Origin: Streptomyces sp. WM6386
Lineage (GTDB): Bacteria; Actinomycetota; Actinomycetes; Streptomycetales; Streptomycetaceae
Direction: 5' to 3'
DNA: 64,000 nucleotides
Assembly (NCBI RefSeq): GCF_000972385.1
Contig: NZ_JXTE01000013.1
Coordinates: forward strand, 62,001 to 126,000
The notes under the pieces were generated by a model. The model had not been told where the DNA came from. It ran no database searches and saw only the letters and a program-made list of their open reading frames with translations. Numbering within the stretch: the stretch's first letter is position 1; each line of letters opens with the position of its first letter. The position numbers and the translations under genes were made by a program. Positions 1-64,000 of this stretch are shown piece after piece.

Positions 1-46
1 GGCCTGAGCCCAGAGCAACCCCATCCACCAGCACGGAGTCAGGAAG

Positions 47-967
47 ATGACAAAACGCGCCTCGGCCGTGTCCACGAGCCCGCCCAGGCCGCCCAGGAGA
101 CGCAGTAAGTACACCTTTGCGCCGCTCGTCCTCATCGCGGCCAACGTCGTGCTCTTCGCGCTGTTCTTCCTCTGGCCGGCGGTGATCGGGCTTGTCTACT
201 CGTTCACGAACTACACGGGTGTGGGGTCGTTCCAGTTCGTCGGACTCGACAACTACAACAACCTGGTCGGGGACTCCACCTTCTACGACGCGCTGACGCG
301 GACGCTGCTGTACACCGTGCTCTTCGTCCCGCTGAACTTCGTGTTCTCACTGCTCATCGCCAACGTGCTGGTGAGCAAGCACGCCAAGGGCGTATCGGTG
401 GCCCGCATCTTCTTCTTCATCCCGTGGCTGCTGTCGCCCATCGTCGTGGGTGTCCTGTGGCGGTGGCTGTTCGGTGAGAACTTCGGACTGGTCAACTACC
501 TCATCGAGAAGTTCGGCGGCAGTGCCGTTCCCTGGCAGTCGAACGCGGACCTGTCGCTGCTCGTGGTCGTGGTGGCGGCGTCCTGGGCCTGGACGGGCTT
601 CTCGATGCTGCTGTTCATCGCGGCGATCAAGAACGTACCCACCTCGTACTACGAGGCGGCCGCGCTCGACGGTGCCGGTCCGTGGCGCCAGTTCACCAGC
701 ATCACCCTGCCGAGCATCGCGCCGACCTCCTTCATCGTCATCCTGCTCAACACGATCCACGCGATGAAGGAGTATCCGCTGTTCGCCTCGCTCAACAACG
801 GCGGACCCGGAACGTCGAACAACCTGCTCGTCCAGTACATCTACCAGACCGGCTTCAAGACGGGCCAGATCGGCTACGCGAGCGCCGCGTCGTTCGTGCT
901 CATGCTCATCCTGATGGTCGTCGCGGTCATCCAGATGATGGTCAACCGGCGGCTGGAGAACCGATGA
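47..967 (+). CDS. Carbohydrate ABC transporter permease (MalF/UgpA type)
   Basis: Membrane permease of a binding-protein-dependent sugar importer. The 306-residue product has a short basic cytoplasmic start and about six hydrophobic segments, the first near residues 24-48. The EAA loop that docks on the ATPase is visible at about residues 203-211 (EAAALDGAG). The ATG follows a purine-rich ribosome site (GGAGTCAGGAAG). Its stop overlaps the next permease start by four bases, so the two are translationally coupled. The window begins 46 bases upstream, so the expected substrate-binding lipoprotein is not seen. No ATPase gene follows; Streptomyces importers of this type commonly share the MsiK ATPase (family knowledge). 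The sugar cannot be read from the sequence; the glycan-enzyme-like genes downstream suggest an oligosaccharide. Confidence 0.93.
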   Translation: MTKRASAVSTSPPRPPRRRSKYTFAPLVLIAANVVLFALFFLWPAVIGLVYSFTNYTGVGSFQFVGLDNYNNLVGDSTFYDALTRTLLYTVLFVPLNFVFSLLIANVLVSKHAKGVSVARIFFFIPWLLSPIVVGVLWRWLFGENFGLVNYLIEKFGGSAVPWQSNADLSLLVVVVAASWAWTGFSMLLFIAAIKNVPTSYYEAAALDGAGPWRQFTSITLPSIAPTSFIVILLNTIHAMKEYPLFASLNNGGPGTSNNLLVQYIYQTGFKTGQIGYASAASFVLMLILMVVAVIQMMVNRRLENR

Positions 968-1866
968 CAACCACAGACATGCCGCGCAAGTCCGACGCCG
1001 GTTCCGCACGGGCCGTCGCCAAGAAGCGGTCCCGCAGTGGGCGCAGCGGTGAGTTCCGGCGCGCGGTGGCCCCGACGACCCTGCTGTGGGTACTGGCGGC
1101 CCTCTACGCGGTACCGGTGCTGTGGTTCGTCCTCAGCTCCTTCAAGCCGGCGGGAGACCTGTTCTCCCTTCCGCTGACCCTGTTCCCGAACAACCCCACC
1201 GTGTCGGGTTACAAGGCGGCGTGGGAGAGCGCCAACTTCTCCCAGTACTTCATCAACACGACCATCGTGTGTGTGATCGCGACGATCCTCACGGTGGGGG
1301 TCAGCTGCTGTACGGGGTACGCGCTGGCCAAGTACGACAACAAGTGGCTCAAGGTCTTCTTCGTCGGCATTCTGGCCACCACGATGCTGCCGTCCGAGGT
1401 CATGCTCGCCCCGCAGTTCCTGGTGGTCCGCGACCTCGGCCTCTACAACTCGCTCGCCGGCATCATCCTCCCGGCCCTGCTCACCGCGACCGGCTGCTTC
1501 ATGTTCCGCCAGTTCTTCCTGACGGTCCCCGACGAACTCATCGAGGCCGCCCGCATCGACGGGGCGCGTGAGCTGTCGATCTTCCTGAGGATCATGGTGC
1601 CGATCTCCCGGCCCATCATGCTGACGCTCGCCATCCTGTCGTTCCAGTGGCGGTGGAACGACTACATCTGGCCGCTGCTGATGCTGAACGACCCCGAGAA
1701 GTTCACCGTGCAGATCGGTATCCAGAGCCTCGTCGGTGCGCAGAACATCAACTGGTCGGTGCTGCTCGGCGGATCGGTCATCTCCATGATCCCGCTGATC
1801 ATCGTCTTCCTGGTGTTCCAGAAGTACGTCATGAACGCCGACATCAACGCCGGCCTGAAGGACTGA
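964..1866 (+). CDS. Carbohydrate ABC transporter permease (MalG type)
   Basis: Second permease of the same sugar importer, 300 residues. A basic N-terminal tail of about 40 residues precedes about six membrane segments. The EAA loop lies near residue 194 (IEAARIDGARE), followed by the conserved hydrophobic stretch. The ATG at 964 overlaps the TGA of the first permease (ATGA) and fits the family start; a longer frame upstream is only read-through of the overlapping gene. The TTG start of the next gene follows two bases after its stop, so it is part of one operon with the enzyme-like genes behind it. Assignment to the MalG-like half of the heterodimer is firm; the substrate is inferred only. 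Confidence 0.93.
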   Translation: MTTTDMPRKSDAGSARAVAKKRSRSGRSGEFRRAVAPTTLLWVLAALYAVPVLWFVLSSFKPAGDLFSLPLTLFPNNPTVSGYKAAWESANFSQYFINTTIVCVIATILTVGVSCCTGYALAKYDNKWLKVFFVGILATTMLPSEVMLAPQFLVVRDLGLYNSLAGIILPALLTATGCFMFRQFFLTVPDELIEAARIDGARELSIFLRIMVPISRPIMLTLAILSFQWRWNDYIWPLLMLNDPEKFTVQIGIQSLVGAQNINWSVLLGGSVISMIPLIIVFLVFQKYVMNADINAGLKD

Positions 1867-1868
1867 CC

Positions 1869-3587
1869 TTGCCCACCCCGCTCGACCGCGAGTTCGTCCG
1901 GTCGGCGGCCCGTGCCGCCGACCGGACGGCCGTCCCCCTGGCGGCCGAACCCGACCGGGAACCCGCCGGTGTGCAGCACCGTGGTCTGGCGCGCCGGGTC
2001 AAGACCCTGATCGCGGCATACCGTTCCCCGGACTCGGCACTGCACGGCGACCAGCGGGCCGTGGCCGCCGCCACGACCCACCTGCGCGCCCTGCGCGCCG
2101 CGCAGACACTCACCGGCCTCTTCGCCGGAGGGGACAACGTGCAGTCACCGCCGGACTCCGCGTTCACGGTCAACGACGTGTGCGACGCGCATGTCCTCGC
2201 CGCCGGCGCGGGGCCGGAACTGCGCGACGTCACGGCGGCGCTCGCCGACATCGCCGACGCAGCCACCGGCCCCCTGCTGACCGGCGGCGCGCACACCCCG
2301 AACCACCGCTGGGAGCTGTCCGCGGCGCTGGCCCGGCTGCACCGGTCCTTCCCGGACGACCGGCTGCTCGACCGCGTCGAGGAGTGGCTCGCCGAGGGCG
2401 TCGACATCGACGCGGAGGGCCTGTACTCGGAACGCAGCGCCCTCTACGCGTCCCACGTGACCAACCCGTCGCTGCTCCTGCTGGCCGAGGTGCTGGACCG
2501 CCCCGACCTGGCGGCCGCCGTCGAACGCAACCTCGCCACCACCCTGGACCTCATCAGGCCGGACGGCACGGTGGAGACCGTCCACTCACGACGGCAGGAC
2601 CAGAAGCACCCGTTCCCCCTGGCGCCCTACCTTCCGCACTACCGGCTGCTCGCGATCCGCACCGGCCGGGGCGACTTCAGCCGGGCGGCGCGACTGGCGG
2701 CCGCCGGCGGCATCGACGACTGGGACCTGCTCGCCCAGACCCTCCTCACCCCGGACCTGTGCCGCGCCCTGCCGGCCCCGGACACGGAGACGCTTCCGCG
2801 CGACCGGTACCTCACCACCGCACGCCTCGCCCAACGCGCCTCGGCCACCGCGCACACGGTGGTGTACGGCGGCTCCGACGTGCCCGAGCACCGGCGCATC
2901 CGCTCGGGCCTCGCCTGCAACCCCACCTTCCTGCGTCTGTTCGCGGGCGACGCCGTCCTCGACGCGATCCGCCTGACGCGAGGGTTCTTCGACCTGGGCC
3001 CGTTCCGCGCCGCCGACATGCGACAGCTCGCCGACAACCGGTACCGGCTCACCGAAACCCTGACGGCCGCCTACTACCAGCCGCTCCCGAAGGACCAGCG
3101 GCGGGACGACGGTGGCTACCGGCTGGTGGACGAGGGACGCTTCTCGGCCGCGATGGCCTTCCCGGACCGGCCTCGGGACGAGGTCTCCCACACGACCCAC
3201 GTCGACGTGGACCTCAGGGAAGACGGGGCCGACCTGCGGATCGACATCAGCGGACCACGGGTGCCCTGGGCCCTCGAACTCACCTTCCGGCCCGGCGGTG
3301 TGACCGAGGGCGCCGTACCGATCGGTGACGGACGCTGGTGTCTGACGACCGGGCCGATGACCTACCGGGTCGGCGACGACGAGATCCGGGTCGAGGCCGC
3401 CGTCGAGGCGGGCGAACCGCTCGCCGGGCCGGACCGGAGCGACATACTGCGGTACGACCCGGGTCAGGACTACACCGTGGTCGGCGGCACCGACGCGACG
3501 ACCGGGAACGGTGTCCACATCGGTGGACTCGGCCCGCACACGGTGACCCTCGCACTGCGCGCCCGCCGCCCCGCACCTGTCGTATGA
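1869..3587 (+). CDS. Heparinase II/III-like (alpha/alpha toroid) protein
   Basis: A 572-residue soluble protein with no signal peptide. The TTG at 1869 lies two bases after the permease stop and is the first plausible start once read-through of the permease gene is discounted. The first ~370 residues are helix-rich with Trp/Tyr/His-rich patches (NHRWELS, SRRQDQKHPF, ACNPTFLRLF), as in (alpha/alpha)n-toroid polysaccharide lyases. The last ~180 residues look like a beta-sandwich (HVDVDLREDGADLRIDIS). This two-part layout resembles heparinase II/III-type lyases and related cytoplasmic oligosaccharide enzymes; I infer a lyase or hydrolase acting on the imported sugar. I cannot name catalytic residues with certainty. 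It is coupled to the transporter genes and followed 51 bases later by a second large enzyme-like gene. Confidence 0.6.
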   Translation: MPTPLDREFVRSAARAADRTAVPLAAEPDREPAGVQHRGLARRVKTLIAAYRSPDSALHGDQRAVAAATTHLRALRAAQTLTGLFAGGDNVQSPPDSAFTVNDVCDAHVLAAGAGPELRDVTAALADIADAATGPLLTGGAHTPNHRWELSAALARLHRSFPDDRLLDRVEEWLAEGVDIDAEGLYSERSALYASHVTNPSLLLLAEVLDRPDLAAAVERNLATTLDLIRPDGTVETVHSRRQDQKHPFPLAPYLPHYRLLAIRTGRGDFSRAARLAAAGGIDDWDLLAQTLLTPDLCRALPAPDTETLPRDRYLTTARLAQRASATAHTVVYGGSDVPEHRRIRSGLACNPTFLRLFAGDAVLDAIRLTRGFFDLGPFRAADMRQLADNRYRLTETLTAAYYQPLPKDQRRDDGGYRLVDEGRFSAAMAFPDRPRDEVSHTTHVDVDLREDGADLRIDISGPRVPWALELTFRPGGVTEGAVPIGDGRWCLTTGPMTYRVGDDEIRVEAAVEAGEPLAGPDRSDILRYDPGQDYTVVGGTDATTGNGVHIGGLGPHTVTLALRARRPAPVV

Positions 3588-3638
3588 CCCCGACGACCCA
3601 CGCCATGGCCATCTCCGGCACGAAGGGCTGATCCACCC

Positions 3639-5468
3639 GTGCACCTCCTCCACCAGCGCGGCCCGCTGCACGACCTCCCGGACACCCCGGAGGCATACGA
3701 CGCCGTCCTCGCCGACGTCGTCGAGCAGGCCCTGGCCCGGCTCACGCCGGAGGGCAACCTCGAACACCCCGACTGTGTCGACGACATCGGCGACACCTCA
3801 CTCGGCATCACCTCGCTCCTCGCGCTCGCCTGGCAGCGCACCAAGGACCCGCGGCTGCCGCAAGCCGTGCGCCGCAGCCTCGCCTTCCATCTGCGCGAGC
3901 GGGTGTACACCGCGGACAACCCCGGCTATCCGAACCTGAGGGTCCGCAACTCCGGTCTTCCGTACGCCCGTTACACCCTCGCGGCAGGCGCACACCCCAT
4001 CGGTGACTGGCCCAGCACGGTGTGGGCGCTGCTCCAGGCGGTCAATGTGCTGGACGCCGCGGACGGTCTCGTCGACGACACACAGCGCGTCGAGCTGCTC
4101 GAGGTGGCCCGCGGCTACTGGCACTGGCTGACCGAGGCGACGTTCTTCAACCCGCAGGAGGCGGGCAACCAGGCGATCGGCTGCATTGTGGGCGGGCTGA
4201 TGCTGGCGAGCCATCTGCCGTCCCCGGAACGGGAGTCGGTCCGTGGGCGCGCCGTGGACCTGTACGTCGACAGGATCCGCGCCCACCGGGTCCGCGACCG
4301 CGGCGCCCTGCTGCCCCCCGAGCACGGCGGCGCCTACGACAACAACTACGGCCCGATCTCGCTGTCCTTCCTCGCCCAGGCCCATCGGGTCAGCGGCGAG
4401 GACATCTTCGCGGAGGACGGCGACGCCCTCGCCCGCTACATCGACGCCCGCCTGACAGGCGGCGGTTTCGACAACGGCGGCCCCCGCTACAGCGAACAGC
4501 ACTCCGCGTTCGAGTCGGTCCTGGGCCTGCGCTACTTCGGCGCCCGGATCGGCTCCGACCTGGGCCGCTACCGGGGCGACAGCCGCTGGGCCCGGCACGC
4601 GGTGAAGGCGGACGGCGGGGTCGACGGGCACTTCGCGTGGATGCTGGTCTGGCAGATCGAGGACACGACGCGCTGGCACCGTACGCCGTCGGCCGCCCCC
4701 GTCCGCCATCAACTCCGGGCGGGAACCGTGTCGGTGGCGTTCGACGGCCACATGACGCCGTCGGTGATCGAGGCGGACGGCACGTACTGTCTGCCCGCCG
4801 CCGTCGACCGTCAGCACGGGTACGGCCCGGTCGTCGACGGCTTCGTGTTCTGCCGCCCGATGGGCGAGATCCGCGTCCGCGACGTCCGCGCCGAGGGCCT
4901 CGCGGCCAAGCTGGTCACCAAGCCGGTCGTCGGCCGCGACCACGTCCTGCGGCATGTGCGGTCCCTGTACGTCACCGACGGCACGAGCCTGTGGGTGACG
5001 GTCGCCGTGGAACGCCTGCCCGGCACGCCGTATCTGCTCGCCGGCATGCCGTACGCCACGGACGACGGCGACCGGGTCCGCCGGACCGCCGAGGCCCAGG
5101 TCGCCTCCGTCGGCGAACTCCGGCTGACCCACCCGCAGTCGGAGGGCGCCGACCACTTCGACGCCCGCTCGGACACCACCCAGCAGCAGGCCGCGTTCGC
5201 GCTCGCCGCCGATCCCCGCGGTTACGGCAATCCCGACGAGGGCTGGAGCCATCTGGTCTCCTCGACGGCCCTGGAGGCCGACCCGGTCCCGGACGCCCCT
5301 GAGGACCTGCATGTCTTCGCGGTGCGCTACGGCCCCGGCGGCACGTTCACGGTGACGGTCGAGCAGCGCCCCGAGGGCCTGACGGTGCGGGCCGAGGCGT
5401 TCACCGCCGTGATCGGCGACATCGCGGGCGACGCCCAAGGCGAACCGGACCTGACGCTGCACCTCTGA
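3639..5468 (+). CDS. Large glycan-enzyme-like protein (alpha/alpha toroid plus beta-sandwich)
   Basis: A 609-residue soluble protein starting at GTG 3639, with GAAGGG about ten bases upstream; no earlier start fits the frame. The first ~340 residues are helical, with motifs typical of toroid-fold glycan enzymes (GNQAIGCIVGGL near 180, AYDNNYGPISLSFLAQ near 230, GGPRYSEQHS near 285). The rest looks like the beta-sandwich domain of polysaccharide lyases (ADGTYCLPAAVDRQHGYG onward). I do not recognise the exact family; it could be a lyase or an unsaturated-oligosaccharide processing enzyme. It is the last gene of the sugar-transport operon: the next gene is on the other strand and its stop is one base away. 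Confidence 0.6.
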   Translation: MHLLHQRGPLHDLPDTPEAYDAVLADVVEQALARLTPEGNLEHPDCVDDIGDTSLGITSLLALAWQRTKDPRLPQAVRRSLAFHLRERVYTADNPGYPNLRVRNSGLPYARYTLAAGAHPIGDWPSTVWALLQAVNVLDAADGLVDDTQRVELLEVARGYWHWLTEATFFNPQEAGNQAIGCIVGGLMLASHLPSPERESVRGRAVDLYVDRIRAHRVRDRGALLPPEHGGAYDNNYGPISLSFLAQAHRVSGEDIFAEDGDALARYIDARLTGGGFDNGGPRYSEQHSAFESVLGLRYFGARIGSDLGRYRGDSRWARHAVKADGGVDGHFAWMLVWQIEDTTRWHRTPSAAPVRHQLRAGTVSVAFDGHMTPSVIEADGTYCLPAAVDRQHGYGPVVDGFVFCRPMGEIRVRDVRAEGLAAKLVTKPVVGRDHVLRHVRSLYVTDGTSLWVTVAVERLPGTPYLLAGMPYATDDGDRVRRTAEAQVASVGELRLTHPQSEGADHFDARSDTTQQQAAFALAADPRGYGNPDEGWSHLVSSTALEADPVPDAPEDLHVFAVRYGPGGTFTVTVEQRPEGLTVRAEAFTAVIGDIAGDAQGEPDLTLHL

Positions 5469-5469
5469 A

Positions 5470-6060
5470 TCACAGGGGCAGGCCGACCAGCCCCCAGCCC
5501 CGCCGGTCGGCCTCGCCCACCACCACCGCCCACTCTCGCAACAGCACCGAGAACTCGTCGAAGTCCTCGATCCACCGCCCCGGAGACGCGGCGTGCACGG
5601 CGAACGGCTCGCGCAGGCTCTCCAACAGCGGTTGCGCCAGGGCCCAGTGGACAGACAGCGCGGAGACGGTCGGCGGGGGACAGACGAGCAGCAGCTCGGG
5701 GCGCCGAGGATCGGCGCCGGCCGGGAAGAGGCCGGTGCCATCCTCGTCCCAGAGCAACGGGTGCAGGAAACCGTTCAGTTGCTCCCGCAGCGCGGGGCCG
5801 GCGAAGTCCCGTACGTCCTGCCAGGCGTGACCCGCCCAGAAGTGCGGCTTGTACGAGCCGGTGGTGCTGTGGAACTCGTAGCGTCCGCACCACGGCACGT
5901 TCGACGCCGCCGGGAACACCCAGCCTTTCCGTGGCTCCGCGTCCCAGTCGATCTCGTCCTCGGGAAGCGCCGCGTCCTCGAGCAGCCCGAGCCGTTCCTC
6001 GAACGGTGTCGCCTCGAGCCGCTCCCAGTCGACGGCGAGCACGGTGATGTCCAACCCCAT
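5470..6060 (-). CDS. Conserved hypothetical protein
   Basis: A 196-residue soluble protein of unknown function, starting at ATG (MGLDITVLAVDWERLE). It has no signal peptide or membrane segment, is acidic, and is rich in aromatic residues, with patches such as VPWCGRYEFHSTTGSYKPHFWAGH near 55-77. The long open frame shows normal G/C-rich third positions, so it is a real gene. It ends one base from the convergent lyase-like gene and lies ten bases downstream of the NmrA-family reductase stop, so it is probably transcribed with that reductase. I see no catalytic motif that would assign a function. Confidence 0.7.
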   Translation of the reverse strand: MGLDITVLAVDWERLEATPFEERLGLLEDAALPEDEIDWDAEPRKGWVFPAASNVPWCGRYEFHSTTGSYKPHFWAGHAWQDVRDFAGPALREQLNGFLHPLLWDEDGTGLFPAGADPRRPELLLVCPPPTVSALSVHWALAQPLLESLREPFAVHAASPGRWIEDFDEFSVLLREWAVVVGEADRRGWGLVGLPL

Positions 6061-6070
6061 GCGGTAAGTC

Positions 6071-6916
6071 CTACCGGAACATGGCGGTGTGCCGCCGCGC
6101 CCAGTCGGCGAACGTGCCCGCGGCGCGGCCGGTGACGCGCTCGATGTCGGGGCTGACGCGCTGTTCGGCGGGGGTGGGGGCGCCCAGGATGGCGAGGGTG
6201 GTGTCCACCACGGGCTCGGGCATGAACCCCAGCATCCGCGCGCGGGCCTCGTCCCGGCTCCACTCGACGAACCCGATCGGCTCGCCCAGCGCCTCGCCGA
6301 GGGCCGCGGCCTGCTGTCGGGGAGTGACGCGGGCCGGGCCAGTCAACTCGTAGACCTGCCCGGCATGTTCGGCCGAGCGCAGCGTCACCGCGGCCACCGC
6401 CGCGATGTCGGCCGGGTCGACCGTGGGCAGTGCGACGTCCCCGAACGGCGCGGCAACGGTGCGCTGTTCGCGTACGGACCCGGCCCAGGCGAACGCGTTG
6501 GAATGGAAGCCGCCCGGGCGCAGGAACGTCCAGTCCAGGCCCGACTGCCGTACGGCCTCCTCGATGCCGTGCCCGATGCCTCCGTGCGAGTCCGACTCCG
6601 GGCGGGTCACGACCCCCTGCGACGACAACAGGACGACCCGCTCGACCCCGCCGGCCTTGGCGACGTCCAAGAGGTGCGGGACGTCCAGCAGATGGGCGCT
6701 GGGACCCCCGTTCTGCAGGAACAGTGCGTGCGCGCCGTCGAACACGGGGCGCAGGCTCTCCGGGTCGACCAGGTCCGCCGGTCGGTGTCGTAGGCCGTGC
6801 GGAACGTCGGCGGAGGTGATCTGCCGGGATGTCGCGATGGTCTCGACACCGGATTCGGCCAGCGCCCGGACGAGCTCCCGGCCGACGTTCCCCGTCGCCC
6901 CCGTCACCACGATCAT
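6071..6916 (-). CDS. NmrA-family NAD(P)H-binding protein
   Basis: Atypical short-chain dehydrogenase of about 281 residues. The Rossmann loop is at the very start (GATGNVG, residues 6-12), followed by a second-strand region typical of NAD(P) sensing or quinone-reductase-like NmrA proteins, and a LSSQGV segment in place of a classical YxxxK site. An upstream TTG at 6922 is in frame, but the GGAG at about 6923-6926 abuts it while giving a 6-base spacer to ATG 6916, so ATG is chosen. The gene is divergent from an HxlR-type regulator with about 100 bases between them, a standard arrangement in which the regulator controls an oxidoreductase. The substrate is unknown. Confidence 0.85.
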   Translation of the reverse strand: MIVVTGATGNVGRELVRALAESGVETIATSRQITSADVPHGLRHRPADLVDPESLRPVFDGAHALFLQNGGPSAHLLDVPHLLDVAKAGGVERVVLLSSQGVVTRPESDSHGGIGHGIEEAVRQSGLDWTFLRPGGFHSNAFAWAGSVREQRTVAAPFGDVALPTVDPADIAAVAAVTLRSAEHAGQVYELTGPARVTPRQQAAALGEALGEPIGFVEWSRDEARARMLGFMPEPVVDTTLAILGAPTPAEQRVSPDIERVTGRAAGTFADWARRHTAMFR

Positions 6917-6933
6917 GAGCAACTCCCTTGTGA

Positions 6934-6990
6934 AGTCGGCGTTGTTGCCGACGAAGGGACGCTAACAGCGTGGATATAGTAGGTACCTAG
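6934..6990. promoter_or_regulatory. Divergent promoter region with two palindromes
   Basis: Between the NmrA-type gene and the HxlR regulator there is a perfect 10-bp palindrome TAGGTACCTA at 6980-6989 in an A/T-rich patch (GGATATAGTAGGTACC). A second inverted repeat, GTCGGC/GCCGAC with a 6-base loop, lies at 6935-6952. HxlR dimers bind short A/T-flanked palindromes, so the first is the likely operator. It would overlap both promoters. This is inferred from position and symmetry only. Confidence 0.45.
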
Positions 6991-7019
6991 AGGAAAGTGG
7001 CTATCCCGGAGGGATGCGC

Positions 7020-7385
7020 ATGAAGGCCGACGTGACGACCGACCCCGCACTCGCCTGTCCCATAGGCCCGGTCGTGGACATCGTGTTCAGCCGCTGGACC
7101 ACCCCGATCCTGTGGAGCCTGCACACGCACGGCCGGCAGCGCTTCGTCGAGCTGGAGCGGCGCATCACGAAGATCACGCCGAAGGTCCTCACCCAGCGGC
7201 TGCGGCAGTTGGAGCGGGACGGGCTGGTCGTGCGCACGTATCACCCCGAGGTTCCGCCCAGGGTCGAGTACGAGATCAGCAAGCTGGGCCGCAGCCTCGC
7301 CCCGCTCTTCGCGCACCTCGCCGACTGGTCCGCCGGCCACCTCGACGAGGTCGAGCGGGCGAGGCACACCTACGACAACGCCTGA
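7020..7385 (+). CDS. HxlR-family transcriptional regulator
   Basis: Winged-helix DNA-binding protein of about 121 residues. The family start is clear: an N-terminal cysteine (ACPIG), then VVDIVFSRWTTPILWSL, the recognition region RFVELERRITKITPKVLTQRL and the wing VVRTYHPEVPPRVEYE. HxlR proteins act as dimers, and the conserved cysteine often senses redox or aldehyde stress. GGAGGG at 7008-7013 would touch an ATG at 7014 but is ideally spaced from ATG 7020, so the latter is preferred. It is divergent from the NmrA-type reductase it probably controls. Its last 16 bases overlap the end of the convergent kinase gene. Confidence 0.9.
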   Translation: MKADVTTDPALACPIGPVVDIVFSRWTTPILWSLHTHGRQRFVELERRITKITPKVLTQRLRQLERDGLVVRTYHPEVPPRVEYEISKLGRSLAPLFAHLADWSAGHLDEVERARHTYDNA

Positions 7386-8032
7386 CGGCGCTCCAGGACC
7401 CGGGTGGGGACGACCAGGTCCGCGCGGTCCCGGGTCGCCGTGACCAGGGCGGCGTTGTGCTGGTCCGTGCCCAGCACCCAGGTCACGGCCTCGTCGTGCT
7501 CCTTGCCGAACCGCTCGTGCCGGGCCACCAGCCGCCGGATCCGCTCCGGCTCGTCCAGCTCGCAGAACCACACCTCGTCCAGCTGCTGCCGCACCCGTAC
7601 CCACGCGCCCGTGTCCAGCAGCAGGTAGTTGCCCTCGGTCACCACCAGCCGAGCCGTCGGCGGCACCGGCAGAGCGCCCGCGACCGGCTGCTCCAGCACC
7701 CGCTCGAAGCCGGGCGCGTACACGATGTCGCCGTCCTCCTCCGCGCGCAGCCGCCGCAGCAGCGCCGCGTAGCCCGCCGCGTCGAAGGTGTCCGGCGCGC
7801 CCTTGCGGTCCCCGAGGCCGAGGCGCTCCAGTTCCACGTCGGCGAGGTGGAAGCCGTCCATGGGGACGTGCGCCACCCATGGCTCCCCGCCCGCGTTCAG
7901 CTCCCGCACCAGGAACTCGGCGAGTGTCGTCTTGCCCGCGCCGGGGCTGCCCGCGACACCGAGGATCGCGCGCCGGTCGTCGTGGGCCAGGGCCCGGGCG
8001 CGCAGGAGCAGGTCGTCGAGTGTCAGCGGCAC
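7370..8032 (-). CDS. Nucleoside/nucleotide kinase family P-loop protein
   Basis: Soluble ATP-dependent kinase of 220 residues related to uridine kinase, pantothenate kinase and bacterial sugar kinases of the FrcK type. The Walker A motif GSPGAGKTT is at residues 28-36, and the substrate-loop motif MDGFH at 58-62 matches the MDGFH signature of this superfamily. VVTEGNYLLL near 130-140 is the Walker-B-like strand, and an Arg-rich lid (RIRRLVARHERFGK) follows. The GTG start at 8032 is the first in the frame. It overlaps the HxlR gene tail to tail by 16 bases and is divergent from the SnoaL-like gene. The substrate is unknown. Confidence 0.88.
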   Translation of the reverse strand: MPLTLDDLLLRARALAHDDRRAILGVAGSPGAGKTTLAEFLVRELNAGGEPWVAHVPMDGFHLADVELERLGLGDRKGAPDTFDAAGYAALLRRLRAEEDGDIVYAPGFERVLEQPVAGALPVPPTARLVVTEGNYLLLDTGAWVRVRQQLDEVWFCELDEPERIRRLVARHERFGKEHDEAVTWVLGTDQHNAALVTATRDRADLVVPTRVLERRQALS

Positions 8033-8116
8033 ACGCAGAGTGTGTCACCCCGTCGTCGGGCGGGGACCCGGACCGGCGGGGAGGATGGCGAGGGGACCCA
8101 GGAGGGAGCCGCCACC

Positions 8117-8512
8117 GTGCCCGACGACGCCGCACAGATCCGCACCCTGATCACGAACTGGGCCGACGCCGTCCACCGGGGCGACCTCGACGGTGTCCTG
8201 GCCGACCACGCCGAGGACATCGTCATGTACGACGTCCCGCCGCCCCACCACGGCATCCACGGACTGTCCGCCTACAGCGCCGCCTGGCCGCCCTTCTTCG
8301 CCTGGCAGGCCCAGGGCGCCTGCTTCGACATCGAGTCCCTCGACGTCACCGCCGGCTCCGAGGTCGCCTACGCCCACGCCCTCCTGCGCTGCGCGACCCC
8401 CGAGGAACTCGCCGAACACCCCGGCCTCCGCCTGCGCCTGACCTTCGGTTTGCGCAAGCAGGACGGCCGCTGGCTCGTCGCCCACGAGCACCACTCGTTC
8501 CCGCACGACTGA
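8117..8512 (+). CDS. SnoaL-like / ketosteroid-isomerase-fold protein
   Basis: A 131-residue cone-shaped NTF2-like protein. The N-terminal helix (IRTLITNWADAVHRGDLDGVLADHAEDIVMYDVPPP) and the C-terminal strand pattern (LTFGLRKQDGRWLVAHEHHSFPHD) are diagnostic of the YybH/SgcJ-type branch. Members are small enzymes or ligand-binding proteins; no specific reaction can be read off. The GTG at 8117 follows GGAGGGAG at about 8101-8108 with good spacing and removes an Arg-rich read-through tail. It is divergent from the P-loop kinase with 84 bases between starts. Confidence 0.85.
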   Translation: MPDDAAQIRTLITNWADAVHRGDLDGVLADHAEDIVMYDVPPPHHGIHGLSAYSAAWPPFFAWQAQGACFDIESLDVTAGSEVAYAHALLRCATPEELAEHPGLRLRLTFGLRKQDGRWLVAHEHHSFPHD

Positions 8513-8677
8513 CGCGACGGTTGCGCCGATAATCGGACGAAATATCAGGCACCTGGCCGAACTTCGCGCTGCGCACCGACCGGACGCGGGTTAGTTTGTC
8601 CGTGTTTTCTCTATTTCCCCAGCTCATGGCCGTGGGGTCTCGGAAACCCTGCGACGCGTAGGGGTAAGGGGTGGACG

Positions 8678-10153
8678 ATGGTGCACGGCGCGAACGCGAC
8701 GCTCGTGAGCGTGCGACGGCGCGACACGGCGACCGTGCCCGGTACGGCCCGGCGCAGGCGCGGCGACGTTCTGCTCGCCGTGGTGGCAGGTGCGTTCGTC
8801 CTCGCCCAGCTGGTACTCGTACGCCCCTGGATGGGCCTCGGCTGGGACGAGACCGTCTACGTCAGCCAGGTCAGCGCTCAGGCGCCACCCTCCTACTTCA
8901 GCGCACCCCGCGCGCGTGGCATCTCGCTGCTGGTGTCGCCCATCGCGTCCTGGTCGACGTCCACCGCACTGCTGCGCGTCTACCTGGCCGTACTGTCGGG
9001 CATCGGCCTCTACCTCGCCCTGCGCGTCTGGCGCGGGGTCTTCCCGGCCCGTGTCCTCGCCGGCGCCGGGGCGCTCTTCGCCTCCCTGTGGGTGACGCTC
9101 TACTACGGCCCGCAGGCCATGCCCAACTACTGGGTGGCGATCGGCGCGCTGGTCTGCGTCGGCTCCTTCCTGCGCGCCCCGGCCAACCTGTGGGGAGTCG
9201 CGGCGGGTGCCGCCCTCATGGCGCTCATGCGGCCCACCGACGCCGTCTGGGTGACCCTGCCCCTCCTCGCCCTCGCGGTGGCGCTGCGCCACTGGCGCAT
9301 GCTCGTCGCCCTCCTCGCCGGAGCCGTCCTCGGCGCCGCCCAGTGGGTGGTGGAGGCGTACCTCACCTACGGCGGTCTGGCGCAGCGGCTGCACGACGGC
9401 TCCCGCATCCAGGGGGGACTCGGCTGGAACCTCGCCGTCGACGACCAGATGCGCAGCCTCGTCGGGCGCACCCTGTGCCGGCCGTGCACCGGTTCGATGC
9501 CCCACCCCGTGATCACCGTGTGGTGGTACGTCCTTCCGCTGCTCGCCCTCCTCGGCCTCGCCGTCGCCGTCCGGGCCGGGCGCACCGCACGCACGCTCGT
9601 CACGCTGGCCTGCGCCGCGTCGGCGGCCTTCCCGTACCTGTTCCTGATCGGATACGCGGCCCCCCGCTTCCTCCTGCCCGTCTACGCGCTGCTGGCCATC
9701 CCGGTCGCCGACGGGCTGCTCCACCTGGTCACCGCACCGGGCGGCAAGTGGCGACCGGTGGCCACGACCCTGGTCGCGCTCGGGCTGGCCGGGCACCTGG
9801 CCGTGCAGTACGCGGTCCTGGACCGCACCGTCAGCCGCAGCACCGCCGACCGACAGGCCTGGGAGCGCACCGCGGCCGACCTGCACCGGCTGGGCATCCG
9901 GCCGCCCTGTCTGCTCACCGGAGAAGAGGCGCTCCCCATCGCCTTCTACACCGGCTGCTCCTCCGCGGCGGTCAGCGGGCCCAACACCAACTCCACGGCG
10001 GCGGAGATCCAGGACACCGCCCGCCGGATCCCGGTCGCCCACCTCGTGCCGGCGCACGGCCGCCCGGCCGGGTACGCCCGCGACTGGACCGCGTACCGGA
10101 TCGACGGGCTCGAGGTACGGATCGGGCCCGCGGGGGAGGACGGCGGCACATGA
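8678..10153 (+). CDS. GT-C-like multispanning membrane glycosyltransferase
   Basis: Integral membrane protein of 491 residues with about ten hydrophobic segments. After the first membrane segment (about 31-50) comes GWDETVY with adjacent Asp57-Glu58. An acidic pair in the first extracytoplasmic loop is the hallmark of lipid-phosphate-sugar-dependent GT-C enzymes (PMT/ArnT type). Arg and His residues in a later loop (QRLHDGSRIQ) fit such a fold, and a soluble C-terminal domain of about 100 residues follows. The assignment is by topology and motif. Its stop overlaps the start of the next gene by four bases (ATGA), implying a functional pair with a flippase-like membrane protein. Confidence 0.7.
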   Translation: MVHGANATLVSVRRRDTATVPGTARRRRGDVLLAVVAGAFVLAQLVLVRPWMGLGWDETVYVSQVSAQAPPSYFSAPRARGISLLVSPIASWSTSTALLRVYLAVLSGIGLYLALRVWRGVFPARVLAGAGALFASLWVTLYYGPQAMPNYWVAIGALVCVGSFLRAPANLWGVAAGAALMALMRPTDAVWVTLPLLALAVALRHWRMLVALLAGAVLGAAQWVVEAYLTYGGLAQRLHDGSRIQGGLGWNLAVDDQMRSLVGRTLCRPCTGSMPHPVITVWWYVLPLLALLGLAVAVRAGRTARTLVTLACAASAAFPYLFLIGYAAPRFLLPVYALLAIPVADGLLHLVTAPGGKWRPVATTLVALGLAGHLAVQYAVLDRTVSRSTADRQAWERTAADLHRLGIRPPCLLTGEEALPIAFYTGCSSAAVSGPNTNSTAAEIQDTARRIPVAHLVPAHGRPAGYARDWTAYRIDGLEVRIGPAGEDGGT

Positions 10154-11085
10154 CGTCCGAACCGGTCGTCTTCGCCCCCGGTCGAAGACGCGTCTACTGG
10201 CACACCGCACTCACCCTCGTCGTCCTGGTGGGCACGGTCTGCCTCGCCCAGAGGCAGTGGCCGGTCCTCGAGCGCGGGGCCGTGCGGCTCGCCGTCGCCG
10301 ACCAGGGCTGGCTGCTGGTGGGCGGCACGGCCGCCGCCGCGACCTGGGTCTGCGCGGCGCTCGCCCAGCAGGGCGCGGTCGTGCGGCACCTTCCCCGAGG
10401 GCGGCTCGTGGCCGCGCAGTTCGCCGCCTGTGCCGCCAACCATCTGCTGCCCGCCGGGCTCGGCGCGGGCGCGGTCAACCTGCGCTTCCTCATGCGCTGC
10501 GGGCTGTCGGCCGGCCGCGCGGCGACCGCCCTCGCTGTCAAGGGCACCGCCGCCGGGGTGGTCCGGGTCGTCCTGGTCGTGGCGCTCGCGCTGGCCTGCC
10601 CGGGTGTGCTGCGGTTCCCGCAACTGTCCGGAGCGATCCTCGTCGCCCTCCTCGCCGCCGCAGTCTGTGTGGCCGGCGTGCTGGCGTGGCCCCGGTGCAG
10701 GCGCGCCGTGGCCGCCGTGGCCGCCGACATCAGGGCCGTGCACACCAACCCGCCCCGGGCAGCCGCTCTGTGGGGCGGTTCGCTGGCCTTCGCCGCCCTG
10801 CACGCCCTCGTCCTGATCGCCGTCACACAGGCCGTCGCGCTCTCCCTGCCGCCGGCCAGGGTGGCGCTGCTCTATCTCGCCGCCAGCAGCGCCGCCGCCC
10901 TGCTGCCCACCCCCGGCGGCCTCGGTTCCCTCGACGCCGCCCTGGCCTTCGCCCTCACCACCGCGGGCGCACCGGCCGCCGCGGCCGCCTCCGCCGTACT
11001 CGGCTACCGGCTCCTGACCGTGTGGCTGCCGCTGGTGCCGGGCCTGGTCGTGCTCGGCGTACTGGTGCGACGCAAGGCCTTGTGA
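10150..11085 (+). CDS. Lysylphosphatidylglycerol-synthase-type transmembrane protein
   Basis: Membrane protein of 311 residues of the UPF0104/AglD/MprF-flippase type. Hydrophobic segments are distributed along the whole length. The family signature [20 protein letters not shown] lies near residues 95-115 and a second Pro/Gly-rich motif, [14 protein letters not shown], near 255-268. This domain flips or transports lipid-linked substrates. It lacks the soluble lysyl-transferase domain of MprF. The ATG at 10150 overlaps the stop of the GT-C-like gene, so the two are co-translated; I infer a cell-envelope lipid or glycolipid role. Confidence 0.82.
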
Positions 11086-11087
11086 GC

Positions 11088-11118
11088 ACAACAGGCGCGT
11101 CCAAGGCGCGAGTTGTGA
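11088..11118. terminator. Possible stem-loop after the membrane pair
   Basis: Immediately after the stop at 11085, CACAAC pairs with GTTGTG around an inner CGCG/CGCG stem. There is no T run, as is common for Streptomyces terminators. It separates the membrane-protein pair from the proteasome-like gene. Weak support. Confidence 0.3.
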
Positions 11119-11194
11119 TCCGGGCCGCGTGTTTCCCGTCCACCCGCTTCAGGTAGGACTCGGATGTCGGACCGGGGACACGAGGGGGAACGTC

Positions 11195-12047
11195 ATGACG
11201 GAGAGCGAGCACGGCGGACGGCTGGGGGAGGAGTTCTTCACTCCGGGAAGCGCGTCCTTCACCGAGTTCCTCACCGCCCACCGACCCGCCCTGCTGCCCA
11301 CCCGCAGACCCTTCCCCGACGGCGTGCGCGCCGCCCCCGACCAGTTCCCGCACGGCACCACCGTGCTGGCCCTCGCCTACCGCGACGGCGTGCTGATCGC
11401 CGGCGACCGCAGGGCCACGATGGGCAATCTCATCGCCCAACGCGACCTGGAGAAGGTGCATCCGGCCGACGACCACACCGCGGTCGCCTTCGCGGGCACC
11501 GTCGGTCTCGCACTGGACATGGTGAAGCTGTACCAGGTCGAGCTCACGCACTTCGAGAAGATCGAGGGCGCGCCGATGTCCCTCAACGCCAAGGCCCGGC
11601 GCCTGGCGGGCATGATCCGGCAGAACCTCGGCCAGGCCATGCAGGGCCTCGCCGTCGTCCCCCTCCTCACCGGCTACGACCACACGGCCGACGACGGCGA
11701 GAAGGGACGCATCTTCAGCTTCGACGTCGCCGGCGGCCTGTACGAGAAGACGGACTTCCACGCCGAGGGCTCCGGCTCGCCCTACGCCCGGGGCGCGCTG
11801 AAGAAGCTGTTCCACAAGGCATGTCCCGGCGCGACGCCGCGCTCGCCGCCCTCCAGGCCCTGTGGGACGCGGCGGACGACGACTCCGCGACCGGCGGCCC
11901 CGACATCAACCGGCGGATCTTCCCGATCGTCTCGGTCATCACCGAGGACGGCTTCGAGCGGCTGCCCGAATCGGAGACGGAGCAGCTCACCGGGAGATGG
12001 TCGAGCAGCGCAGCAGCCGGCCGGACGGCCCGAACGCCACGCCCTGA
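11195..12047 (+). pseudogene. prcB: Proteasome beta-subunit gene with two frameshifts
   Basis: Encodes a 20S proteasome beta subunit: a propeptide of about 54 residues, then the catalytic threonine in PHGTTVLAL (Thr55), then GDRRATMGN and the DLEKVHPAD region. Frame 2 is intact from ATG 11195 to about 11818; homology then moves to another frame ([22 protein letters not shown]) and, at about 11990, to the third frame ([10 protein letters not shown]) up to TGA 12047. Each break equals one missing base in a short run (GG for GGG before ATGTCC; CC for CCC before GGGAG). Everything else is intact to the expected C-terminus. It is either a very young pseudogene or a gene with two sequencing errors. 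No prcA, pup or dop lies nearby, so this is a stand-alone paralogue. Confidence 0.85.
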
Positions 12048-12086
12048 CGAACCGCCCCGGCCACGATGGCACTCGGGGCGAGTGCG

Positions 12087-13046
12087 TCAGGCGCGCAGCC
12101 CCACCTCCTTGCGCCACTTGGCGATCTGTTTGTCCGGCTCCCCCGTGTAGGACCAGGCAGTGCGGGTGGCCCGCCGCCCCAGCATCCGGAACAGCGGGCC
12201 CGCGACATCCGCGAGGCCCGCGTGACAGGCCGCGTGCGTCAGGTAGTTGAGGTCACGCAGCTCGGCGGGGGCGACCGCGCCCTCGGGCCGGCCGGCGATC
12301 CAGCGCTGCCAGGTGCGGCGTACGTCGCTGACGGCCCCGTCGTTGCTCCAGTGCTGGGCGAGCGCCACCGAGGACTGCCGACCCTTGGCCGCGTCCAGCG
12401 CGAACCGGTACTCCTCGACCCGGGCGTACTGCACCAGCACCGGCAGTGCGCAGCCCGGCGGTGCCACTCCGGCCGCGTCGCGGGCGAAGTCGTACATCAG
12501 GCCGTGGGTGCCGTGCCAGCGGGACGAGTAGTAGTGCAGCACCTGGAGGTGGCCCTCCACGCTGTAGGGGTCGCGCTGGTGCAACTCGTCCCACCAGCGC
12601 GCCAGTTCCTGCCTGCGTACGCCCGCCGGGTACAGCCGCGCCACGGAGATCAGGGAGATCCACGGGGTGGGGTCGTCCGGATACGCGTCGGCGGCCTGCA
12701 GACTCGCCATCACCGCGGTGTCGACGCGGTGCTGGTCGATCGGTACACCGCGGCCCGCGGCGATCGCCAGGTTGAACGCCCGGGCCGTCTCGGTCGCCGC
12801 CCGCAGCACCAGCGCGTCGGCGCTGTGCGGTTCGGCGGCCAGCCATGACTCCGCCGTCGAACTGCCCGCGCAGGCCTGGGCGAGCAGCCGGACCCGATGG
12901 CCGCGGACCGGCCAGTCGGGTCCGGTCGCCCGCAGCAGTTCCCTCAGTCCCTGCCAGCGTCCGATGACGATGTCCTGGCGGGCCGTGGTGAGGGGTACGT
13001 CCCCGCAGTCGGGGTCGAAGTCGGGAGCGAAGCGATCCCGCGTCAT
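12087..13046 (-). CDS. Conserved helical protein of unknown function
   Basis: A 319-residue soluble protein starting at ATG 13046 ([11 protein letters not shown]). It is rich in Trp and Ala and reads as successive helical pairs ([57 protein letters not shown]), suggesting a TPR-like or SEL1-like solenoid, though no exact TPR consensus is visible. There is no signal peptide. It starts 11 bases after the stop of the upstream amino-acid permease and is on the same strand, so it is very probably the second gene of that operon. No function is known to me. Confidence 0.75.
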
Positions 13047-13057
13047 CGCCACACCCC

Positions 13058-14530
13058 TCAGAAGTCGGTGGAGAGACCCTCGTGGGCACGGGACTGCGTG
13101 GGCACGGCGCCGGCCGGGACGTAGTCCGCCTCGACTGTGTGGGTGGCGTCCAGTTTGGCGGGCCGGTAGTAGTCGCTGCCCTTCTTCCAGTACCAGAGCA
13201 TCGGGACCAGCCCGGCGGCGAGTCCGCCGACGCCGATCGTGACCGCGGCCCGGCTGAGCTCGCCCAGCGACTCGATGAAGATCCAGAACATGAACAGGGC
13301 GCCCAGCAGCGGCCACAGGCCACCGAAGAAGAAGTTGGCGGCGGACTTCAGCAGCGTCTTGCGGTAGGCGACGACGGCCGCGAGGCCCGCCAGACCGTAG
13401 TAGACGGCGATCTGCAGACCGATCGCCGAGATCGCGTCGGAGAGGATGTCGCCCACCGAGCCGAGCGCGTTGGAGGCGATGAACATCACCAGCGCCACCG
13501 CGCCGACCACCACGATGGCGACCCAGGGCGTGTTCCACTCGCGGTGCACCCTGCCCAGCGCGGACGGCATCGTACGGTCGCGGCCCATCGCGAACAGCGA
13601 GCGGGTGACCTGGATCAGCGTGGTCTCCAGCGTGGCGATGGTGGACAGCATCACCGCGACGATCAGCAGCTTGCCGCCCCAGCCCGGCCAGATCTCCTCG
13701 CCCAGCACCGCGAGCACATTGGCCTCGTTCTCCCGGACCTGTGTCGAGGACAGCACGACGTTCACCGCGATGGTGAACACCTCGAACAGCAGGAAGACGA
13801 TGCCGACCCCGATCAGGCCCGCCAGTCCGGTCGTACGACGGCTGTTGCGGGTCTCCTCGCTGAGGTTGCTGGTCACGTCCCAGCCCCAGTAGTAGAACGC
13901 GGCGATCAGCGCGCCGGACGCGAAGCCGGCCATGCCGTCGAACTGGCCGAAACCGAACCAGGACCAGTCGAAGGCGCGGGCGTTGTCCGTGTGGAAGAAG
14001 GCCAGGACCGCGAACAGGGCCAGTATCGCGAGCTCGACGCCGGACATGAGGAGCTGGGCGCGGACGGTGAGCCGGGCGCCGCCGAGCACGACCAGCAGCA
14101 TGGCCACGAACCAGGCGGCGCCGACGAGCGTGGACAGCGCGGTGTCGTCGGCGAGGCCCTCGTCGAACAGGGCGAGCGTCATCGAACCGGCCGGCAGCGA
14201 ACCGGCCACCATGAAGATGGTCGCCGACACCACCAGCGCCCAGCCGCTGAGAAAGCCCAGGAACGGGTGGAGAGTTCGCCCCACCCACGAGTAACTGGCG
14301 CCCGCGTTCACGTCGATGCGGCTGAGATAGCTGAACGCCAGCGCGATGCCCAGCATCGGGATCGCGCAGTACAGGAGTGCGGCCGGGCTGGCGAGACCCA
14401 CCGCGCCGACGAGGACGGCGGTGGTGGCGGCGATCGAGTAGGCCGGAGCGCTTCCCGCGACCGCCATCACCACTGTGTCGAACGTGCCGAGGGCGCCTGC
14501 CTGCAACCCTCTGCCCCTGCTGTTGCTCAT
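13058..14530 (-). CDS. APC-family amino acid permease
   Basis: Twelve-segment amino acid/polyamine/organocation transporter of 490 residues. The start ATG 14530 (MSNSRGRGLQAGALGTFDTV) places the family's first motif, DTVVMAVAGSAPAYS, in the first membrane segment; in-frame codons further upstream only add a Pro/Arg-rich tail. Other family features are INVNA-like IDVNAGASYSWVGR in TM3 and RSLFAMGRDR, the conserved loop before TM9. It lies in the cytoplasmic membrane and probably imports an amino acid or amine. It is followed by the unknown helical protein after 11 bases. A palindrome near 14693-14707 upstream may regulate it. Confidence 0.9.
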   Translation of the reverse strand: MSNSRGRGLQAGALGTFDTVVMAVAGSAPAYSIAATTAVLVGAVGLASPAALLYCAIPMLGIALAFSYLSRIDVNAGASYSWVGRTLHPFLGFLSGWALVVSATIFMVAGSLPAGSMTLALFDEGLADDTALSTLVGAAWFVAMLLVVLGGARLTVRAQLLMSGVELAILALFAVLAFFHTDNARAFDWSWFGFGQFDGMAGFASGALIAAFYYWGWDVTSNLSEETRNSRRTTGLAGLIGVGIVFLLFEVFTIAVNVVLSSTQVRENEANVLAVLGEEIWPGWGGKLLIVAVMLSTIATLETTLIQVTRSLFAMGRDRTMPSALGRVHREWNTPWVAIVVVGAVALVMFIASNALGSVGDILSDAISAIGLQIAVYYGLAGLAAVVAYRKTLLKSAANFFFGGLWPLLGALFMFWIFIESLGELSRAAVTIGVGGLAAGLVPMLWYWKKGSDYYRPAKLDATHTVEADYVPAGAVPTQSRAHEGLSTDF

Positions 14531-14904
14531 GCTGAAGCTGCTTTCCGTCGTGCACGACGCGAGGACGACCAGGCCTCGACGGCGTAAGGGGTGGGGGGTG
14601 GAACCCGCCTCGGACCGAAGAGGGATGGCCTCGGCCAGGGACGGCACATTGGGGGGCGGCGGACACCGTTCAGCGTCGCGTCGGCAGACGGTCACACACC
14701 GTGTGTGCGAGTGATGATAGCCCTACGCGATCCCCTTTCAAGATTGACCGGAGGGTAACCTCCCGCATCCAACTCCGCCGCAGGTCAGGGGCCTTGTGGA
14801 GGCTCCGTGACGGAAAACCGTGGTTCGGAGGGGCGGATCTGGAAACGCGGATCGGGATACCGAAGAGGACCGAGAAGAGGACCGAGTCGACAGGGGAGGC
14901 TCCC
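14531..14904. other. Intergenic region between divergent amino-acid permease and DUF5709 genes
   Basis: This 374-base stretch has no supported gene. It holds the palindrome CACACA-CCG-TGTGTG at 14693-14707 and a small hairpin GGAGG/CCTCC near 14751-14764. It also contains a purine-rich leader (GAAGAGGACCGAGAAGAGG) and the ribosome site of the DUF5709 gene at its right end. Promoters for both divergent genes must lie here. Nothing resembling a structured RNA class was recognised. Confidence 0.5.
14693..14707. promoter_or_regulatory. 15-bp palindrome upstream of amino-acid permease
   Basis: CACACA and TGTGTG are separated by CCG, forming a perfect inverted repeat about 165 bases upstream of the permease start and 198 bases upstream of the DUF5709 start. 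Size and symmetry fit an operator for a dimeric repressor (GntR-like sites have a GT-N-AC core). No such regulator gene is adjacent. Inferred only. Confidence 0.35.
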
Positions 14905-15159
14905 ATGGCCACGGACCCGGCGCACGCCGATGACGTGTACCAGCCCACCGCAACCGACGAGGAGCAGGAGGACGCCGCACCCCTGGACCCCGAGAACGTG
15001 CTGGACGAACGGACCTACGACGACACCCTCGACCAGGGCTACTCGCCCCCCGAGCGGCCGCTCGGCGTGACCAAGTACGGCACCACGGCCGCCGAACAGC
15101 ACGACGGCGAGAGCCTCGACGAACGGCTCGCCCAGGAGAGGCCGGACGAAGGCGTCTGA
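14905..15159 (+). CDS. DUF5709-type small acidic protein
   Basis: An 84-residue, very acidic, Pro-containing soluble protein. The pattern PLDPENVLDERTYDDTLDQGYSPPERPLGV matches the actinobacterial DUF5709 family as I remember it; its function is unknown. ATG 14905 is preceded by an excellent ribosome site (GGGGAGG at about 14893-14899); the longer upstream frame is leader sequence. It is convergent with the transhydrogenase gene, whose stop is 13 bases away. The composition suggests an intrinsically disordered protein. Confidence 0.85.
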   Translation: MATDPAHADDVYQPTATDEEQEDAAPLDPENVLDERTYDDTLDQGYSPPERPLGVTKYGTTAAEQHDGESLDERLAQERPDEGV

Positions 15160-15172
15160 GCGCCGGGTTCCC

Positions 15173-16576
15173 TCAGTCCCCGATGCGGTCGATCTGGCGG
15201 AGTTTGTTCGTCGCGTCGAGAGCGGCGACCTTGTAGGACTCCGCGAGCGTCGGGTAGTTGAACACCGCGTCGACGAGATAGTCGACCGTGCCGCCGCAGC
15301 CCATCACGGACTGGCCGATGTGGATGAGTTCGGTGGCGCCGGTGCCGAAGCAGTGCACGCCGAGCAGCGTGCGGTCCTCGGGGGAGACCAGCAGTTTCAG
15401 CATGCCGTGCGAGTCGCCGATGATCTGTCCGCGGGCCAGTTCGCGGTAGCGGGAGATGCCGACCTCGAACGGCACGCTGTCCTCGGTGAGTTGATCCTCC
15501 GTGCGGCCCACGAAGCTGATCTCCGGGATGGTGTAGATGCCGATCGGCTGGAGGTGGTGCATCCGCCCGACGGTCTCCCCGCAGGCGTGGTAGGCCGCCG
15601 ACCGGCCCTGCTCCATCGAGGTCGCGGCCAGCGCCGGGAAGCCGATGACGTCGCCGACGGCGTAGATGTGCGGCACCTCGGTGCGGTAGTGCTCGTCGAC
15701 CGTGATCCGGCCCCGGCGGTCCGCCGCCAGCCCCGCCTTGTCGAGGTCGAGGTCGTCGGTGAGCCCCTGTCGGCCCGCCGAGTACATCACCGCGTCGGCG
15801 GGGATCTTCTTGCCGCTCTCCAAAATGGTGAGCGTGCCCCGGGGGTGCCGCTCGACCGCGGACACCGTCTCCCCGAACCGGAACGTCACGGCGAGGTCCC
15901 GCAGGTGGTACTTGAGCGACTCGATCACCTCGACGTCGCACATGTCGAGCATCCCGGCCCGTTTCTCGACCACAGTGATCTTGCTGCCGAGCGCGGCGAA
16001 CATGGACGCGTACTCCATGCCGATGACACCCGCGCCGACGATGACCATGGACCGCGGAACGTGTTCCAGGGCGAGGACGTTGTCCGAATCCAGGATCGTC
16101 CGCTCGTCGAACTCGACAGTGTCCGGCCGGGCGGGCCGGGTGCCGGTCGCGATGACGATGTGCTCGGCGCTGAGCAGCCGTTCATGGCCGGTCACCTCGC
16201 GCAGGGCGACGGTGTGGGCGTCGACGAAACGGCCGGTTCCGGCGTAGAGGGCGACGTGGTTGCGGGAGAGCTGACTGCGGATGACGTCGACCTCCCGGCC
16301 GACCACGTGCTGGGTGCGGGCGGTCAGGTCGGCGACGGTGATGTCCTCCTTCAGCCGGTAGCTCTGCCCGTACAGATCGCGCTGGGTGAGACCGGTGAGG
16401 TAGAGCACCGCCTCGCGCAGCGTCTTGGAGGGAATGGTGCCGGTGTGGATGGAGACCCCGCCGACCATGTCGGGGCGGTCGATGACGGCCACGCGGCGGC
16501 CCAGCTTGGCCGCGGCGATGGCGGCCTTCTGGCCACCCGGACCGGATCCGATGACAAGCAAGTCGAAGTCGGGCAC
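15173..16576 (-). CDS. sthA: Si-specific soluble NAD(P)+ transhydrogenase
   Basis: FAD enzyme of 467 residues that exchanges hydride between NADPH and NAD+ in the cytoplasm. The N-terminal FAD motif is GSGPGG at 10-15. The active-site region reads [16 protein letters not shown] (about 39-54), which lacks the two cysteines of dihydrolipoamide dehydrogenase and so favours transhydrogenase. The second Rossmann motif is [14 protein letters not shown], and the C-terminal dimerisation domain has the HIGQ...[17 protein letters not shown] pattern. GTG 16576 ([10 protein letters not shown]) is chosen because it places the motif normally; upstream residues are unlike the family. It is divergent from the sulfite-oxidase-like gene with about 90 bases between. 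Confidence 0.93.
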
Positions 16577-16667
16577 CTTCCGCAGTCTGGCAGTTCCAGG
16601 GCCCGATTCGAAAGGGTGAACCGGCAGACACCGTGCAAGGGTTGGCTCGCGGCGCGACACTGGTGTC

Positions 16668-17798
16668 ATGGGTCATCGACTCGGTGACGCGAGCGCACCC
16701 GCCCGGCTGGCCGGCCCCGAAGAGGGCATCGGCCCGGACGAACTCGCCCTCGCCACCCGCAACCACGGACTGCCGCTCGAAGCCCTGCGCCACGACCTCA
16801 CCCCGCCGGGCCTGCACTACGTGCTGACGCACTACGACATCCCTTACGTCCCCGACGACACCGCGTGGCAGCTCACCGTCGGCGGCCTGGTCCGCCGCCC
16901 GCTGCGCCTGGACCTGGCCGACCTGCGGGCGTTCCCCCAGGTCACCACCCGGGTGACGCTGGAGTGCGCCGGCAACGGGCGGGCCCTGCTGACGCCCCGG
17001 CCGGTGAGCCAGCCCTGGCTCGTCGAAGCGGTCGGCACCGCAGAGTGGACCGGCGTGCCGCTGCGGCTGCTGCTGGCGGAGGCCGGCATCGAGCCCGGCG
17101 CCGTCGACGTGGTCTTCACCGGCGCCGATCACGGGGTGGAGCGCGGGGTCGAGCAGGACTACCGGCGCTCCCTGTCCGTCGAGGACGCCACGGGCAGTGA
17201 GCCCGAGGTGCTGGTGGCGTACGCGATGAACGGCTCCCCGCTGCCGCCGCAGCACGGGCATCCGCTGCGACTGGTGGTGCCCGGCTGGTACGGCATGGCC
17301 CACGTGAAGTGGCTGCGCGACGTGAGCGTCGTCGACGAGCCGTTCACCGGGTTCCAGCAGACCGTCGCCTACCGCCTGCGGGAACGCCCGGAGGACCCGG
17401 GCGAACCCGTCACCCGCATCGCGCCGCGCGCACTGCTGGTGCCGCCGGGCTTCCCGGACTTCATGTCACGGACCCGGATCGTGCGGCCGGGCGAGGTTCC
17501 GCTGGAGGGGCGCGCCTGGTCCGGGCGGGCGCCGGTGAGCCGGGTCGAGGTGAGCGCGGACGCCGGACGCACCTGGCACGAGACCGCGCTGGAGCCGGAC
17601 GACGGGCACCGCTGGGCGTGGCGCCGCTGGCGTCTCACCTGGACGGCGACGCCCGGCGAGTACCTGCTGAGCGCGCGGGCCACCGACGCCGAGGGACACA
17701 CCCAGCCGCTGGACCAGCCCTGGAACCGGGGCGGGTTCGCCAACAACCTCGTACAGCGGGTTCCGGTGCTCTGCCTGGACGAGGACGCACCGGACTGA
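16668..17798 (+). CDS. Sulfite-oxidase-type molybdopterin oxidoreductase
   Basis: Molybdenum-cofactor enzyme of 376 residues. The molybdopterin domain carries LECAGNGR with Cys100, the expected Mo ligand of sulfite oxidases, and then [10 protein letters not shown] and [33 protein letters not shown], all family signatures. The last ~110 residues form the Ig-like dimerisation domain ([24 protein letters not shown]). There is no Tat or Sec signal and no haem domain, so it is a soluble, probably cytoplasmic sulfite dehydrogenase-like enzyme. No convincing ribosome site precedes ATG 16668, so translation may be leaderless or start slightly elsewhere. It is divergent from sthA. Confidence 0.88.
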
Positions 17799-17862
17799 CG
17801 GGCCCGGCCGAACGCACCGGGCCCGGACGGTGGTGGAGCCAGGGCCGCTCCGCCGGACAGGG

Positions 17863-18062
17863 CTAGGGCCCTTCTGACGGATCATCGCGGCGTCGCGACG
17901 CCCGGCACGCACTCCCCCACTGCCTGAAGGGCGTGGGGGGACCCCCAGACGCACGGGGTGGAGGGCCAGGTGGCTCCGCCACATGACCCTCCACCCCGCA
18001 CGACGATCGCACGCACCGGACGCCGCTCCTCGGCCCACGCTGATCCGTCAGAAGGGCCCTAG
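17863..18062. mobile_element. 200-bp MITE-like element with CTAG ends
   Basis: A 22-base perfect inverted repeat bounds this segment: CTAGGGCCCTTCTGACGGAT plus CA at 17863-17884, and its complement at 18041-18062. Each end begins with CTAG, which may be a duplicated target (or TA duplication), leaving terminal repeats of 18-19 bp. The inside has no open frame for a transposase. It holds a 12-bp perfect stem (CGGGGTGGAGGG at 17954-17965 with its complement at 17987-17998) and a GC-rich ACTCCCCCACTGCCTG patch of the kind repeated between Streptomyces genes. This fits a miniature inverted-repeat element moved in trans, perhaps by an IS630-type transposase (inference). Its right CTAG supplies the stop codon of the next gene. 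Confidence 0.7.
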
Positions 18063-18265
18063 GGCAGCAGCTTCTCCATGGCGGCCGGCCCCTCGGCCGC
18101 CAGCTTGCGCCTGGCCCACTCCAGGTTGCGTGGGGTGAGGTCCCTGCCTGCGGCAAGCACCAGGTCCTCGGGCGACACCTCGGTGCCGGTACGGGTGTGG
18201 AGCAGGGCGTCCGGGGTGGCGCGGTCCTCGGACGGCCCGGACGCGTCGGGCTGTGACGTCGGCAT
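18059..18265 (-). CDS. Small conserved hypothetical protein
   Basis: A 68-residue soluble protein (MPTSQPDASGPSEDRATPDA...). The ATG at 18265 has GAGGAG at an 8-base spacing, so it is preferred to two in-frame starts further upstream. The second half (SPEDLVLAAGRDLTPRNLEWARRKL) looks like a short helical bundle; the first third is disordered. The TAG stop at 18061-18059 lies within the right terminal CTAG of the neighbouring MITE-like element, so the original C-terminus may have been altered by the insertion. Function unknown. It is divergent from the MMPL transporter gene. Confidence 0.65.
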   Translation of the reverse strand: MPTSQPDASGPSEDRATPDALLHTRTGTEVSPEDLVLAAGRDLTPRNLEWARRKLAAEGPAAMEKLLP

Positions 18266-18406
18266 GATCTCTGCTCCTCGGGTCGTCATCGGGTCCGATA
18301 TCACCATTCACCCGGGGAGCGCCGCGTGCATCCGGAGCGACCTCACCCGGGGTGCCGAGGAGATCGCGCGGGCGTGTAATGGGGGTAGCGAACAAAGGTC
18401 CAGGAC

Positions 18407-20638
18407 ATGTCACCCACCCGAGGTAACGCAGGGGACGAGGGGACCGCCGCCATCGGGGCACTGCGACGGCTGGGCCAGTGGTGCGCCCGGCACTTCGTGA
18501 TCGTCATCGTGGCCTGGCTGGTCGCCCTGATCGCTCTGCAGGCCCTGAACCGGTCCGTCGGCGGGGAGTACGAGGACAACTTCTCCCTGCCCGACGTGCA
18601 GTCCCAACAGGGCCTGGACGTCCTGAAGAAGCACGACCCGGCGGCGGGCGGCTACAGCAGCCAGATCGTCGTGCACGACGGCGGCAAGGCTCTCACCTCG
18701 CTGGACTCGCAGATGTCGACGACGGTCGGCGACCTGCAGAAGCTCCCGCACGTCCTGGCCGTCCAGAACCCGCTGACCGCCACCGCCTCGGCCGTCGGAC
18801 CGCTGTCCTCCGACGCGAAGACGGCGTACATCACCGTCCGCTTCGACGTACAGCCCTCCACCCTGGGCGACGACTACCTGCACGGGGTGGACACGTCGGT
18901 GCAGCCGCTGCGGTCGGCCGGCGCCGACGTCGAGTACGGCGGACCGCTCGGCGAGCTGGCGCGGCCCGCCGCCGACGACCGGGTGAGCGAGTTGATCGGT
19001 TTCGCGGTGGCGATCGTCGTCCTGCTCGTCGGCTTCGGCAGTGTGATCGCCGCGGGTCTGCCGCTGCTGACCGCGTTGATCAGTGTGATCGGCGGGCTCG
19101 CCTGCCTCGGACTGCTCGCCGCCGCGTTCACCTTCGCGACCGTCTCGCCGACCCTGGCCACGATGATCGGACTGGGCGTCGGCATCGACTACGCACTGTT
19201 CCTGATCACCCGTCATCGCCAGCTCCTGATGAACGGTGCCGACCCGGTCGCCGCGGCGGGCCGGGCCACCGCGACCAGCGGCCGGGCCGTGCTCGTCTCC
19301 GGCTGTACGGTCATCGTCGCGCTCGCGGGCCTGTCCGCGTCCGGTGTGGCGTTCATCGGCAAACTCGGTCTCGCCGCCGCCGTGACGGTCGTCTCCGCCG
19401 TGCTCGGCGCGCTCACCCTGGTCCCGGCCCTGCTCGGGCTGATCGGTACCCGAATCGACCGCTACCGGGTGCGCCGCCCCGTCGCCGAGACCGACGCCGA
19501 GGAGGGCGCCGAGCCGCACGGCACCTGGCACCGTTACGCGCTCCGCGTGGAGCACCACCCGCTGCGCTATCTGGCCGCGGGCGTGGCAGCCGTCGCCGTC
19601 CTCGCCGTCCCGGTGTTCTCCATCCAGCTCGGCCACATCGGCGACGGCGCCGACCCCACCTCCTTCACCGACCGGCGCGCCTACGACCTGATGACCGACG
19701 CGTTCGGCCCCGGCTCCAACGGCCCGCTCACCGTCGTCATCGACCAGACCTCCGTGCCGGACTCCAGTCGCTCCGCCCTCACCTCACAGGCCCAGAAGAC
19801 CCTCGACGGCGTCTCCGGCGCGACCGCCGCCACTCCGCTGACGCCCACCAAGGACGGCGACGTCCTGATCAGCACGGTCTACTCCAAGACGTCTCCGCAG
19901 AGCGCCGCCACCACGGACCTGACCAACCGCCTGATCGACGACACCCTGCCCGCCGCGGTATCCGGCACCGATGCCCAGGGCTACGTCACCGGCACGACCG
20001 CGGCCCAGGTCGACTTCCGCGACATCGTCTCCAGCCGGCTGCCCCTCATCATCGGCGTCGTGGTCGCGCTGGCCTTCCTGATCATCCTCGCGGTCTTCCG
20101 CGGTCTGCTCGTCGCGATCAAGGCGGCCGTCCTCAACGTCCTGTCGATCGCCGCTTCCTACGGTGTCGTCGTCGCCGTCTTCCAGTGGGGCTGGGGCGGT
20201 CCGGCGCTGGGAGTCTCCGGCAAGGTGCCCATCGAGAGCTATGTCCCGATGATGATGTTCGCGATCATCTTCGGGCTGAGCATGGACTACGAGATCTTCC
20301 TGCTCTCCCGGGTGCACGAGGCCTGGCTGCGCACCGGGGACGCCAAGGCGTCGGTCGCCCATGCGCTGGAGATCACCGCGAGGGTCATCACCTGCGCGGC
20401 ACTGATCATGGTGAGCGTCTTCGCGGCGTTCATCGTCAGCGACAACATCGTGGTCAAGATGCTCGGCCTGGGGCTCGCCGTGAGCGTGCTGATCGACGCG
20501 ACCGTCGTCCGGCTGCTCATGGTGCCGGCGGTCATGACGCTGCTGGGCCGGCACGCCTGGTGGACGCCGCGGTGGCTGGACCGGATCCTGCCGCACATCG
20601 ACGCCGAAGGGGAGCACGAACAGGTCAGACAGGGCTGA
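18407..20638 (+). CDS. MMPL-family RND transporter
   Basis: Large membrane transporter of 743 residues in the MMPL/RND superfamily, which exports lipids, siderophores or small metabolites using the proton gradient. The order is TM1 (about 25-45), an extracytoplasmic domain (50-185), TM2-6 with the conserved [15 protein letters not shown] segment near 260, a second extracytoplasmic domain, then TM7-12 with [16 protein letters not shown] near 622-637. The paired D-Y motifs mark the proton-relay helices. The ATG at 18407 fits the family start. The 3' end overlaps the convergent SpoIIE-type gene by 14 bases. Substrate unknown. Confidence 0.93.
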
Positions 20639-21716
20639 GGACGAGCATCGTCACATCGTCCTGGACGGTCCTCCCGCAGTACCCCGTCAGGTCGCGCCAC
20701 ACATGCCGCACCATGACCGCGGGATCGTCTTCGGCGAACGCGGGGAGCCGGTCGAGCAGCGGATAGAAGGCACCGTCGGTGCCCCTGGCCTCGGAGACAC
20801 CGTCGGACGCGAGAAAGAGCCGGTCACCCGCGCGCAACGGCACCGTGACCCCCACCGCCGGGCCGGCCCCGGACAGCCCCAGCCCCAGCGGCACACCCGC
20901 CGTCACCTCCAGCTCCGCCACCCGCCCGTCGCGCAGCAGCAGCGGCGCCGGATGCCCGCACACCACGATCCGCACGGCCCGCGCGTCGGCGGAGAACTCC
21001 AGCACCACCGCCGTGGCGAACAGCTCGGCGTGCGACACGTCCGCGGAGTCCACCACCAGCCTGCGGTCGAGCCGCGCCGCCACCGATTCCGGGTCCGGCT
21101 CGTCCAGCACCGCCTCCCGGAACGCGCCCAGCAGCGAGGCGACCGTCGCGACGGCCGACAGCCCGTGCCCCTGCACATCGCCCATCACCGCCCGCACACC
21201 GTGCGGGCCTCGCCGTACATCGAAGAAGTCACCGCCGACGAGCGTGCCGCGCTGCGCCGCCCGGTACAGCCCCGCACACCCCACCGGCCCCACACGCTCC
21301 GGCAGCGGCGGCACCACGGCCCGCTGGGCGGCCTCGGCGACCGCCCGTTCGGTGACCAGCTGGGCGTCCCGCCGGCTCCGTACGTAGGACACCAGCACGC
21401 TGAGCGCGGCGACGAAGGAGACGGTCAGCAGATCGGTGGTGCCGGGGTCGTTGAGCCGGAACGCCGGGACGACCAGCAGGCTCACGACGAGGGCGCCGAG
21501 CAGCGCGGTGCCCGCAGGGCCGTAGGACAGCACGGCCAACGGGGGGATGGCTCCCAGCAGGAAGCCGATGTCGAGGGGGCCGGGGCTGGCCAGGGTCGCC
21601 GCGCACACCCCCGCGAGCAGGGCGGGCGGCAGCACTCGTACCCAGCCGGGCGGCGGTGCGCCGTGCAACCAGCCGCGCCGGTCCCGGTGGTCCCGTGTGA
21701 CCTGCGCCTTTCCCAC
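20625..21716 (-). CDS. Membrane-bound SpoIIE-type PP2C phosphatase
   Basis: Serine/threonine phosphatase of 363 residues. The N-terminal ~115 residues hold about four membrane segments. The catalytic PP2C/SpoIIE domain then shows the metal-binding motifs VGGDFFDVR and [20 protein letters not shown], and the end motif DDVTMLVL. Such phosphatases dephosphorylate anti-sigma-factor antagonists (STAS proteins) to release alternative sigma factors, which are numerous in Streptomyces. It has no PAS, GAF or kinase domain, unlike those at 47-55 kb. The GTG start at 21716 is used since no ATG exists in the first membrane segment. Tail-to-tail overlap of 14 bases with the MMPL gene. Confidence 0.9.
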
Positions 21717-21837
21717 GCCTCTACGGTCCTCCGACCCGGTGCGCCGCGCACGCCGGGAAATTCGCTGGACGCCCGCCCGCAGCAGCTTCTAGCGTGAGCG
21801 CGTCACGCCCCGACACCGACGGAAGGAGGCGAGTGCC

Positions 21838-21894
21838 GTGCAGTACACCGACATCCCGCGCTCCCTTCCCGTCGCCCCCGGCGTGCGTCTCTGA
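21838..21894 (+). CDS. Possible 18-residue leader peptide
   Basis: A GTG at 21838 opens an 18-codon frame (VQYTDIPRSLPVAPGVRL) ending in TGA, with a strong ribosome site (GGAAGGAGG) eight bases upstream. It lies 44 bases before the start of the interrupted GNAT gene and in the same direction. It could be a translated leader, a truncated gene start, or an accident with a good ribosome site. There is no cysteine and no attenuator structure that I can define. Confidence 0.3.
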   Translation: MQYTDIPRSLPVAPGVRL

Positions 21895-21938
21895 GCTTCC
21901 CGGGAGCGCTCCACGCAGCACGCATCCCGGAGGAATCC

Positions 21939-22838
21939 ATGACCGGAACGGTCATCCGCCAGCTCGACGACAGCACCGCCCATGAGTTCGACTCCCTGCC
22001 CGACCCGCTCGGGGTGCGCGCCGCGCACCCGCTGACCCGGCACCGCCCCGACTGGCAGCGCGTGGCGCTGCGCGACGGCCGGATCGTCGCCAGGGCCGCC
22101 TGGTGGGGCGGCCCCGACGACACCGAACCGCTCTGCGTCGACCGGCTCGACATGGCCGAGGGTGAGACCGAGGCGGCCGCGGAACTCCTGCGTTCGGCGC
22201 CCTGGCAGGTCGACATCGACTTCAGCCTGCCGCCCGGCTGGCGCGAGGACCCGGATCTGCGCACCGCCGTCGAGGCCCGCTTCACCGCCGCAAGGGCGGC
22301 CGGATACGAGCTTCTGGTGGAACGCTTCACCTACCGCTGGACCCCCGGATGCGGGCTGTCCGAACGGCCCGGACGTCTGGTCTTCGGCGCCGAACCCGAC
22401 GACGCCGTCTTCTTCGACGCGCTGCGCCGCATCCACTCCGCCACCCTGGACGCCCACGCGCTGAAGGCCGTCGAGGAGGGCGGCGTAGACAAGGCGGCCC
22501 AGGAGGAACTCGACTTCTTCCGCTGGTGCCCCTCGCCGCGCGAGTAGTGGCAGGTCGCGCACACGCCTGAAGGAGAGCTGGCGGGGATCCACATCCCGGC
22601 CCGCAACCACCAGGCCCCGATCGTCGGCTTCATCGGCGTCGTACCCGAACAGCGCGGACACGGCTACGCCTACGACCTTCTGACCGAGTGCACCCACCAC
22701 CTCGTCGCGCAGGGCGCCGAGTTCATCGTCGCCGCGACGGACCAGGGCAACGCCCCGATGGCCGCGCACTTCGCCAAGGCCGGCTATCCGGTCACACGCG
22801 AACGCGTCAACTTCCATCGGCCGGCGGACGCACGGTAG
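21939..22838 (+). pseudogene. GNAT acetyltransferase gene interrupted by in-frame TAG
   Basis: The ATG at 21939, with GGAGG seven bases upstream, opens a GNAT-family frame that stops at TAG 22545-22547. The same frame continues without another stop for 97 codons to TAG 22836-22838 and contains the acetyl-CoA-binding segment VGFIGVVPEQRGHGYAYDLL and the C-terminal NAPMAAHFAKAGYP. The residues around the stop read SPRE-stop-WQVAHTPEGELAG; relatives, as I remember them, have REWW there, so TGG has become TAG. The truncated product would lack the cofactor motif, so the gene is probably inactive unless the amber codon is read through. Confidence 0.85.
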
Positions 22839-23048
22839 CCAATTCGCCGCTGCGGGGCCGTTTCACGGCCGGTCCGGCCTTCGACACCCTGCGGAAGCTG
22901 TTCGCCCGTGACGGAGCGGGTCTACGACGAGGTCCGGCGACGCGTGTCCCTGACCTCGCCGGAAGGCCAGGTCGGAGCGACAAACCCTTCGACGAACAGG
23001 TGCCCTCCCTGCGATCTTGGGTGGCCGAGACGCATGGAGGAGACCCGT

Positions 23049-24017
23049 ATGCAGAGCGCCGCGGACTTGATCGCAGACACCTACGCACTCGGTGCCGGGC
23101 CCTGGACGATGACGCCCGTCACCCGCGGCGCCCTGGGGCAGATCTGGAAGCTGACCGGGAACGGCGCCTCGTGGGCGGTGAAGGAACTGATCTTCGGCGG
23201 CAGCGAGGAGCAGTTCCGGCACGAGATCGCCCTGCGTGCCGCCACAGAGCATCTGGGGATCTCCGCACCACGGCTCCTGCCCAACCGCGACGGCCTGCAC
23301 GTCTCGCAGCTCGACGGGTCCGCCGTGAAGCTCTACGACTGGGTCACCGGAACCCAGGCGGACCCCACCGACCCGGACATCCTGAGCTGGTGCGGCCGGA
23401 CCCTGGGCCTCCTCCACCGGGCGGGCGGGGGCGCGACCGGAACCCCGCACCTCTGGTACGAGGAGTGCCCCCAGGACACCGACTGGGCTGTGCTCCACCA
23501 GCAGGTCCGCAGGGCCGGGATGCCGTGGGCCGACGAGCTCGGCCGGTTCATCGACACCACGGCACCCGGACTCGCGCGGTACGTCACCCCGTCCGGCCCC
23601 GGTGACCTGGTGGTGTCGCATCTCGACATGCAGCCGCAGAACGTCCTGGTCGGCCCGGCCGGCCCGACCCTCCTGGACTGGGACAACGCCGGACCCATCG
23701 CGGCCGAACGCGAACTCGCCCGTGTCCTGTACGTCTGGGCGGGCGGCAACGACTTCACCGCCGGATCCGCGCGTCGGCTCGTGCGGGCGTACGTGGACGC
23801 CGGCGGCCGTGCGACGGTCAAGAGCCCGGACTCGTTCTCGATGCTGTTCGCGACGGATCTGAACTTCGTCAAGGTGCAGGCCGAGGGCGCGATCGACCCG
23901 AACGCGACCACCGCACAACGCGAGTTCGCGAGCAGGAAGGTCGTCGACACGCTGGCGAGCCTGCCGGATCCGGCCGCCGTCGCCCGGCTGACGGAGGCGG
24001 TCGAGAGCCAGTGGTGA
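23049..24017 (+). CDS. Aminoglycoside-phosphotransferase-fold kinase
   Basis: Protein-kinase-like small-molecule kinase of 322 residues (APH/choline kinase family). It shows a glycine loop region (RGALGQIWKL), the ATP-binding lysine in WAVKELIF, the catalytic loop VSHLDMQPQNVLV near residue 190 and the metal-binding LLDWDNAG. ATG 23049 is chosen because GGAGGAGA lies six to seven bases upstream; the longer upstream frame is out of character. The substrate is not predictable: family members phosphorylate aminoglycosides, macrolides, choline or sugars, and no resistance gene context is seen. Confidence 0.88.
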   Translation: MQSAADLIADTYALGAGPWTMTPVTRGALGQIWKLTGNGASWAVKELIFGGSEEQFRHEIALRAATEHLGISAPRLLPNRDGLHVSQLDGSAVKLYDWVTGTQADPTDPDILSWCGRTLGLLHRAGGGATGTPHLWYEECPQDTDWAVLHQQVRRAGMPWADELGRFIDTTAPGLARYVTPSGPGDLVVSHLDMQPQNVLVGPAGPTLLDWDNAGPIAAERELARVLYVWAGGNDFTAGSARRLVRAYVDAGGRATVKSPDSFSMLFATDLNFVKVQAEGAIDPNATTAQREFASRKVVDTLASLPDPAAVARLTEAVESQW

Positions 24018-24023
24018 GCGGCG

Positions 24024-24902
24024 TCAGCCGCCCAGCAGAGCCTCCGCCGTCGCCAGGATCTCCGTGACCCGCAGCCCGAACGCGGCGTCGCACGGATGGG
24101 GACGGCCGCTGCGAGCGGCGGCGAGCAGCGCGTCCGCGGCCCGTTCGAGCGCGGGAACCGCACCGTCCGGGCTGCGTGGGAGAAGCGTCACCCCGCCCTC
24201 GCCGCGCAGTTCGACCGCCGCACCCGCCGCCGCCGGCGGTGCCGTCAGGCTCAGCGTCAGCGTGCTGGAGGCGCCACCGGTGTGGTGGAGGACCAGGTGC
24301 ACGGTGTCCGCGGGACCGTGCACGGCGGCGGCCACCTGCCGTACGTCGCCCAGGACCGGCAGCAGCACCGACAGGGCGTGCGGTCCCACGTCCCACAGCG
24401 CGCCCTTCTCCCGCCGCCACGGCGAGGCCCCGAACGGACTGTCCGTGGTGAAGACCGCGCCGAGCCACTCGGCCCGCGCGGTGAACCAGCCCTCGACGGC
24501 GGCCTGTTCGGTGATCCACGCCTCGGTCACGCTCTGGAAACGGGTCGTGAAGAAGACGACCGAGGCGACTCCCGCCTCCTGGACCGCCGCCACCACGGCC
24601 CGGCCCTCCTCGGCCGTCGGCGCGAGCGGCTTGTCCAGCAGCAGATGGCAGCCCGCCCGCGCCGCCCGCACCGCCAGACCGGCCTGGACCGCGGGCGGCA
24701 GCGCCACCGCGACGGCGTCCACGTCGGCGAACAGCGCGTCGACGTCGTCGTAGGCCCGGGTGCCGAAGCGGCCCGCCAACTCCTTGGCGGCCTCCGAACG
24801 ACGGCCCCACACCCCGACGAAATCCAGCTCGCGGTGTTGGCTCAGGGCGGGCGCGTGCGCCCCCTCGGCCCATGAGCCCGTGCCGAGCAGTCCGATGCGC
24901 AT
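24024..24902 (-). CDS. Gfo/Idh/MocA-family oxidoreductase
   Basis: NAD(P)-dependent sugar or inositol-type dehydrogenase of 292 residues. The Rossmann motif GLLGTGSWAEG is at residues 4-14, and the family lysine motif LLLDKPLAPTAEEG follows near 88-101. The C-terminal alpha/beta domain is somewhat short (family usually 330-380), with WDVGPHALSVLLPV as the conserved GxH motif. ATG 24902 (MRIGLLGTG) is the natural start; upstream in-frame sequence is unrelated. It ends six bases from the convergent kinase gene. The substrate is unknown. Confidence 0.88.
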   Translation of the reverse strand: MRIGLLGTGSWAEGAHAPALSQHRELDFVGVWGRRSEAAKELAGRFGTRAYDDVDALFADVDAVAVALPPAVQAGLAVRAARAGCHLLLDKPLAPTAEEGRAVVAAVQEAGVASVVFFTTRFQSVTEAWITEQAAVEGWFTARAEWLGAVFTTDSPFGASPWRREKGALWDVGPHALSVLLPVLGDVRQVAAAVHGPADTVHLVLHHTGGASSTLTLSLTAPPAAAGAAVELRGEGGVTLLPRSPDGAVPALERAADALLAAARSGRPHPCDAAFGLRVTEILATAEALLGG

Positions 24903-25119
24903 GCCCCCGCCTTTCCACACCCCGAAGGTCCAGCCCGAGAGTGCCACACGGACCTGAGGGGCGCGCAACCGGAATGCGGGGAAAGATCGATGACATGCCC
25001 AGTCCTGGCGCCGCAGCGTCCGGACAGGTCGCAGACAGCCCGGTTGCGAGCGGTGGCGTGGTCGGGGTCCGCCCGATGCATGATGGGGGCGTGGGTGCGG
25101 ATACAGGACGGGGCAGCCG

Positions 25120-25764
25120 GTGACGGGCAGAGCGGCGGGAGTCCGAGCGGGACGCCCGCGAGCGACCTCGCGGGCCGTGCTGGAGCGCCTCGGTTTCGAG
25201 TTGTTCGACCGGCAGGGCTTCGACGCCACGACGGTCGACGACATCGCGGCCGCCGCCGGCATCGGGCGCCGCACCTACTTCCGCTACTTCGCGTCCAAGA
25301 ACGACCTCGTGTGGGGCGACTTCGAGGAGCAACTGGTCAGGCTGGAGGAGCTGTTGGCGGCCACCGATCCGGCCGCCCCGATGATGGACGCGCTGCGCGA
25401 CGCCGTCGTCGAGTTCAACCGGTTCGACCCGGCGGTGGTGCCCTGGCACCGGCAGCGCATGGCCCTCATCCTGCGGGTGCCCGCGCTCCAGGCCGACTCG
25501 GCGGTGCGCTACACCTCGTGGCGGGCGCTGGTCACGGAGTTCGCCGCCCGTCGTACCGGACTGGCGCCCTCGGACCTGCTGCCCCGGCTGATCGGGCACG
25601 CGGCGCTGGCCGCATGCGTGACCGCGTACGAGCACTGGCTGACGGAGGAGACGGCGAGTCTGAGCGACCTCCTGGACCAGGCCGTGCGACAGCTCGCCGC
25701 CGGCTTCGACGAGCCCGCCCTCGCCGTGCTCCGGGGCACCGGGCAGGGAGAGCGCCTGCGGTGA
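25120..25764 (+). CDS. TetR-family regulator resembling MftR
   Basis: DNA-binding repressor of 214 residues. The helix-turn-helix segment reads FDATTVDDIAAAAGIGRRTYFRYFASKNDLVWGDF (about 35-70), closely resembling the mycofactocin-system regulator MftR (knowledge of that family). The C-terminal ligand domain is helical. GTG 25120 is the first start. None of the other mycofactocin genes (mftA-F) is in the window, so this is an orphan, or it regulates the neighbouring remnant or the exporter. It precedes an aldo/keto reductase remnant and an ABC exporter on the same strand. Confidence 0.8.
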   Translation: MTGRAAGVRAGRPRATSRAVLERLGFELFDRQGFDATTVDDIAAAAGIGRRTYFRYFASKNDLVWGDFEEQLVRLEELLAATDPAAPMMDALRDAVVEFNRFDPAVVPWHRQRMALILRVPALQADSAVRYTSWRALVTEFAARRTGLAPSDLLPRLIGHAALAACVTAYEHWLTEETASLSDLLDQAVRQLAAGFDEPALAVLRGTGQGERLR

Positions 25765-25909
25765 TTCAGTCCTCGCGCTGCTGAATACGTTCGCGTTCTT
25801 CTATTGGACCTGCGGGCCGAGGCGGGTTCAGGCTGGTGTGCGACCGGTGCGGTGCAACCGCTTGCCGGCGCCCAGCGTCCCGCGACAGCCCGGAAGAGGT
25901 CACGAGCCC

Positions 25910-26285
25910 ATGCACACGCGACGCATCGGTGATGCCGAGGTCAGTGCGATCGGTCTGGGCGGGATGCCCATGTCGATCGAGGGGCGGCCGGACGAGGCCC
26001 GTTCGCTCGCCACGCTGCACGCCGCCCATCGCGTTCCTGCCCTGGAGCCCCCTCGGCGGCATCTCCCGGGCCCGTGAACTGGGCTCCGCCTACGCGCCGT
26101 TCGCCCGAATCGCCGAGGAGCACGGGGTGAGCCCGCAGCGTGTGTGCCTGGCCTGGATGCTCGCCAAGTCGCCGGACGTCGTACCGATCCAGGGCGCCAG
26201 CCGCCCGGAGACGATCCTCGACTCCCTCGACGCGGCCGACCTGGTCCTGACGGCGGACGAGATCGCCGTGCTGGATGCGGTGTGG
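25910..26285 (+). pseudogene. Aldo/keto reductase remnant with internal deletion
   Basis: ATG 25910 opens an intact N-terminus of an aldo/keto reductase (IGDAEVSAIGLGGMPMSIEG, about 39 residues). At about 26025 the sequence jumps, out of frame, to the C-terminal part of the same family (AFLPWSPLGGISRAREL ... VCLAWMLAKSPDVVPIQGASRP ... LVLTADEIAVLDAV). The missing middle corresponds to about 190 residues, including the catalytic Asp-Tyr-Lys-His residues, and the frame no longer ends where a reductase should. This is a clear deletion pseudogene, not a sequencing error. The right boundary is approximate. Confidence 0.88.
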
Positions 26286-26356
26286 TCCGGCACACCCGGG
26301 GGACAAAGCGCTGCTGAAAGCCCCATGATCCGAACGTTCGGAAGGAACCGCCACCA

Positions 26357-28129
26357 ATGGCCTCGCCGTTGGAGAGACCGCTCGACCACCGCTACCGGGG
26401 CGAGCATCCCGTCCGTACCCTCGCCTACCTGTTCCGTGCCGACCGCAGGCGCCTGGCCGCAGCGGTCGGCATCTTCACGGTCAAGCACAGCCCCGTCTGG
26501 CTGCTGCCGCTGATCACCGCCTCCATCATCGACACCGTCGTCGAGCATCGGGCGATCACCGAACTCTGGCTCAGCACCGGGATCATCCTGCTGATCCTGC
26601 TCGTCAACTACCCCCTGCACATCCTCTACGTCCGTCTCCTGTACGGCAGCGTGCGCCGCATGGGGACCTCCCTGCGCTCCGCTCTCTGCATCCGTATGCA
26701 GCAGCTGTCCATCGGCTACCACTCCCGCGTCAGCGCCGGCGTGCTCCAGGCCAAGGTGGTCCGGGACGTGGAGACCGTCGAGCAGATGGTGCAGCAGACC
26801 GCGGAGACCGGGCTCGGTGCGGGCACCGTGCTCATCGGCGGCCTCGTCATCATCGGCATCCGCACACCGGAGTTCCTGCCGGTCTTCCTCGTCGTGGTCC
26901 CCGCCGCCGCCCTCGTCGTGGCCCGCCTCCGCGCCCGGCTGCGCACCCACAACGAGCACTTCCGCCACGAGGTCGAGACCCTGTCCTCCCGCGTGACCGA
27001 GATGACCCGTCTCATCCCGGTCACCCGCGCCCACGGCCTGGAGGGCAAGGCGCTGCGGCGCATGGACGGCACCCTGCACCGCCTGCTCACCTCCGGGATG
27101 CGCCTCGACCTCGTCAACGGCCGCTTCGGCTCGCTGGCCTGGGTGGTGCTCAACGTCGTCGGCGTGCTGGTCCTCGCCGGTGCGGCGCTGGTGTCGTACT
27201 ACGACGTCTGGGGTGTCACCGCCGGCGACGTCGTCATGCTCAGCGCCTTCCTGACCACGCTCACCAACTCCACGACCACGTTGGCGGGTCTCGCCCCGGT
27301 CATCACCAAGGGCCTGGAGTCCGTCCGCTCGATCGGCGAGGTCCTGCAGGCGCCCGAACTGGAGGACAACGAGGGCAAGTCGGAGGTCTCGGAGGTGCGC
27401 GGGGCCGTGGCCTTCGAGCAGGTCGGCCACGTCTACGGGGACGGCGAGCGGCCCGCCGTGCACGACTTCACCCTCTCCGTGCGGCCGGGGGAGACCATCG
27501 CCCTCGTCGGCGCGTCCGGGGCGGGCAAGTCCACCGTCCTCAACCTCGTCATCGGCTTCATCCGCCCGACCTCGGGCCGGCTGCTGCTCGACGGCACCGA
27601 CATGAACACCCTCGACCTGCGCACCTACCGGCGGTTCGTCTCGGTCGTGCCGCAGGAGTCGATCCTCTTCGACGGCACGATCCGCGAGAACGTCGCCTAC
27701 GGCATGGAGGACGAGGCCGACGAGGCGGCGGTGCGCGCGGCGCTGCGGGACGCCAACGCGCTGGAGTTCGTGGAGCAGCTGCCGCAGGGCCTGGACACCC
27801 TCGTCGGCGAGCGTGGCGCCCGGCTGTCCGGTGGCCAGCGACAGCGCCTCGCCATCGCCCGCGCCCTGATCAGGAATCCCAGGGTGCTGGTGCTCGACGA
27901 GGCGACCTCCGCCCTCGACACCCGCTCCGAGGCCCTGGTGCAGCAGGCGCTCGCCCGGCTGCTGCGCGGACGGACCACGTTCGTGGTGGCCCACCGGCTG
28001 TCCACCGTGCGCGGCGCCGACCGGATCGTGGTCATGGGCGACGGGCGCGTCCAGGAGATCGGCACGCACGACGAACTCCTGCGCCGGGGAGGGGCGTACA
28101 CGGCGCTGCACAGCGGACAGGTCGCCTGA
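26357..28129 (+). CDS. ABC exporter, fused membrane and ATPase domains
   Basis: Type IV-like ABC half-transporter of 590 residues that acts as a dimer. The membrane domain spans about residues 35-310, with about six segments. The ATPase domain has Walker A GASGAGKST near 385, Q-loop VPQESILFDGT, signature LSGGQRQRLAIARAL near 493 and Walker B VLVLDEATSALD. The ATG has GGAAGGA at a suitable distance. Such proteins export lipids, peptides or drugs; this one stands alone with no partner half. It follows the reductase remnant and is convergent with a small membrane protein gene. Confidence 0.92.
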   Translation: MASPLERPLDHRYRGEHPVRTLAYLFRADRRRLAAAVGIFTVKHSPVWLLPLITASIIDTVVEHRAITELWLSTGIILLILLVNYPLHILYVRLLYGSVRRMGTSLRSALCIRMQQLSIGYHSRVSAGVLQAKVVRDVETVEQMVQQTAETGLGAGTVLIGGLVIIGIRTPEFLPVFLVVVPAAALVVARLRARLRTHNEHFRHEVETLSSRVTEMTRLIPVTRAHGLEGKALRRMDGTLHRLLTSGMRLDLVNGRFGSLAWVVLNVVGVLVLAGAALVSYYDVWGVTAGDVVMLSAFLTTLTNSTTTLAGLAPVITKGLESVRSIGEVLQAPELEDNEGKSEVSEVRGAVAFEQVGHVYGDGERPAVHDFTLSVRPGETIALVGASGAGKSTVLNLVIGFIRPTSGRLLLDGTDMNTLDLRTYRRFVSVVPQESILFDGTIRENVAYGMEDEADEAAVRAALRDANALEFVEQLPQGLDTLVGERGARLSGGQRQRLAIARALIRNPRVLVLDEATSALDTRSEALVQQALARLLRGRTTFVVAHRLSTVRGADRIVVMGDGRVQEIGTHDELLRRGGAYTALHSGQVA

Positions 28130-28144
28130 CGGCACCAGCACCCG

Positions 28145-28477
28145 TCAGGCGGCGCTGCTCCGTGGGACGCGGTGCGGGCAGGTCGCGTCGTGCTCGGTGC
28201 CGCAGCTCGTCCACCAGCGTTCGCAGCACGCGGCGTCGAGCTCGGTGCGCACGACCTCGTCGTCGGCACCGGGCCCGACGCCCCGCAGCCGCCGTTCGGT
28301 CGACGGCGCACGCGGCTCGGCCTCGCGCACGACGGCGACCAGGGGGACGAGGCTCGCGGCGGCGAAGAGACCCGCGGCCCACCAGGGGCCGTGCCGGAAC
28401 TCGTGGACCGTGGTCAGGGCGAGACCGGAGCTCGTGCTGACGTAGAGCGCGCAGAGCAGGCGCTGGGGGCAGTTCAT
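28145..28477 (-). CDS. Small membrane protein of unknown function
   Basis: A 110-residue protein with two hydrophobic segments (about 6-22 and 33-48) followed by a soluble, Cys-rich tail (DAACCERWWTSCGTEHDATCPHR). The four-cysteine/histidine pattern in the tail could bind a metal. I do not recognise the family. ATG 28477 is the first start. It ends 15 bases from the convergent ABC exporter gene. The downstream 250 bases, toward the DUF5133 gene, hold no supported gene. Confidence 0.55.
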   Translation of the reverse strand: MNCPQRLLCALYVSTSSGLALTTVHEFRHGPWWAAGLFAAASLVPLVAVVREAEPRAPSTERRLRGVGPGADDEVVRTELDAACCERWWTSCGTEHDATCPHRVPRSSAA

Positions 28478-28727
28478 GGGCGTACACCGTTCGTGCGTCC
28501 GTGCTGAGGGGCTGCCCCCTGTTCAACTGCCCGCGTGCCCGGGGGGAAGCGGGTCGGTGCCGTACCCGCCGAAACGTCACTCCTGTGGGTTTCGCACTGG
28601 TGGGATTCGAGCGTCAGTCGGGTGCTCGGCGACAGGATCCCGTCAATCGCGAGCCGGAGAGCGGGAGATGAGATTGATCTCCCCCTGCCCGGGCACACGC
28701 AGCGGAAAATCGAGAGAGGGGCTCTCC

Positions 28728-28982
28728 GTGCTCGTTCCGGATCCGAAGGTCGTCAGAAAGCTGCTGACGCGGTACGCATCGCTGCGGATCGCCGACGCGG
28801 AGCGGGGCAACCCGGCGACGACAAGGGAGTTGGAGGATGTCAGCTACACACTCTGCGTCATGATGGGCACCACCGGCATCCGCGACGCGGTCGCGAAGGC
28901 GGACGCCCTGCTCCTCGGTGTGGGCCGGACGGCGTCCACGGTGGAGGAACCGGCGCGACGCGGCGGCCTGTTGGCCGTGTGA
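28728..28982 (+). CDS. DUF5133 small protein
   Basis: An 84-residue soluble helical protein. VLVPDPKVVRKLLTRYASL followed by ARELEDVSYTLCVMMGT-like text is typical of the Streptomyces DUF5133 family as I know it; the function is unknown. GTG 28728 is chosen because GAGAGAGGGG stands about six bases upstream; the longer frame to the left is Arg/Pro-rich leader sequence. It is transcribed alone, between a minus-strand membrane protein and a minus-strand AraC-type regulator. Confidence 0.82.
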   Translation: MLVPDPKVVRKLLTRYASLRIADAERGNPATTRELEDVSYTLCVMMGTTGIRDAVAKADALLLGVGRTASTVEEPARRGGLLAV

Positions 28983-29009
28983 GACCGCGTCGGCACCAGG
29001 TCCGCAGGC

Positions 29010-29981
29010 TCACACGCGCACTGCCGGGGAGCCCGACTTCCCGTGGAAGGCCGAGCGATAGCCCTGCGGACTGGTGCCGACCACCCGGCGGAACCGCTCG
29101 CGGAACGCGGTCGGTGAACCGAACCCCGCCTGCTGCGCGATCCGTTCGATCGGGTGGTCGCTGTTCTCCAGCAGGTACTGGGCACGCCGCACCCGCGCCC
29201 GCAGCAGCCACTGCAGCGGTGTGGTGCCCGTCTGCTCGCGGAACCGGCGGCCGAACGTCCGCTCGCTCATCCCCGACCGGGTCGCCAGGGCGCCCAGGGT
29301 GATCTCCCGGGCCAGATTGTCCTCGATCCACTCCAGGACCGGTTCGAGCGTCGAGCCGCGGGGCACGGGCGGATGGTCATGGACGATGAACTGGGCCTGT
29401 CCGCCCTCCCGTTCGAGAGGCATGACGGACATCCGGGCCGCGTCCGCGGCGACCGCCGAGCCGAAGTCGCGGCGGATCATGTGCAGGCACAGGTCGAGGC
29501 CCGCCGCGGCACCGGCCGAGGTGAGGATCTGCCCGTTGTCGACATAGAGGACGTCCGGCTCCACCCGTACCTCCGGAAAGCGGCGCGCCAGCTCCTGTGC
29601 GGCCACCCAGTGCGTGGTGGCGTGCAGCCCGTCCAGCAGCCCGGCCTCGGCCAGCACGAAGGCACCCGCGCACACCGAGGCGATCCGGGTGCCCGCCGCG
29701 GCCGCCTGGCGCAGCGCCTCCAGAACGGGCCCGGGCGTCGGTCCGGCCGCCGGGGAGCAGCCCGGCACGACGACCGTGTCCGCGTCCGCCAGTGCCTCAA
29801 GACCGCGCTCGACGCGCAGCGAGAAGCCGCCGTCGGCCCGTACCTCCGGCGATGCGGCGCACAGCCGGACCCGGTACGCGGGGCGGCCGTCGGGCAGCCG
29901 TGTCCAGTCGAAGACCTGCATGGGCGCCGCCATGTCGAACGGCACCACCTGGTCGAGAGCCAGGATCGCCACGGTGTGCAT
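29010..29981 (-). CDS. GlxA-type transcriptional regulator (DJ-1 domain plus AraC domain)
   Basis: Regulator of about 323 residues. The N-terminal half is a DJ-1/PfpI-like domain (VAILALDQVVPFDMAAPMQVFDW) with the nucleophile-elbow segment IASVCAGAFVLAEAGLL near 100-118, including the Cys. The C-terminal half has two AraC helix-turn-helix motifs (LATRSGMSERTFGRRFREQTG and IAQQAGFGSPTAFRERFRRVVG). ATG 29981 is favoured over GTG 29990 by family alignment; neither has a clear ribosome site, so it may be leaderless. It is divergent from a DUF2269-type membrane protein, the probable target. Confidence 0.92.
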   Translation of the reverse strand: MHTVAILALDQVVPFDMAAPMQVFDWTRLPDGRPAYRVRLCAASPEVRADGGFSLRVERGLEALADADTVVVPGCSPAAGPTPGPVLEALRQAAAAGTRIASVCAGAFVLAEAGLLDGLHATTHWVAAQELARRFPEVRVEPDVLYVDNGQILTSAGAAAGLDLCLHMIRRDFGSAVAADAARMSVMPLEREGGQAQFIVHDHPPVPRGSTLEPVLEWIEDNLAREITLGALATRSGMSERTFGRRFREQTGTTPLQWLLRARVRRAQYLLENSDHPIERIAQQAGFGSPTAFRERFRRVVGTSPQGYRSAFHGKSGSPAVRV

Positions 29982-30000
29982 GAACGACACGATAGGCGGA

Positions 30001-30063
30001 TTCCCGCCAGCCCCACCACACCGGGCCGAGGGAAGAGCAGCAGGCCCCCGCGGTTGGCGGGAA
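30001..30063. promoter_or_regulatory. Inverted repeat between GlxA-type regulator and DUF2269 gene
   Basis: TTCCCGCCA at 30001-30009 and its exact complement TGGCGGGAA at 30055-30063 lie in the divergent promoter region, 45 bases apart. Two half-sites at helical distance suit an AraC-family dimer that loops DNA. The link to the adjacent regulator is inferred from position. Confidence 0.4.
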
Positions 30064-30160
30064 CCCGTCGGAAGCTGTCGTTTCAGCCTCTGGGCGACCT
30101 CGCACGGAGATCCCTAGCGTGGGCGGCCGAACACCTCCGAACCACCCTGGACGCCACCCC

Positions 30161-30616
30161 ATGACGAAGTTCCTGCTGTCCCTCCATGTCCTGGCCGCCA
30201 TCGTCGCCATCGGCCCCGTGACCGTCGCGGCCAGCATGTTCCCGCCCGCCGTGCGCCGCGCGGACCCCTCCGGGACGGCGGCGGACACCGTCGCCCTGCT
30301 GCACCGCATCTGCCGGGTCTACGCCCGCTTCGGCGTGGCCGTGCCGGTGTTCGGCCTCGCCACCGCCGTCGCGATGGGTGTCCTGGGTGATGCCTGGCTC
30401 ATCACCTCCATCACCCTGACCGCCGTGGCCGCCGGCATCCTGGTCGCCTTCGTACTGCCCCGTCAGGAGGAGCTTCTCGAAGAGCTGGGCGCCCGACAGA
30501 CGGTCGAGCGCGCCCACACCGTCCAACTCGCCATGTTCACCGGGATCTTCAACCTGCTGTGGGCCACGGTCACCGTTCTGATGATCGTTCGCCCAGGTTC
30601 CACGACGGGAGCCTGA
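30161..30616 (+). CDS. DUF2269-type integral membrane protein
   Basis: A 151-residue membrane protein with four hydrophobic segments (about 5-25, 58-77, 84-103, 128-147). MTKFLLSLHVLAAIVAIGPV, with an intramembrane His, is characteristic of the DUF2269 family of predicted integral membrane proteins. ATG 30161 is the start; upstream in-frame residues are leader. It is divergent from the GlxA-type regulator. Function unknown. Confidence 0.82.
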   Translation: MTKFLLSLHVLAAIVAIGPVTVAASMFPPAVRRADPSGTAADTVALLHRICRVYARFGVAVPVFGLATAVAMGVLGDAWLITSITLTAVAAGILVAFVLPRQEELLEELGARQTVERAHTVQLAMFTGIFNLLWATVTVLMIVRPGSTTGA

Positions 30617-30677
30617 GTCAAGCCGAACGGTGGAATTCACCCCGCAGGGTGCAGGGGCGCCTAGACTCGGCAGCTGC

Positions 30678-30693
30678 GCCCATACATATGGGC
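30678..30693. promoter_or_regulatory. 16-bp palindrome before small ORF
   Basis: GCCCATA and TATGGGC are separated by CA, a perfect palindrome 26 bases upstream of the GTG at 30719. A possible -10 element (TAGACT) lies at about 30662-30667, so the palindrome would sit at the transcription start, a good place for a repressor. No dedicated regulator is adjacent. Confidence 0.4.
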
Positions 30694-30718
30694 CATGACA
30701 CGAAAGGCACGTTGACGG

Positions 30719-30934
30719 GTGTTCCAGGATTCCCCCATCTATGACCGACTCATCGCGGAGCGCGGCGACGTCCCCACTCAGGTTCGCAGGGAGGCCGAGC
30801 GAGTCAGCAGGGAACTGGAGTTCGTCATGCAGCCCCTCCGCTCCATGGACCGCTCCCACTACGGAGAACTGCCCTCCGCGCCGCCCGCCCCGCAGTGGCA
30901 GCGGGCGGCCCTGCCCGGACCCGGGCAGCGGTGA
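30719..30934 (+). CDS. Small helical hypothetical protein
   Basis: A 71-residue soluble protein (VFQDSPIYDRLIAERGDVPTQVRREAER...). The first ~45 residues are predicted helical and charged; the tail is Pro-rich and disordered. GTG 30719 is the only sensible start; the ribosome site is weak. It ends three bases from the stop of the convergent tgmB gene. I do not know a function. Its position next to the peptide-maturase cassette is suggestive but unproven. Confidence 0.6.
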   Translation: MFQDSPIYDRLIAERGDVPTQVRREAERVSRELEFVMQPLRSMDRSHYGELPSAPPAPQWQRAALPGPGQR

Positions 30935-30937
30935 GGC

Positions 30938-31912
30938 TCAGGGGACCACGGTGTCCCTGCCATTGACGCGCCCCGCACCGTCCGGCACGGGCCGGGCCAG
31001 CCACTCGGCTATCGAGCGGGCGATCGGCTGACCCGTCTCCACCTCGACGAAGCCGAACTGCCCCGACTGATTGCACTCCAGGAACCACCACGTCCCGTCG
31101 GCGTCCTCGGCGAAGTCGAAGGCGCCGTAAGCCAGTTCGGCGTCGCGAACGTATGCACGCACCCCCTCGGCGACCCGTGGCGGGACGTCGGTGGGGCGCC
31201 ACGGAGAGGTGGGGGAGGCGAAACGGACGTCCACCTCGTCGTCCTCCGCGGTCGTCTTCCGCGCGGCCAGCATCCGGTCGCCCACCACCGTGAGCCGTAT
31301 GTCCGCCCGCTTGGCGACCCGCCGCTGCAGCAGCGTGGGACCGAACGCGACGGCGGAGAAGTCCGTGTCCGGCGTGACCCGGCTGGTCGGCACCGCCCTC
31401 GGCGGGTCCTGCGGATGCGCCCCGGAGACCGGCTTGACCACCAGGTCCGGATAGCGCGCGGAGAACTCGCGGGCGGCCTGCGGAAAGGTCGTGATCAGCG
31501 TGGCCGGCACGGGCAGCCCGCAGCGCTGGGCGTGCCGCAGCTGCCAGGGCTTGTGCCGGGCCCGACGGGAGGCGTCGGGGTGGTTCATCCAGCGCGCCCC
31601 CGAACTGCGGAGCATCCCGTACAGCGCCTGTGACGACTCCTCGGTCAGCCACCCGGACGGCTCGGCCGCCCGGGTGGCCGCGGTGCCCGGCCGCCGCACC
31701 CAGACGGACCGCAGCCCGTTGATGCTCACCAGCCGGCCCCCCGACGACAGATGGCCCCGGAAGGCGCCGTGCACGTACTCGCCCGACAGCGCCACCCCCT
31801 CGGTCAGGTCGGCGGGGTCGAGACGGACCACCGGAACCCCCGTCGAATTGAGGTGGACGACCACCATGTCGGCGGTGACATCCGCCTCACAGGTCAGAAT
31901 CAACACGGTCAT
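30938..31912 (-). CDS. tgmB: ATP-grasp ribosomal peptide maturase (graspetide ligase)
   Basis: ATP-grasp ligase of 324 residues of the SAV_5884/TgmB group, which builds side-chain ester or amide links in a ribosomally made precursor. Family features are the N-terminal MTVLILTCEADVTAD, ATP-binding VVKPVSGAHP, the substrate-side YGAFDFAEDADGTWWFLECNQSGQFGF, where Asp, Glu and Asn hold magnesium, and the phosphate-binding lysines in the middle domain. It starts 16 bases after the stop of tgmA, so both lie in one transcript. The PIMT-like methyltransferase (TgmC) that usually completes the cassette is absent here; the gene downstream is convergent and unrelated. Confidence 0.92.
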   Translation of the reverse strand: MTVLILTCEADVTADMVVVHLNSTGVPVVRLDPADLTEGVALSGEYVHGAFRGHLSSGGRLVSINGLRSVWVRRPGTAATRAAEPSGWLTEESSQALYGMLRSSGARWMNHPDASRRARHKPWQLRHAQRCGLPVPATLITTFPQAAREFSARYPDLVVKPVSGAHPQDPPRAVPTSRVTPDTDFSAVAFGPTLLQRRVAKRADIRLTVVGDRMLAARKTTAEDDEVDVRFASPTSPWRPTDVPPRVAEGVRAYVRDAELAYGAFDFAEDADGTWWFLECNQSGQFGFVEVETGQPIARSIAEWLARPVPDGAGRVNGRDTVVP

Positions 31913-31928
31913 CAGAGCCTGCCCGTGT

Positions 31929-32120
31929 TCAGTCGTCGAAGTGCGTCTTCGACCCCGCGGTCGAGGTCGTGGTCCCGAACTCTCTCAGCAGCGCGTGGTC
32001 GTGGGCGGCGATCCGCCCGTCCGAGAGCACGTTCAACTGCAGTCCGGTGTCGTAGGCGTACGGAGCGGTGACCTCCGACTCCGCTGCCGGACGTGCGTAG
32101 TTGAGCGCGAACGGTTGCAT
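31929..32120 (-). CDS. tgmA: Putative ATP-grasp target RiPP precursor
   Basis: A 63-residue precursor peptide. The N-terminal leader MQPFALNYARPAAE and the middle APYAYDTGLQLNVL match the actinobacterial ATP-grasp-target family as I know it. The C-terminal core FGTTTSTAGSKTHFDD is Thr/Ser-rich and ends in two Asp, offering hydroxyl donors and carboxyl acceptors for ester crosslinks made by TgmB. There are no cysteines, so it is not a lanthipeptide. ATG 32120 is preceded by GAGGGAGA. The gene is immediately upstream of tgmB on the same strand. Confidence 0.93.
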   Translation of the reverse strand: MQPFALNYARPAAESEVTAPYAYDTGLQLNVLSDGRIAAHDHALLREFGTTTSTAGSKTHFDD

Positions 32121-32298
32121 CGTCTCTCCCTCGTGGGTCCTGCGCCGATCCAGCGATGGTCACCTTGCGCCGTCGCTCGGGCCGCCGACTCCCGTCGGCT
32201 TCCTGAGACTTATACGAATCGAACGGGTGATTGGTTTCCTTACGCTGCGTAGTCATGGGCGGTTCATGGTCCGGACAATGGGGGAGACGTGGGCGAAC

Positions 32299-32574
32299 TC
32301 AGGCAGGTTCACTGCCCGAGTGCCTGCGCATCGTGCGCAACGCGAGCAGCAGGACGCCGATGTCGTCGAGGTACACGGGGTCGGGCACCAGGTCGGCCGG
32401 CAGGAAGAAGTACGCGAGAGCTCCCCAGAAGACCCAGCGCGGGCCGGTCGGAAGTCCGGCCTGCCGCAGGCCGCGCCGGGCCCGGACCAGTCGTACGAAC
32501 ACCGCGACGGCAACGGCGAGGACGGCCGCTGCGAGGAGCACGGCGACAGCGATCCATCGGGTGGTGGTGTCCAA
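32299..32574 (-). CDS. YkvA/DUF1232-type membrane protein
   Basis: A 91-residue protein with one N-terminal membrane segment (about 5-27) and the DUF1232 motif ALAYFFLPADLVPDPVYLDDIGVLLLAL, where the Pro-Ala-Asp-Leu-Val-Pro-Asp core is diagnostic. TTG 32574 is chosen because AGGAGGG lies just upstream and because further upstream residues are not family-like. It lies 178 bases upstream of tgmA on the same strand, but the gap makes co-transcription doubtful. Function unknown. Confidence 0.8.
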   Translation of the reverse strand: MDTTTRWIAVAVLLAAAVLAVAVAVFVRLVRARRGLRQAGLPTGPRWVFWGALAYFFLPADLVPDPVYLDDIGVLLLALRTMRRHSGSEPA

Positions 32575-32840
32575 CGGCCCTCCTCGTTCCGGTGCGCCCG
32601 CGAAGGGCGCGCGAATAACCGGATTCCCGCTCGGGGCGCCGGTATTGCCTGCCAGCGTCAAACCGGTGCACTCGAACACCAGTGGGAGTGGCGGGGTGGG
32701 GGTGCCGAAGCGGGAGTCATACCTGTGGCGCACCCGAGTGGCGCCCCCGGCGCGGACGCCCGGTAATGGTCACCGTAAGGTCGCGTGTCGCGCTTCGGGG
32801 ACGCAACAGCGGCCGCATCCCCTCGCTTGGAGAGCCGCGC

Positions 32841-33866
32841 ATGACCACTCGCTCGTCAACCCCGCAGTCGAACGATCCCGCCATACCCGCGACGGAGATC
32901 ACCGACGCCCTGAGCCCGGCGCCCGTCGTCGTCGGGGGGAGCGGTTCGGCCTACGGCGATCCGGTGGACGGCCTGGTGCGTGCCGCCGTGGCCGACCGGC
33001 CGCTGGAAGAGGTGGCCCAGCTCATCACGCTGCTCGAACAGTCCCCCCTGTACGCACGGGCCACGGTCGACGCGCTTCGCGCGGTCGGTGTGAACCGGTC
33101 CGTGGACGACGTCACCCGGCTGGTCGTCCTGCTCACCCAGCCGCCGCGGGACGTGGCGAGCGCGGACGAGGCGATCCGCGCCGCGGCCGAGACCCGCCCG
33201 GTCGAGGACGTGACCCGGCTGATGGCCCTGCTGCAACAGGCACCGCTCGAGCCGCACTGCGGGCAGGAGGCGGTCAGGGCGGCCGCCACCGGCCGGTCCG
33301 TCGAGGAACTCGTGGAGCTGATCGGCCGACTGGCCCAGGAGCGCAAGGGAGCCCCTCCGCCGCAGACCACGGAAACCGCCGCGCCGACGGACGACGCGGA
33401 CGACGCCGACCAGGACCGGAACCCGGCGAACCTCCCCGGCCTCGTGCGCCGCCGGCCCGCCGGACCTCCCCTCCGGCCCGCCCGCCTCACCGCGGTGGCC
33501 CTTCTCCTCTGCGCCGGCGCCCACTTCCCGGTGCACCAGGACGGGGTGTCCCTGCGCCGCTACGGTCTCGTCCTCGGTCTGGCCGGCCTGTGCGTGCTGC
33601 TCGGTCTGCTGGTGGCCGTGCGTCCTTCCGTGCCGGTACTGGCCGGAGCGGTCCTGGTGCCGGCCGCCCTGGCCGCGGCCCAGCTGTACGCGAGCCGCTT
33701 CGACTCGGGCCGGCTGTCCGCAGCCCTCGACCTCACACTCGCACCGGCCTGGATCGCCGGCCTCGCCGCCGTCTGCGCGGCACTCGCGGCGCTGACCGCC
33801 CTGGTCGTCCGGCTGGCCTCGCACACACCGGGGCGGAGCGCGGCGGACCGTCTGCTGGCGGAGTGA
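32841..33866 (+). CDS. Tandem-repeat membrane protein
   Basis: A 341-residue protein with two halves. Residues ~45-195 contain four successive repeats of about 37 residues with the pattern A-x-R-x-V/L-E-x-V-x-x-L-I-x-L-L-x-Q-x-P (DRPLEEVAQLITLLEQSP, NRSVDDVTRLVVLLTQPP, TRPVEDVTRLMALLQQAP, GRSVEELVELIGRLAQE). After an acidic linker come about four membrane segments (residues ~225-330). The repeats are likely helical hairpins displayed on one face of the membrane. I know no function. It stands alone, between divergent YkvA and a convergent unknown gene. Confidence 0.75.
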   Translation: MTTRSSTPQSNDPAIPATEITDALSPAPVVVGGSGSAYGDPVDGLVRAAVADRPLEEVAQLITLLEQSPLYARATVDALRAVGVNRSVDDVTRLVVLLTQPPRDVASADEAIRAAAETRPVEDVTRLMALLQQAPLEPHCGQEAVRAAATGRSVEELVELIGRLAQERKGAPPPQTTETAAPTDDADDADQDRNPANLPGLVRRRPAGPPLRPARLTAVALLLCAGAHFPVHQDGVSLRRYGLVLGLAGLCVLLGLLVAVRPSVPVLAGAVLVPAALAAAQLYASRFDSGRLSAALDLTLAPAWIAGLAAVCAALAALTALVVRLASHTPGRSAADRLLAE

Positions 33867-33931
33867 TCGCGCGGCGGGCGCCGCGGCCGACGGTGACCGG
33901 ACTGCCGTCGTGACCCCAGCGTCCGCGGCAG

Positions 33932-34993
33932 TTAGCCGACGCCGTTCTCGTCCCGTGGGGGCCGGCGAGGCTTGAAGCGTTCCAGGGTCCGGGTCAGCTG
34001 CTGCAGCGGCGAGCCCGGCTGTTCGGCGGACGGTTTCGGTGCCTCGGCGCCCGCCTCGCGGTAGGCGGCCAGCGCCTCGTTGGCGCGCTCGGCGGCCTCC
34101 CGGTACAGATCGCGGGACTTCGTCATCGCGTCGAGTGCCTCGGCGTACATGGCGACCAGCTCGCGCTGGCGGACCAGCTCCTCCTCGGCGGTCGTCAGCC
34201 GCCACTGCTCGCGCAGCGCGGTGAGCGCGTCCTCGGCACCCTCCGGCAGCGGCCTCGGCAGCCCGGCGAAGCGGGTCACGGCGTCGAAGAGTTCCGTGGG
34301 CCGGGTGCCGTCCAGGAAGACACTGCGCACGGAGAAGTCGTCGGCGTCGGTGTCGTGGTCGAGGGGCAGCGGGGACAGTACGACGGCTCCACCGCGCGGG
34401 ACCTGGACGTCGAACTCCTTCAGCGCCCAGTTGACCGCCCGCAGCTGATGCGGCGCGGCCCGGTGCTCCACCACGCGGTGGCGCAGACTCGCCGGCAGAT
34501 GCTCGGTCAGCGGCCGGCGGCCACGCTCGTCGGGGGTCATGGCCTCGTGGACGACGATGTGCAGCGCCCAGGAGTCGCGCACGCAGTCCCGCAGCAGGCG
34601 CCGCAGCTCCTTGTCGTCCTCGGGCAGCCGGTTGGCGTCCCGCAGGCGCAGACCGGCGACGGTGTCGTGGTCCCAGCCCGCGTCCGGACCCAGCGGCCAG
34701 AACATGCCGATGGGGGAGGCCCACGCCGCCTTCCACGGCTGTTCCGCCTCCGCGACCAGGACCCACTCCTCGCCGGACCCGAGCGTCAGCCGGGCCCGTA
34801 CCGTCACGTCGCCGTCGACCCGCCAGCGGGCCTCGAAGACCTGCTCCTCCTTGAGTTCCAGGAAGTCGTCGACGACCGCGCCGTCCTTGAGCTGCTGGAG
34901 GTTGACGCGGAGCACGTCCGCGGCGGCGGATCCGACGTGACGGCCGCGGGCCGGCCACACGGTGGGGGGAAGGGCTGCGGGGGAGGTCTGCAT
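33932..34993 (-). CDS. Conserved hypothetical protein with coiled-coil tail
   Basis: A 353-residue soluble protein starting at ATG 34993 (MQTSPAALPPTVWPARGR). The first ~250 residues form a mixed alpha/beta region with no motif I recognise (EEQVFEARWRVDGDVTV, ASPIGMFWPLGPDAGWDH). The last ~100 residues are a long amphipathic helix (RQRELVAMYAEALDAMTKSR then YREAAERANEALAAYREAG) and a charged tail. It is convergent with the repeat protein. The 390 bases upstream contain no well-supported gene. Confidence 0.7.
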   Translation of the reverse strand: MQTSPAALPPTVWPARGRHVGSAAADVLRVNLQQLKDGAVVDDFLELKEEQVFEARWRVDGDVTVRARLTLGSGEEWVLVAEAEQPWKAAWASPIGMFWPLGPDAGWDHDTVAGLRLRDANRLPEDDKELRRLLRDCVRDSWALHIVVHEAMTPDERGRRPLTEHLPASLRHRVVEHRAAPHQLRAVNWALKEFDVQVPRGGAVVLSPLPLDHDTDADDFSVRSVFLDGTRPTELFDAVTRFAGLPRPLPEGAEDALTALREQWRLTTAEEELVRQRELVAMYAEALDAMTKSRDLYREAAERANEALAAYREAGAEAPKPSAEQPGSPLQQLTRTLERFKPRRPPRDENGVG

Positions 34994-35383
34994 GAGTCCA
35001 TCTGTGGGGCGGGGTTCCGTGCGGCTACCAGTATCGTCACCGCCGGTCCGCGGAGGTCGGGCGGGGTCGGTATCCCGCCACCGTCCCCGTGCGAACCGCG
35101 CACTCGGGGTGTGCGCGATCCACTTCGGGTGGCCAGGGTTCACCCATGTCGGGGGTGCGATCCGCGCACCACAATGTCTGGGACGAACAGGGCCCGCCCA
35201 CCATCCGCATTGGGGCGGGCCCTGTTCCCACTGACGCGCGCGACGGCTGCACCGCGGCCTTCACGGCGAGGACCGGGCCGCCGGTTCCGAGCAGGCTCTC
35301 CTGTGCGGCCGAGCCCGTGATCAGCTTGCCGAGACTTGTGGGCGTGAGGGACCCCGGCACCCACCCGCCTTCACCACCGCGGT
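34994..35383. other. Intergenic region with strong hairpin and possible small minus-strand ORF
   Basis: This 390-base stretch has no firm gene. It contains a perfect 15-bp stem at 35185-35227. On the minus strand a GTG at 35360 opens a frame of about 45 codons with high G/C third positions (VPGSLTPTSLGKLITGSA...), preceded by AAGG. The frame runs through the hairpin to a stop near 35037, which argues against it being an intact gene. It may be a small conserved peptide gene with a changed end, or a relic. Confidence 0.4.
35185..35227. terminator. 15-bp perfect hairpin
   Basis: GAACAGGGCCCGCCC at 35185-35199 pairs without mismatch with 35213-35227 around a 13-base loop. There is no T run, which is usual for Streptomyces terminators. 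It lies downstream of the TetR gene (minus strand) and upstream of the unknown minus-strand gene, so it may stop transcription from the TetR side. Confidence 0.55.
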
Positions 35384-35977
35384 TCAGCGTGGTGCGAGCG
35401 CGGCGAAGGCCTCGTCGAGCAGGGTGACCAGGTCGAGCCGGCCGTCGGAGGCCGTCCAGTGGTCGAGGGCGACCTGGAGACAGTCGATCGCGGCGGCAGC
35501 CCGCACGGTCTGGGCCAGCGTCGGGTGTCCCGCGGTGCCGGACCGCTCGGCCAGCGCCTCGACCAGCGCGGGCCGCCAGCTGTGCTGTTTCTCCAGGTGA
35601 CGGGCGCACAGGGCCGGGGTCTCCCGGACCAGCCGGGTCGTCGCCAGCGATTCCTCCGGGTTCTCGTGATAGCGCGAGATGACGCTGTCCAGCGCGCCCC
35701 GCAGAGCCGTCCACTCGTCCTCGCCCGCCGGGCGGGCCCGCAGCGCGTCGGCCACCCGTCGGTCGTGGCCCTCGAAGGCGCCCAGGACGGCGTCCTCCTT
35801 GGTGCCGAAGTAGCGCAGGAAGGTGCTGCGCGACACTCCGGCGGCCGTCGCCAGGTCATCGAGAGTGACCTTGTCGAACCCCTCGCGACGGAACAACTCG
35901 AAGGCCACCTGTGCCAGTTCGGCCCGTACGGCGGCCCGGGCGATGTCTCTGGTGTTCGTACGCGCTGCTCCGGTCAC
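35384..35977 (-). CDS. TetR-family transcriptional regulator
   Basis: Repressor of 197 residues. The helix-turn-helix is FDKVTLDDLATAAGVSRSTFLRYFGTKEDAVL (about 34-66), followed by a helical ligand-binding domain with an acyl-CoA-like or small-molecule pocket that cannot be specified. GTG 35977 is the first usable start. It is divergent from a reductase/hydrolase operon, with inverted repeats between them that suit its operator. Confidence 0.92.
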   Translation of the reverse strand: MTGAARTNTRDIARAAVRAELAQVAFELFRREGFDKVTLDDLATAAGVSRSTFLRYFGTKEDAVLGAFEGHDRRVADALRARPAGEDEWTALRGALDSVISRYHENPEESLATTRLVRETPALCARHLEKQHSWRPALVEALAERSGTAGHPTLAQTVRAAAAIDCLQVALDHWTASDGRLDLVTLLDEAFAALAPR

Positions 35978-36004
35978 CCCGTGATCGTACCGCTATCCCG
36001 ACTC

Positions 36005-36052
36005 TCACTTGCAAGAGTGAAACTCGATGGCTAGCCTGACGCTCAGTTTCAC
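36005..36052. promoter_or_regulatory. Candidate TetR operators
   Basis: Two inverted repeats lie between the TetR gene and the reductase gene: TCACT-N6-AGTGA at 36005-36020, and GTGAAACT (36017-36024) with its exact complement AGTTTCAC (36045-36052). They overlap each other and the likely promoters. Position and symmetry point to autoregulation and control of the divergent operon; no binding evidence. Confidence 0.5.
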
Positions 36053-36085
36053 ATTGGACATCAAGAACCATGGAGGCGTGACCCT

Positions 36086-36805
36086 GTGCCCCAGACCCTC
36101 GGACTCATCGGCAGCGGAATGATCGGCGGCGCCATCGCCCGGATCGCCGTGGCCGCCGGACTGGACGTCGTCCTGAGCAACTCCCGCGGCCCCGAGACCC
36201 TCACCGGCCTCGTCGCCGAACTCGGCGGACAGGCCCGCGCGGCGACGCCCGTCGAGGCCGCCCGCGCCGGAGACCTGGTGGTCGCCGCCCTGCCGCTGAA
36301 GGCCTACCGGCAACTCCCGCCAGACGACCTCGCGGACCGGATCGTCATCGACGCGATGAACTACTTCCCGCAGCGCGACGGGACCGTCTCCGAGCTGGAC
36401 TCCGGCGAGCCGGCCTCCAGCGTGCTGGTGCAGCGGCACCTGCCCGGCGCCCGGGTGGTGAAGGTCTTCTCCACCATCGACTTCCACCACCTGGTCACCC
36501 TCGCCCGCCCCGCCGGCGCCCCCGACCGCAGCGCCCTGCCCGTCGCCGGTGACCACGCCGGGGCCAAGGCCGAGGTGGTCGCGCTCCTCGACACGCTCGG
36601 CTACGACGCGGTGGACATCGGCGGCCTCGCCGGCAGCGGACGGATCAAGCCCGGCAGTCCGGCGTATGTCCAGCCGTACATGGGGGAGCGGCCCGAGGGG
36701 CTGAGTGCGCAGGAGGCGCAGCGGTGGTTCCTCGCGAGCCCCGGCGTGCCGGTTCCGGCCGCCCGGGTGAAGGAACTGGTCGAGGCCGGGAGCGCTGCCG
36801 CATGA
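36086..36805 (+). CDS. F420-dependent NADP reductase-like oxidoreductase
   Basis: Rossmann-fold protein of 239 residues. The N-terminal LGLIGSGMIGGAIARIAVAAG (GSGMIG at 9-14) is the dinucleotide site. VVLSNSRGPETL follows, with an Asn-Ser-Arg set that favours NADP, and the F420-reductase-like segment VIDAMNYFP. The overall length matches Fno/Npd-type enzymes that exchange hydride between NADPH and F420; the coenzyme use is inferred. GTG 36086 follows GGAGG. The stop overlaps the next start (ATGA), so it is coupled to the dienelactone hydrolase and probably controlled by the divergent TetR. Confidence 0.85.
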   Translation: MPQTLGLIGSGMIGGAIARIAVAAGLDVVLSNSRGPETLTGLVAELGGQARAATPVEAARAGDLVVAALPLKAYRQLPPDDLADRIVIDAMNYFPQRDGTVSELDSGEPASSVLVQRHLPGARVVKVFSTIDFHHLVTLARPAGAPDRSALPVAGDHAGAKAEVVALLDTLGYDAVDIGGLAGSGRIKPGSPAYVQPYMGERPEGLSAQEAQRWFLASPGVPVPAARVKELVEAGSAAA

Positions 36806-37545
36806 GCACGATGATCGACATTGCCACGCAGGACGGCACCGCCGACGCCTATCTCGCCCACCCGGACGACGGCGCCCCGCACCCCGCCGTGCTGCTGTAC
36901 ATGGACGCCTTCGGGCTGCGCCCCCACCTCAAGGGCATGGCGGACCGCCTGGCCTCGGCGGGCTACACGGTCCTCGTCCCCAACGTCTTCTACCGCTCCG
37001 GCCGGGCGCCCCTGGTGGAGCTGCCCGACTTCATCAACCCGGCGGAACGCCCGGAGATCATCGCGAGCCTCCGCCCGGCCGCCCTCAGCCTCACCCCCGA
37101 GGGAGCCATGCGGGACGCGGCCGGCTACCTCGACTGGCTCGCCCGGTCCCCGCTGGCCACCGACGGCAAGGTGGGCGTCACCGGCTACTGCATGGGCGCG
37201 GGGCTCGCCCTGCGCACCGCCGGCACCCACCCCGACCGCGTCGCCGCGGCGGCCGGCTTCCACGGCGCGTTCCTCGCCGGCGATGCCCCGGACAGCCCTC
37301 ATCTCCTCGCCGACCGCATCACCGCCGAGCTCTACTTCGGCCACGCCGACCAGGACTCCACCAATCCGGCCGACCAGATAGCCCGCCTCGACAAGACCCT
37401 CACCGCGGCCGGCGTCCGCCACCGCGCCGAGGTCTACCCCGGCGCCCTCCACGGCTTCACCCAGGCCGACACGGCGATGTACAGCGCCGAGGCGACGGAC
37501 CGCCATTGGGCGGCACTGCTGGAGCTCCTGGGTCGCGCGCTCTGA
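36802..37545 (+). CDS. Dienelactone hydrolase family protein
   Basis: Alpha/beta hydrolase of 247 residues. The nucleophile is Cys130 in GVTGYCMGAG, as in dienelactone hydrolases; the acid is Asp183 or Asp185 in FGHADQD and the base His217 in GALHGF. It hydrolyses lactones or esters in the cytoplasm; the true substrate is unknown. ATG 36802 overlaps the reductase stop by four bases. The short spacing suggests a two-step pathway with the reductase, for example clearance of reactive carbonyl or lactone compounds (inference). Confidence 0.9.
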   Translation: MSTMIDIATQDGTADAYLAHPDDGAPHPAVLLYMDAFGLRPHLKGMADRLASAGYTVLVPNVFYRSGRAPLVELPDFINPAERPEIIASLRPAALSLTPEGAMRDAAGYLDWLARSPLATDGKVGVTGYCMGAGLALRTAGTHPDRVAAAAGFHGAFLAGDAPDSPHLLADRITAELYFGHADQDSTNPADQIARLDKTLTAAGVRHRAEVYPGALHGFTQADTAMYSAEATDRHWAALLELLGRAL

Positions 37546-37580
37546 CCCCGCATTGACTGACAGGGCGTGTTGCCCTCGCA

Positions 37581-37605
37581 GAATATATCGGTAGCCGATA
37601 TATTC
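37581..37605. promoter_or_regulatory. Perfect PadR-type operator
   Basis: GAATATATCGG at 37581-37591 is followed by TAG and the exact complement of the first arm at 37595-37605: a 25-base site with 11-base arms, strongly A/T-rich in a G/C-rich genome. It ends seven bases before the PadR start codon. PadR proteins bind just such ATAT-cored palindromes, so autoregulation is the obvious reading. Confidence 0.8.
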
Positions 37606-37611
37606 TGTTCC

Positions 37612-37989
37612 ATGGCATCGAGGAACATGACACAGGCGGCGTTCTTCGTCCTCGCCGCCCTGGCGGACGAGCCCCGGCACGGTTACGGCATCCTGCGCGA
37701 GGTCGAGGAACTCTCCGCCGGGGCGGTGCAGATGCGGGTCGGCACGCTGTACGGCGTGCTGGACCGGCTCACCGCGGACGCTCTGATCGTGCTGGACCGC
37801 GAGGAGGTCCACGACGGCCGGCTCCGGCGCTACTACCGCCTCACGGACGAGGGCATGCGGGCCCTCGGCGCCGAGGCGGAGCGGATGGCCGCGGGCGCCA
37901 GCGCCGCCAAGCAGCGGATCGCCGAGGGCCGCAAGGCCACCGGCACCCCGCCCGTCACCGGACCGGGACTCGCGGGAGGCCTCGCATGA
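37612..37989 (+). CDS. PadR-family transcriptional regulator
   Basis: Winged-helix regulator of about 125 residues. MTQAAFFVLAALADEPRHGYGILREVEEL and the wing region VRVGTLYGVLDRLTAD...GRLRRYYRLTDEG are typical PadR. The C-terminal helix for dimerisation is short. Start ATG 37612 (MASRNMTQ) or ATG 37627; the palindrome leaves little room for a ribosome site, so translation from a leaderless message is possible. The stop overlaps the start of the membrane protein gene (ATGA), so both form an operon autoregulated through the palindrome. Confidence 0.93.
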   Translation: MASRNMTQAAFFVLAALADEPRHGYGILREVEELSAGAVQMRVGTLYGVLDRLTADALIVLDREEVHDGRLRRYYRLTDEGMRALGAEAERMAAGASAAKQRIAEGRKATGTPPVTGPGLAGGLA

Positions 37990-38990
37990 CGACCCTGCTC
38001 GAAGCGCGCTACCGCACCGTGCTGCGCCTCCTCCCCGCCTACTACCGCAGGGATCGGGAGGAGGAGATGGTCGAGGTCTATCTGTGGGACGTCGACCGCG
38101 ACACCCAGGACCAGAGCAGGCCCACGCTCGGGGAGGTGGCCAGCATCGCCGCGCTCGCCGTGCGCAGCAGACTGGCCACCGTCGGCGCGCCCCGGCGCTA
38201 CGCCCTGCTCGGCTCGGCCGTCCGGCACTTCGCGCTGTACGCCGTACTGCTCCAGGCGGCCGCTGTCGTCTCCGACGAGATCCTGCGGGTGACCTGGTCG
38301 GCCACCCGCGGCGCGCGTGAATGGGACATGTTCCTGACGGGCTTCGCCGGTCGCGGCCCGATGGAGAGCGTCGCCGCCATCGCCGGCTGGGTGCTGCCGT
38401 TGCAGTGGACGGTCGGGTTCTTCGCCCTCGTCCACGACCGCCGGCGCCTCGCCCGGGCCGCCGTGCTGCTGGCCGCGCTGCCCTCGCTGTGGCCGCTGAT
38501 CGCGCCGCTGGTGAGCGACTGGTCGGCGTCCGACCCGTGGTTCGCCACCGCCAACGCGCTGTTCGCCTGGCTGCCGGCCCTCGCCGTGTGCGCCGCGTAC
38601 CACCGCGACGCCCCGCAGGCCGCGCTGCCCGGCGATGCCCCCGGCCTCGCCTTCCTGGCCTGCTGCGTCGTCACGGGCGCCTCCGTCGCTGTCCTGCCCG
38701 CCATGGCCGACATCGCCTGGGCGCCCGCGACCTGCTTCGTGCTCGCCGTCCTGGGCTGGCTGCTGCTGGGTTCCCGCCGCGCGGAACCGGGCGCCGGAAG
38801 CAGTGCCCTGGCCCTGGCCGTACTGGGCCTGCTGATCCTCGTGGTGCGGGTGGCGGCACTGTTTCCGTGGCTCGGTTTCCCCCTGCCCGCCGTGTTCGTC
38901 GTCGGGGCGGTCGCCCAGGCGGCCGCGCTCACGCTGCTGGTCGTGGTGCTGGGGGTGGTGGCCAGGCGCGACCTCAGCTGTGGAACTTGA
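37986..38990 (+). CDS. Polytopic membrane protein of a PadR operon
   Basis: A 334-residue membrane protein. The N-terminal ~65 residues (RYRTVLRLLPAYYRRDREEEMVEVYLWD) match the cytoplasmic part seen in many actinobacterial PadR-partner membrane proteins, which resembles the start of a permease-like DUF1700 domain. About eight hydrophobic segments follow. It overlaps padR by four bases and the convergent lamin-tail gene by 17. PadR partners are often transporters or envelope-stress proteins; no function can be fixed. Confidence 0.8.
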   Translation: MTTLLEARYRTVLRLLPAYYRRDREEEMVEVYLWDVDRDTQDQSRPTLGEVASIAALAVRSRLATVGAPRRYALLGSAVRHFALYAVLLQAAAVVSDEILRVTWSATRGAREWDMFLTGFAGRGPMESVAAIAGWVLPLQWTVGFFALVHDRRRLARAAVLLAALPSLWPLIAPLVSDWSASDPWFATANALFAWLPALAVCAAYHRDAPQAALPGDAPGLAFLACCVVTGASVAVLPAMADIAWAPATCFVLAVLGWLLLGSRRAEPGAGSSALALAVLGLLILVVRVAALFPWLGFPLPAVFVVGAVAQAAALTLLVVVLGVVARRDLSCGT

Positions 38991-39468
38991 TGTAACCGTT
39001 CCGGTCCGGGTCGGAGCCGCTCTTCGTGTAGGAGTGCACGTCGGCCCGGCTGCCGGAGGGCTTGTACACGTAGATCGTGTCCTTGTCGTTGTTCCACATG
39101 AAGTTGCAGTTGTCGCGGTAGGCGACGTTCTTCGCGTCGGAGTCCGTGCCGTGGCCGCCACGGAGCTTCACGTAGTCACCGGGCTGGAGGTAGTGGTTCG
39201 CCGGGAACTCGTAGTAGTTCCCGGCCGCGTCCTCGACGGCGTAACCCTTGAGGTTCACGGTCTTGGTCGAGGAGTAGTTCTTGATGGTCAGGTACTCCTC
39301 GTCGGTGTTCCCGGTGGCGCAGTTGTTGGAGTCGCTGCCGGGCGCGTCGTACTGGACGCCGCGGATCTTCAGCGCGGACGTGTACTCGGCGGCCTGGGCC
39401 GGTACGGCCGTGAGCGCGATCAGTGTGCCCGCGGCGGCGGCGGTCGTGGCGGCAAGGCGTATACGCAT
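38974..39468 (-). CDS. Secreted lamin-tail-domain protein
   Basis: A 164-residue exported protein. The Sec signal peptide is clear: MRIRLAATTAAAAGTLIALT, with cleavage after AQA (about residue 26). The mature part is an LTD fold (lamin tail): IRGVQYDAPGSDSNN, YLTIKNYSS, LKGYAVEDAAGN, YLQPGDYVKLRGG, all characteristic. There are two Cys that may form a disulfide (NNCATG, RDNCNF). LTD domains mediate cell-surface or nuclease-associated binding in bacteria. It overlaps the end of the convergent PadR-operon membrane gene. Confidence 0.9.
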   Translation of the reverse strand: MRIRLAATTAAAAGTLIALTAVPAQAAEYTSALKIRGVQYDAPGSDSNNCATGNTDEEYLTIKNYSSTKTVNLKGYAVEDAAGNYYEFPANHYLQPGDYVKLRGGHGTDSDAKNVAYRDNCNFMWNNDKDTIYVYKPSGSRADVHSYTKSGSDPDRNGYIKFHS

Positions 39469-39562
39469 GACAAGGCCCCCCTTGTGAAGGTTCAGTGAAG
39501 AAGAACCTGGAGCGTATACAGCCTTGCTGCGCGATCACGGCGGATTCTCCGAAACGTGACCT

Positions 39563-40528
39563 TCAGTGCGGATACGCGCGTGGCGGCCGCTGTCGTGGCA
39601 GTTCGTCACGGAACTCCGCGATGACGGAGCTGATCTGGCGCATCAGTGCGGTGTTCTCGAGCCGGTCGAGGTAGAGGTTGCGGCCGGCGAGGGCGGTGGC
39701 GTCCACACAGAAGTACAGGGCCATGAGCGGATTGATGAACAGCTCGCTGTCGCGGGTCCGTTCGGTGAAGCGGACGTCTCCGAAGTCGCCGCGCACGGCG
39801 GCGGCGACGGAGCCGTTGACGATGCTCGGATACTCCGGGGTGCACTCCTGGGCATGGGCCACCGCGTCGAGGTAGAGGGCCCCTTCGCGGCTTTCGTGCG
39901 GCAGCGAGAACGCGCCGAGGTAGCCGCCCTCGCGGTCCAGCGCGGCCAGGTTCTCCAGGACCAGGCTGTGGTTGACACCGTGGTAGGAGTCCACCCCGAA
40001 CCCGAGGCACGCCACCAGGCGTTCGGGTATCTCCTCCAGCCCCGCCACCGCGGCCAGGCTCGCCATGTCCTCCTCCGGGGTGCCGAGCCCGTGCTCGTCG
40101 CCCCGCAGCAGGATGTCGGTCCCGCCGTCCACCAGCACGAGCGCGTCCACCGGGCCCAGGTGGTCGAGGAGAGCGCGATAGGCGGCCCGCAGCGGTTGCA
40201 CGCCGGAGCGCGGGAATGCGTACACCGTCGCGGGCAGGCCCTGGCGGTCCAGCCACTGGGCGAGGGAGCGTTCGGGGAAGTAGTCGCCGCGGGCGGCGGT
40301 GTCGGGGCGCACGGCCGCGACGTCCATGTCCAGCCACGCGTCCGCGTCGAGGCCGTAGAGATCCGCGAACGACAGATTGGCCAGATGTACTTCCTTCCCG
40401 GCCGACCTCAGCGCGAGGGCCAGCGGAAGACCGGCATAGATGTCGAAACCGCCGCCCGCACCGGCGATGAGCACCCGTCGCGCGGTACGAAGTCGGGTGA
40501 AGAGGGCAGGCTCATGGAGGGAGAACAC
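39563..40528 (-). CDS. DUF1152 domain protein
   Basis: A 321-residue soluble protein. A glycine-rich loop, VLIAGAGGGFDIYAGLPLALAL, near residues 19-40 starts an alpha/beta nucleotide-binding-like fold; VLVDGGTDILLRGDEHGLGTP near 130-150 is the second conserved motif. DUF1152 is widespread but uncharacterised. GTG 40528 is the first start. Divergent from a GNAT gene, with a perfect CebR-type box between them. Function unknown. Confidence 0.88.
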   Translation of the reverse strand: MFSLHEPALFTRLRTARRVLIAGAGGGFDIYAGLPLALALRSAGKEVHLANLSFADLYGLDADAWLDMDVAAVRPDTAARGDYFPERSLAQWLDRQGLPATVYAFPRSGVQPLRAAYRALLDHLGPVDALVLVDGGTDILLRGDEHGLGTPEEDMASLAAVAGLEEIPERLVACLGFGVDSYHGVNHSLVLENLAALDREGGYLGAFSLPHESREGALYLDAVAHAQECTPEYPSIVNGSVAAAVRGDFGDVRFTERTRDSELFINPLMALYFCVDATALAGRNLYLDRLENTALMRQISSVIAEFRDELPRQRPPRAYPH

Positions 40529-40567
40529 CGCAGGACGCTAACAGGTGATCTTCCGCCCACGGGGTTG

Positions 40568-40581
40568 TGGGAGCGCTCCCA
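40568..40581. promoter_or_regulatory. Perfect CebR-type operator (LacI family)
   Basis: TGGGAGCGCTCCCA is a perfect 14-bp palindrome identical to the CebR box described for Streptomyces cellulose/cellobiose genes (established knowledge). It lies between the divergent DUF1152 (start 40528) and GNAT (start 40600) genes. No CebR, cellobiose transporter or glucosidase gene is in the window. A related LacI-family repressor could use the same site. Confidence 0.7.
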
Positions 40582-40599
40582 ACTATGCAGGATGCTGCG

Positions 40600-41235
40600 A
40601 TGACTTCGCCAGCCGTGATCCGCGCGTACCGTCCCGAGGACCGAGCCGCCCTTGAGGACATCTGCATCCGCACCGCACACAACGGCCTGGACAGCCGCCC
40701 TGTGTACGAGGACCCCGGAATCCTTCCGGTCATCTTCGCGACTCCCTACGCGGAACTGGAACCGGACCTCGTGTTCGTGCTGGACGACGGGCGCGGGCGG
40801 GCGGTCGGCTACATCCTCGGCACCGCCGACACCCCTCGCTTCGCCGACGACTTCCGAAAGAAGTGGCTCCCTCTGGTCGCCGACCGTTACCCGGAACCCA
40901 GCGGCCCGCCCGCAACCCCCGACGAGGCGATGATCCCGCTGTTGCACCACCCCGAGCGCATGATCGTCCCCGAACTCGCCGCCTACCCCGCCCACTTGCA
41001 CATCGACCTGCTCCCCGAGTGGCAGGGTCACGGTCACGGCCGAGAGCTGATGCGGACGTTCCTGCGGGCCCTGCGGGACCGAGGGGTGCCGGCCGTGCAT
41101 CTGGTGATGGCGACGGCCAACGTCCCGGCCCGCGCCTTCTACGACCGCCTCGGCTTCCATGAGATCGACGTCCCGGACCTGGGCGGCCCGGTCGCCTGCC
41201 TCGGGCGTACGACGGGAGAACTCGACCGTCTCTAG
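40600..41235 (+). CDS. GNAT family N-acetyltransferase
   Basis: Acetyl-CoA-dependent transferase of 211 residues. The acetyl-CoA site is LPEWQGHGHGRELMRTFLRAL near 148-168, with the Q-x-x-G-x-G/A pattern. The C-terminal NVPARAFYDRLGFHEI is also typical. The N-terminal half has the DLVFVLDDGRGRAVGYILG strand pair. The fold resembles the acetyltransferase part of bacterial OGA-like proteins. ATG 40600 has AGGA seven bases upstream. The CebR-type box is just upstream. Substrate unknown. Confidence 0.9.
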   Translation: MTSPAVIRAYRPEDRAALEDICIRTAHNGLDSRPVYEDPGILPVIFATPYAELEPDLVFVLDDGRGRAVGYILGTADTPRFADDFRKKWLPLVADRYPEPSGPPATPDEAMIPLLHHPERMIVPELAAYPAHLHIDLLPEWQGHGHGRELMRTFLRALRDRGVPAVHLVMATANVPARAFYDRLGFHEIDVPDLGGPVACLGRTTGELDRL

Positions 41236-41304
41236 GGGGCATTGAAGTACGATGACTGTCGAACTACGATCATCATCGAACTTCAGGCTTCAGGGGGATA
41301 CGTC

Positions 41305-42300
41305 ATGACCAGGACCGTGCGGTTCCATGAGCTCGGCGGGCCCGAGGTACTGCGGCTGGAGGACGTGCCGGTCGGCGAACCCGGCGCCGGCGAGCTGCTG
41401 ATCCGCGTGGACGCCATCGGTCTCAACCGGGCCGAGGTGCTGTTCCGCAGCGGCCGGTACATCGAACCCGCCCGGCTCCCGGCCCGGCTCGGCATCGAGG
41501 CCGCGGGCATCGTCGAGGCGGTCGGCGCGGACGTGACGGGGTTCGCGATCGGCCAACAGGTCAGCGTGGTGCCGGCGTTCTCCATGAACGACCACGGGGT
41601 CTACGCCGAGCGCGCCGTCGTCCCCGCCAGGGCGGTGCTCCGGCGCCCCGAAGGGCTCGACGCCGTCGCCGGAGCCGCGGTGTGGATGCCGTACATGACG
41701 GCCTACGGCGCGCTGGTCGAGGTCGGCGGGATGCGGGCCGGGGACACCGTCGTCCTGACGGCCGCGTCCAGCAGCGTGGGCCTGGCCGCCATCCAGGTCG
41801 CCCGCAGCGTCGGCGCGGTCCCCGTCGCCACCACCCGCACCCGTGCCAAGAGGGAGGCGCTGCTGAAGGCGGGCGCGGCCGAGGTGATCGTGACCGCGGA
41901 GGAGGATGTCGTCGGCCGGGTCATGGAGCTGACGGCGGGGCGCGGCGCCGAGTTCGTCTTCGACGCCGTCGCCGGTCCGGGCGTGGTGGACCTGGCCCGG
42001 GTGGTCGCCCCCGGCGGCACGCTGTTCCTGTACGGCGCCCTGAGCGGTCTGCCCACGCCGTACCCCGGGTTCGACCTCGGCATGCCCGCGCTGAACATGC
42101 GCAGCTACACCCTCCCCGAGACGACGCGGGACCCCGAACGGCTGCGCCGCGCCGAGGCGTTCGTCACCGCCGGTCTGAGCACGGGTGTCCTCGTACCCGT
42201 CGTGGACCGCGTCTTCGCTCTGGAAGAGATCGCCGAGGCGCACCGGTACATGGAGGCGGGCTCGCAGGTCGGGAAGATCGTCGTCACCGTCGAGCACTGA
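41305..42300 (+). CDS. Zinc-independent quinone oxidoreductase-type dehydrogenase
   Basis: Medium-chain dehydrogenase/reductase of 331 residues, NADPH-dependent. RFHELGGPEVLRLEDVPVGEPG at the start, GIEAAGIVEAVG, AGDTVVLTAASSSVGLAAIQVARSVGA (coenzyme loop near 145) and AGAAEVIVTAEED are typical of quinone oxidoreductases. The zinc ligands of alcohol dehydrogenases are not seen. ATG 41305 with CAGGGGGA upstream is preferred to ATG 41242. The upstream region has an inverted repeat CGATGA...TCATCG near 41253-41280. A perfect hairpin follows the stop. Confidence 0.9.
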   Translation: MTRTVRFHELGGPEVLRLEDVPVGEPGAGELLIRVDAIGLNRAEVLFRSGRYIEPARLPARLGIEAAGIVEAVGADVTGFAIGQQVSVVPAFSMNDHGVYAERAVVPARAVLRRPEGLDAVAGAAVWMPYMTAYGALVEVGGMRAGDTVVLTAASSSVGLAAIQVARSVGAVPVATTRTRAKREALLKAGAAEVIVTAEEDVVGRVMELTAGRGAEFVFDAVAGPGVVDLARVVAPGGTLFLYGALSGLPTPYPGFDLGMPALNMRSYTLPETTRDPERLRRAEAFVTAGLSTGVLVPVVDRVFALEEIAEAHRYMEAGSQVGKIVVTVEH

Positions 42301-42307
42301 AACGCGG

Positions 42308-42340
42308 GACGGGGCCGGGGAACGAATCCCCGGCCCCGTC
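42308..42340. terminator. Bidirectional terminator hairpin
   Basis: GACGGGGCCGGGG at 42308-42320 pairs perfectly with 42328-42340 around a seven-base loop. It lies between convergent genes (oxidoreductase ending 42300 and ferredoxin reductase ending 42362), so it can stop transcription from both sides. There is no T run. Confidence 0.75.
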
Positions 42341-42361
42341 ACGTCGTACGGAACAACTCGC

Positions 42362-43726
42362 TTACGCGCCGCTCGCCTTGAGCATGTCCTCACGCTCGAC
42401 GAGCTTCACGCGCTCGCGGCCCTGCGGCTCGCCCAGCGCCTTCTCGGCGGCGTCCAGCTTGTACCAGCCCTCCCAGGTGGTGACGCGGAGCTCGCGCTCG
42501 GCGAGGAACGCCTCCACGGCCTCCGGCTCGGGAGAGGTCGGCGTCTGCAGACGGTCGTTCGCGAAGTCGTCCAGCAGGTTCGCCACGGTCTCGTTGGCGT
42601 CGCCCTTGGTGTGGCCGATGAGGCCCACCGGACCGCGCCGGATCCAGCCGGTGACGTACACGGACTGAAGGTGCGCGCCGCTCTCCTGGATCACACGGCC
42701 GCCCTCGTCCGGGACGGTGCCCGAGCCGATGTCCCAGGGCAGCTTGGGGAGCTTGTCGGAGAGGTAACCGACCGCGCGGTAGACCGCGTTGACGTCCCAG
42801 TCGGTGAACTGCCCGGTGCCCTTGACGTTGCCGGTGCCGTCCAGCTCGGTGCGCTCGGTGCGCAGACCGACGACCTGGCCGTCCTCGCCGAGTATCTCCG
42901 TCGGGGACTCGAAGAAGTGCAGGAAGAGCTTGTGCGGGCGGTCGCCGATGTCGCGGATGGCCCAGTTCTCCATGGTCTTGGCGACCATGTCGACCTGCTT
43001 GTTGCCCCGCCGCTCGGCGATCGAGCCCTCGTCGTAGTCGATGTCCTCGGGGTTGACGATGACCTCGATGTTGGGGGAGTGGTCCAGCTCGCGCAGCTCC
43101 ATCGGGCTGAACTTCGCCTGCGCCGGGCCACGGCGGCCGAAGACGTGGATCTCGACGGCCTTGTTCGCCTTGAGGCCCTCGTAGACGTTCGGCGGGATCT
43201 CGGTCGGCAGCAGCTCGTCCGCCGTCTTGGCGAGGATGCGGGAGATGTCGAGCGCCACGTTGCCCACGCCCAGGACGGCGACCTTCTCGGCCTCCAGCGG
43301 CCAGATGCGCGGCACGTCCGGGTGGCCGTCGTACCAGGAGGCGAAGTCGGCGGCGCCGTAGGAGCCGTCGAGCTCGACACCGGGGATCCTCAGCTCGCGG
43401 TCCGCCATGGCGCCGGTCGAGAAGATCACACCGTCGTAGAACGCGCGCAGGTCGTCCAGGTGGAGGTCGGTGCCGTAGTCCACGTTGCCGAAGAGACGCA
43501 CCTGCGGCTTGTCGAGGACCTGGTGGAGGGCCTTGATGATGCCCTTGATGCGGGGGTGGTCGGGCGCGACGCCGTACCGGATCAGCCCGAACGGGGCGGG
43601 CATCCGCTCGAAGATGTCGATGGACACACCGGGCTCGGTGGCCACGTCGGACTTGAGCAGAGCGTCGGCGGCGTAGATGCCGGCCGGGCCGGCGCCGACG
43701 ATGGCTACCCGCAGGGGGCGGGGCAT
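42362..43726 (-). CDS. fprA: FprA-type ferredoxin-NADP reductase
   Basis: FAD- and NADPH-binding enzyme of 454 residues, of the adrenodoxin-reductase type. VAIVGAGPAGIYAADAL (about 8-24) binds FAD; PFGLIRYGVAPDH near 52-64 and VLGVGNVALDISRILAK near 154-170 are the signatures for the isoalloxazine and NADPH sites, and GWIRRGPVGLIGHTKGDA the C-terminal FAD motif. It passes electrons to ferredoxins, for example for P450s. ATG 43726 follows GAAGGGAA. An iron-box-like palindrome lies 50-70 bases upstream, which suggests repression by DmdR/IdeR when iron is sufficient. Confidence 0.95.
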   Translation of the reverse strand: MPRPLRVAIVGAGPAGIYAADALLKSDVATEPGVSIDIFERMPAPFGLIRYGVAPDHPRIKGIIKALHQVLDKPQVRLFGNVDYGTDLHLDDLRAFYDGVIFSTGAMADRELRIPGVELDGSYGAADFASWYDGHPDVPRIWPLEAEKVAVLGVGNVALDISRILAKTADELLPTEIPPNVYEGLKANKAVEIHVFGRRGPAQAKFSPMELRELDHSPNIEVIVNPEDIDYDEGSIAERRGNKQVDMVAKTMENWAIRDIGDRPHKLFLHFFESPTEILGEDGQVVGLRTERTELDGTGNVKGTGQFTDWDVNAVYRAVGYLSDKLPKLPWDIGSGTVPDEGGRVIQESGAHLQSVYVTGWIRRGPVGLIGHTKGDANETVANLLDDFANDRLQTPTSPEPEAVEAFLAERELRVTTWEGWYKLDAAEKALGEPQGRERVKLVEREDMLKASGA

Positions 43727-43768
43727 GATCAGGTTCCCTTCGAGTGGCGACAAGCGATCTCGTCGGGA

Positions 43769-43794
43769 AGCCTAAACTAAGGCAAGCCTAAGCT
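43769..43794. promoter_or_regulatory. Iron-box-like DmdR/IdeR operator
   Basis: AAGCCTAA occurs twice, at 43769-43776 and 43785-43792, and the second forms a near-palindrome CTAAGGCAAGCCTAAG. This resembles the 19-bp actinobacterial iron box TTAGGTTAGGCTAACCTAA (established for DmdR1/IdeR). It is in the upstream region of the ferredoxin reductase gene. Match by eye only. Confidence 0.6.
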
Positions 43795-43938
43795 GGTACG
43801 CGGGTCCGATCTATGAGCTCATAAGGCTACTTTATGACCTGGACGGGCTGTGCGAGCACTCTCTCATGCCGGACGGGAACCCGATCGCGGGCATCGGCCA
43901 ACAGCTGTCGACCATGCCCATGACTTCGAGGGAACCGC

Positions 43939-44592
43939 ATGCAATCGACAAGCGATCCGCGCGTCCGAGACCGTCCGGAGGTCGTCTCCCGGCAGGACGC
44001 TCTCTCCGACGCCTCGGTCGTCGAGCGGTCCTGGGAGGAGCCCGATGCCTTCGAGATCCTCTTCCACCGCTACGCCGACGACATCCACCGCTATGTGGCA
44101 CGACGGCTCGGCGCCGAGGTCGCCGACGATCTGATGGCCGAGACCTTCGTCGTCGCGTTCCAGCAGCGCCGCCGCTACGACCTGTCCCGGCCGCAGGCCC
44201 GCCCGTGGCTGTACGGGATCGTCACCAACCTCGTCGGCCAGCACCGGCGTGCCGAGGCGCGGCGGTTGAGGGCGTTCTCGCGCGTCGCCTCGACGGGGAG
44301 CGGCGACGGCGGCGATGCGCTGGCCGACCGGGTCGTGGCGAGGGTCGGCGCCGAGCACTCCCGCGCCCAACTGGCCGCTGCCCTCGCGAAGTTGCCCGCA
44401 CGGTATCGGGACGTGCTGCTGGTGATCGCCTGGGGCGATCTCGACTACGCCGAGGCCGCGGAGGCTCTCGGCATCCCGGTGGGCACGGTGCGCTCACGGC
44501 TCAGCCGGGCGCGGACCAGGCTGCGCGACGCACTGGGAGGGGCGGACCCCACAGCCCTTCACGAGGAGACAGAGGAGACCGATCGTGGATGA
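43939..44592 (+). CDS. ECF-type RNA polymerase sigma factor
   Basis: Sigma-70 family factor of 217 residues. Region 2: FEILFHRYADDIHRYVARRLGAEVADDLMAETFVVAFQ...PWLYGIVTNLVGQHRRAE (about 35-105). Region 4: LAALAKLPARYRDVLLVIAWGDLDYAEAAEALGIPVGTVRSRLSRARTRLRDAL (about 150-200). It recruits polymerase to special promoters. The start at ATG 43939 is the first that gives a normal N-terminus. The next gene begins within its last codons, so they form a sigma factor/membrane-partner pair. Confidence 0.95.
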   Translation: MQSTSDPRVRDRPEVVSRQDALSDASVVERSWEEPDAFEILFHRYADDIHRYVARRLGAEVADDLMAETFVVAFQQRRRYDLSRPQARPWLYGIVTNLVGQHRRAEARRLRAFSRVASTGSGDGGDALADRVVARVGAEHSRAQLAAALAKLPARYRDVLLVIAWGDLDYAEAAEALGIPVGTVRSRLSRARTRLRDALGGADPTALHEETEETDRG

Positions 44593-45526
44593 CCTGACCG
44601 CAGTGCGCGAGTTCGAGGCCGACGTGGCCCCGCTCACCGACGACGCCCGTAGCGCCGCCCGTGTCCGACTGCGGCGCGCCATCATCCAGGAGGGGCGCCC
44701 GGGCGCGCTGTCACGGCGGCTGATGCTCAGGGCCGCGGTGGTCGGGACCGCCACGGCGGCGGTCGCCGGTGGCGTGGTCGTCGCCGGCCGGCGCGAGGAC
44801 GGCGGGGGCACGGACGCCTCGCGGATGGCGCCGCTGAGCGCGGCCGAGCTGCTGCACAAGGCCGCGGTGCGATCCCGTGCCGACAGCGCCGGGACGCCGA
44901 TTCCGCGCGACGACCAGTACGTGTACACCAAGACGTACATCACCCGGACCTTTGTGAAGGGCGGGAAGCGCAGGACCTGGACGGACCAGAGCTGGATGTC
45001 CGTGGACGGCTCCAAGCCCTCCAGGCGCCAGGAGTACGGCAAGGTCCACCACGATCCTCCCCTGGGCAAGCACGACGTGATGTGGCCGCCGACCGAGTAC
45101 GCCAAGCTGGCGAAGTGGCCGACGGACCCGGACGAGCTCCTCGAGAGGCTGCGGATGGGGGCCCAGGACGGCCAGGACCGCCGGGACCGCACGGCGTTCG
45201 TGAACGCCGTCCAGTTCTTCGTGGTCCCGCGGATCATGCCGCCCGGGCTGGAGGCGGCCACGTTCGAGGCGGTCGCGCGGATCCCCGGCATCCGGATCGA
45301 TCGTGAGGCGGTGGACGGCCTCGGCCGCAAGGGAGTGGCCGTCTCCTACCCGAAGTTCGACTTCGCGTTCATCTTCGACGCGACCGACTACACGTACCTG
45401 GGGCTGCGTCTGAAGGGGAGCACCGCGGACGTGGTCGACGGGAAGTTCAGGCATCGCGACTGGTACCACGAGATGCGTGCCCGGGAGGCGTTGGGCGTCG
45501 TGGACCGCATCGGTCAGCGCCCCTAG
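44585..45526 (+). CDS. CU044_5270-family membrane-anchored partner of sigma factor
   Basis: A 313-residue protein with a cytoplasmic N-terminus of ~45 residues, one membrane segment (about 48-70) and an extracytoplasmic domain. The N-terminal pattern EFEADVAPLTDDARSAARVRLRRAI and the later DDQYVYTKTYI / WMSVDG...  motifs match the CU044_5270 family found next to ECF sigma factors in actinobacteria (as I remember it). GTG 44585 overlaps the sigma gene by eight bases. It probably senses the cell surface and restrains the sigma factor, by analogy with anti-sigma proteins; not demonstrated. Confidence 0.85.
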   Translation: MDDLTAVREFEADVAPLTDDARSAARVRLRRAIIQEGRPGALSRRLMLRAAVVGTATAAVAGGVVVAGRREDGGGTDASRMAPLSAAELLHKAAVRSRADSAGTPIPRDDQYVYTKTYITRTFVKGGKRRTWTDQSWMSVDGSKPSRRQEYGKVHHDPPLGKHDVMWPPTEYAKLAKWPTDPDELLERLRMGAQDGQDRRDRTAFVNAVQFFVVPRIMPPGLEAATFEAVARIPGIRIDREAVDGLGRKGVAVSYPKFDFAFIFDATDYTYLGLRLKGSTADVVDGKFRHRDWYHEMRAREALGVVDRIGQRP

Positions 45527-45547
45527 TACTTCAGCCGGTGGCTTGAC

Positions 45548-45563
45548 CTCAAGTCCAGTTGAG
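45548..45563. promoter_or_regulatory. Palindrome in a promoter with long spacer
   Basis: CTCAA-N6-TTGAG lies just after a possible -35 (TTGACC at 45544-45549) upstream of the winged-helix gene at 45617. The layout, a palindrome between -35 and -10 (TACGGT near 45568-45573), is that used by MerR-type activators. The adjacent gene is MarR-like, so which protein binds is unclear. Confidence 0.4.
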
Positions 45564-45616
45564 TTTCTACGGTCGGTCTCGTCGAACTGGCTCGGACAAC
45601 GACAGGGGTTTCGGCC

Positions 45617-46075
45617 ATGGAGTACTCGCACAGCGACAGCGACCTGATCAAACAGCCCATCGGCTACTGGAGTTGGGCGGCCTACAAGGCCGTCGTCGCC
45701 CGCACCCGGGCCGCCCTCGCCGGGATCGGCACCACCCAGCCGCAGTGGTGGGCCCTGGCGCAGGTCGCGGGCGCCGACACCGTCAAGACCCGTGACGAAG
45801 TGTCCCGCCTCCTTCGGAACTATCTCGACACCGGCCCGGAAACCATGGAGTCGGAGATCGACACGATCATCGCCCGGGGCTGGATCACCGAGGATGCCCA
45901 GGGACGCCTGGGCATCACGGCTGAGGGCAGGGCGTTCCACGACAAGGCCGCAGCCCTTCAGAGCGAGCTCTGGGCGGAACGGCACGCGGGTATCACCGAC
46001 GAGGAGTACCTGACCGCCCTCAAGGTGTTGCAGCGGTTCATCCACAACACGGGTGGGCAAGCCTGGCACCACTAG
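45617..46075 (+). CDS. MarR-like winged-helix regulator
   Basis: A 152-residue winged-helix protein. The start MEYSHSDSDLIKQPIGYWSWAAYKAVVARTR is followed by a helix-turn-helix with TRDEVSRLLRNYLDTGP...IDTIIARGWI and the wing TEDAQGRLGITAEGRAFH. The order and length fit MarR-type repressors, though the recognition helix is unusual. ATG 45617 is the first start. A palindromic promoter lies 54-69 bases upstream. Ligand and targets unknown. It is convergent with the chitosanase gene. Confidence 0.82.
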   Translation: MEYSHSDSDLIKQPIGYWSWAAYKAVVARTRAALAGIGTTQPQWWALAQVAGADTVKTRDEVSRLLRNYLDTGPETMESEIDTIIARGWITEDAQGRLGITAEGRAFHDKAAALQSELWAERHAGITDEEYLTALKVLQRFIHNTGGQAWHH

Positions 46076-46076
46076 T

Positions 46077-46097
46077 GTCCCGGCGGTGCCTCGGGAC
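46077..46097. terminator. Small hairpin between convergent genes
   Basis: GTCCCG at 46077-46082 pairs with CGGGAC at 46092-46097 around a nine-base loop. It sits in the 24-base gap between the winged-helix gene and the chitosanase gene, and may terminate both. Short stem, so moderate support. Confidence 0.5.
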
Positions 46098-46099
46098 GG

Positions 46100-46918
46100 T
46101 CAGTCGATGTGGTAACTGTCCCCGTAGACCTGCCAGTCCAGCGGCGGGTTCAGGTCCAGGTTGCCCGCGCGCAGGAAGACCCGCTGGGCCGTGTCGACGC
46201 GGCTGGTGTCGCTGTGGGCCTCCTCCTGCTTCATGGCCCACACCCGCGCGTCCAGGAAGGCATGCAGGTAGGTGACCTCGTCGCCGCCCTGGGCCGGGGG
46301 CCGGGCCCGGTTCAGGGCGCGCTTTCGGATGTTGCGGAAGCTGGTCGGGTCGGTGCCGTCGCCGTGCATCACGATGGCGTCGTAGTAGGCGAACTGGCCC
46401 AGCACGCGCAGCCCGTCGGCCTTGCCCTGGCCTACGGCCGGGTCGAAGTACACGCGGTCGCGCTCGTCGTTCTGCGCCTGCCGGAACGCCTGGTCCTGGG
46501 CGGCCCGGCGCCAGTCCCGGGGAAAGTTCGGGTCGAGTCCGGCGTGCGAGTCGGTGCCGTCGACCCGGCGGAGAGCCGGCAGGTAGGGGGCGAGGACGTT
46601 CCCGGGGCGGCGGTCGGCGTAGAGCTCGACGAGGTCGAGCATGTCGCCGGTGCCGGAGCAGAAGCCGATGATGCCGGCGGTGTAGCCGCGGCCGTCGCCG
46701 ATGTCCTCGATGTACTGGTACTGCGCCTTCCAGTCGAGCGAGGAGTTCTCCGCGCTCGACACCAGCTGCATGGCGATCTCCTTCTTCGCCGGGTCGTCGA
46801 GTCCCGTCGCGGTCGCGCAGACCGCGGCGGCTCGGGAGGTGAGCAGGGGTCCTGTCGCGAGGGACGCGCCGATCAGAGTGAGGACGGTGCGGCGCGACGC
46901 GTGCGTGGGGTGTTTCAC
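46100..46918 (-). CDS. csn: GH46 chitosanase, Tat-exported
   Basis: Secreted endo-chitosanase of 272 residues, which hydrolyses chitosan outside the cell. The Tat signal has the twin-arginine pattern SRRTVLTLIGASLATGP, with cleavage near residue 32. The mature start (AATGLDDPAKKEIAMQL-like) leads to the catalytic Glu57 in SSAENSS and Asp75 in DIGDGRGYT; their 18-residue spacing equals Glu22/Asp40 of the N174 enzyme. FCSGTGDM and VEDPTSF-like GDGTDPTSFRNIR are further family motifs. GTG 46918 has GGAG six bases upstream. A 23-bp near-palindrome lies about 50 bases upstream. Confidence 0.95.
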   Translation of the reverse strand: MKHPTHASRRTVLTLIGASLATGPLLTSRAAAVCATATGLDDPAKKEIAMQLVSSAENSSLDWKAQYQYIEDIGDGRGYTAGIIGFCSGTGDMLDLVELYADRRPGNVLAPYLPALRRVDGTDSHAGLDPNFPRDWRRAAQDQAFRQAQNDERDRVYFDPAVGQGKADGLRVLGQFAYYDAIVMHGDGTDPTSFRNIRKRALNRARPPAQGGDEVTYLHAFLDARVWAMKQEEAHSDTSRVDTAQRVFLRAGNLDLNPPLDWQVYGDSYHID

Positions 46919-46966
46919 GGCGGCTCCAAAGGGAGGTGGGGGGTGGGGAGTTGGCCGTACGTGAGA

Positions 46967-46989
46967 CTGATAGGAAGGTTTACTATCAG
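46967..46989. promoter_or_regulatory. 23-bp near-palindrome upstream of chitosanase
   Basis: CTGATA at 46967-46972 pairs exactly with TATCAG at 46984-46989, and the inner bases (GGAAG versus TTTAC around one central base) extend symmetry to 11-base arms with two mismatches. Chitosanase genes in Streptomyces are controlled by a ROK-type repressor, CsnR, through a palindrome before the promoter (established), and this is the likely counterpart. No csnR gene is nearby. Confidence 0.6.
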
Positions 46990-47051
46990 AGCTGCGGCGC
47001 AATGAACACCCGTCGCGTCAAAGGTTCGTACCTATGAACAAGGTGTGCCGG

Positions 47052-49730
47052 TTACGGCAGCGGCTGCTCCGCCCAGATGACCTTGCCCTCGGGTGTGTAC
47101 CGCGTGCCCCAGCGCTCGGCGAGCTGCGCGACGAGGAACAGGCCGCGGCCGCCCTCGTCCGTCATCGCCGCGTAGCGCAGATGGGGCGAGGTGCTGCTGC
47201 TGTCGAAGACCTCGCAGATCAGGCTGCGGTCACGCAGCACCCGGACGCGGATGGGCTCACCGCCGTACCGGATCGCGTTGGTCACCAGCTCGCTCAGGAT
47301 CAGCTCGGTGGCGAACTCCAGCTCCTCGAGCCCCCATCGGGACAGCTGCCGGGTGACATCGGCGCGCACCCGCGCGACGGCAGCCGGGTCGGACGGCACG
47401 TCCCACTCGGCGACCTGGTCCGCGCCGAGCGCCCGGGTACGTGCCACGATCAGGGCGATGTCGTCGCTCGCCCTGGAGGTGAGCCGGGAGTCGAGCACGG
47501 TCCGGCAGGTGTCCTCCGGCGAGTCACCGGCCTGCTCCAGGGCGGCCCGCAGGAGTTCCAGACCTACGTCGATGTCCCGCTCCCGGTCCTCGACCAGCCC
47601 GTCCGTGTAGAGCACGAGGCGGCTGCCCTCGGCCAGTTCGAGGTCGGCCGTCTCGAACGGCAGACCGCCAAGACCCAGCGGGGGACCGGCGGGCACGTCC
47701 GGGAACTCCACGCTGCCGTCGGGGTGGATCAGGGCGGGCGGCGGGTGTCCGGCGCGGGCGACGGTGCAGCGCCGGGAGACCGGGTCGTAGACGGCGTACA
47801 GACAGGTCGCTCCGGTGACCGGGGCGCTGTCGCCGTCCTGGGTCTCGTCCTGGTCGATGCGGCCGACCAGTTCGTCCAGCAGGACCAGCAGTTCGTCGGG
47901 CGGGAGGTCGAGGGTGGAGAAGTTGTGGACCGCGGTGCGCAGCCGGCCCATCGTCGCCGCCGCGTGCAGTCCGTGGCCGACGACGTCCCCGACGATCAGC
48001 GCCACGCGCGCGCCGGACAGCGGCAGGACGTCGAACCAGTCGCCGCCCACACCCGCCTGCGCGGGGAGGTAGCGGTAGGCGATGTCGAGGGCGTTCTGCT
48101 CGGGCAGGTTGCGCGGCAGCAGACTGCGTTGCAGCGTCACCGCCATGGTGTGCTCGCGGGTGTAGCGGCGGGCGTTGTCGATGGAGACCGCGGCCCGGGC
48201 CACCAGCTCCTCCGCCAGGGCGAGTTCGTCGGTGTCGAAGGGCTCGGGCTTCTCCGAGCGCCAGAAGTTGACCACACCCAGGACCAGGGCGCCCGCGCGC
48301 AGCGGCACCGCGATCAGCGAGTGGATGCCGAATTCCAGGACCTGCGCGGTGCGTTCGAGATCCTGGGCCCGCCAGCCCGGGGACTCGGCCAGGCGCGCTT
48401 CGAGGACCGCCTGCCCGGAGTGCAGTGCGCGGATCTGCGGCGAGGACGCGACCAGCCGCATCCGGTCGCCCACGGAGTGGAGGGGAGGGTCCTTGCGGAT
48501 CCCGCTGCACGCCGTGCGGCGCAGATCGGTGCCCGAATCCGGCTGCCCGCCGCTCAGTACGGCGTCGAACAGGTCCACGGTGACGAAGTCCGCGAACCGG
48601 GGCACGGCCAGCTCGGCCAGTTCCTCGGCGGTCCGGGTCACGTCCAGGCTGGTGCCGATGCCCACCCCGGCGTCGTACAGCATGTTCAGGCGCTCGCGTG
48701 CCGTCTCGGCCCGGCCGGACAGGGCCCGCAGTTCCGTCGAGTCGCGCAGCGTCGCCACGCTGCCGGCCGGGCCGCCCTCCAGGTCCGTGAGCCGCTGGTT
48801 GACGGCCAGCAGCCGGTCGCCGACCAGGTGCACCTCGTCCGTGGCGACCCGCCCCGAGGCCAGCAGGTCGGCAGTGTCCGCCGGAAGGCCGAGTTCGAGG
48901 ACGTGCCGGCCCTCGGCGTCGGCGGGCAGATGGAGCAGCCGCACAGCCTCGTCGTTGGCGAGCAGCAGCACGCCCTCGCCGCTCACGATGAGCACGCCCT
49001 CGCGTACGGCGTGCAGCACGGCGTCGTGATGCTCGTACATCTTGGTCATCTCGTGCGGTCCCAGACCGTGTGTCTGGCGCCGCAGGCGCCGGCTGACCAG
49101 GGCCGTGCCCGCTGTGGCCAGGGCGAGGCCGCCCGCCGCGGCGCCCAGCAGGAGCGGCATCTGCTGGTCCGCGTTACCGCCCACGTGCTCGGTGGTGATG
49201 CCGGCCGACACCAGGCCCACGACCTTCCCGTCGGGCGCCTTGATCGGTACGACGGCCTGCACCAGCCGGCCGATGGTTCCGTCGATCTCCTCCGTCACGA
49301 CCTGCCCCGCCAGTGCGGGGGCCAGGGTGCCGACGAACTTCTTCCCGATGCGGTCCGGCTTGGGATGCGTGTAGCGGGTCCCGTCGGTGTTCAGGACCAC
49401 GATGAAGTCCACCCCGGTCGCCTTGCGCGCCGCCTCGGCCCGCGGCTGCAGGACCGCTGTGGGATCGGGGGCATCGAGGGCCTCGCGGGTGCCCGGCGCG
49501 TTGGCGAACGCCTCGGCGACCGCGACCGAACGGTTGCGGGCCTCGGTCGTGCTGTCGTGCCGCACCTGCAGCACCAGCGCCACCACCGCGGCCACGACCA
49601 GCAGCAGTACGATCACGACCTGCGATACGAACACCTGTCCGGCTACGCTGCGTCCGCCCAGCGCCGACCGGGCTTCGGCGACTCGCCCGCGCCGCGACCG
49701 GCCTGCGTCACGCTGCGAGAGTCGGGCCAT
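47052..49730 (-). CDS. Multidomain sensor: PAS, GAF, SpoIIE phosphatase and RsbW-like kinase
   Basis: An 892-residue membrane-anchored regulator of stress sigma factors. Order: TM1 (about 32-54), an extracellular Cache-like domain (55-190, FIVVLNTDGTRYTHPKPDRIGKKF), TM2 (about 197-216), PAS (~230-325), GAF (~345-510), SpoIIE/PP2C domain (~530-750: GVGGDWFDVLPL, VGDVVGHGLHAAATMG, ARAGHPPPAL, SDDIALIVAR) and a C-terminal HATPase/RsbW-like domain (~770-892: ELEFATELILSELVTNAIRYGG). One polypeptide can thus phosphorylate and dephosphorylate anti-sigma antagonists in response to outside and inside signals. 72 bases separate it from the next minus-strand SpoIIE gene. Confidence 0.93.
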   Translation of the reverse strand: MARLSQRDAGRSRRGRVAEARSALGGRSVAGQVFVSQVVIVLLLVVAAVVALVLQVRHDSTTEARNRSVAVAEAFANAPGTREALDAPDPTAVLQPRAEAARKATGVDFIVVLNTDGTRYTHPKPDRIGKKFVGTLAPALAGQVVTEEIDGTIGRLVQAVVPIKAPDGKVVGLVSAGITTEHVGGNADQQMPLLLGAAAGGLALATAGTALVSRRLRRQTHGLGPHEMTKMYEHHDAVLHAVREGVLIVSGEGVLLLANDEAVRLLHLPADAEGRHVLELGLPADTADLLASGRVATDEVHLVGDRLLAVNQRLTDLEGGPAGSVATLRDSTELRALSGRAETARERLNMLYDAGVGIGTSLDVTRTAEELAELAVPRFADFVTVDLFDAVLSGGQPDSGTDLRRTACSGIRKDPPLHSVGDRMRLVASSPQIRALHSGQAVLEARLAESPGWRAQDLERTAQVLEFGIHSLIAVPLRAGALVLGVVNFWRSEKPEPFDTDELALAEELVARAAVSIDNARRYTREHTMAVTLQRSLLPRNLPEQNALDIAYRYLPAQAGVGGDWFDVLPLSGARVALIVGDVVGHGLHAAATMGRLRTAVHNFSTLDLPPDELLVLLDELVGRIDQDETQDGDSAPVTGATCLYAVYDPVSRRCTVARAGHPPPALIHPDGSVEFPDVPAGPPLGLGGLPFETADLELAEGSRLVLYTDGLVEDRERDIDVGLELLRAALEQAGDSPEDTCRTVLDSRLTSRASDDIALIVARTRALGADQVAEWDVPSDPAAVARVRADVTRQLSRWGLEELEFATELILSELVTNAIRYGGEPIRVRVLRDRSLICEVFDSSSTSPHLRYAAMTDEGGRGLFLVAQLAERWGTRYTPEGKVIWAEQPLP

Positions 49731-49802
49731 GTGCCATGTCTACACTGCACGGCCCCATGAGGCGAGAGGCGTCACACACCGTGACAGAACCGCTACGGCG
49801 CC

Positions 49803-52262
49803 TCACCGCTGTCGCCTCCGGGTGGCGAGCAACAGAGCGATGTCGTCGGGCCGGTCGGCGGCGTGCCGGGCCGCCGCGGTGAGCCAGTCGGCCACACCCG
49901 CCAGACGTGCCGTGGGGGCTCCGGCGCGGGCGAGGGCCACGCGCAGCGCGCTGATGCCGTCGTCGATGTCGATGCCCGGCCGCTCGACCAGACCGTCGGT
50001 GTAGAGCGCCAGGACGGCGCCCGGCTCGATCCGCAACTCCGTGACCGGGTAACGGGCGCCCGGGTCCACCCCGAGCACGACGCCGCCGGGCAGGTCGAGG
50101 ACGCGGGTGCTGCCGTCGGGGTTGCGCAGCAGGGGCGGTGGGTGTCCCGCGCGGGCCACCCGGGCGAGCCCGGTGACCGGGTCCAGACGGATGTAGCAGC
50201 AACTGGCGAACTGACCGGGGTCGAGGTCGATGAGGAGATGGTTCGTGCCGCTCATCACCTCGTCGGGCGGCCGGTCGCCGAGCGCGAACGCCCGCACCGC
50301 GCTGCGCAGTTGGCCCATCGTCGCGGCGGCCTGCACGCCGTGTCCCTGGACGTCCCCGATGACCAGGGCCAGACCGTCGCCCGCCTCGACGACGTCGTAC
50401 CAGTCCCCGCCCACCTCCATGCCCTGGGTGCCGGGCAGATAGCGGCCCGCCGTCTCCACCAGCGGATGGTCCGTCAGACGGCGGGGGAGCAGCGCCTGTT
50501 GGAGACCGCGGGCGAGTGCGGCCTCGCTCTCGTAGCGCCGTGCCTTGTCCATCGCGTGGGCGATCAGCCCGGTGAGCGCGGTGAGGACCGAGCGTTCCTC
50601 GCCGGTGAAGGTCCGGGGGCGGTCGAAGCCCAGGATGCAGGAGCCGACCGGACGCCCCGAGGCGATCAGCGGCAGGAAGGCACGGGCGCCCTCCGTCGCG
50701 TCCAGCGGGATGCCCGGGTAGGCGTCGGTGAGTTGCTGCATCGAGTCGAAGAACAGGGGCTTGCCGGTGGTGAGCGTCTCCACGCCGGGCAGATGCGTGT
50801 CGAGCCCCACGCCGTCGAACGGCGCGAGGAAGCCCGGCGGGAAGCCGGACTCCCACGCCAGGTACAGATGCCGGTCCTGGAGGAGGTAGATCGCCAGCCG
50901 GCGACCCCCGAACACGGGCAGCAGCTCCTTCATGACCACGGCCGACACCTGACGGGCGGTGACCGCCTCGGTCAGCGCGATGGCCAGCACGATCGGGCGG
51001 TACAGCGGCGCCAGCGACGACGTACCCGTCTTGGCGGCCTCGAAGGTGTCGGCGGAGTCCGGCATCCGGCTCGTCGGCTGAACCGTGCAGGTCAGCACGT
51101 CCGGACCGGGGTAGACCGACAGTGCGAGCCAGTCGCCCTCGTAGGCGTCGTCCACGTCGGGTGGCCGCCGCACATGGAGATGCACCGGCTCGGGCGACAG
51201 CAGGGCGCTGCGCAGATGGTCCTCGAAGTCCGGCTGGGCCAGCCAGGGCACGCCGTCCCACAGCGGGTGGCCCAGGAGTACGTCCCGCGGCCGGCGCAGC
51301 AGCTGTGCGGCGCGGGGATTCGCGTAGGTGACCAGCCCCAGCCGGTCCAGGCAGAACACGCCCTCCGGCAGCAGATCGGCGGCGGCGTCGGCCGCCGAAC
51401 CGGGGCCGGGATCGAGGACGAAACCCCTGACGGGCCGAGCGCCGGACGCGGTTGAGGAGGTCTCGGGGGTCCAGAACTCCATGAGCCGCAGCCCGCCGTC
51501 CGCGGCCCGCACATACAGCGGCAGCGACGGGGTGCTCGCGGCGGTCTCCCGCAGTGCGGCGAGCACATGCTGGGTGTCGTCGGGGGCCACGGCGCGGGCC
51601 AGCGCCTCGACCGTGCCGCCGAACTCCGTGGGGGCCACGCCCAGCAGGGCATGCAGATGCGCGTCCGCGGTGACCACACCGGTCGCCGGATCCCAGGCGA
51701 ACCGTCCGAGCCGTCCCGCCGATGCATGCGCGGTCGGCGGCCGCACGCACATCGGCTCACCGTCCCAGGCGACCGGGTCGGTGTCCCGCAGATCCTCCAG
51801 ACGGCGGGCCAGAACCTCAGCCACCCGCGCCACCCGTTCCCGCTCGGCCAGCACCTCGGTGGCGTCCGCGGCGGTAGGGCGCAGCACGGTCAGTACGCCG
51901 AAGGTCGTGGACGTGCCCACGACCGGTACGTACAGCGATCCGAACTGGAACGGCAGACCGGCCGCGAACTGGGGGTAACGGCGCATGGTCTCCGTGGCGT
52001 TCGGCAGCACGACCTGCACCCCGAGCCGGTAGGCGTCCGCGACGGGGAACGGACGGTCGGCGTGCAGCCGCCACCATGGCCGGAACAAGGGTCCCGGGAG
52101 CCCGGCGAGCACCGCGAGGCGCAGCATCCCGGGGGTGCTCGAACGCAGGTAGACGCCGCCGGCGTGACCACCGCCCGCGCCGATCGCCTCCGTCGAGGCG
52201 TCGATCAGCAGCGCGGCCAGCCGTCCCGGCGTCCGGTGCGCGTCCTCGCCGCTCCCAGTCAT
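49803..52262 (-). CDS. GAF/PAS-SpoIIE phosphatase
   Basis: A soluble phosphatase of 819 residues. The first ~170 residues form a GAF-like domain (GVYLRSSTPGMLRLAVLAGLPG), then two PAS-like domains (~185-290 and 310-400), a second GAF (~430-570, IYLLQDRHLYLAWESGFPPGF) and the SpoIIE/PP2C domain (~590-819: VGGDWYDVVEAGDG, IGDVQGHGVQAAATMGQLRSAV, ARAGHPPPLLRNPDG, DDIALLLA). There is no kinase domain. ATG 52262 is chosen because residues encoded upstream are unlike the family. It is upstream of the larger sensor and probably co-transcribed with it. Confidence 0.92.
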   Translation of the reverse strand: MTGSGEDAHRTPGRLAALLIDASTEAIGAGGGHAGGVYLRSSTPGMLRLAVLAGLPGPLFRPWWRLHADRPFPVADAYRLGVQVVLPNATETMRRYPQFAAGLPFQFGSLYVPVVGTSTTFGVLTVLRPTAADATEVLAERERVARVAEVLARRLEDLRDTDPVAWDGEPMCVRPPTAHASAGRLGRFAWDPATGVVTADAHLHALLGVAPTEFGGTVEALARAVAPDDTQHVLAALRETAASTPSLPLYVRAADGGLRLMEFWTPETSSTASGARPVRGFVLDPGPGSAADAAADLLPEGVFCLDRLGLVTYANPRAAQLLRRPRDVLLGHPLWDGVPWLAQPDFEDHLRSALLSPEPVHLHVRRPPDVDDAYEGDWLALSVYPGPDVLTCTVQPTSRMPDSADTFEAAKTGTSSLAPLYRPIVLAIALTEAVTARQVSAVVMKELLPVFGGRRLAIYLLQDRHLYLAWESGFPPGFLAPFDGVGLDTHLPGVETLTTGKPLFFDSMQQLTDAYPGIPLDATEGARAFLPLIASGRPVGSCILGFDRPRTFTGEERSVLTALTGLIAHAMDKARRYESEAALARGLQQALLPRRLTDHPLVETAGRYLPGTQGMEVGGDWYDVVEAGDGLALVIGDVQGHGVQAAATMGQLRSAVRAFALGDRPPDEVMSGTNHLLIDLDPGQFASCCYIRLDPVTGLARVARAGHPPPLLRNPDGSTRVLDLPGGVVLGVDPGARYPVTELRIEPGAVLALYTDGLVERPGIDIDDGISALRVALARAGAPTARLAGVADWLTAAARHAADRPDDIALLLATRRRQR

Positions 52263-52425
52263 CGGCCTGCCTCGTCCCTGCGCCGCCCCACGGGCGACAC
52301 AGCAAGAATGCGCCACGAGGTGCCTGCGGCGCATCCGGGTGGGGCAGATGTGACGGAAGCCGGGCGGGGGGCCGGGTGCCCCCCACGGTCGGGTGGTACG
52401 AAGACCCGGGCGCAGGGCGCAGGGC

Positions 52426-53532
52426 TCAGCCGGCGAGCCCCTGCAGCCCCTCGTAGGCCGCCATCACCAGTTCCAGGCCCCGCTGGTCCGCCCCCGGCTC
52501 GCGCATCTGGTTCGTCACGTACGCCACGGTCATACGGGCGTCCGGGTCGATCATGACGAGTGAGCCGCCCCAGCCGCCCCAGCCGTACGTGGTGCCGAAG
52601 CGGCCGTAGCCGAGGCCCCAGCTCACCGGCATGCCCAGGATGCGGTCCTCGCCGCTGTACTGCTCCTCCCAGGCCCGTGCGCAGCCCGCCGGGGACAGCA
52701 GCCGGGCGCTGCCCACCGTGCCCGCGCAGGCCATCGCCGACTGGACGAGGGCGACCGAGCGGGCGTTGCCGAAGCCGCTCGCCGCGGGGATCTGGGACCG
52801 GCGCCAGGACACGCTGTTGCCGTCCCGGAGGCGGATCCCGGTCGCCGTGGAGGGGGTCGGGTCCTGGCCCGCGGCCCCGGCGACGTAGTCCTCGTCCTGA
52901 CCGGGCGGCGCAACGGCGAGCGCGACACGGTGGTCGTGCTCGGCGGACAACCCCATCCGGAAGTCGGCGCCGAGCGGCCCGGCCACCTCTTCGGCGAAGA
53001 ACGCGCCCGGCGTCCGGCCCGTGATCCGGCGGACGACCTCGCCGACGAGGAACCCCTGCGTCAGCGAGTGGTACCCGGCCGCGGTCCCGGGCTCCCACTG
53101 CGGCGCCAGCGCGGCCAGCCGCGCCGTGACCGCCGCCCAGTCGTACAGCTCCTCCACCGGCCCGTCGTAGTCCGGCAGACCCGCGGTGTGCGAGAGCAGA
53201 TGCCGTACGAGCACCTTCTCCTTGCCCGCCGCGGCGAACTCCGGCCAGTACCGGGCGACCGGCGCGTCCACGTCGAGATCGCCCCGGTCCGCCAGCACCA
53301 GCGCGGACAGCGCCGTCATCGTCTTGGTGACCGACCAGACGTTGGTGACGGTGTCCCGCTCCCACGGCACCGTGCGGCCGGCGTCCGCGAAGCCGCCCCA
53401 GACGTCCACCACGGGCTCACCGCCCACGAAGACCGCGGCCGAACCACCCACGTCCCCGGCGTCGAGGAAACCGGCCAGTGCGTTCGGCACGGCGGTGAAC
53501 AGATCGTCGTACGAGCCCCGAATGTCTGCCAT
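52426..53532 (-). CDS. Serine beta-lactamase-fold hydrolase (class C type)
   Basis: Penicillin-binding-protein-like esterase or peptidase of 368 residues. The nucleophile motif is SVTK (about residues 66-69), the tyrosine motif is YHS (in AAGYHSLTQGF), and WGGWGGS near 325 takes the place of the KTG motif. There is no signal peptide, so it is cytoplasmic, unlike secreted beta-lactamases; such proteins often act as esterases (EstB type). ATG 53532 is the start. It lies between the SpoIIE gene pair and a divergent SpoIIE gene; no functional link is evident. Confidence 0.9.
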   Translation of the reverse strand: MADIRGSYDDLFTAVPNALAGFLDAGDVGGSAAVFVGGEPVVDVWGGFADAGRTVPWERDTVTNVWSVTKTMTALSALVLADRGDLDVDAPVARYWPEFAAAGKEKVLVRHLLSHTAGLPDYDGPVEELYDWAAVTARLAALAPQWEPGTAAGYHSLTQGFLVGEVVRRITGRTPGAFFAEEVAGPLGADFRMGLSAEHDHRVALAVAPPGQDEDYVAGAAGQDPTPSTATGIRLRDGNSVSWRRSQIPAASGFGNARSVALVQSAMACAGTVGSARLLSPAGCARAWEEQYSGEDRILGMPVSWGLGYGRFGTTYGWGGWGGSLVMIDPDARMTVAYVTNQMREPGADQRGLELVMAAYEGLQGLAG

Positions 53533-53669
53533 GCGCGGAATCTAGCCCGTGGGGACAGGGCCGGGGCAACCGAATTACCGGCACCCGCGGTCCGCGAGAA
53601 CCGCCCGCCGGCAGCTCACGGCTCATATCGTGGAAAGTGATGCGATATCGGCAGTGAGGCGGCAGTGCC

Positions 53670-54899
53670 ATGGCGGACGCGGGGATCGACTACGCAGCGG
53701 TGTTCCAGGCCCTGCCCGGCATGGTGGCGGTCCTGACCCCCGAGCTGGTGTACGCGGACGCCAACGAGGAGTTCGTCCGTATGTCCGGCCGCAGCCGGGA
53801 GCAGCTGGTCGGCCACTACCTCTTCGACGTCTTCCCGGACAACCCGGAGGACCCGGCCGCCTCCGGCATGCGCAATCTGGCCGCCTCCCTGCAGCGCGTC
53901 CTGACCACCGGCGAGCGCGACACCATGGCCGTGCAGCGCTACGACGTCCGGTCGCTGGAGCTGCCGGGGCGCTGGGAGGAGCACTACTGGAGCCCGGTCA
54001 ACGCCCCCGTGCTGGGCCCCGACGGCGAGGTCGTCCTCCTTGTGCACCGGGTGGAGGAGGTCACCGAGTTCATCCGCGACCGCGGCGGACCCGTCGGCAC
54101 CCGGGCTCGCGCGCTGGAGGCCGAACTGTACATCCGTGCCCGGGAGTTGCAGGAGGTCAACGAGCGCCTGAGAAAGGCCCACGCCCGCGAGCGCGAGGTC
54201 GCGCTGGCGCTTCAGGAGGCCATGCTGCCGACGCCCCGGCTGAAGGGGGACCACCGGGTGGCTGTCCGCTACCGGCCCGCGATCGGTGCGCTGAACGTGT
54301 GCGGCGACTGGTACGACCTCGTGGATCTGGTCGGCGGCGACCGTATCGGTGTCGCGGTCGGTGACGTCGTCGGCCACGGACTGGCGGCGGCCTGCGCGAT
54401 GGGTCAGCTGCGCAGCGCGCTGAGCGCCGCCTCGCGGGTGGCCGAGGGCCCCGCGCAGGCCCTCGACGTCCTGGGCCGCTACGCACATGTGGTGGCCGGC
54501 GCGGAGTCCGCCACGGTGGTCATCACGTTCATCGACTTCGACGCCCGCACCGTCACCTACAGCAGTGCGGGGCATCCTCCGCCGGTCCTGGTCCACGCCG
54601 ACGGCAAGGTCGAGTTCCTCGACGCGGCCACGGACCCGCCGCTGGACGCCAGCCCCGACCCGGTCCCGCGACCGCAGGCGACGACCGCCTTCGCCGACGG
54701 TGCCACTCTGGTGCTCTACACCGACGGCCTGGTGGAACGCCGCCGCGAGGACATCGAGATCGGTCTGGAACGCCTGGCGGACTCCCTCACCCGTCACCGG
54801 GACGCCGATCCGGAGACGCTGGCGGACGCGGTCCTGCGGGAACTCCTCCCGCCGGAGGGGGCCACGGACGACACGGCCCTGCTCGTCGTACGACTGTGA
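53670..54899 (+). CDS. PAS-SpoIIE phosphatase
   Basis: A soluble phosphatase of 409 residues. The PAS domain is at about 8-130 (VFQALPGMVAVLTPELVYADANEEFVRMSGR), followed by a coiled coil (about 148-185, ALEAELYIRARELQEVNERL) and the SpoIIE/PP2C domain (~190-409: VCGDWYDLVDLVGGD, VGDVVGHGLAAACAMGQLRSAL, SAGHPPPVLVHADG, DDTALLVVRL). It has no kinase domain. ATG 53670 is the start. It is the fourth SpoIIE-type gene in the window and the third within 8 kb. It is divergent from the serine hydrolase gene. Confidence 0.93.
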   Translation: MADAGIDYAAVFQALPGMVAVLTPELVYADANEEFVRMSGRSREQLVGHYLFDVFPDNPEDPAASGMRNLAASLQRVLTTGERDTMAVQRYDVRSLELPGRWEEHYWSPVNAPVLGPDGEVVLLVHRVEEVTEFIRDRGGPVGTRARALEAELYIRARELQEVNERLRKAHAREREVALALQEAMLPTPRLKGDHRVAVRYRPAIGALNVCGDWYDLVDLVGGDRIGVAVGDVVGHGLAAACAMGQLRSALSAASRVAEGPAQALDVLGRYAHVVAGAESATVVITFIDFDARTVTYSSAGHPPPVLVHADGKVEFLDAATDPPLDASPDPVPRPQATTAFADGATLVLYTDGLVERRREDIEIGLERLADSLTRHRDADPETLADAVLRELLPPEGATDDTALLVVRL

Positions 54900-54974
54900 G
54901 GAGCGGGTCCTCCGGGCAGGGCCGGGGCCGTGCGCTCGGCCGTGCGTGCGCCCCGGAGGTGATCCGCTGCCGTG

Positions 54975-56177
54975 TCAGGCCGACGGCAGCGCACGTCTGC
55001 CGAGCAGGAGCGGTGTGGCGAGGAGGAGGAGTCCGGCCACGGCGATGGCGGTGCGGGTGGTGGTGAGGCCGGCCAGCAGGCCCCAGAGCGCGGTCAGGGC
55101 GGCGATGGTCAGTTTGGCACTGATGGACCAGGCGGACAGCGTGCGGGCGACACGGTCGGGCGGGGTGTGTTCGAGCCGGTAGGTGGCCAGGACCGGGTTG
55201 AAGACGCCGATGCAGGTGATGAGTCCGAGTTCGACGACCATGACCAGCAGGAGTCCGGGTACACCGGGACCGACGAAGGCCAGCCCCAGCGGCCAGCACA
55301 CCCGCAGGGTTCCGGCGGTGACGAGCACCTCGTGCCGGCCGAACCGTGCGACGAGCCGCCGGGACAGACGTGCGCCGATCAGTCCGCCGACGCACGGCAC
55401 CGCGAAGGCGAGGCTGTACTGCCAGGGCGCGAAATGGAGGCCGCCGAGCATGAGGACGGAGAGCAGCGGGGCGGCCACCATGATCAGCCCGTTGACGAGG
55501 ACGGCGTTGAGGAACAGCGGGCGCAGCACCGGATCGGTGAGGATGAAGCGCCAGCCGTCGAGCAGGTCACGGCTCCTGAGCCGGATTCCCTTCTCGGGCC
55601 GTACCGGGCGGCTCTCCTTCTTCCCGCCCATGGCGCGGATTCCGACCGCCGAGAGCAGATAGCTGACGGCGTCGGCGACGACGGTCACCACGGGGCCGAG
55701 CAGTCCGATCGCCGCGCCGCCGAGGGGTGGCCCGATCATGGTGGTGGTCCACATCGTGGCCTCGAACCGTCCGTTGGCGGTCAGCAGATCCCCCTGCGGC
55801 ACCAGGGCCTTGAGACAGGCGCCGGACGCGGCGGTGAAGGTGATGTCGGCCGCGGCGACAAGCACTGACACAACCAGAAGTTGTGCGAAGCCCAGTCGAT
55901 CGAAGGCGTACGCGACAGGGACGCTCAGCAGCAGTGCGCACCGGGCCAGATCCATGGCCATCATCACCGGCCGCTTACGGCGGAACTCCACCCACGGCCC
56001 GAGCGGCACCGCAACCACCGCCCCGACCGCGAGCCCCGCCGCCGCCAGCGCCGACACCTGGGCCGGACCTGCGTGCAGCACGAGGATCGCGATCAGCGGA
56101 AAGGCGTGAAGGGCCAGCGCGGTGCCCAGCGCACTGACGCCGTACGCCGCCCACAACCACCCGAAGGACCGCCCCAT
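54975..56177 (-). CDS. MFS transporter
   Basis: Major facilitator exporter of 400 residues with about twelve membrane segments. The family loop between TM2 and TM3 reads GPWVEFRRKRPVMMAMDLAR; a second, weaker copy, ARLSRRLVARFGRHEVLVT, precedes TM9. This type (ENTS/MdtH-like) usually exports siderophores, drugs or toxic metabolites. ATG 56177 has a purine-rich site (GAGAGAGGCGG) before it; the upstream frame is leader. It is divergent from a LysR-type regulator with a perfect palindrome in between. Confidence 0.9.
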   Translation of the reverse strand: MGRSFGWLWAAYGVSALGTALALHAFPLIAILVLHAGPAQVSALAAAGLAVGAVVAVPLGPWVEFRRKRPVMMAMDLARCALLLSVPVAYAFDRLGFAQLLVVSVLVAAADITFTAASGACLKALVPQGDLLTANGRFEATMWTTTMIGPPLGGAAIGLLGPVVTVVADAVSYLLSAVGIRAMGGKKESRPVRPEKGIRLRSRDLLDGWRFILTDPVLRPLFLNAVLVNGLIMVAAPLLSVLMLGGLHFAPWQYSLAFAVPCVGGLIGARLSRRLVARFGRHEVLVTAGTLRVCWPLGLAFVGPGVPGLLLVMVVELGLITCIGVFNPVLATYRLEHTPPDRVARTLSAWSISAKLTIAALTALWGLLAGLTTTRTAIAVAGLLLLATPLLLGRRALPSA

Positions 56178-56257
56178 GCCGCCGCCTCTCTCCCTGATCC
56201 ACGGACATCCAAGCGGTCCACGGATCCAGAGATCAAACAACCCCCGAGCGGCTCGGA

Positions 56258-56274
56258 CACAACCAGGGGTTGTG
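56258..56274. promoter_or_regulatory. 17-bp LysR-type operator
   Basis: CACAACC-AGG-GGTTGTG is a perfect inverted repeat with the T-N11-A core expected for LysR sites, between divergent MFS and LysR genes, ending 16 bases before the LysR ATG. A near copy, CACAACCAGAAGTTGTG, is inside the MFS coding region at about 55869-55885. Confidence 0.65.
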
Positions 56275-56290
56275 GCTCTACGATGGCGCC

Positions 56291-57220
56291 ATGGACCTCG
56301 ATGCCGTGCGGACGTTCGTGACGGCCGCGGAGACGGGACGGCTGCAGGACGCCGCCACGACCCTGGCGGTCACCCAGCAGGCGGTCTCCAAGCGCGTCGC
56401 CGCGCTGGAGAAGGAGCTCGCCGTACGACTGTTCACGCGCACTCCGCGAGGGGTGCGGCTCACCATCGACGGTCAGGCGTTCCTGCCGCACGCCCGGGCG
56501 CTTCTCGACACCGCGGAGCGGGCCATGGCCTCCGTACGGCCCGGCTCCCGTGCCCTGCGCGTGGACGTGATCGGCCGCCGGCTGGGCCCGGCCGCACTGC
56601 TGCGCGGCTTCCATCGCGCGTGTCCCGAGGTCGAACTCGATGTGGTGACCCTCTTCGATGCCAGGGAGGCGCTGGCCGCCATCCGCTCCGGCACGATCGA
56701 CGCCTCCTTCCGCGCCGTCACCGTCCCCGCCCGCCGGCTCCCCGACGGCATCGCCGCGGCGCGGGTGTACGACGAGCCCGTCCAGCTGCTGACCGGGCCG
56801 CGGCACGCCCTGTCCACGGCCCGCGCGGTCACCCCGGCCCAGCTCGCCGGGCACCGGATCTGGATGCCGGGCCTGGTCGCCGACACCGAATGGGCGGCGT
56901 ACTACGACGAGTTCGCCACGGAGTTCGGCCTCACCATCGAGGCGACCGGACCCGACTTCGGCACCGATCCGCTCCTGGACACGATCGCCGACTCCCCGCG
57001 GCTGGCCACGCTGGTCGGCGAACAGACCCGCATGGTCTGGCCCACCGACCAGGACCTGCGCCGCATCACACTGCGCGACCCGATGCCGGTGTACCCGCAC
57101 TCACTGCTCTGGCGGTCGGACAACCCCCACCCCGCCCTCGAGAGGCTCCGTACCTACCTCGACAGTGCGGGGCCGGGCCGTCTCGACGCGGAGACCTGGT
57201 CGCCGCACTGGGCGCAGTGA
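56291..57220 (+). CDS. LysR-family transcriptional regulator
   Basis: Regulator of 309 residues. The N-terminal helix-turn-helix is MDLDAVRTFVTAAETGRL...QQAVSKRVAALEKELAVRLF (about 1-55) and the rest is the two-lobe ligand domain. ATG 56291 is the family start; seven more upstream residues in frame are not. It is divergent from the MFS exporter it probably controls, and the palindrome at 56258-56274 is the likely operator. Ligand unknown. Confidence 0.95.
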   Translation: MDLDAVRTFVTAAETGRLQDAATTLAVTQQAVSKRVAALEKELAVRLFTRTPRGVRLTIDGQAFLPHARALLDTAERAMASVRPGSRALRVDVIGRRLGPAALLRGFHRACPEVELDVVTLFDAREALAAIRSGTIDASFRAVTVPARRLPDGIAAARVYDEPVQLLTGPRHALSTARAVTPAQLAGHRIWMPGLVADTEWAAYYDEFATEFGLTIEATGPDFGTDPLLDTIADSPRLATLVGEQTRMVWPTDQDLRRITLRDPMPVYPHSLLWRSDNPHPALERLRTYLDSAGPGRLDAETWSPHWAQ

Positions 57221-57244
57221 ATCGGCGGGGGGTGTCGCGAACGG

Positions 57245-57670
57245 TTACGGCGTCGCGTCCCGCCGGCCGTCGATCTCGGCGACCAGTGCCTCGATACGGC
57301 TCCTGATCTCGTCCCGGATCGGCCGGACGGCCTCGACGCCCTTGCCCGCCGGGTCCTCCAGGGTCCAGTCGAGGTACTTCTTGCCGGGGAAGACCGGGCA
57401 GGCGTCGCCGCAGCCCATGGTGATGACGTAGTCGGACGCCTGGACGGCCTCGGTGGTCAGGATCTTCGGCCGGGCCGCCGAGATGTCGACGCCGATCTCC
57501 TTCATCGCCTCGACCGCGGACGGGTTGACCTGGTCGCCGGGGACGGAGCCGGCGGAGCGGACCTCGATCCGGTCGCCCGCGAGGTGGGTCAGGAATCCGG
57601 CGGCCATCTGGGAGCGGCCGGCGTTGTGGACGCAGACGAAGAGCACGGAGGCGAGCGGGGTGTCGGACAT
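57245..57670 (-). CDS. arsC: Arsenate reductase, low-molecular-weight phosphatase type
   Basis: Cytoplasmic reductase of 141 residues that turns arsenate into arsenite. The P-loop CVHNAGRS (Cys13 to Arg19 and Ser20) sits at the start, and the resolving cysteines are Cys87 and Cys91 in TMGCGDACPVFPG. Length and motifs match thioredoxin- or mycoredoxin-linked ArsC. The start ATG 57670 is only 19 bases from the divergent arsR ATG, so messages must be leaderless or the promoters lie inside the opposite coding region. First gene of the arsenic island. Confidence 0.94.
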   Translation of the reverse strand: MSDTPLASVLFVCVHNAGRSQMAAGFLTHLAGDRIEVRSAGSVPGDQVNPSAVEAMKEIGVDISAARPKILTTEAVQASDYVITMGCGDACPVFPGKKYLDWTLEDPAGKGVEAVRPIRDEIRSRIEALVAEIDGRRDATP

Positions 57671-57689
57671 GATGTGAAAGTATCAGCCC

Positions 57690-58004
57690 ATGCTGACATC
57701 AGTCGACGCTGATCTGATGCGGGTGCTGGCCGACCCGCTCCGCCTGCGGATCATCACCCTGCTGGCCCGCGAGACGCTCTGCACCACGCATCTGATCGAG
57801 GAGACAGGGGCGAAGCAGACCAACCTCTCCAACCATCTGAAGGTGCTGAGAGAGGCGGGTGTGGTGGAGACGGAACCGTGCGGCCGCTTCACCTACTACC
57901 GGCTCACGCCGGAGGTCATCGCCTCGCTCGCGGGCGGGTTCGCCGAGTTGGCGGAGCTCGCGCGCGCCACCGCGGAGAACAACGTCAAGCGGTCCTGTCC
58001 GTGA
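57690..58004 (+). CDS. arsR: ArsR-family repressor
   Basis: Winged-helix repressor of 104 residues: LADPLRLRIITLLARETLCTTHLIEETGAKQTNLSNHLKVLREAGVVE (about 13-60), wing CGRFTYYRL. Cysteines Cys31, Cys64 and Cys103 (in KRSCP) may form the arsenite site; this differs from the classical ELCVCDL site. ATG 57690 is the start. It is divergent from arsC and upstream of the aquaporin gene, so it likely represses both. Confidence 0.93.
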   Translation: MLTSVDADLMRVLADPLRLRIITLLARETLCTTHLIEETGAKQTNLSNHLKVLREAGVVETEPCGRFTYYRLTPEVIASLAGGFAELAELARATAENNVKRSCP

Positions 58005-58032
58005 TCCCCGAAGACCTTTGTGAGGAGTCCCG

Positions 58033-58776
58033 TTGACCGTCACCGACGCCACGGCCGCGGCGCGGTCGGACCTGACCGCGACCCCGCGGCCCGCACCCCT
58101 GACCGCCCGGGCGGCGGCCGAACTGCTCGGCACCGCCGCACTGGTGGCGATCGTGGTCGGCTCCGGCATCCAGGCGACCGGGCTGACACGGGACGTCGGT
58201 GTCCAGCTCCTCGCCAACTCCCTCGCCACCGTCTTCGGCCTCGGCATCCTGATCCTGCTGCTCGGCCCGGTCTCCGGGGCGCACTTCAACCCGGTGGTCA
58301 CGCTGGCCGAGTGGTGGACGGGGCGACGCGGCGGTGACGGTCTCGGGATCCGTGAGGTCGCGGTGTACGTCCCCGCGCAGATGGCCGGCGCCACAGCGGG
58401 CGCGGTCCTGGCGGACGCGATGTTCGGCGAGCCGCTGGTGAAGTGGTCCACGCACGACCGCTCGGCCGGCCATCTGCTGCTGGGCGAAGTGGTGGCGACC
58501 ACCGGCCTGATCCTGCTGATCTTCGGCCTCGCCCGCACGGACCGTCTGCGCTTCGCGCCGGTGGCCGTGGCCTCGTACATCGGCGCGGCCTACTGGTTCA
58601 CGTCCTCCACGTCCTTCGCCAACCCGGCGGTGACGGTCGGCCGTACCTTCAGCGACACGTTCGCGGGCATCGCGCCGGGCTCGGTGCCGGGATTCATCGG
58701 TGCCCAACTCGTCGGCGGGGTGCTCGGACTGGCCCTGGTGGCGCTGATCTTCGTACGCGGGCGGTCCTTCGAGTAG
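58033..58776 (+). CDS. Aquaglyceroporin-family channel of the arsenic island
   Basis: Membrane channel of 247 residues with six segments and the two half-helix motifs HFNPVVT (about residue 87) and FANPAVTVG (about residue 198); the first departs from the usual NPA. TTG 58033 follows GTGAGGAG. In S. meliloti a channel (AqpS) next to arsC lets arsenite flow out down its gradient (established), and this gene sits in the same kind of context: after arsR, with arsC divergent. No ArsB or Acr3 pump is in the island. Confidence 0.9.
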   Translation: MTVTDATAAARSDLTATPRPAPLTARAAAELLGTAALVAIVVGSGIQATGLTRDVGVQLLANSLATVFGLGILILLLGPVSGAHFNPVVTLAEWWTGRRGGDGLGIREVAVYVPAQMAGATAGAVLADAMFGEPLVKWSTHDRSAGHLLLGEVVATTGLILLIFGLARTDRLRFAPVAVASYIGAAYWFTSSTSFANPAVTVGRTFSDTFAGIAPGSVPGFIGAQLVGGVLGLALVALIFVRGRSFE

Positions 58777-59136
58777 TCACCCGAAGGTGCGCAGCATCTG
58801 TCCCATCGTGGCGACCACGGACGGCTCGACCCGGTAGTACACCCAGGTGCCGCGCCGCTCAGAGGTGAGCAGGCCCGCCTCCTTGAGCTTCTTCAGATGG
58901 TGGGAGACGGTCGGCTGGGAGACTCCGACGTCGGAGATGTCGCACACGCATGCCTCGCCCCCCTCGTGCGAGGCGATCAGCGAGAACAGCCGCAGCCGCA
59001 CCGGGTCGCCGAGCGCCTTGAACATCGCGGCGGTCCGCTCGGCCTCCTCGGCGGTCAGGGGCCGCTCGGTCAGGGGCGGGCAGCACGGTGCCGCGGTGTC
59101 GGGTTCGAGCAGGGGCAGCACCTCGGTGTTCGACAT
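58777..59136 (-). CDS. arsR: Second ArsR-family repressor
   Basis: Repressor of 119 residues. It has the classical arsenite site in EACVCDIS (Cys63 and Cys65) plus an N-terminal pair, Cys18-Cys19, and the helix-turn-helix VSQPTVSHHLKKLKEAGLL. Compared with the first ArsR it carries more thiols, so the two probably answer different arsenic forms (inference). It is divergent from arsO. Inverted repeats between them are likely operators. It ends at the aquaporin stop with no gap. Confidence 0.93.
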   Translation of the reverse strand: MSNTEVLPLLEPDTAAPCCPPLTERPLTAEEAERTAAMFKALGDPVRLRLFSLIASHEGGEACVCDISDVGVSQPTVSHHLKKLKEAGLLTSERRGTWVYYRVEPSVVATMGQMLRTFG

Positions 59137-59145
59137 GCATCTATG

Positions 59146-59199
59146 TTGACACTTGTCGAATCAGGGGCCAAGCTGGCTTCTGTATCGATGAACATCGAA
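59146..59199. promoter_or_regulatory. Candidate ArsR operators before arsO
   Basis: Two inverted repeats lie between arsR2 and arsO: TTGACACTTGTCGAA at 59146-59160 (GACA-CT-TGTC core) and CGATG-AA-CATCG at 59186-59197. Both fit small ArsR-type palindromes and would cover both promoters. Inferred by position and symmetry. Confidence 0.5.
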
Positions 59200-59215
59200 A
59201 CAAAGGGGATCGCCC

Positions 59216-60580
59216 GTGAACGCCTCCACCATCGACCGTCTGCCCGTCGTGGTCATCGGCGCCGGACCGATCGGCCTGGCCGCCGCCGCCCACCTGATCG
59301 AGCGCGGCCTCGACCCCCTGGTCCTGGAGGCCGGCCCGACCGCGGGCAGCGCCGTGCGGGAGTGGTCGCACGTCCGTCTGTTCTCCACCTGGGGCGAGCT
59401 CGTCGACCCGGCCGCGGAGAAGCTGCTGGCCCCGACCGGCTGGATCCGCCCCGACGCCACCGCCTATCCGACCGGCGGCGACTGGGCCGAGCGGTACCTC
59501 CAGCCGCTCGCCGACCTCCTCGCAGACGCGGTCCGCTACGGCGCCCGGGTGACCGGCGTCGCCCGCGCCGGCCGTGACCGCATCGTCGACCCGGGCCGCG
59601 ACGAGCAGCCCTTCACCGTGCACATCGAGACCTCGGACGGCCGCGAGGAACGCCTCACCGCCCGCGCCGTCATCGACGCGTCCGGTACCTGGTCGACGCC
59701 GAGCCCGATGGGCGCGGACGGCCTGGCCGCGCTCGGGGAGAAGGCGGCCACCGACCGCGTCTCCTACCGTGTCCCCGACTTCGACGACCCGGCCGTACGC
59801 GCCCGTTACGCGGGCAGGCGCACCGCCGTGATCGGCTCCGGAGCCTCCGCGTTCACCGCCCTCGCCCTCCTCGCCGACCTGGCCGCCGACACCCCCGGCA
59901 CGCATGCGGTGTGGGTCCTGCGCCGGGGCATCGGCGCGAGCACATACGGCGGCGGCGAGGCGGACCAGCTGCCCGCGCGTGGCGCGCTGGGCCTGCGTGC
60001 GAAGGCGGCCGTCGAGGCCGGTCACGCGAGCGCGATCACCGGGTTCCGCACGCGGGCCGTCTCCTGCGACGGCGACCGACTGGTCCTCGAGTCCGACGAC
60101 GGCCGCCGCACGGACCCCATCGACGAGATCATCGTCCTCACCGGCTTCCGCCCGGACCTCTCCTTCCTCTCCGAGCTCCGCCTCGGCCTGGACGAGCGCC
60201 TCCAGGCCCCGACAGCCCTGGCCCCGCTGATCGACCCCAACGTGCACTCCTGCGGCACGGTCTACCCGCACGGCGTGAACGAGCTCTCCCACCCCGAGCG
60301 GGACGTCTACCTGGTCGGCATGAAGTCCTACGGCCGCGCCCCCACCTTCCTCGCCATGACCGGCTACGAGCAGGTCCGTTCCATCACCGCGGCGATCGCC
60401 GGTGACCAAGAGGCCGCCGAGCGCGTCGAGTTGACCCTGCCGGAGACCGGAGTCTGCGGCGGCGCGGGCCTGTTCGAAGAGCCGGAGAACACCGAGCCGG
60501 CCGGCGGCGGATGCTGCGCCGCCCCCACCACGCTCCAGATCGGCACCGCCGCCCCGGCCTCCCCGTCCGGCGGCTGCTGA
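59216..60580 (+). CDS. arsO: ArsO flavin monooxygenase-like protein
   Basis: FAD/NAD(P)-binding enzyme of 454 residues. FAD motif VVIGAGPIGLAAAAHLIERG at about 11-30, NADPH motif TAVIGSGASAFTALALL near 202-218. The C-terminal tail is Cys-rich (GVCGGAGL, GGGCCAAP, PSGGC at the very end), suited to hold arsenite or another soft metal. It resembles the ArsO proteins found in Streptomyces arsenic clusters (known from plasmid pHZ227). The exact reaction is not settled. GTG 59216 is the start. It is divergent from the second arsR and co-directional with arsI. Confidence 0.88.
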   Translation: MNASTIDRLPVVVIGAGPIGLAAAAHLIERGLDPLVLEAGPTAGSAVREWSHVRLFSTWGELVDPAAEKLLAPTGWIRPDATAYPTGGDWAERYLQPLADLLADAVRYGARVTGVARAGRDRIVDPGRDEQPFTVHIETSDGREERLTARAVIDASGTWSTPSPMGADGLAALGEKAATDRVSYRVPDFDDPAVRARYAGRRTAVIGSGASAFTALALLADLAADTPGTHAVWVLRRGIGASTYGGGEADQLPARGALGLRAKAAVEAGHASAITGFRTRAVSCDGDRLVLESDDGRRTDPIDEIIVLTGFRPDLSFLSELRLGLDERLQAPTALAPLIDPNVHSCGTVYPHGVNELSHPERDVYLVGMKSYGRAPTFLAMTGYEQVRSITAAIAGDQEAAERVELTLPETGVCGGAGLFEEPENTEPAGGGCCAAPTTLQIGTAAPASPSGGC

Positions 60581-60608
60581 ACCCCGCACCCCCACCAGGA
60601 GGTTCGCC

Positions 60609-60989
60609 ATGACAACCCGCGTACAGCTCGCCCTGCGCGTCCCGGATCTCGACGCGTCCATCGCCTTCTACAGCAAGCTCTTCGGCACCGAACCCGCCAA
60701 ACTCCGGGACGGCTACGCCAACTTCGCCATCGCCGAGCCACCGCTCAAACTCGTCCTGATCGAGGGAGCGGAGGGCGAGGCGACCCGCATGGACCATCTC
60801 GGCGTCGAGGCCGACAGCGCCGAGGCCGTCCACGCCGCCACCACCCGCCTGAGCGATGCCGGCCTGACCACCGACGTCGAGAACGACACCACCTGCTGCT
60901 ACGCCCTCCAGGACAAGGTCTGGGTCCGCGGCCCCGGCCAGGAGCCCTGGGAGGTGTACGTCGTCAAGGCCGACGCCGACTCCCTGTAA
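60609..60989 (+). CDS. arsI: ArsI carbon-arsenic lyase
   Basis: Vicinal-oxygen-chelate dioxygenase of 126 residues that cleaves the C-As bond of trivalent methyl- and aromatic arsenicals. The Fe(II) ligands are visible: Gln6, His63 (RMDHLG) and Glu115 (PWEVY). The vicinal pair Cys96-Cys97 in TTCCYA binds the arsenical. All four features match characterised ArsI. ATG 60609, AGGAGG upstream, 28 bases after arsO. Together with arsC it allows handling of both organic and inorganic arsenic. Confidence 0.94.
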   Translation: MTTRVQLALRVPDLDASIAFYSKLFGTEPAKLRDGYANFAIAEPPLKLVLIEGAEGEATRMDHLGVEADSAEAVHAATTRLSDAGLTTDVENDTTCCYALQDKVWVRGPGQEPWEVYVVKADADSL

Positions 60990-61065
60990 TCCGGTGTTGC
61001 CGGGCCCGGCGCACTGCGATCGTGGCTCCGGACCCCCGTACCCGGATCAGCAAGGAATCGCCACC

Positions 61066-61701
61066 ATGCCCGTACCCGCCGACCCCACGGTGCTTCATCC
61101 GATGCCCGAGCAGCCGCGTGTGGTGCTGCTCAAGCCGTTGGTGAAGTCGCCGCTCATCGAGGTGGGGGAGTTCTCGTACTACGACGACCCGAAGGACGCG
61201 ACCGCCTTCGAGACGCGGAACGTGCTGTACCACTACGGGCCGGAGAAGCTGGTGATCGGCAGGTTCTGCGCGCTGGGCACGGGGGTGCGGTTCATCATGA
61301 ACGGTGCCAACCACCGTATGGACGGCCCCTCGACGTTTCCCTTCCCGACCATGGGCGGCTCCTGGTCCGAGCACTTCGACCTCCTCACCGGACTGCCGAA
61401 CAGGGGTGACACGGTCGTGGGCAACGACGTCTGGTTCGGCCACGGCACGACGGTGATGCCGGGCGTACGGATCGGTCACGGCGCCATCATCGGCACCGGT
61501 TCGGTGGTCACCTCCGACGTCCCCGACTACGGGATCGTCGGCGGCAACCCGGCCCGCCTCATCCGCACCCGCTACAGCGACGAGGACATCGCCCGGCTGC
61601 TGGCGGTGGCGTGGTGGGACTGGCCGGTGGAGCACATCACCGAGCACGTCCGGACGATCATGTCGGGCACGGTCGCCGACCTGGAGGAGGCGGCCCCCTA
61701 G
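61066..61701 (+). CDS. Hexapeptide (CatB/Vat-type) O-acetyltransferase
   Basis: Left-handed beta-helix acetyltransferase of 211 residues. VIGRFCALGTGVRFIMNGANHRMDG near 66-90 carries the catalytic His; the hexapeptide rungs are VVGNDVWFGHGTTVMPGVRIGHGAIIGTGSVVTSDVPDYGIVGGNPARLIR. Such enzymes acetylate chloramphenicol, streptogramins or cell-surface sugars. ATG 61066 follows AAGGA. It lies after arsI but 76 bases away and has no evident link to arsenic. Confidence 0.92.
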   Translation: MPVPADPTVLHPMPEQPRVVLLKPLVKSPLIEVGEFSYYDDPKDATAFETRNVLYHYGPEKLVIGRFCALGTGVRFIMNGANHRMDGPSTFPFPTMGGSWSEHFDLLTGLPNRGDTVVGNDVWFGHGTTVMPGVRIGHGAIIGTGSVVTSDVPDYGIVGGNPARLIRTRYSDEDIARLLAVAWWDWPVEHITEHVRTIMSGTVADLEEAAP

Positions 61702-61736
61702 GCCGGCCGTCTCCAGGGGTCTGCGATCATGCTCGG

Positions 61737-62462
61737 ATGCGGGAGATCGACGAGTTGACCCAGGTGGACGACCCGGCCTGGCCGGAACTCCAGGAGGCGT
61801 TCGCGGCCGGCGCCGTCCCGGTGCGGGTGCTCGCCGCCGACTCGGCCGAGGGGCGTCGGAGCGTGCTGCAGATGCAGGTCACCGCACGCTCCACGCTCGG
61901 CGCCCTGGCCTGGAACTGCGGCGGACTGGTCCTCGACGACGGATGGGTACGGGTCTTCGGTGGCGGCTCCGAGGCGAGCGGCGGCCTGCCGAGCCTGGCC
62001 CAGGTCAATCGCTTCCCCGACGCGTTCGACCCGGACTGGTCTCCCGAGGCCGGACTCGTCGTGGCACAGGACGCGCTGGGAGGCGTGTTCGCCCTGAACG
62101 GCCATGATCCCGCCGCGTCCGGACGCCCCGGTTCCCCGGGCCGGATGACCTACTTCGCGCCCGACACCCTGGCGTGGGAGGCGATGGACATGGGCCACTC
62201 CTCATGGGTGCACTGGCTGTTGTCCGGCCGCCTGGAGACGTTCTACGACGGGCTGCGCCGGCCCGGCTGGCGCGAGGAGGCCGCCGCGCTGGATCTCTCG
62301 CAGGGCATCAGCGTGGTCCCGTTCCTGTGGACCGAGGAGGCCCACGCCGATCCCGCCGCGAACAGCTGGCGGGCCGTGCCGATGCGCGAAGTCCTCGGAG
62401 TGGCCGCCGACTTCGCCCGGCAGCTGGGTCCAGCCGATCCGGGGTTTCTCGGCGACGTTTGA
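61737..62462 (+). CDS. DUF2625 protein
   Basis: A 241-residue soluble protein matching the DUF2625 family as I recall it (start MREIDELTQVDDPAWPELQE; WNCGGLVLDDGWVRVFGGG; GHSSWVHWLLSGRL). The function is unknown; relatives occur near polymorphic-toxin immunity genes (knowledge of the wider set). ATG 61737 is the family start; no strong ribosome site. A barstar-domain gene follows 174 bases later. Confidence 0.85.
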   Translation: MREIDELTQVDDPAWPELQEAFAAGAVPVRVLAADSAEGRRSVLQMQVTARSTLGALAWNCGGLVLDDGWVRVFGGGSEASGGLPSLAQVNRFPDAFDPDWSPEAGLVVAQDALGGVFALNGHDPAASGRPGSPGRMTYFAPDTLAWEAMDMGHSSWVHWLLSGRLETFYDGLRRPGWREEAAALDLSQGISVVPFLWTEEAHADPAANSWRAVPMREVLGVAADFARQLGPADPGFLGDV

Positions 62463-62636
62463 GTGAGACCCCTCGGTCTCCGACGAACACGAGGTAGCTG
62501 CCGGCAGTCGTGGCCCAGGCCTCAGGGATCTACCGGAGCGCGGCCTCGGCCACCTGCTCGCCGCCGCCGGTACCGGACATGAATCGAGAGGCGTGAACCG
62601 CGCTCGGGTGACACGCTTCGGGTGACCTGATCCCAA

Positions 62637-63848
62637 GTGCGGCTCGGGCGCGGGTGGTTCGAGTGTGGGGGATGGGTGCGGGGCGAGGAGCATGCGGTCT
62701 GGGAGCGGGATGTCCCGGTCAGGTTTCTGCTGGTTCAGGAGGACGCGGACGGCGAGGAGCGGTACTGGGGACGGTGTGCCGGTGTCGAGGGCCTGTTCGT
62801 CGACAAGGTACCGCCGCCGCGTGAGGTACTGACGCTGCGGGGCTGCACGCCCGAAGGCCCCTTGCGGGACGCCTTGTTGTCGGACGGCACGGGCACCGGG
62901 CTGCTGGGTGACCTGTGCGTCGAGGTCCGGGACGAGGAACAGCCGCTGCAGTGGTGGACCCTGGTCGACACCGTCGTCCTGGCACACCGGCCCCACCGGA
63001 GCGATCCGGCACTGGTGGATGTCGTCGTGGGCGCGGGCGTCGAAGAGGAACACGCCTGGGAGCACACGCGGCCGGCCCAGCCGGTGTTCAAGGTGTTCGC
63101 GGGGACCACCGCGGGTACCACGCCCGCCGGGCAGTGCCTGGACGTGGAGGGGCTGTTCGCCTCCCGCTGCGGCCGGGGGCCGGTGCCGATGCACCTCGTC
63201 GGCTGCGAGCCCGCCGAGCCGCTGCGTACGGTGCTGAGTCGACGGCGTAAGGGGGACAGGGACAGGGACAGGGTGGGGCTGTGGGCGCTGGACCGCCACG
63301 GCCGGGTGATGCACCGCCACGACGTCCATCTGCGTATCGAGAAGGCGCGCCCGTCCGTGCTCGGCACCGACCTCCTCGACATCACGCTCACCGACGGCGG
63401 CGACCAGCGCCCGCTGGTGGCCCGTCCGATCTGGGAGACCTGGTACCGGGGAGTCCCGTCGGTCCGTGATCAATGGGCTCCGTACACGGCCGAGGGCCGG
63501 TACGAGTGGCTCGAACTCACGGCCTCCGGTGTCGGCGAGCGGCGCCCCGACCGCTCCGGTGGCGTCCACCGTCTCGACGGCAGGTTCGTCACCGACGAGC
63601 CGGGCCTGCACTGTGCGATGGCCGAGGCGCTGGTGGGTCCGGGCCGCTACTTCGGGCGGGAGTGGAACGCGTTCAGGGACTGCCTGGGCGGTGGCTTCGG
63701 CATAGCCGCGCCCTTCACCCTGATCTGGCACGACTCCCACATCGCACGGCAGGCCTTCGCCGGCGACGTGTCCGGGGAGGGGCTCACCTACTTCGAGGCG
63801 ATCGTCCAACTCCTCGAACGCCGTGGCGCCACGGTCGAGCTCCACTAG
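62637..63848 (+). CDS. Protein with C-terminal barstar-like domain
   Basis: A 403-residue protein. The last ~95 residues (about 309-403: LDGRFVTDEPGLHCAMAEALVGPGRYFGREWNAFRDCL, then FTLIWHDSHIARQAF and IVQLLERRGATVEL) fit barstar, the inhibitor of barnase-type RNases, with the acidic face present. The first ~300 residues contain two or three copies of a domain with LRGCTPEGPLRDALL, GCEPAEPLRTVL and WYRGVPSVRDQW that I do not recognise; the repeat G-C-x-P-x-x-P-L-R suggests a duplicated fold. GTG 62637 is the start. I infer an antidote or regulator for a nuclease, but no toxin gene is seen. Confidence 0.75.
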   Translation: MRLGRGWFECGGWVRGEEHAVWERDVPVRFLLVQEDADGEERYWGRCAGVEGLFVDKVPPPREVLTLRGCTPEGPLRDALLSDGTGTGLLGDLCVEVRDEEQPLQWWTLVDTVVLAHRPHRSDPALVDVVVGAGVEEEHAWEHTRPAQPVFKVFAGTTAGTTPAGQCLDVEGLFASRCGRGPVPMHLVGCEPAEPLRTVLSRRRKGDRDRDRVGLWALDRHGRVMHRHDVHLRIEKARPSVLGTDLLDITLTDGGDQRPLVARPIWETWYRGVPSVRDQWAPYTAEGRYEWLELTASGVGERRPDRSGGVHRLDGRFVTDEPGLHCAMAEALVGPGRYFGREWNAFRDCLGGGFGIAAPFTLIWHDSHIARQAFAGDVSGEGLTYFEAIVQLLERRGATVELH

Positions 63849-63876
63849 AACGGGCGCCCTTCGGAGCGGGACCCGC

Positions 63877-64000
63877 TCAGTCCTCGCCCACGACGGTCAG
63901 GTCGTCCCCCAGGGCCGTGGCGATCTGCGCGGCGCGCGCGTGGTCGTCCAGACGGCGGGTCAGGTACGCGCAGGCATGTCCGTGCCGCAGTGACCACCAC
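63877..64000 (-). CDS. Partial gene at right edge
   Basis: A minus-strand frame ends with TGA at 63877-63879 and runs past the window edge: the last 40 codons read ...HGHACAYLTRRLDDHARAAQIATALGDDLTVVGED. The base use is Streptomyces-like. There are no motifs to name it. Incomplete at its 5' end. Convergent with the barstar-domain gene. Confidence 0.55.
   Translation of the reverse strand, partial: WWSLRHGHACAYLTRRLDDHARAAQIATALGDDLTVVGED

Follow-up and report, generated by a model that had tools for sequence, protein, structure and literature searches.

Genes and features of the locus

The window, as the whole analysed stretch of 64,000 nucleotides is called here, carries a two-gene cassette on the minus strand; tgmA (pruA) comes first, and a gap of 16 nt separates it from tgmB (pruB) (Table 1). 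An earlier note on this DNA had described a 63-residue precursor ending in Asp-Asp with an ATP-grasp gene 16 bases on; it named no strand, and its coordinates and gene calls are correct. Profile searches likewise confirmed its assignment of the pair to the graspetides, as precursor and ATP-grasp ligase. TgmA matched PF14404 (Strep_pep) with 128.9 bits, covering positions 1–63 of the 63-position model, and TIGR04186 with 51.8 bits (cut-off 25). TgmB matched TIGR04187 with 393.4 bits (cut-off 350). These scores are far above chance level. The leader of TgmA contains the motifs PFALNYARPA and QLNVLxDGR, and the presumed core, TTTSTAGSKTHFDD, lies at its C-terminus. Also as noted earlier, a convergent gene follows tgmB; it is a 71-aa open reading frame that ends three bases from tgmB.

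Table 1. Features at the tgmA–tgmB locus, with positions counted within the window
Feature	Position	Strand	Description	Family or structure match
tgmB/pruB	30938..31912	minus	324-aa ATP-grasp ligase	TIGR04187, PDB 9bou_A
tgmA/pruA	31929..32120	minus	63-aa precursor, C-terminal Asp-Asp	PF14404, TIGR04186
Promoter-like element AAGGAAACCAATCACCCGTTCGATTCGTATAAGTC	32207..32241	minus	35 bp, 86 nt upstream of the start codon of tgmA	
BldD-box-like pseudo-palindrome CTACGCAGCGTAA	32240..32252	minus	5' edge of the 35-bp element	
Convergent 71-aa ORF	30719..30934	plus	downstream of tgmB; conserved neighbour, outside the cassette	
DUF1232 gene	32299..32733	minus	upstream; conserved neighbour, outside the cassette	PF06803

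TgmB matched PDB 9bou_A with 577 bits, and its identity to 9BOU was 80% in Foldseek (chain A) and 82% in VIA-align (chain B). The 9BOU record is titled PruB from Streptomyces coelicolor A3(2). As TgmB is about 80% identical to this protein, the cassette is regarded as prunipeptin-type. The genome of WM6386 contains a single detected TgmB homologue, and TgmA had no sequence match in the PDB at E values up to 1. The fold of TgmB is also similar to that of the microviridin-type ligases MdnB/MdnC and of AMdnB, PsnB and CdnC (Foldseek E values of about 3e-25 to 2e-16), although identity in these Foldseek rows is only 20–25% and the precursors are different. Searches of the open literature for the core letters, 9BOU, PruB or prunipeptin biosynthesis returned nothing relevant.

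Conservation of the precursor core and its predicted maturation

The last 15 residues of TgmA read GTTTSTAGSKTHFDD in 50 of 81 sequences, and the remainder differ at one or two places. Alignment of the 79 homologues that are 63 residues long revealed ten invariant positions (T51, S53, A55, G56, S57, T59, H60, F61, D62 and D63), so that the terminal Asp pair, preceded by Thr and Ser, is present in all 79. By homology to other ligases of this kind, the two Asp residues are probably the ester acceptors and the Thr/Ser residues the donors; a pair of acceptors would give two links. Both the ester chemistry and the ring count are thus projected from homologous ligases. Position 58 is Lys in 63 of these sequences, Ala in 10 and Gln in 6. 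Lys58 could turn one link into a lactam instead of an ester; since the residue is replaceable, a lactam is not required by the PF14404 family.

In none of the 81 sequences do the last 14 residues contain an Asp or Glu other than the final pair, which leaves no loop substrate there for a methyltransferase of the graspimiditide type. Asp24, Asp34 and Asp41, which are conserved in 78 of the 79 aligned sequences, are all located in the presumed leader.

In the proposed pathway, TgmB would bind the conserved leader of TgmA and, with ATP, activate the side chains of the C-terminal Asp62 and Asp63. Thr/Ser hydroxyls of the segment TTTSTAGSKTH would then attack Asp62 and Asp63 to form up to two omega-ester rings. 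Maturation would proceed with no methyltransferase step, and the leader would be removed by an unlinked protease. The product of the 2021 prunipeptin paper is reportedly bicyclic, going by its title. As far as can be judged by that title, the predicted cross-linked peptide, lacking an aspartimide, fits prunipeptin.

Distribution of PF14404 pairs and their methyltransferases

Of 246 genomes from the genus, 136 have a PF14404 gene, 133 of them with a match above cut-off. In a sample of the order such genes were found in 148 of 293 genomes (144 above cut-off), belonging to two of nine genera. From at least 150 places, 80 PF14404 loci in 74 genomes were picked by hand, with both strong and weak matches included, and 14–16 kb were fetched around each. 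A ligase homologue adjoins the precursor in all 80. At one locus (L129, G218:C1:1285600-1301600) the frame of the adjacent ligase, as read here, stops after 43 codons; the copy may be broken, or the start may have been placed wrongly.

The earlier note had stated that known actinobacterial cassettes have a PIMT-like methyltransferase as third gene and that none is present in the window. The second statement holds: five valid queries found no homologue of the PIMT/TIGR04188 kind in the 64 kb. The first fails for this family, as the same queries, with a reach of about 6–8 kb either side of the pair, detected no methyltransferase homologue at any of the 80 PF14404 loci. These five queries did detect the methyltransferase in all 30 control loci, which were centred on strong TIGR04188 matches; 26 of these are independent detections, four of the loci being sources of queries. 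A second sample took the best 80 of 440 relatives, each with up to 3 kb of flank. TgmA was present in 80 of 80 and a methyltransferase match in none; these are the closest relatives, and their strains partly overlap with the 80 sampled loci.

A TgmB homologue is present at 28 of the 30 control loci (L052 and L069 are without one), and the control-locus ligases are about 31–40% identical to TgmB in the main aligned segments. Judged by sequence, the control loci are group 13-type cassettes with ligases in a separate clade. It is for group 13, the graspimiditides, whose ligases belong to that different clade, that the premise of a PIMT-like third gene is valid. According to PMC13001092, group 13 graspimiditides have a loop Asp in addition to the PIMT-like methyltransferase. 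A loop Asp used for aspartimide formation is usually followed by Gly. The known members (fuscimiditide, amycolimiditide, albusimiditide and SsfA) share a TIGR04187 ATP-grasp ligase with the cassette described here, and also the omega-ester chemistry predicted for it; the methyltransferase and the loop Asp set group 13 apart. Streptomyces prunicolor encodes three TIGR04187 ligases, two of them with a methyltransferase; only its PF14404 pair is without. The last 15 residues of its TgmA, GTTTSTAGSKTHFDD, are identical to those encoded in the window. By this exclusion, together with the titles of 9BOU and of the 2021 paper, we infer that prunipeptin is made from the PF14404 cassette.

The cassette could in principle be a group 13 graspimiditide cassette that has lost its methyltransferase, given that TgmB falls in the same broad family, TIGR04187. 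This origin is extremely improbable, because none of the 80 relatives carries a methyltransferase, the ligases that do stand beside methyltransferases are only about 31–40% identical, and within its last 14 residues the precursor has no further Asp than the terminal two. The earlier description of a cassette without "its" methyltransferase therefore does not stand, the methyltransferase-free pair being normal among the sampled PF14404 relatives. Nor can the suggestion of a new variant be maintained. Nothing seems to be missing from the locus: methyltransferases are absent from all 80 loci, Asp is absent from the last 14 residues apart from the terminal pair, PF14404 is already a Pfam family, and the structure of the ligase has been solved.

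Methyltransferases elsewhere in the genome

The whole-genome search for a TgmC/PIMT homologue proposed in the earlier note was carried out and gave no TIGR04188 match above cut-off. Only the 380-bit cut-off was used as the test, as a TIGR04188 match at E 1e-3 is uninformative because all 14 control genomes yield one. The best match reached 259 bits and lies on a different contig (L010, G000:C31); it is a PIMT-like methyltransferase, and its gene has one for an FHA-domain protein and one for a bacterial globin as neighbours. The next match (L001, G000:C190) is an FxLD lanthipeptide methyltransferase fused to a Lant_dehydr_C domain in a protein of about 700 aa; it scored 451 bits against TIGR04364 (cut-off 320).

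A methyltransferase acting on TgmA in trans might be sought among the 11 places in this genome over the PF01135 cut-off. Two of these score strongly, at 159.6 and 114.5 bits, and the other nine weakly, at 21–39 bits. One strong candidate, however, is the fused FxLD lanthipeptide enzyme. The other is the gene beside the FHA-domain gene, and its locus resembles the FHA-associated clusters described in PMC10787088. That paper reports 1410 such enzymes, encoded in conserved clusters with an FHA-domain protein gene as neighbour, a setting given there for enzymes without a tie to graspetides. Neither strong candidate passes TIGR04188, and no free Asp would remain in the last 14 residues of TgmA if both terminal Asp residues were esterified. 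Judged by these two candidates, action in trans is very improbable.

Membership of group 13 was rejected on two counts, namely that no TIGR04188 match adjoins the pair and that no loop Asp exists, none of the 81 precursors having Asp or Glu before the final pair in the last 14 residues. The characters of PF14404/PruAB are present: a full-length precursor match, a PruB-like ligase, and a C-terminal Asp pair after Thr/Ser. On this evidence, recent loss of a methyltransferase, a methyltransferase in trans and a new variant were all rejected. The sequence comparisons indicate, with little room for doubt, that this is an ordinary Streptomyces pruAB cassette for a graspetide of the prunipeptin type (PF14404), in which no methyltransferase is involved. 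It shares with PruAB of S. prunicolor and S. coelicolor the precursor family, the two-gene order, the high ligase identity and the lack of a methyltransferase alongside; the species and some leader residues differ.

Neighbouring genes and the conserved upstream element

Loci were termed close when their TgmB was at least 70% identical to that of the window (56 of 80) and distant when it was below this value (24 of 80). The convergent 71-aa ORF occurs at 32 of the 56 close loci and at no distant locus, and the DUF1232 gene at 42 close loci and one distant locus. At least one neighbour is common to the window and 43 close loci (Orf403 at 43, DUF1232 at 42 and AraC at 29), and the other 13 have no neighbour in common with it.

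The 35-bp element AAGGAAACCAATCACCCGTTCGATTCGTATAAGTC is matched at 27–35 of its positions in all 57 close loci, window included, and at 14–18 in all 24 distant loci. Eight distant PF14404 pairs (L143–L147, L150, L154 and L155), about 60% identical and in some genomes a second copy, have another common stretch upstream of tgmA, judged by eye. With up to two mismatches allowed, a degenerate pattern of the element was found in 87 of the 246 genus genomes, one copy each, and the reversed control gave no match among the matches listed. A regulon was considered for the element and rejected, as the genome of WM6386 has a single copy (at up to three mismatches) and so does each of the 87 carriers.

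The element is a putative promoter, and tgmA would be expressed from it. A scan for sigma-70 promoters over 30700–32800 called none, which is compatible with the element being part of the upstream gene instead. This alternative is unlikely, since the element keeps its place ahead of tgmA even where no neighbour is in common with the window, at 13 close loci (26–29 nt before the start in seven, 85–90 nt in six) and all 87 genus-wide matches precede a PF14404 gene on its strand, at 28–99 nt. The strict pattern GAAACC-N14-17-CGTA, which we take to be ECF-like, is present at 41 of 57 close loci and at four of 24 distant ones; as it covers only this part of the close loci, no sigma factor is claimed for the putative promoter.

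The pseudo-palindrome CTACGCAGCGTAA at the edge of the element fits five of the six fixed positions of TNACN5GTNA, the BldD box consensus given in PMC4151990. Among 83 distinct 54-mers, which are related sequences so that the counts are not independent, 44 fit six positions, 36 fit five and three fit fewer. Within these upstream regions the background rate is 0.013% for fits at all six positions and 0.11% for fits at five or more. Across loci the five middle bases vary and the arms stay. These features suggest that BldD may bind the palindrome; because the 54-mers are related, control by BldD is something that we infer. Literature searches on the upstream element, including the BldD regulon in connection with ATP-grasp, gave nothing relevant.

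Biological meaning

The cassette is a known and common system; the observation of a pair without a methyltransferase was correct, and the error lay in the argument built on the methyltransferase. In the PF14404 family the methyltransferase-free pair is the rule and not a loss, and therefore does not qualify as a new variant among graspetides. Only the upstream element with its BldD-box-like palindrome (32207–32252) may be new; across the searched genomes it is private to the cassette. The near-invariant core across the genus and this private promoter-like element with a BldD box at its edge prompt a tentative and rather doubtful reading, in which pruAB encodes a fixed, developmentally timed peptide, not an arms-race antibiotic, made once repression by BldD (c-di-GMP) lifts at sporulation. 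If the link to BldD is true, a very common Streptomyces peptide, for which no report of a role was found, could join the developmental programme.
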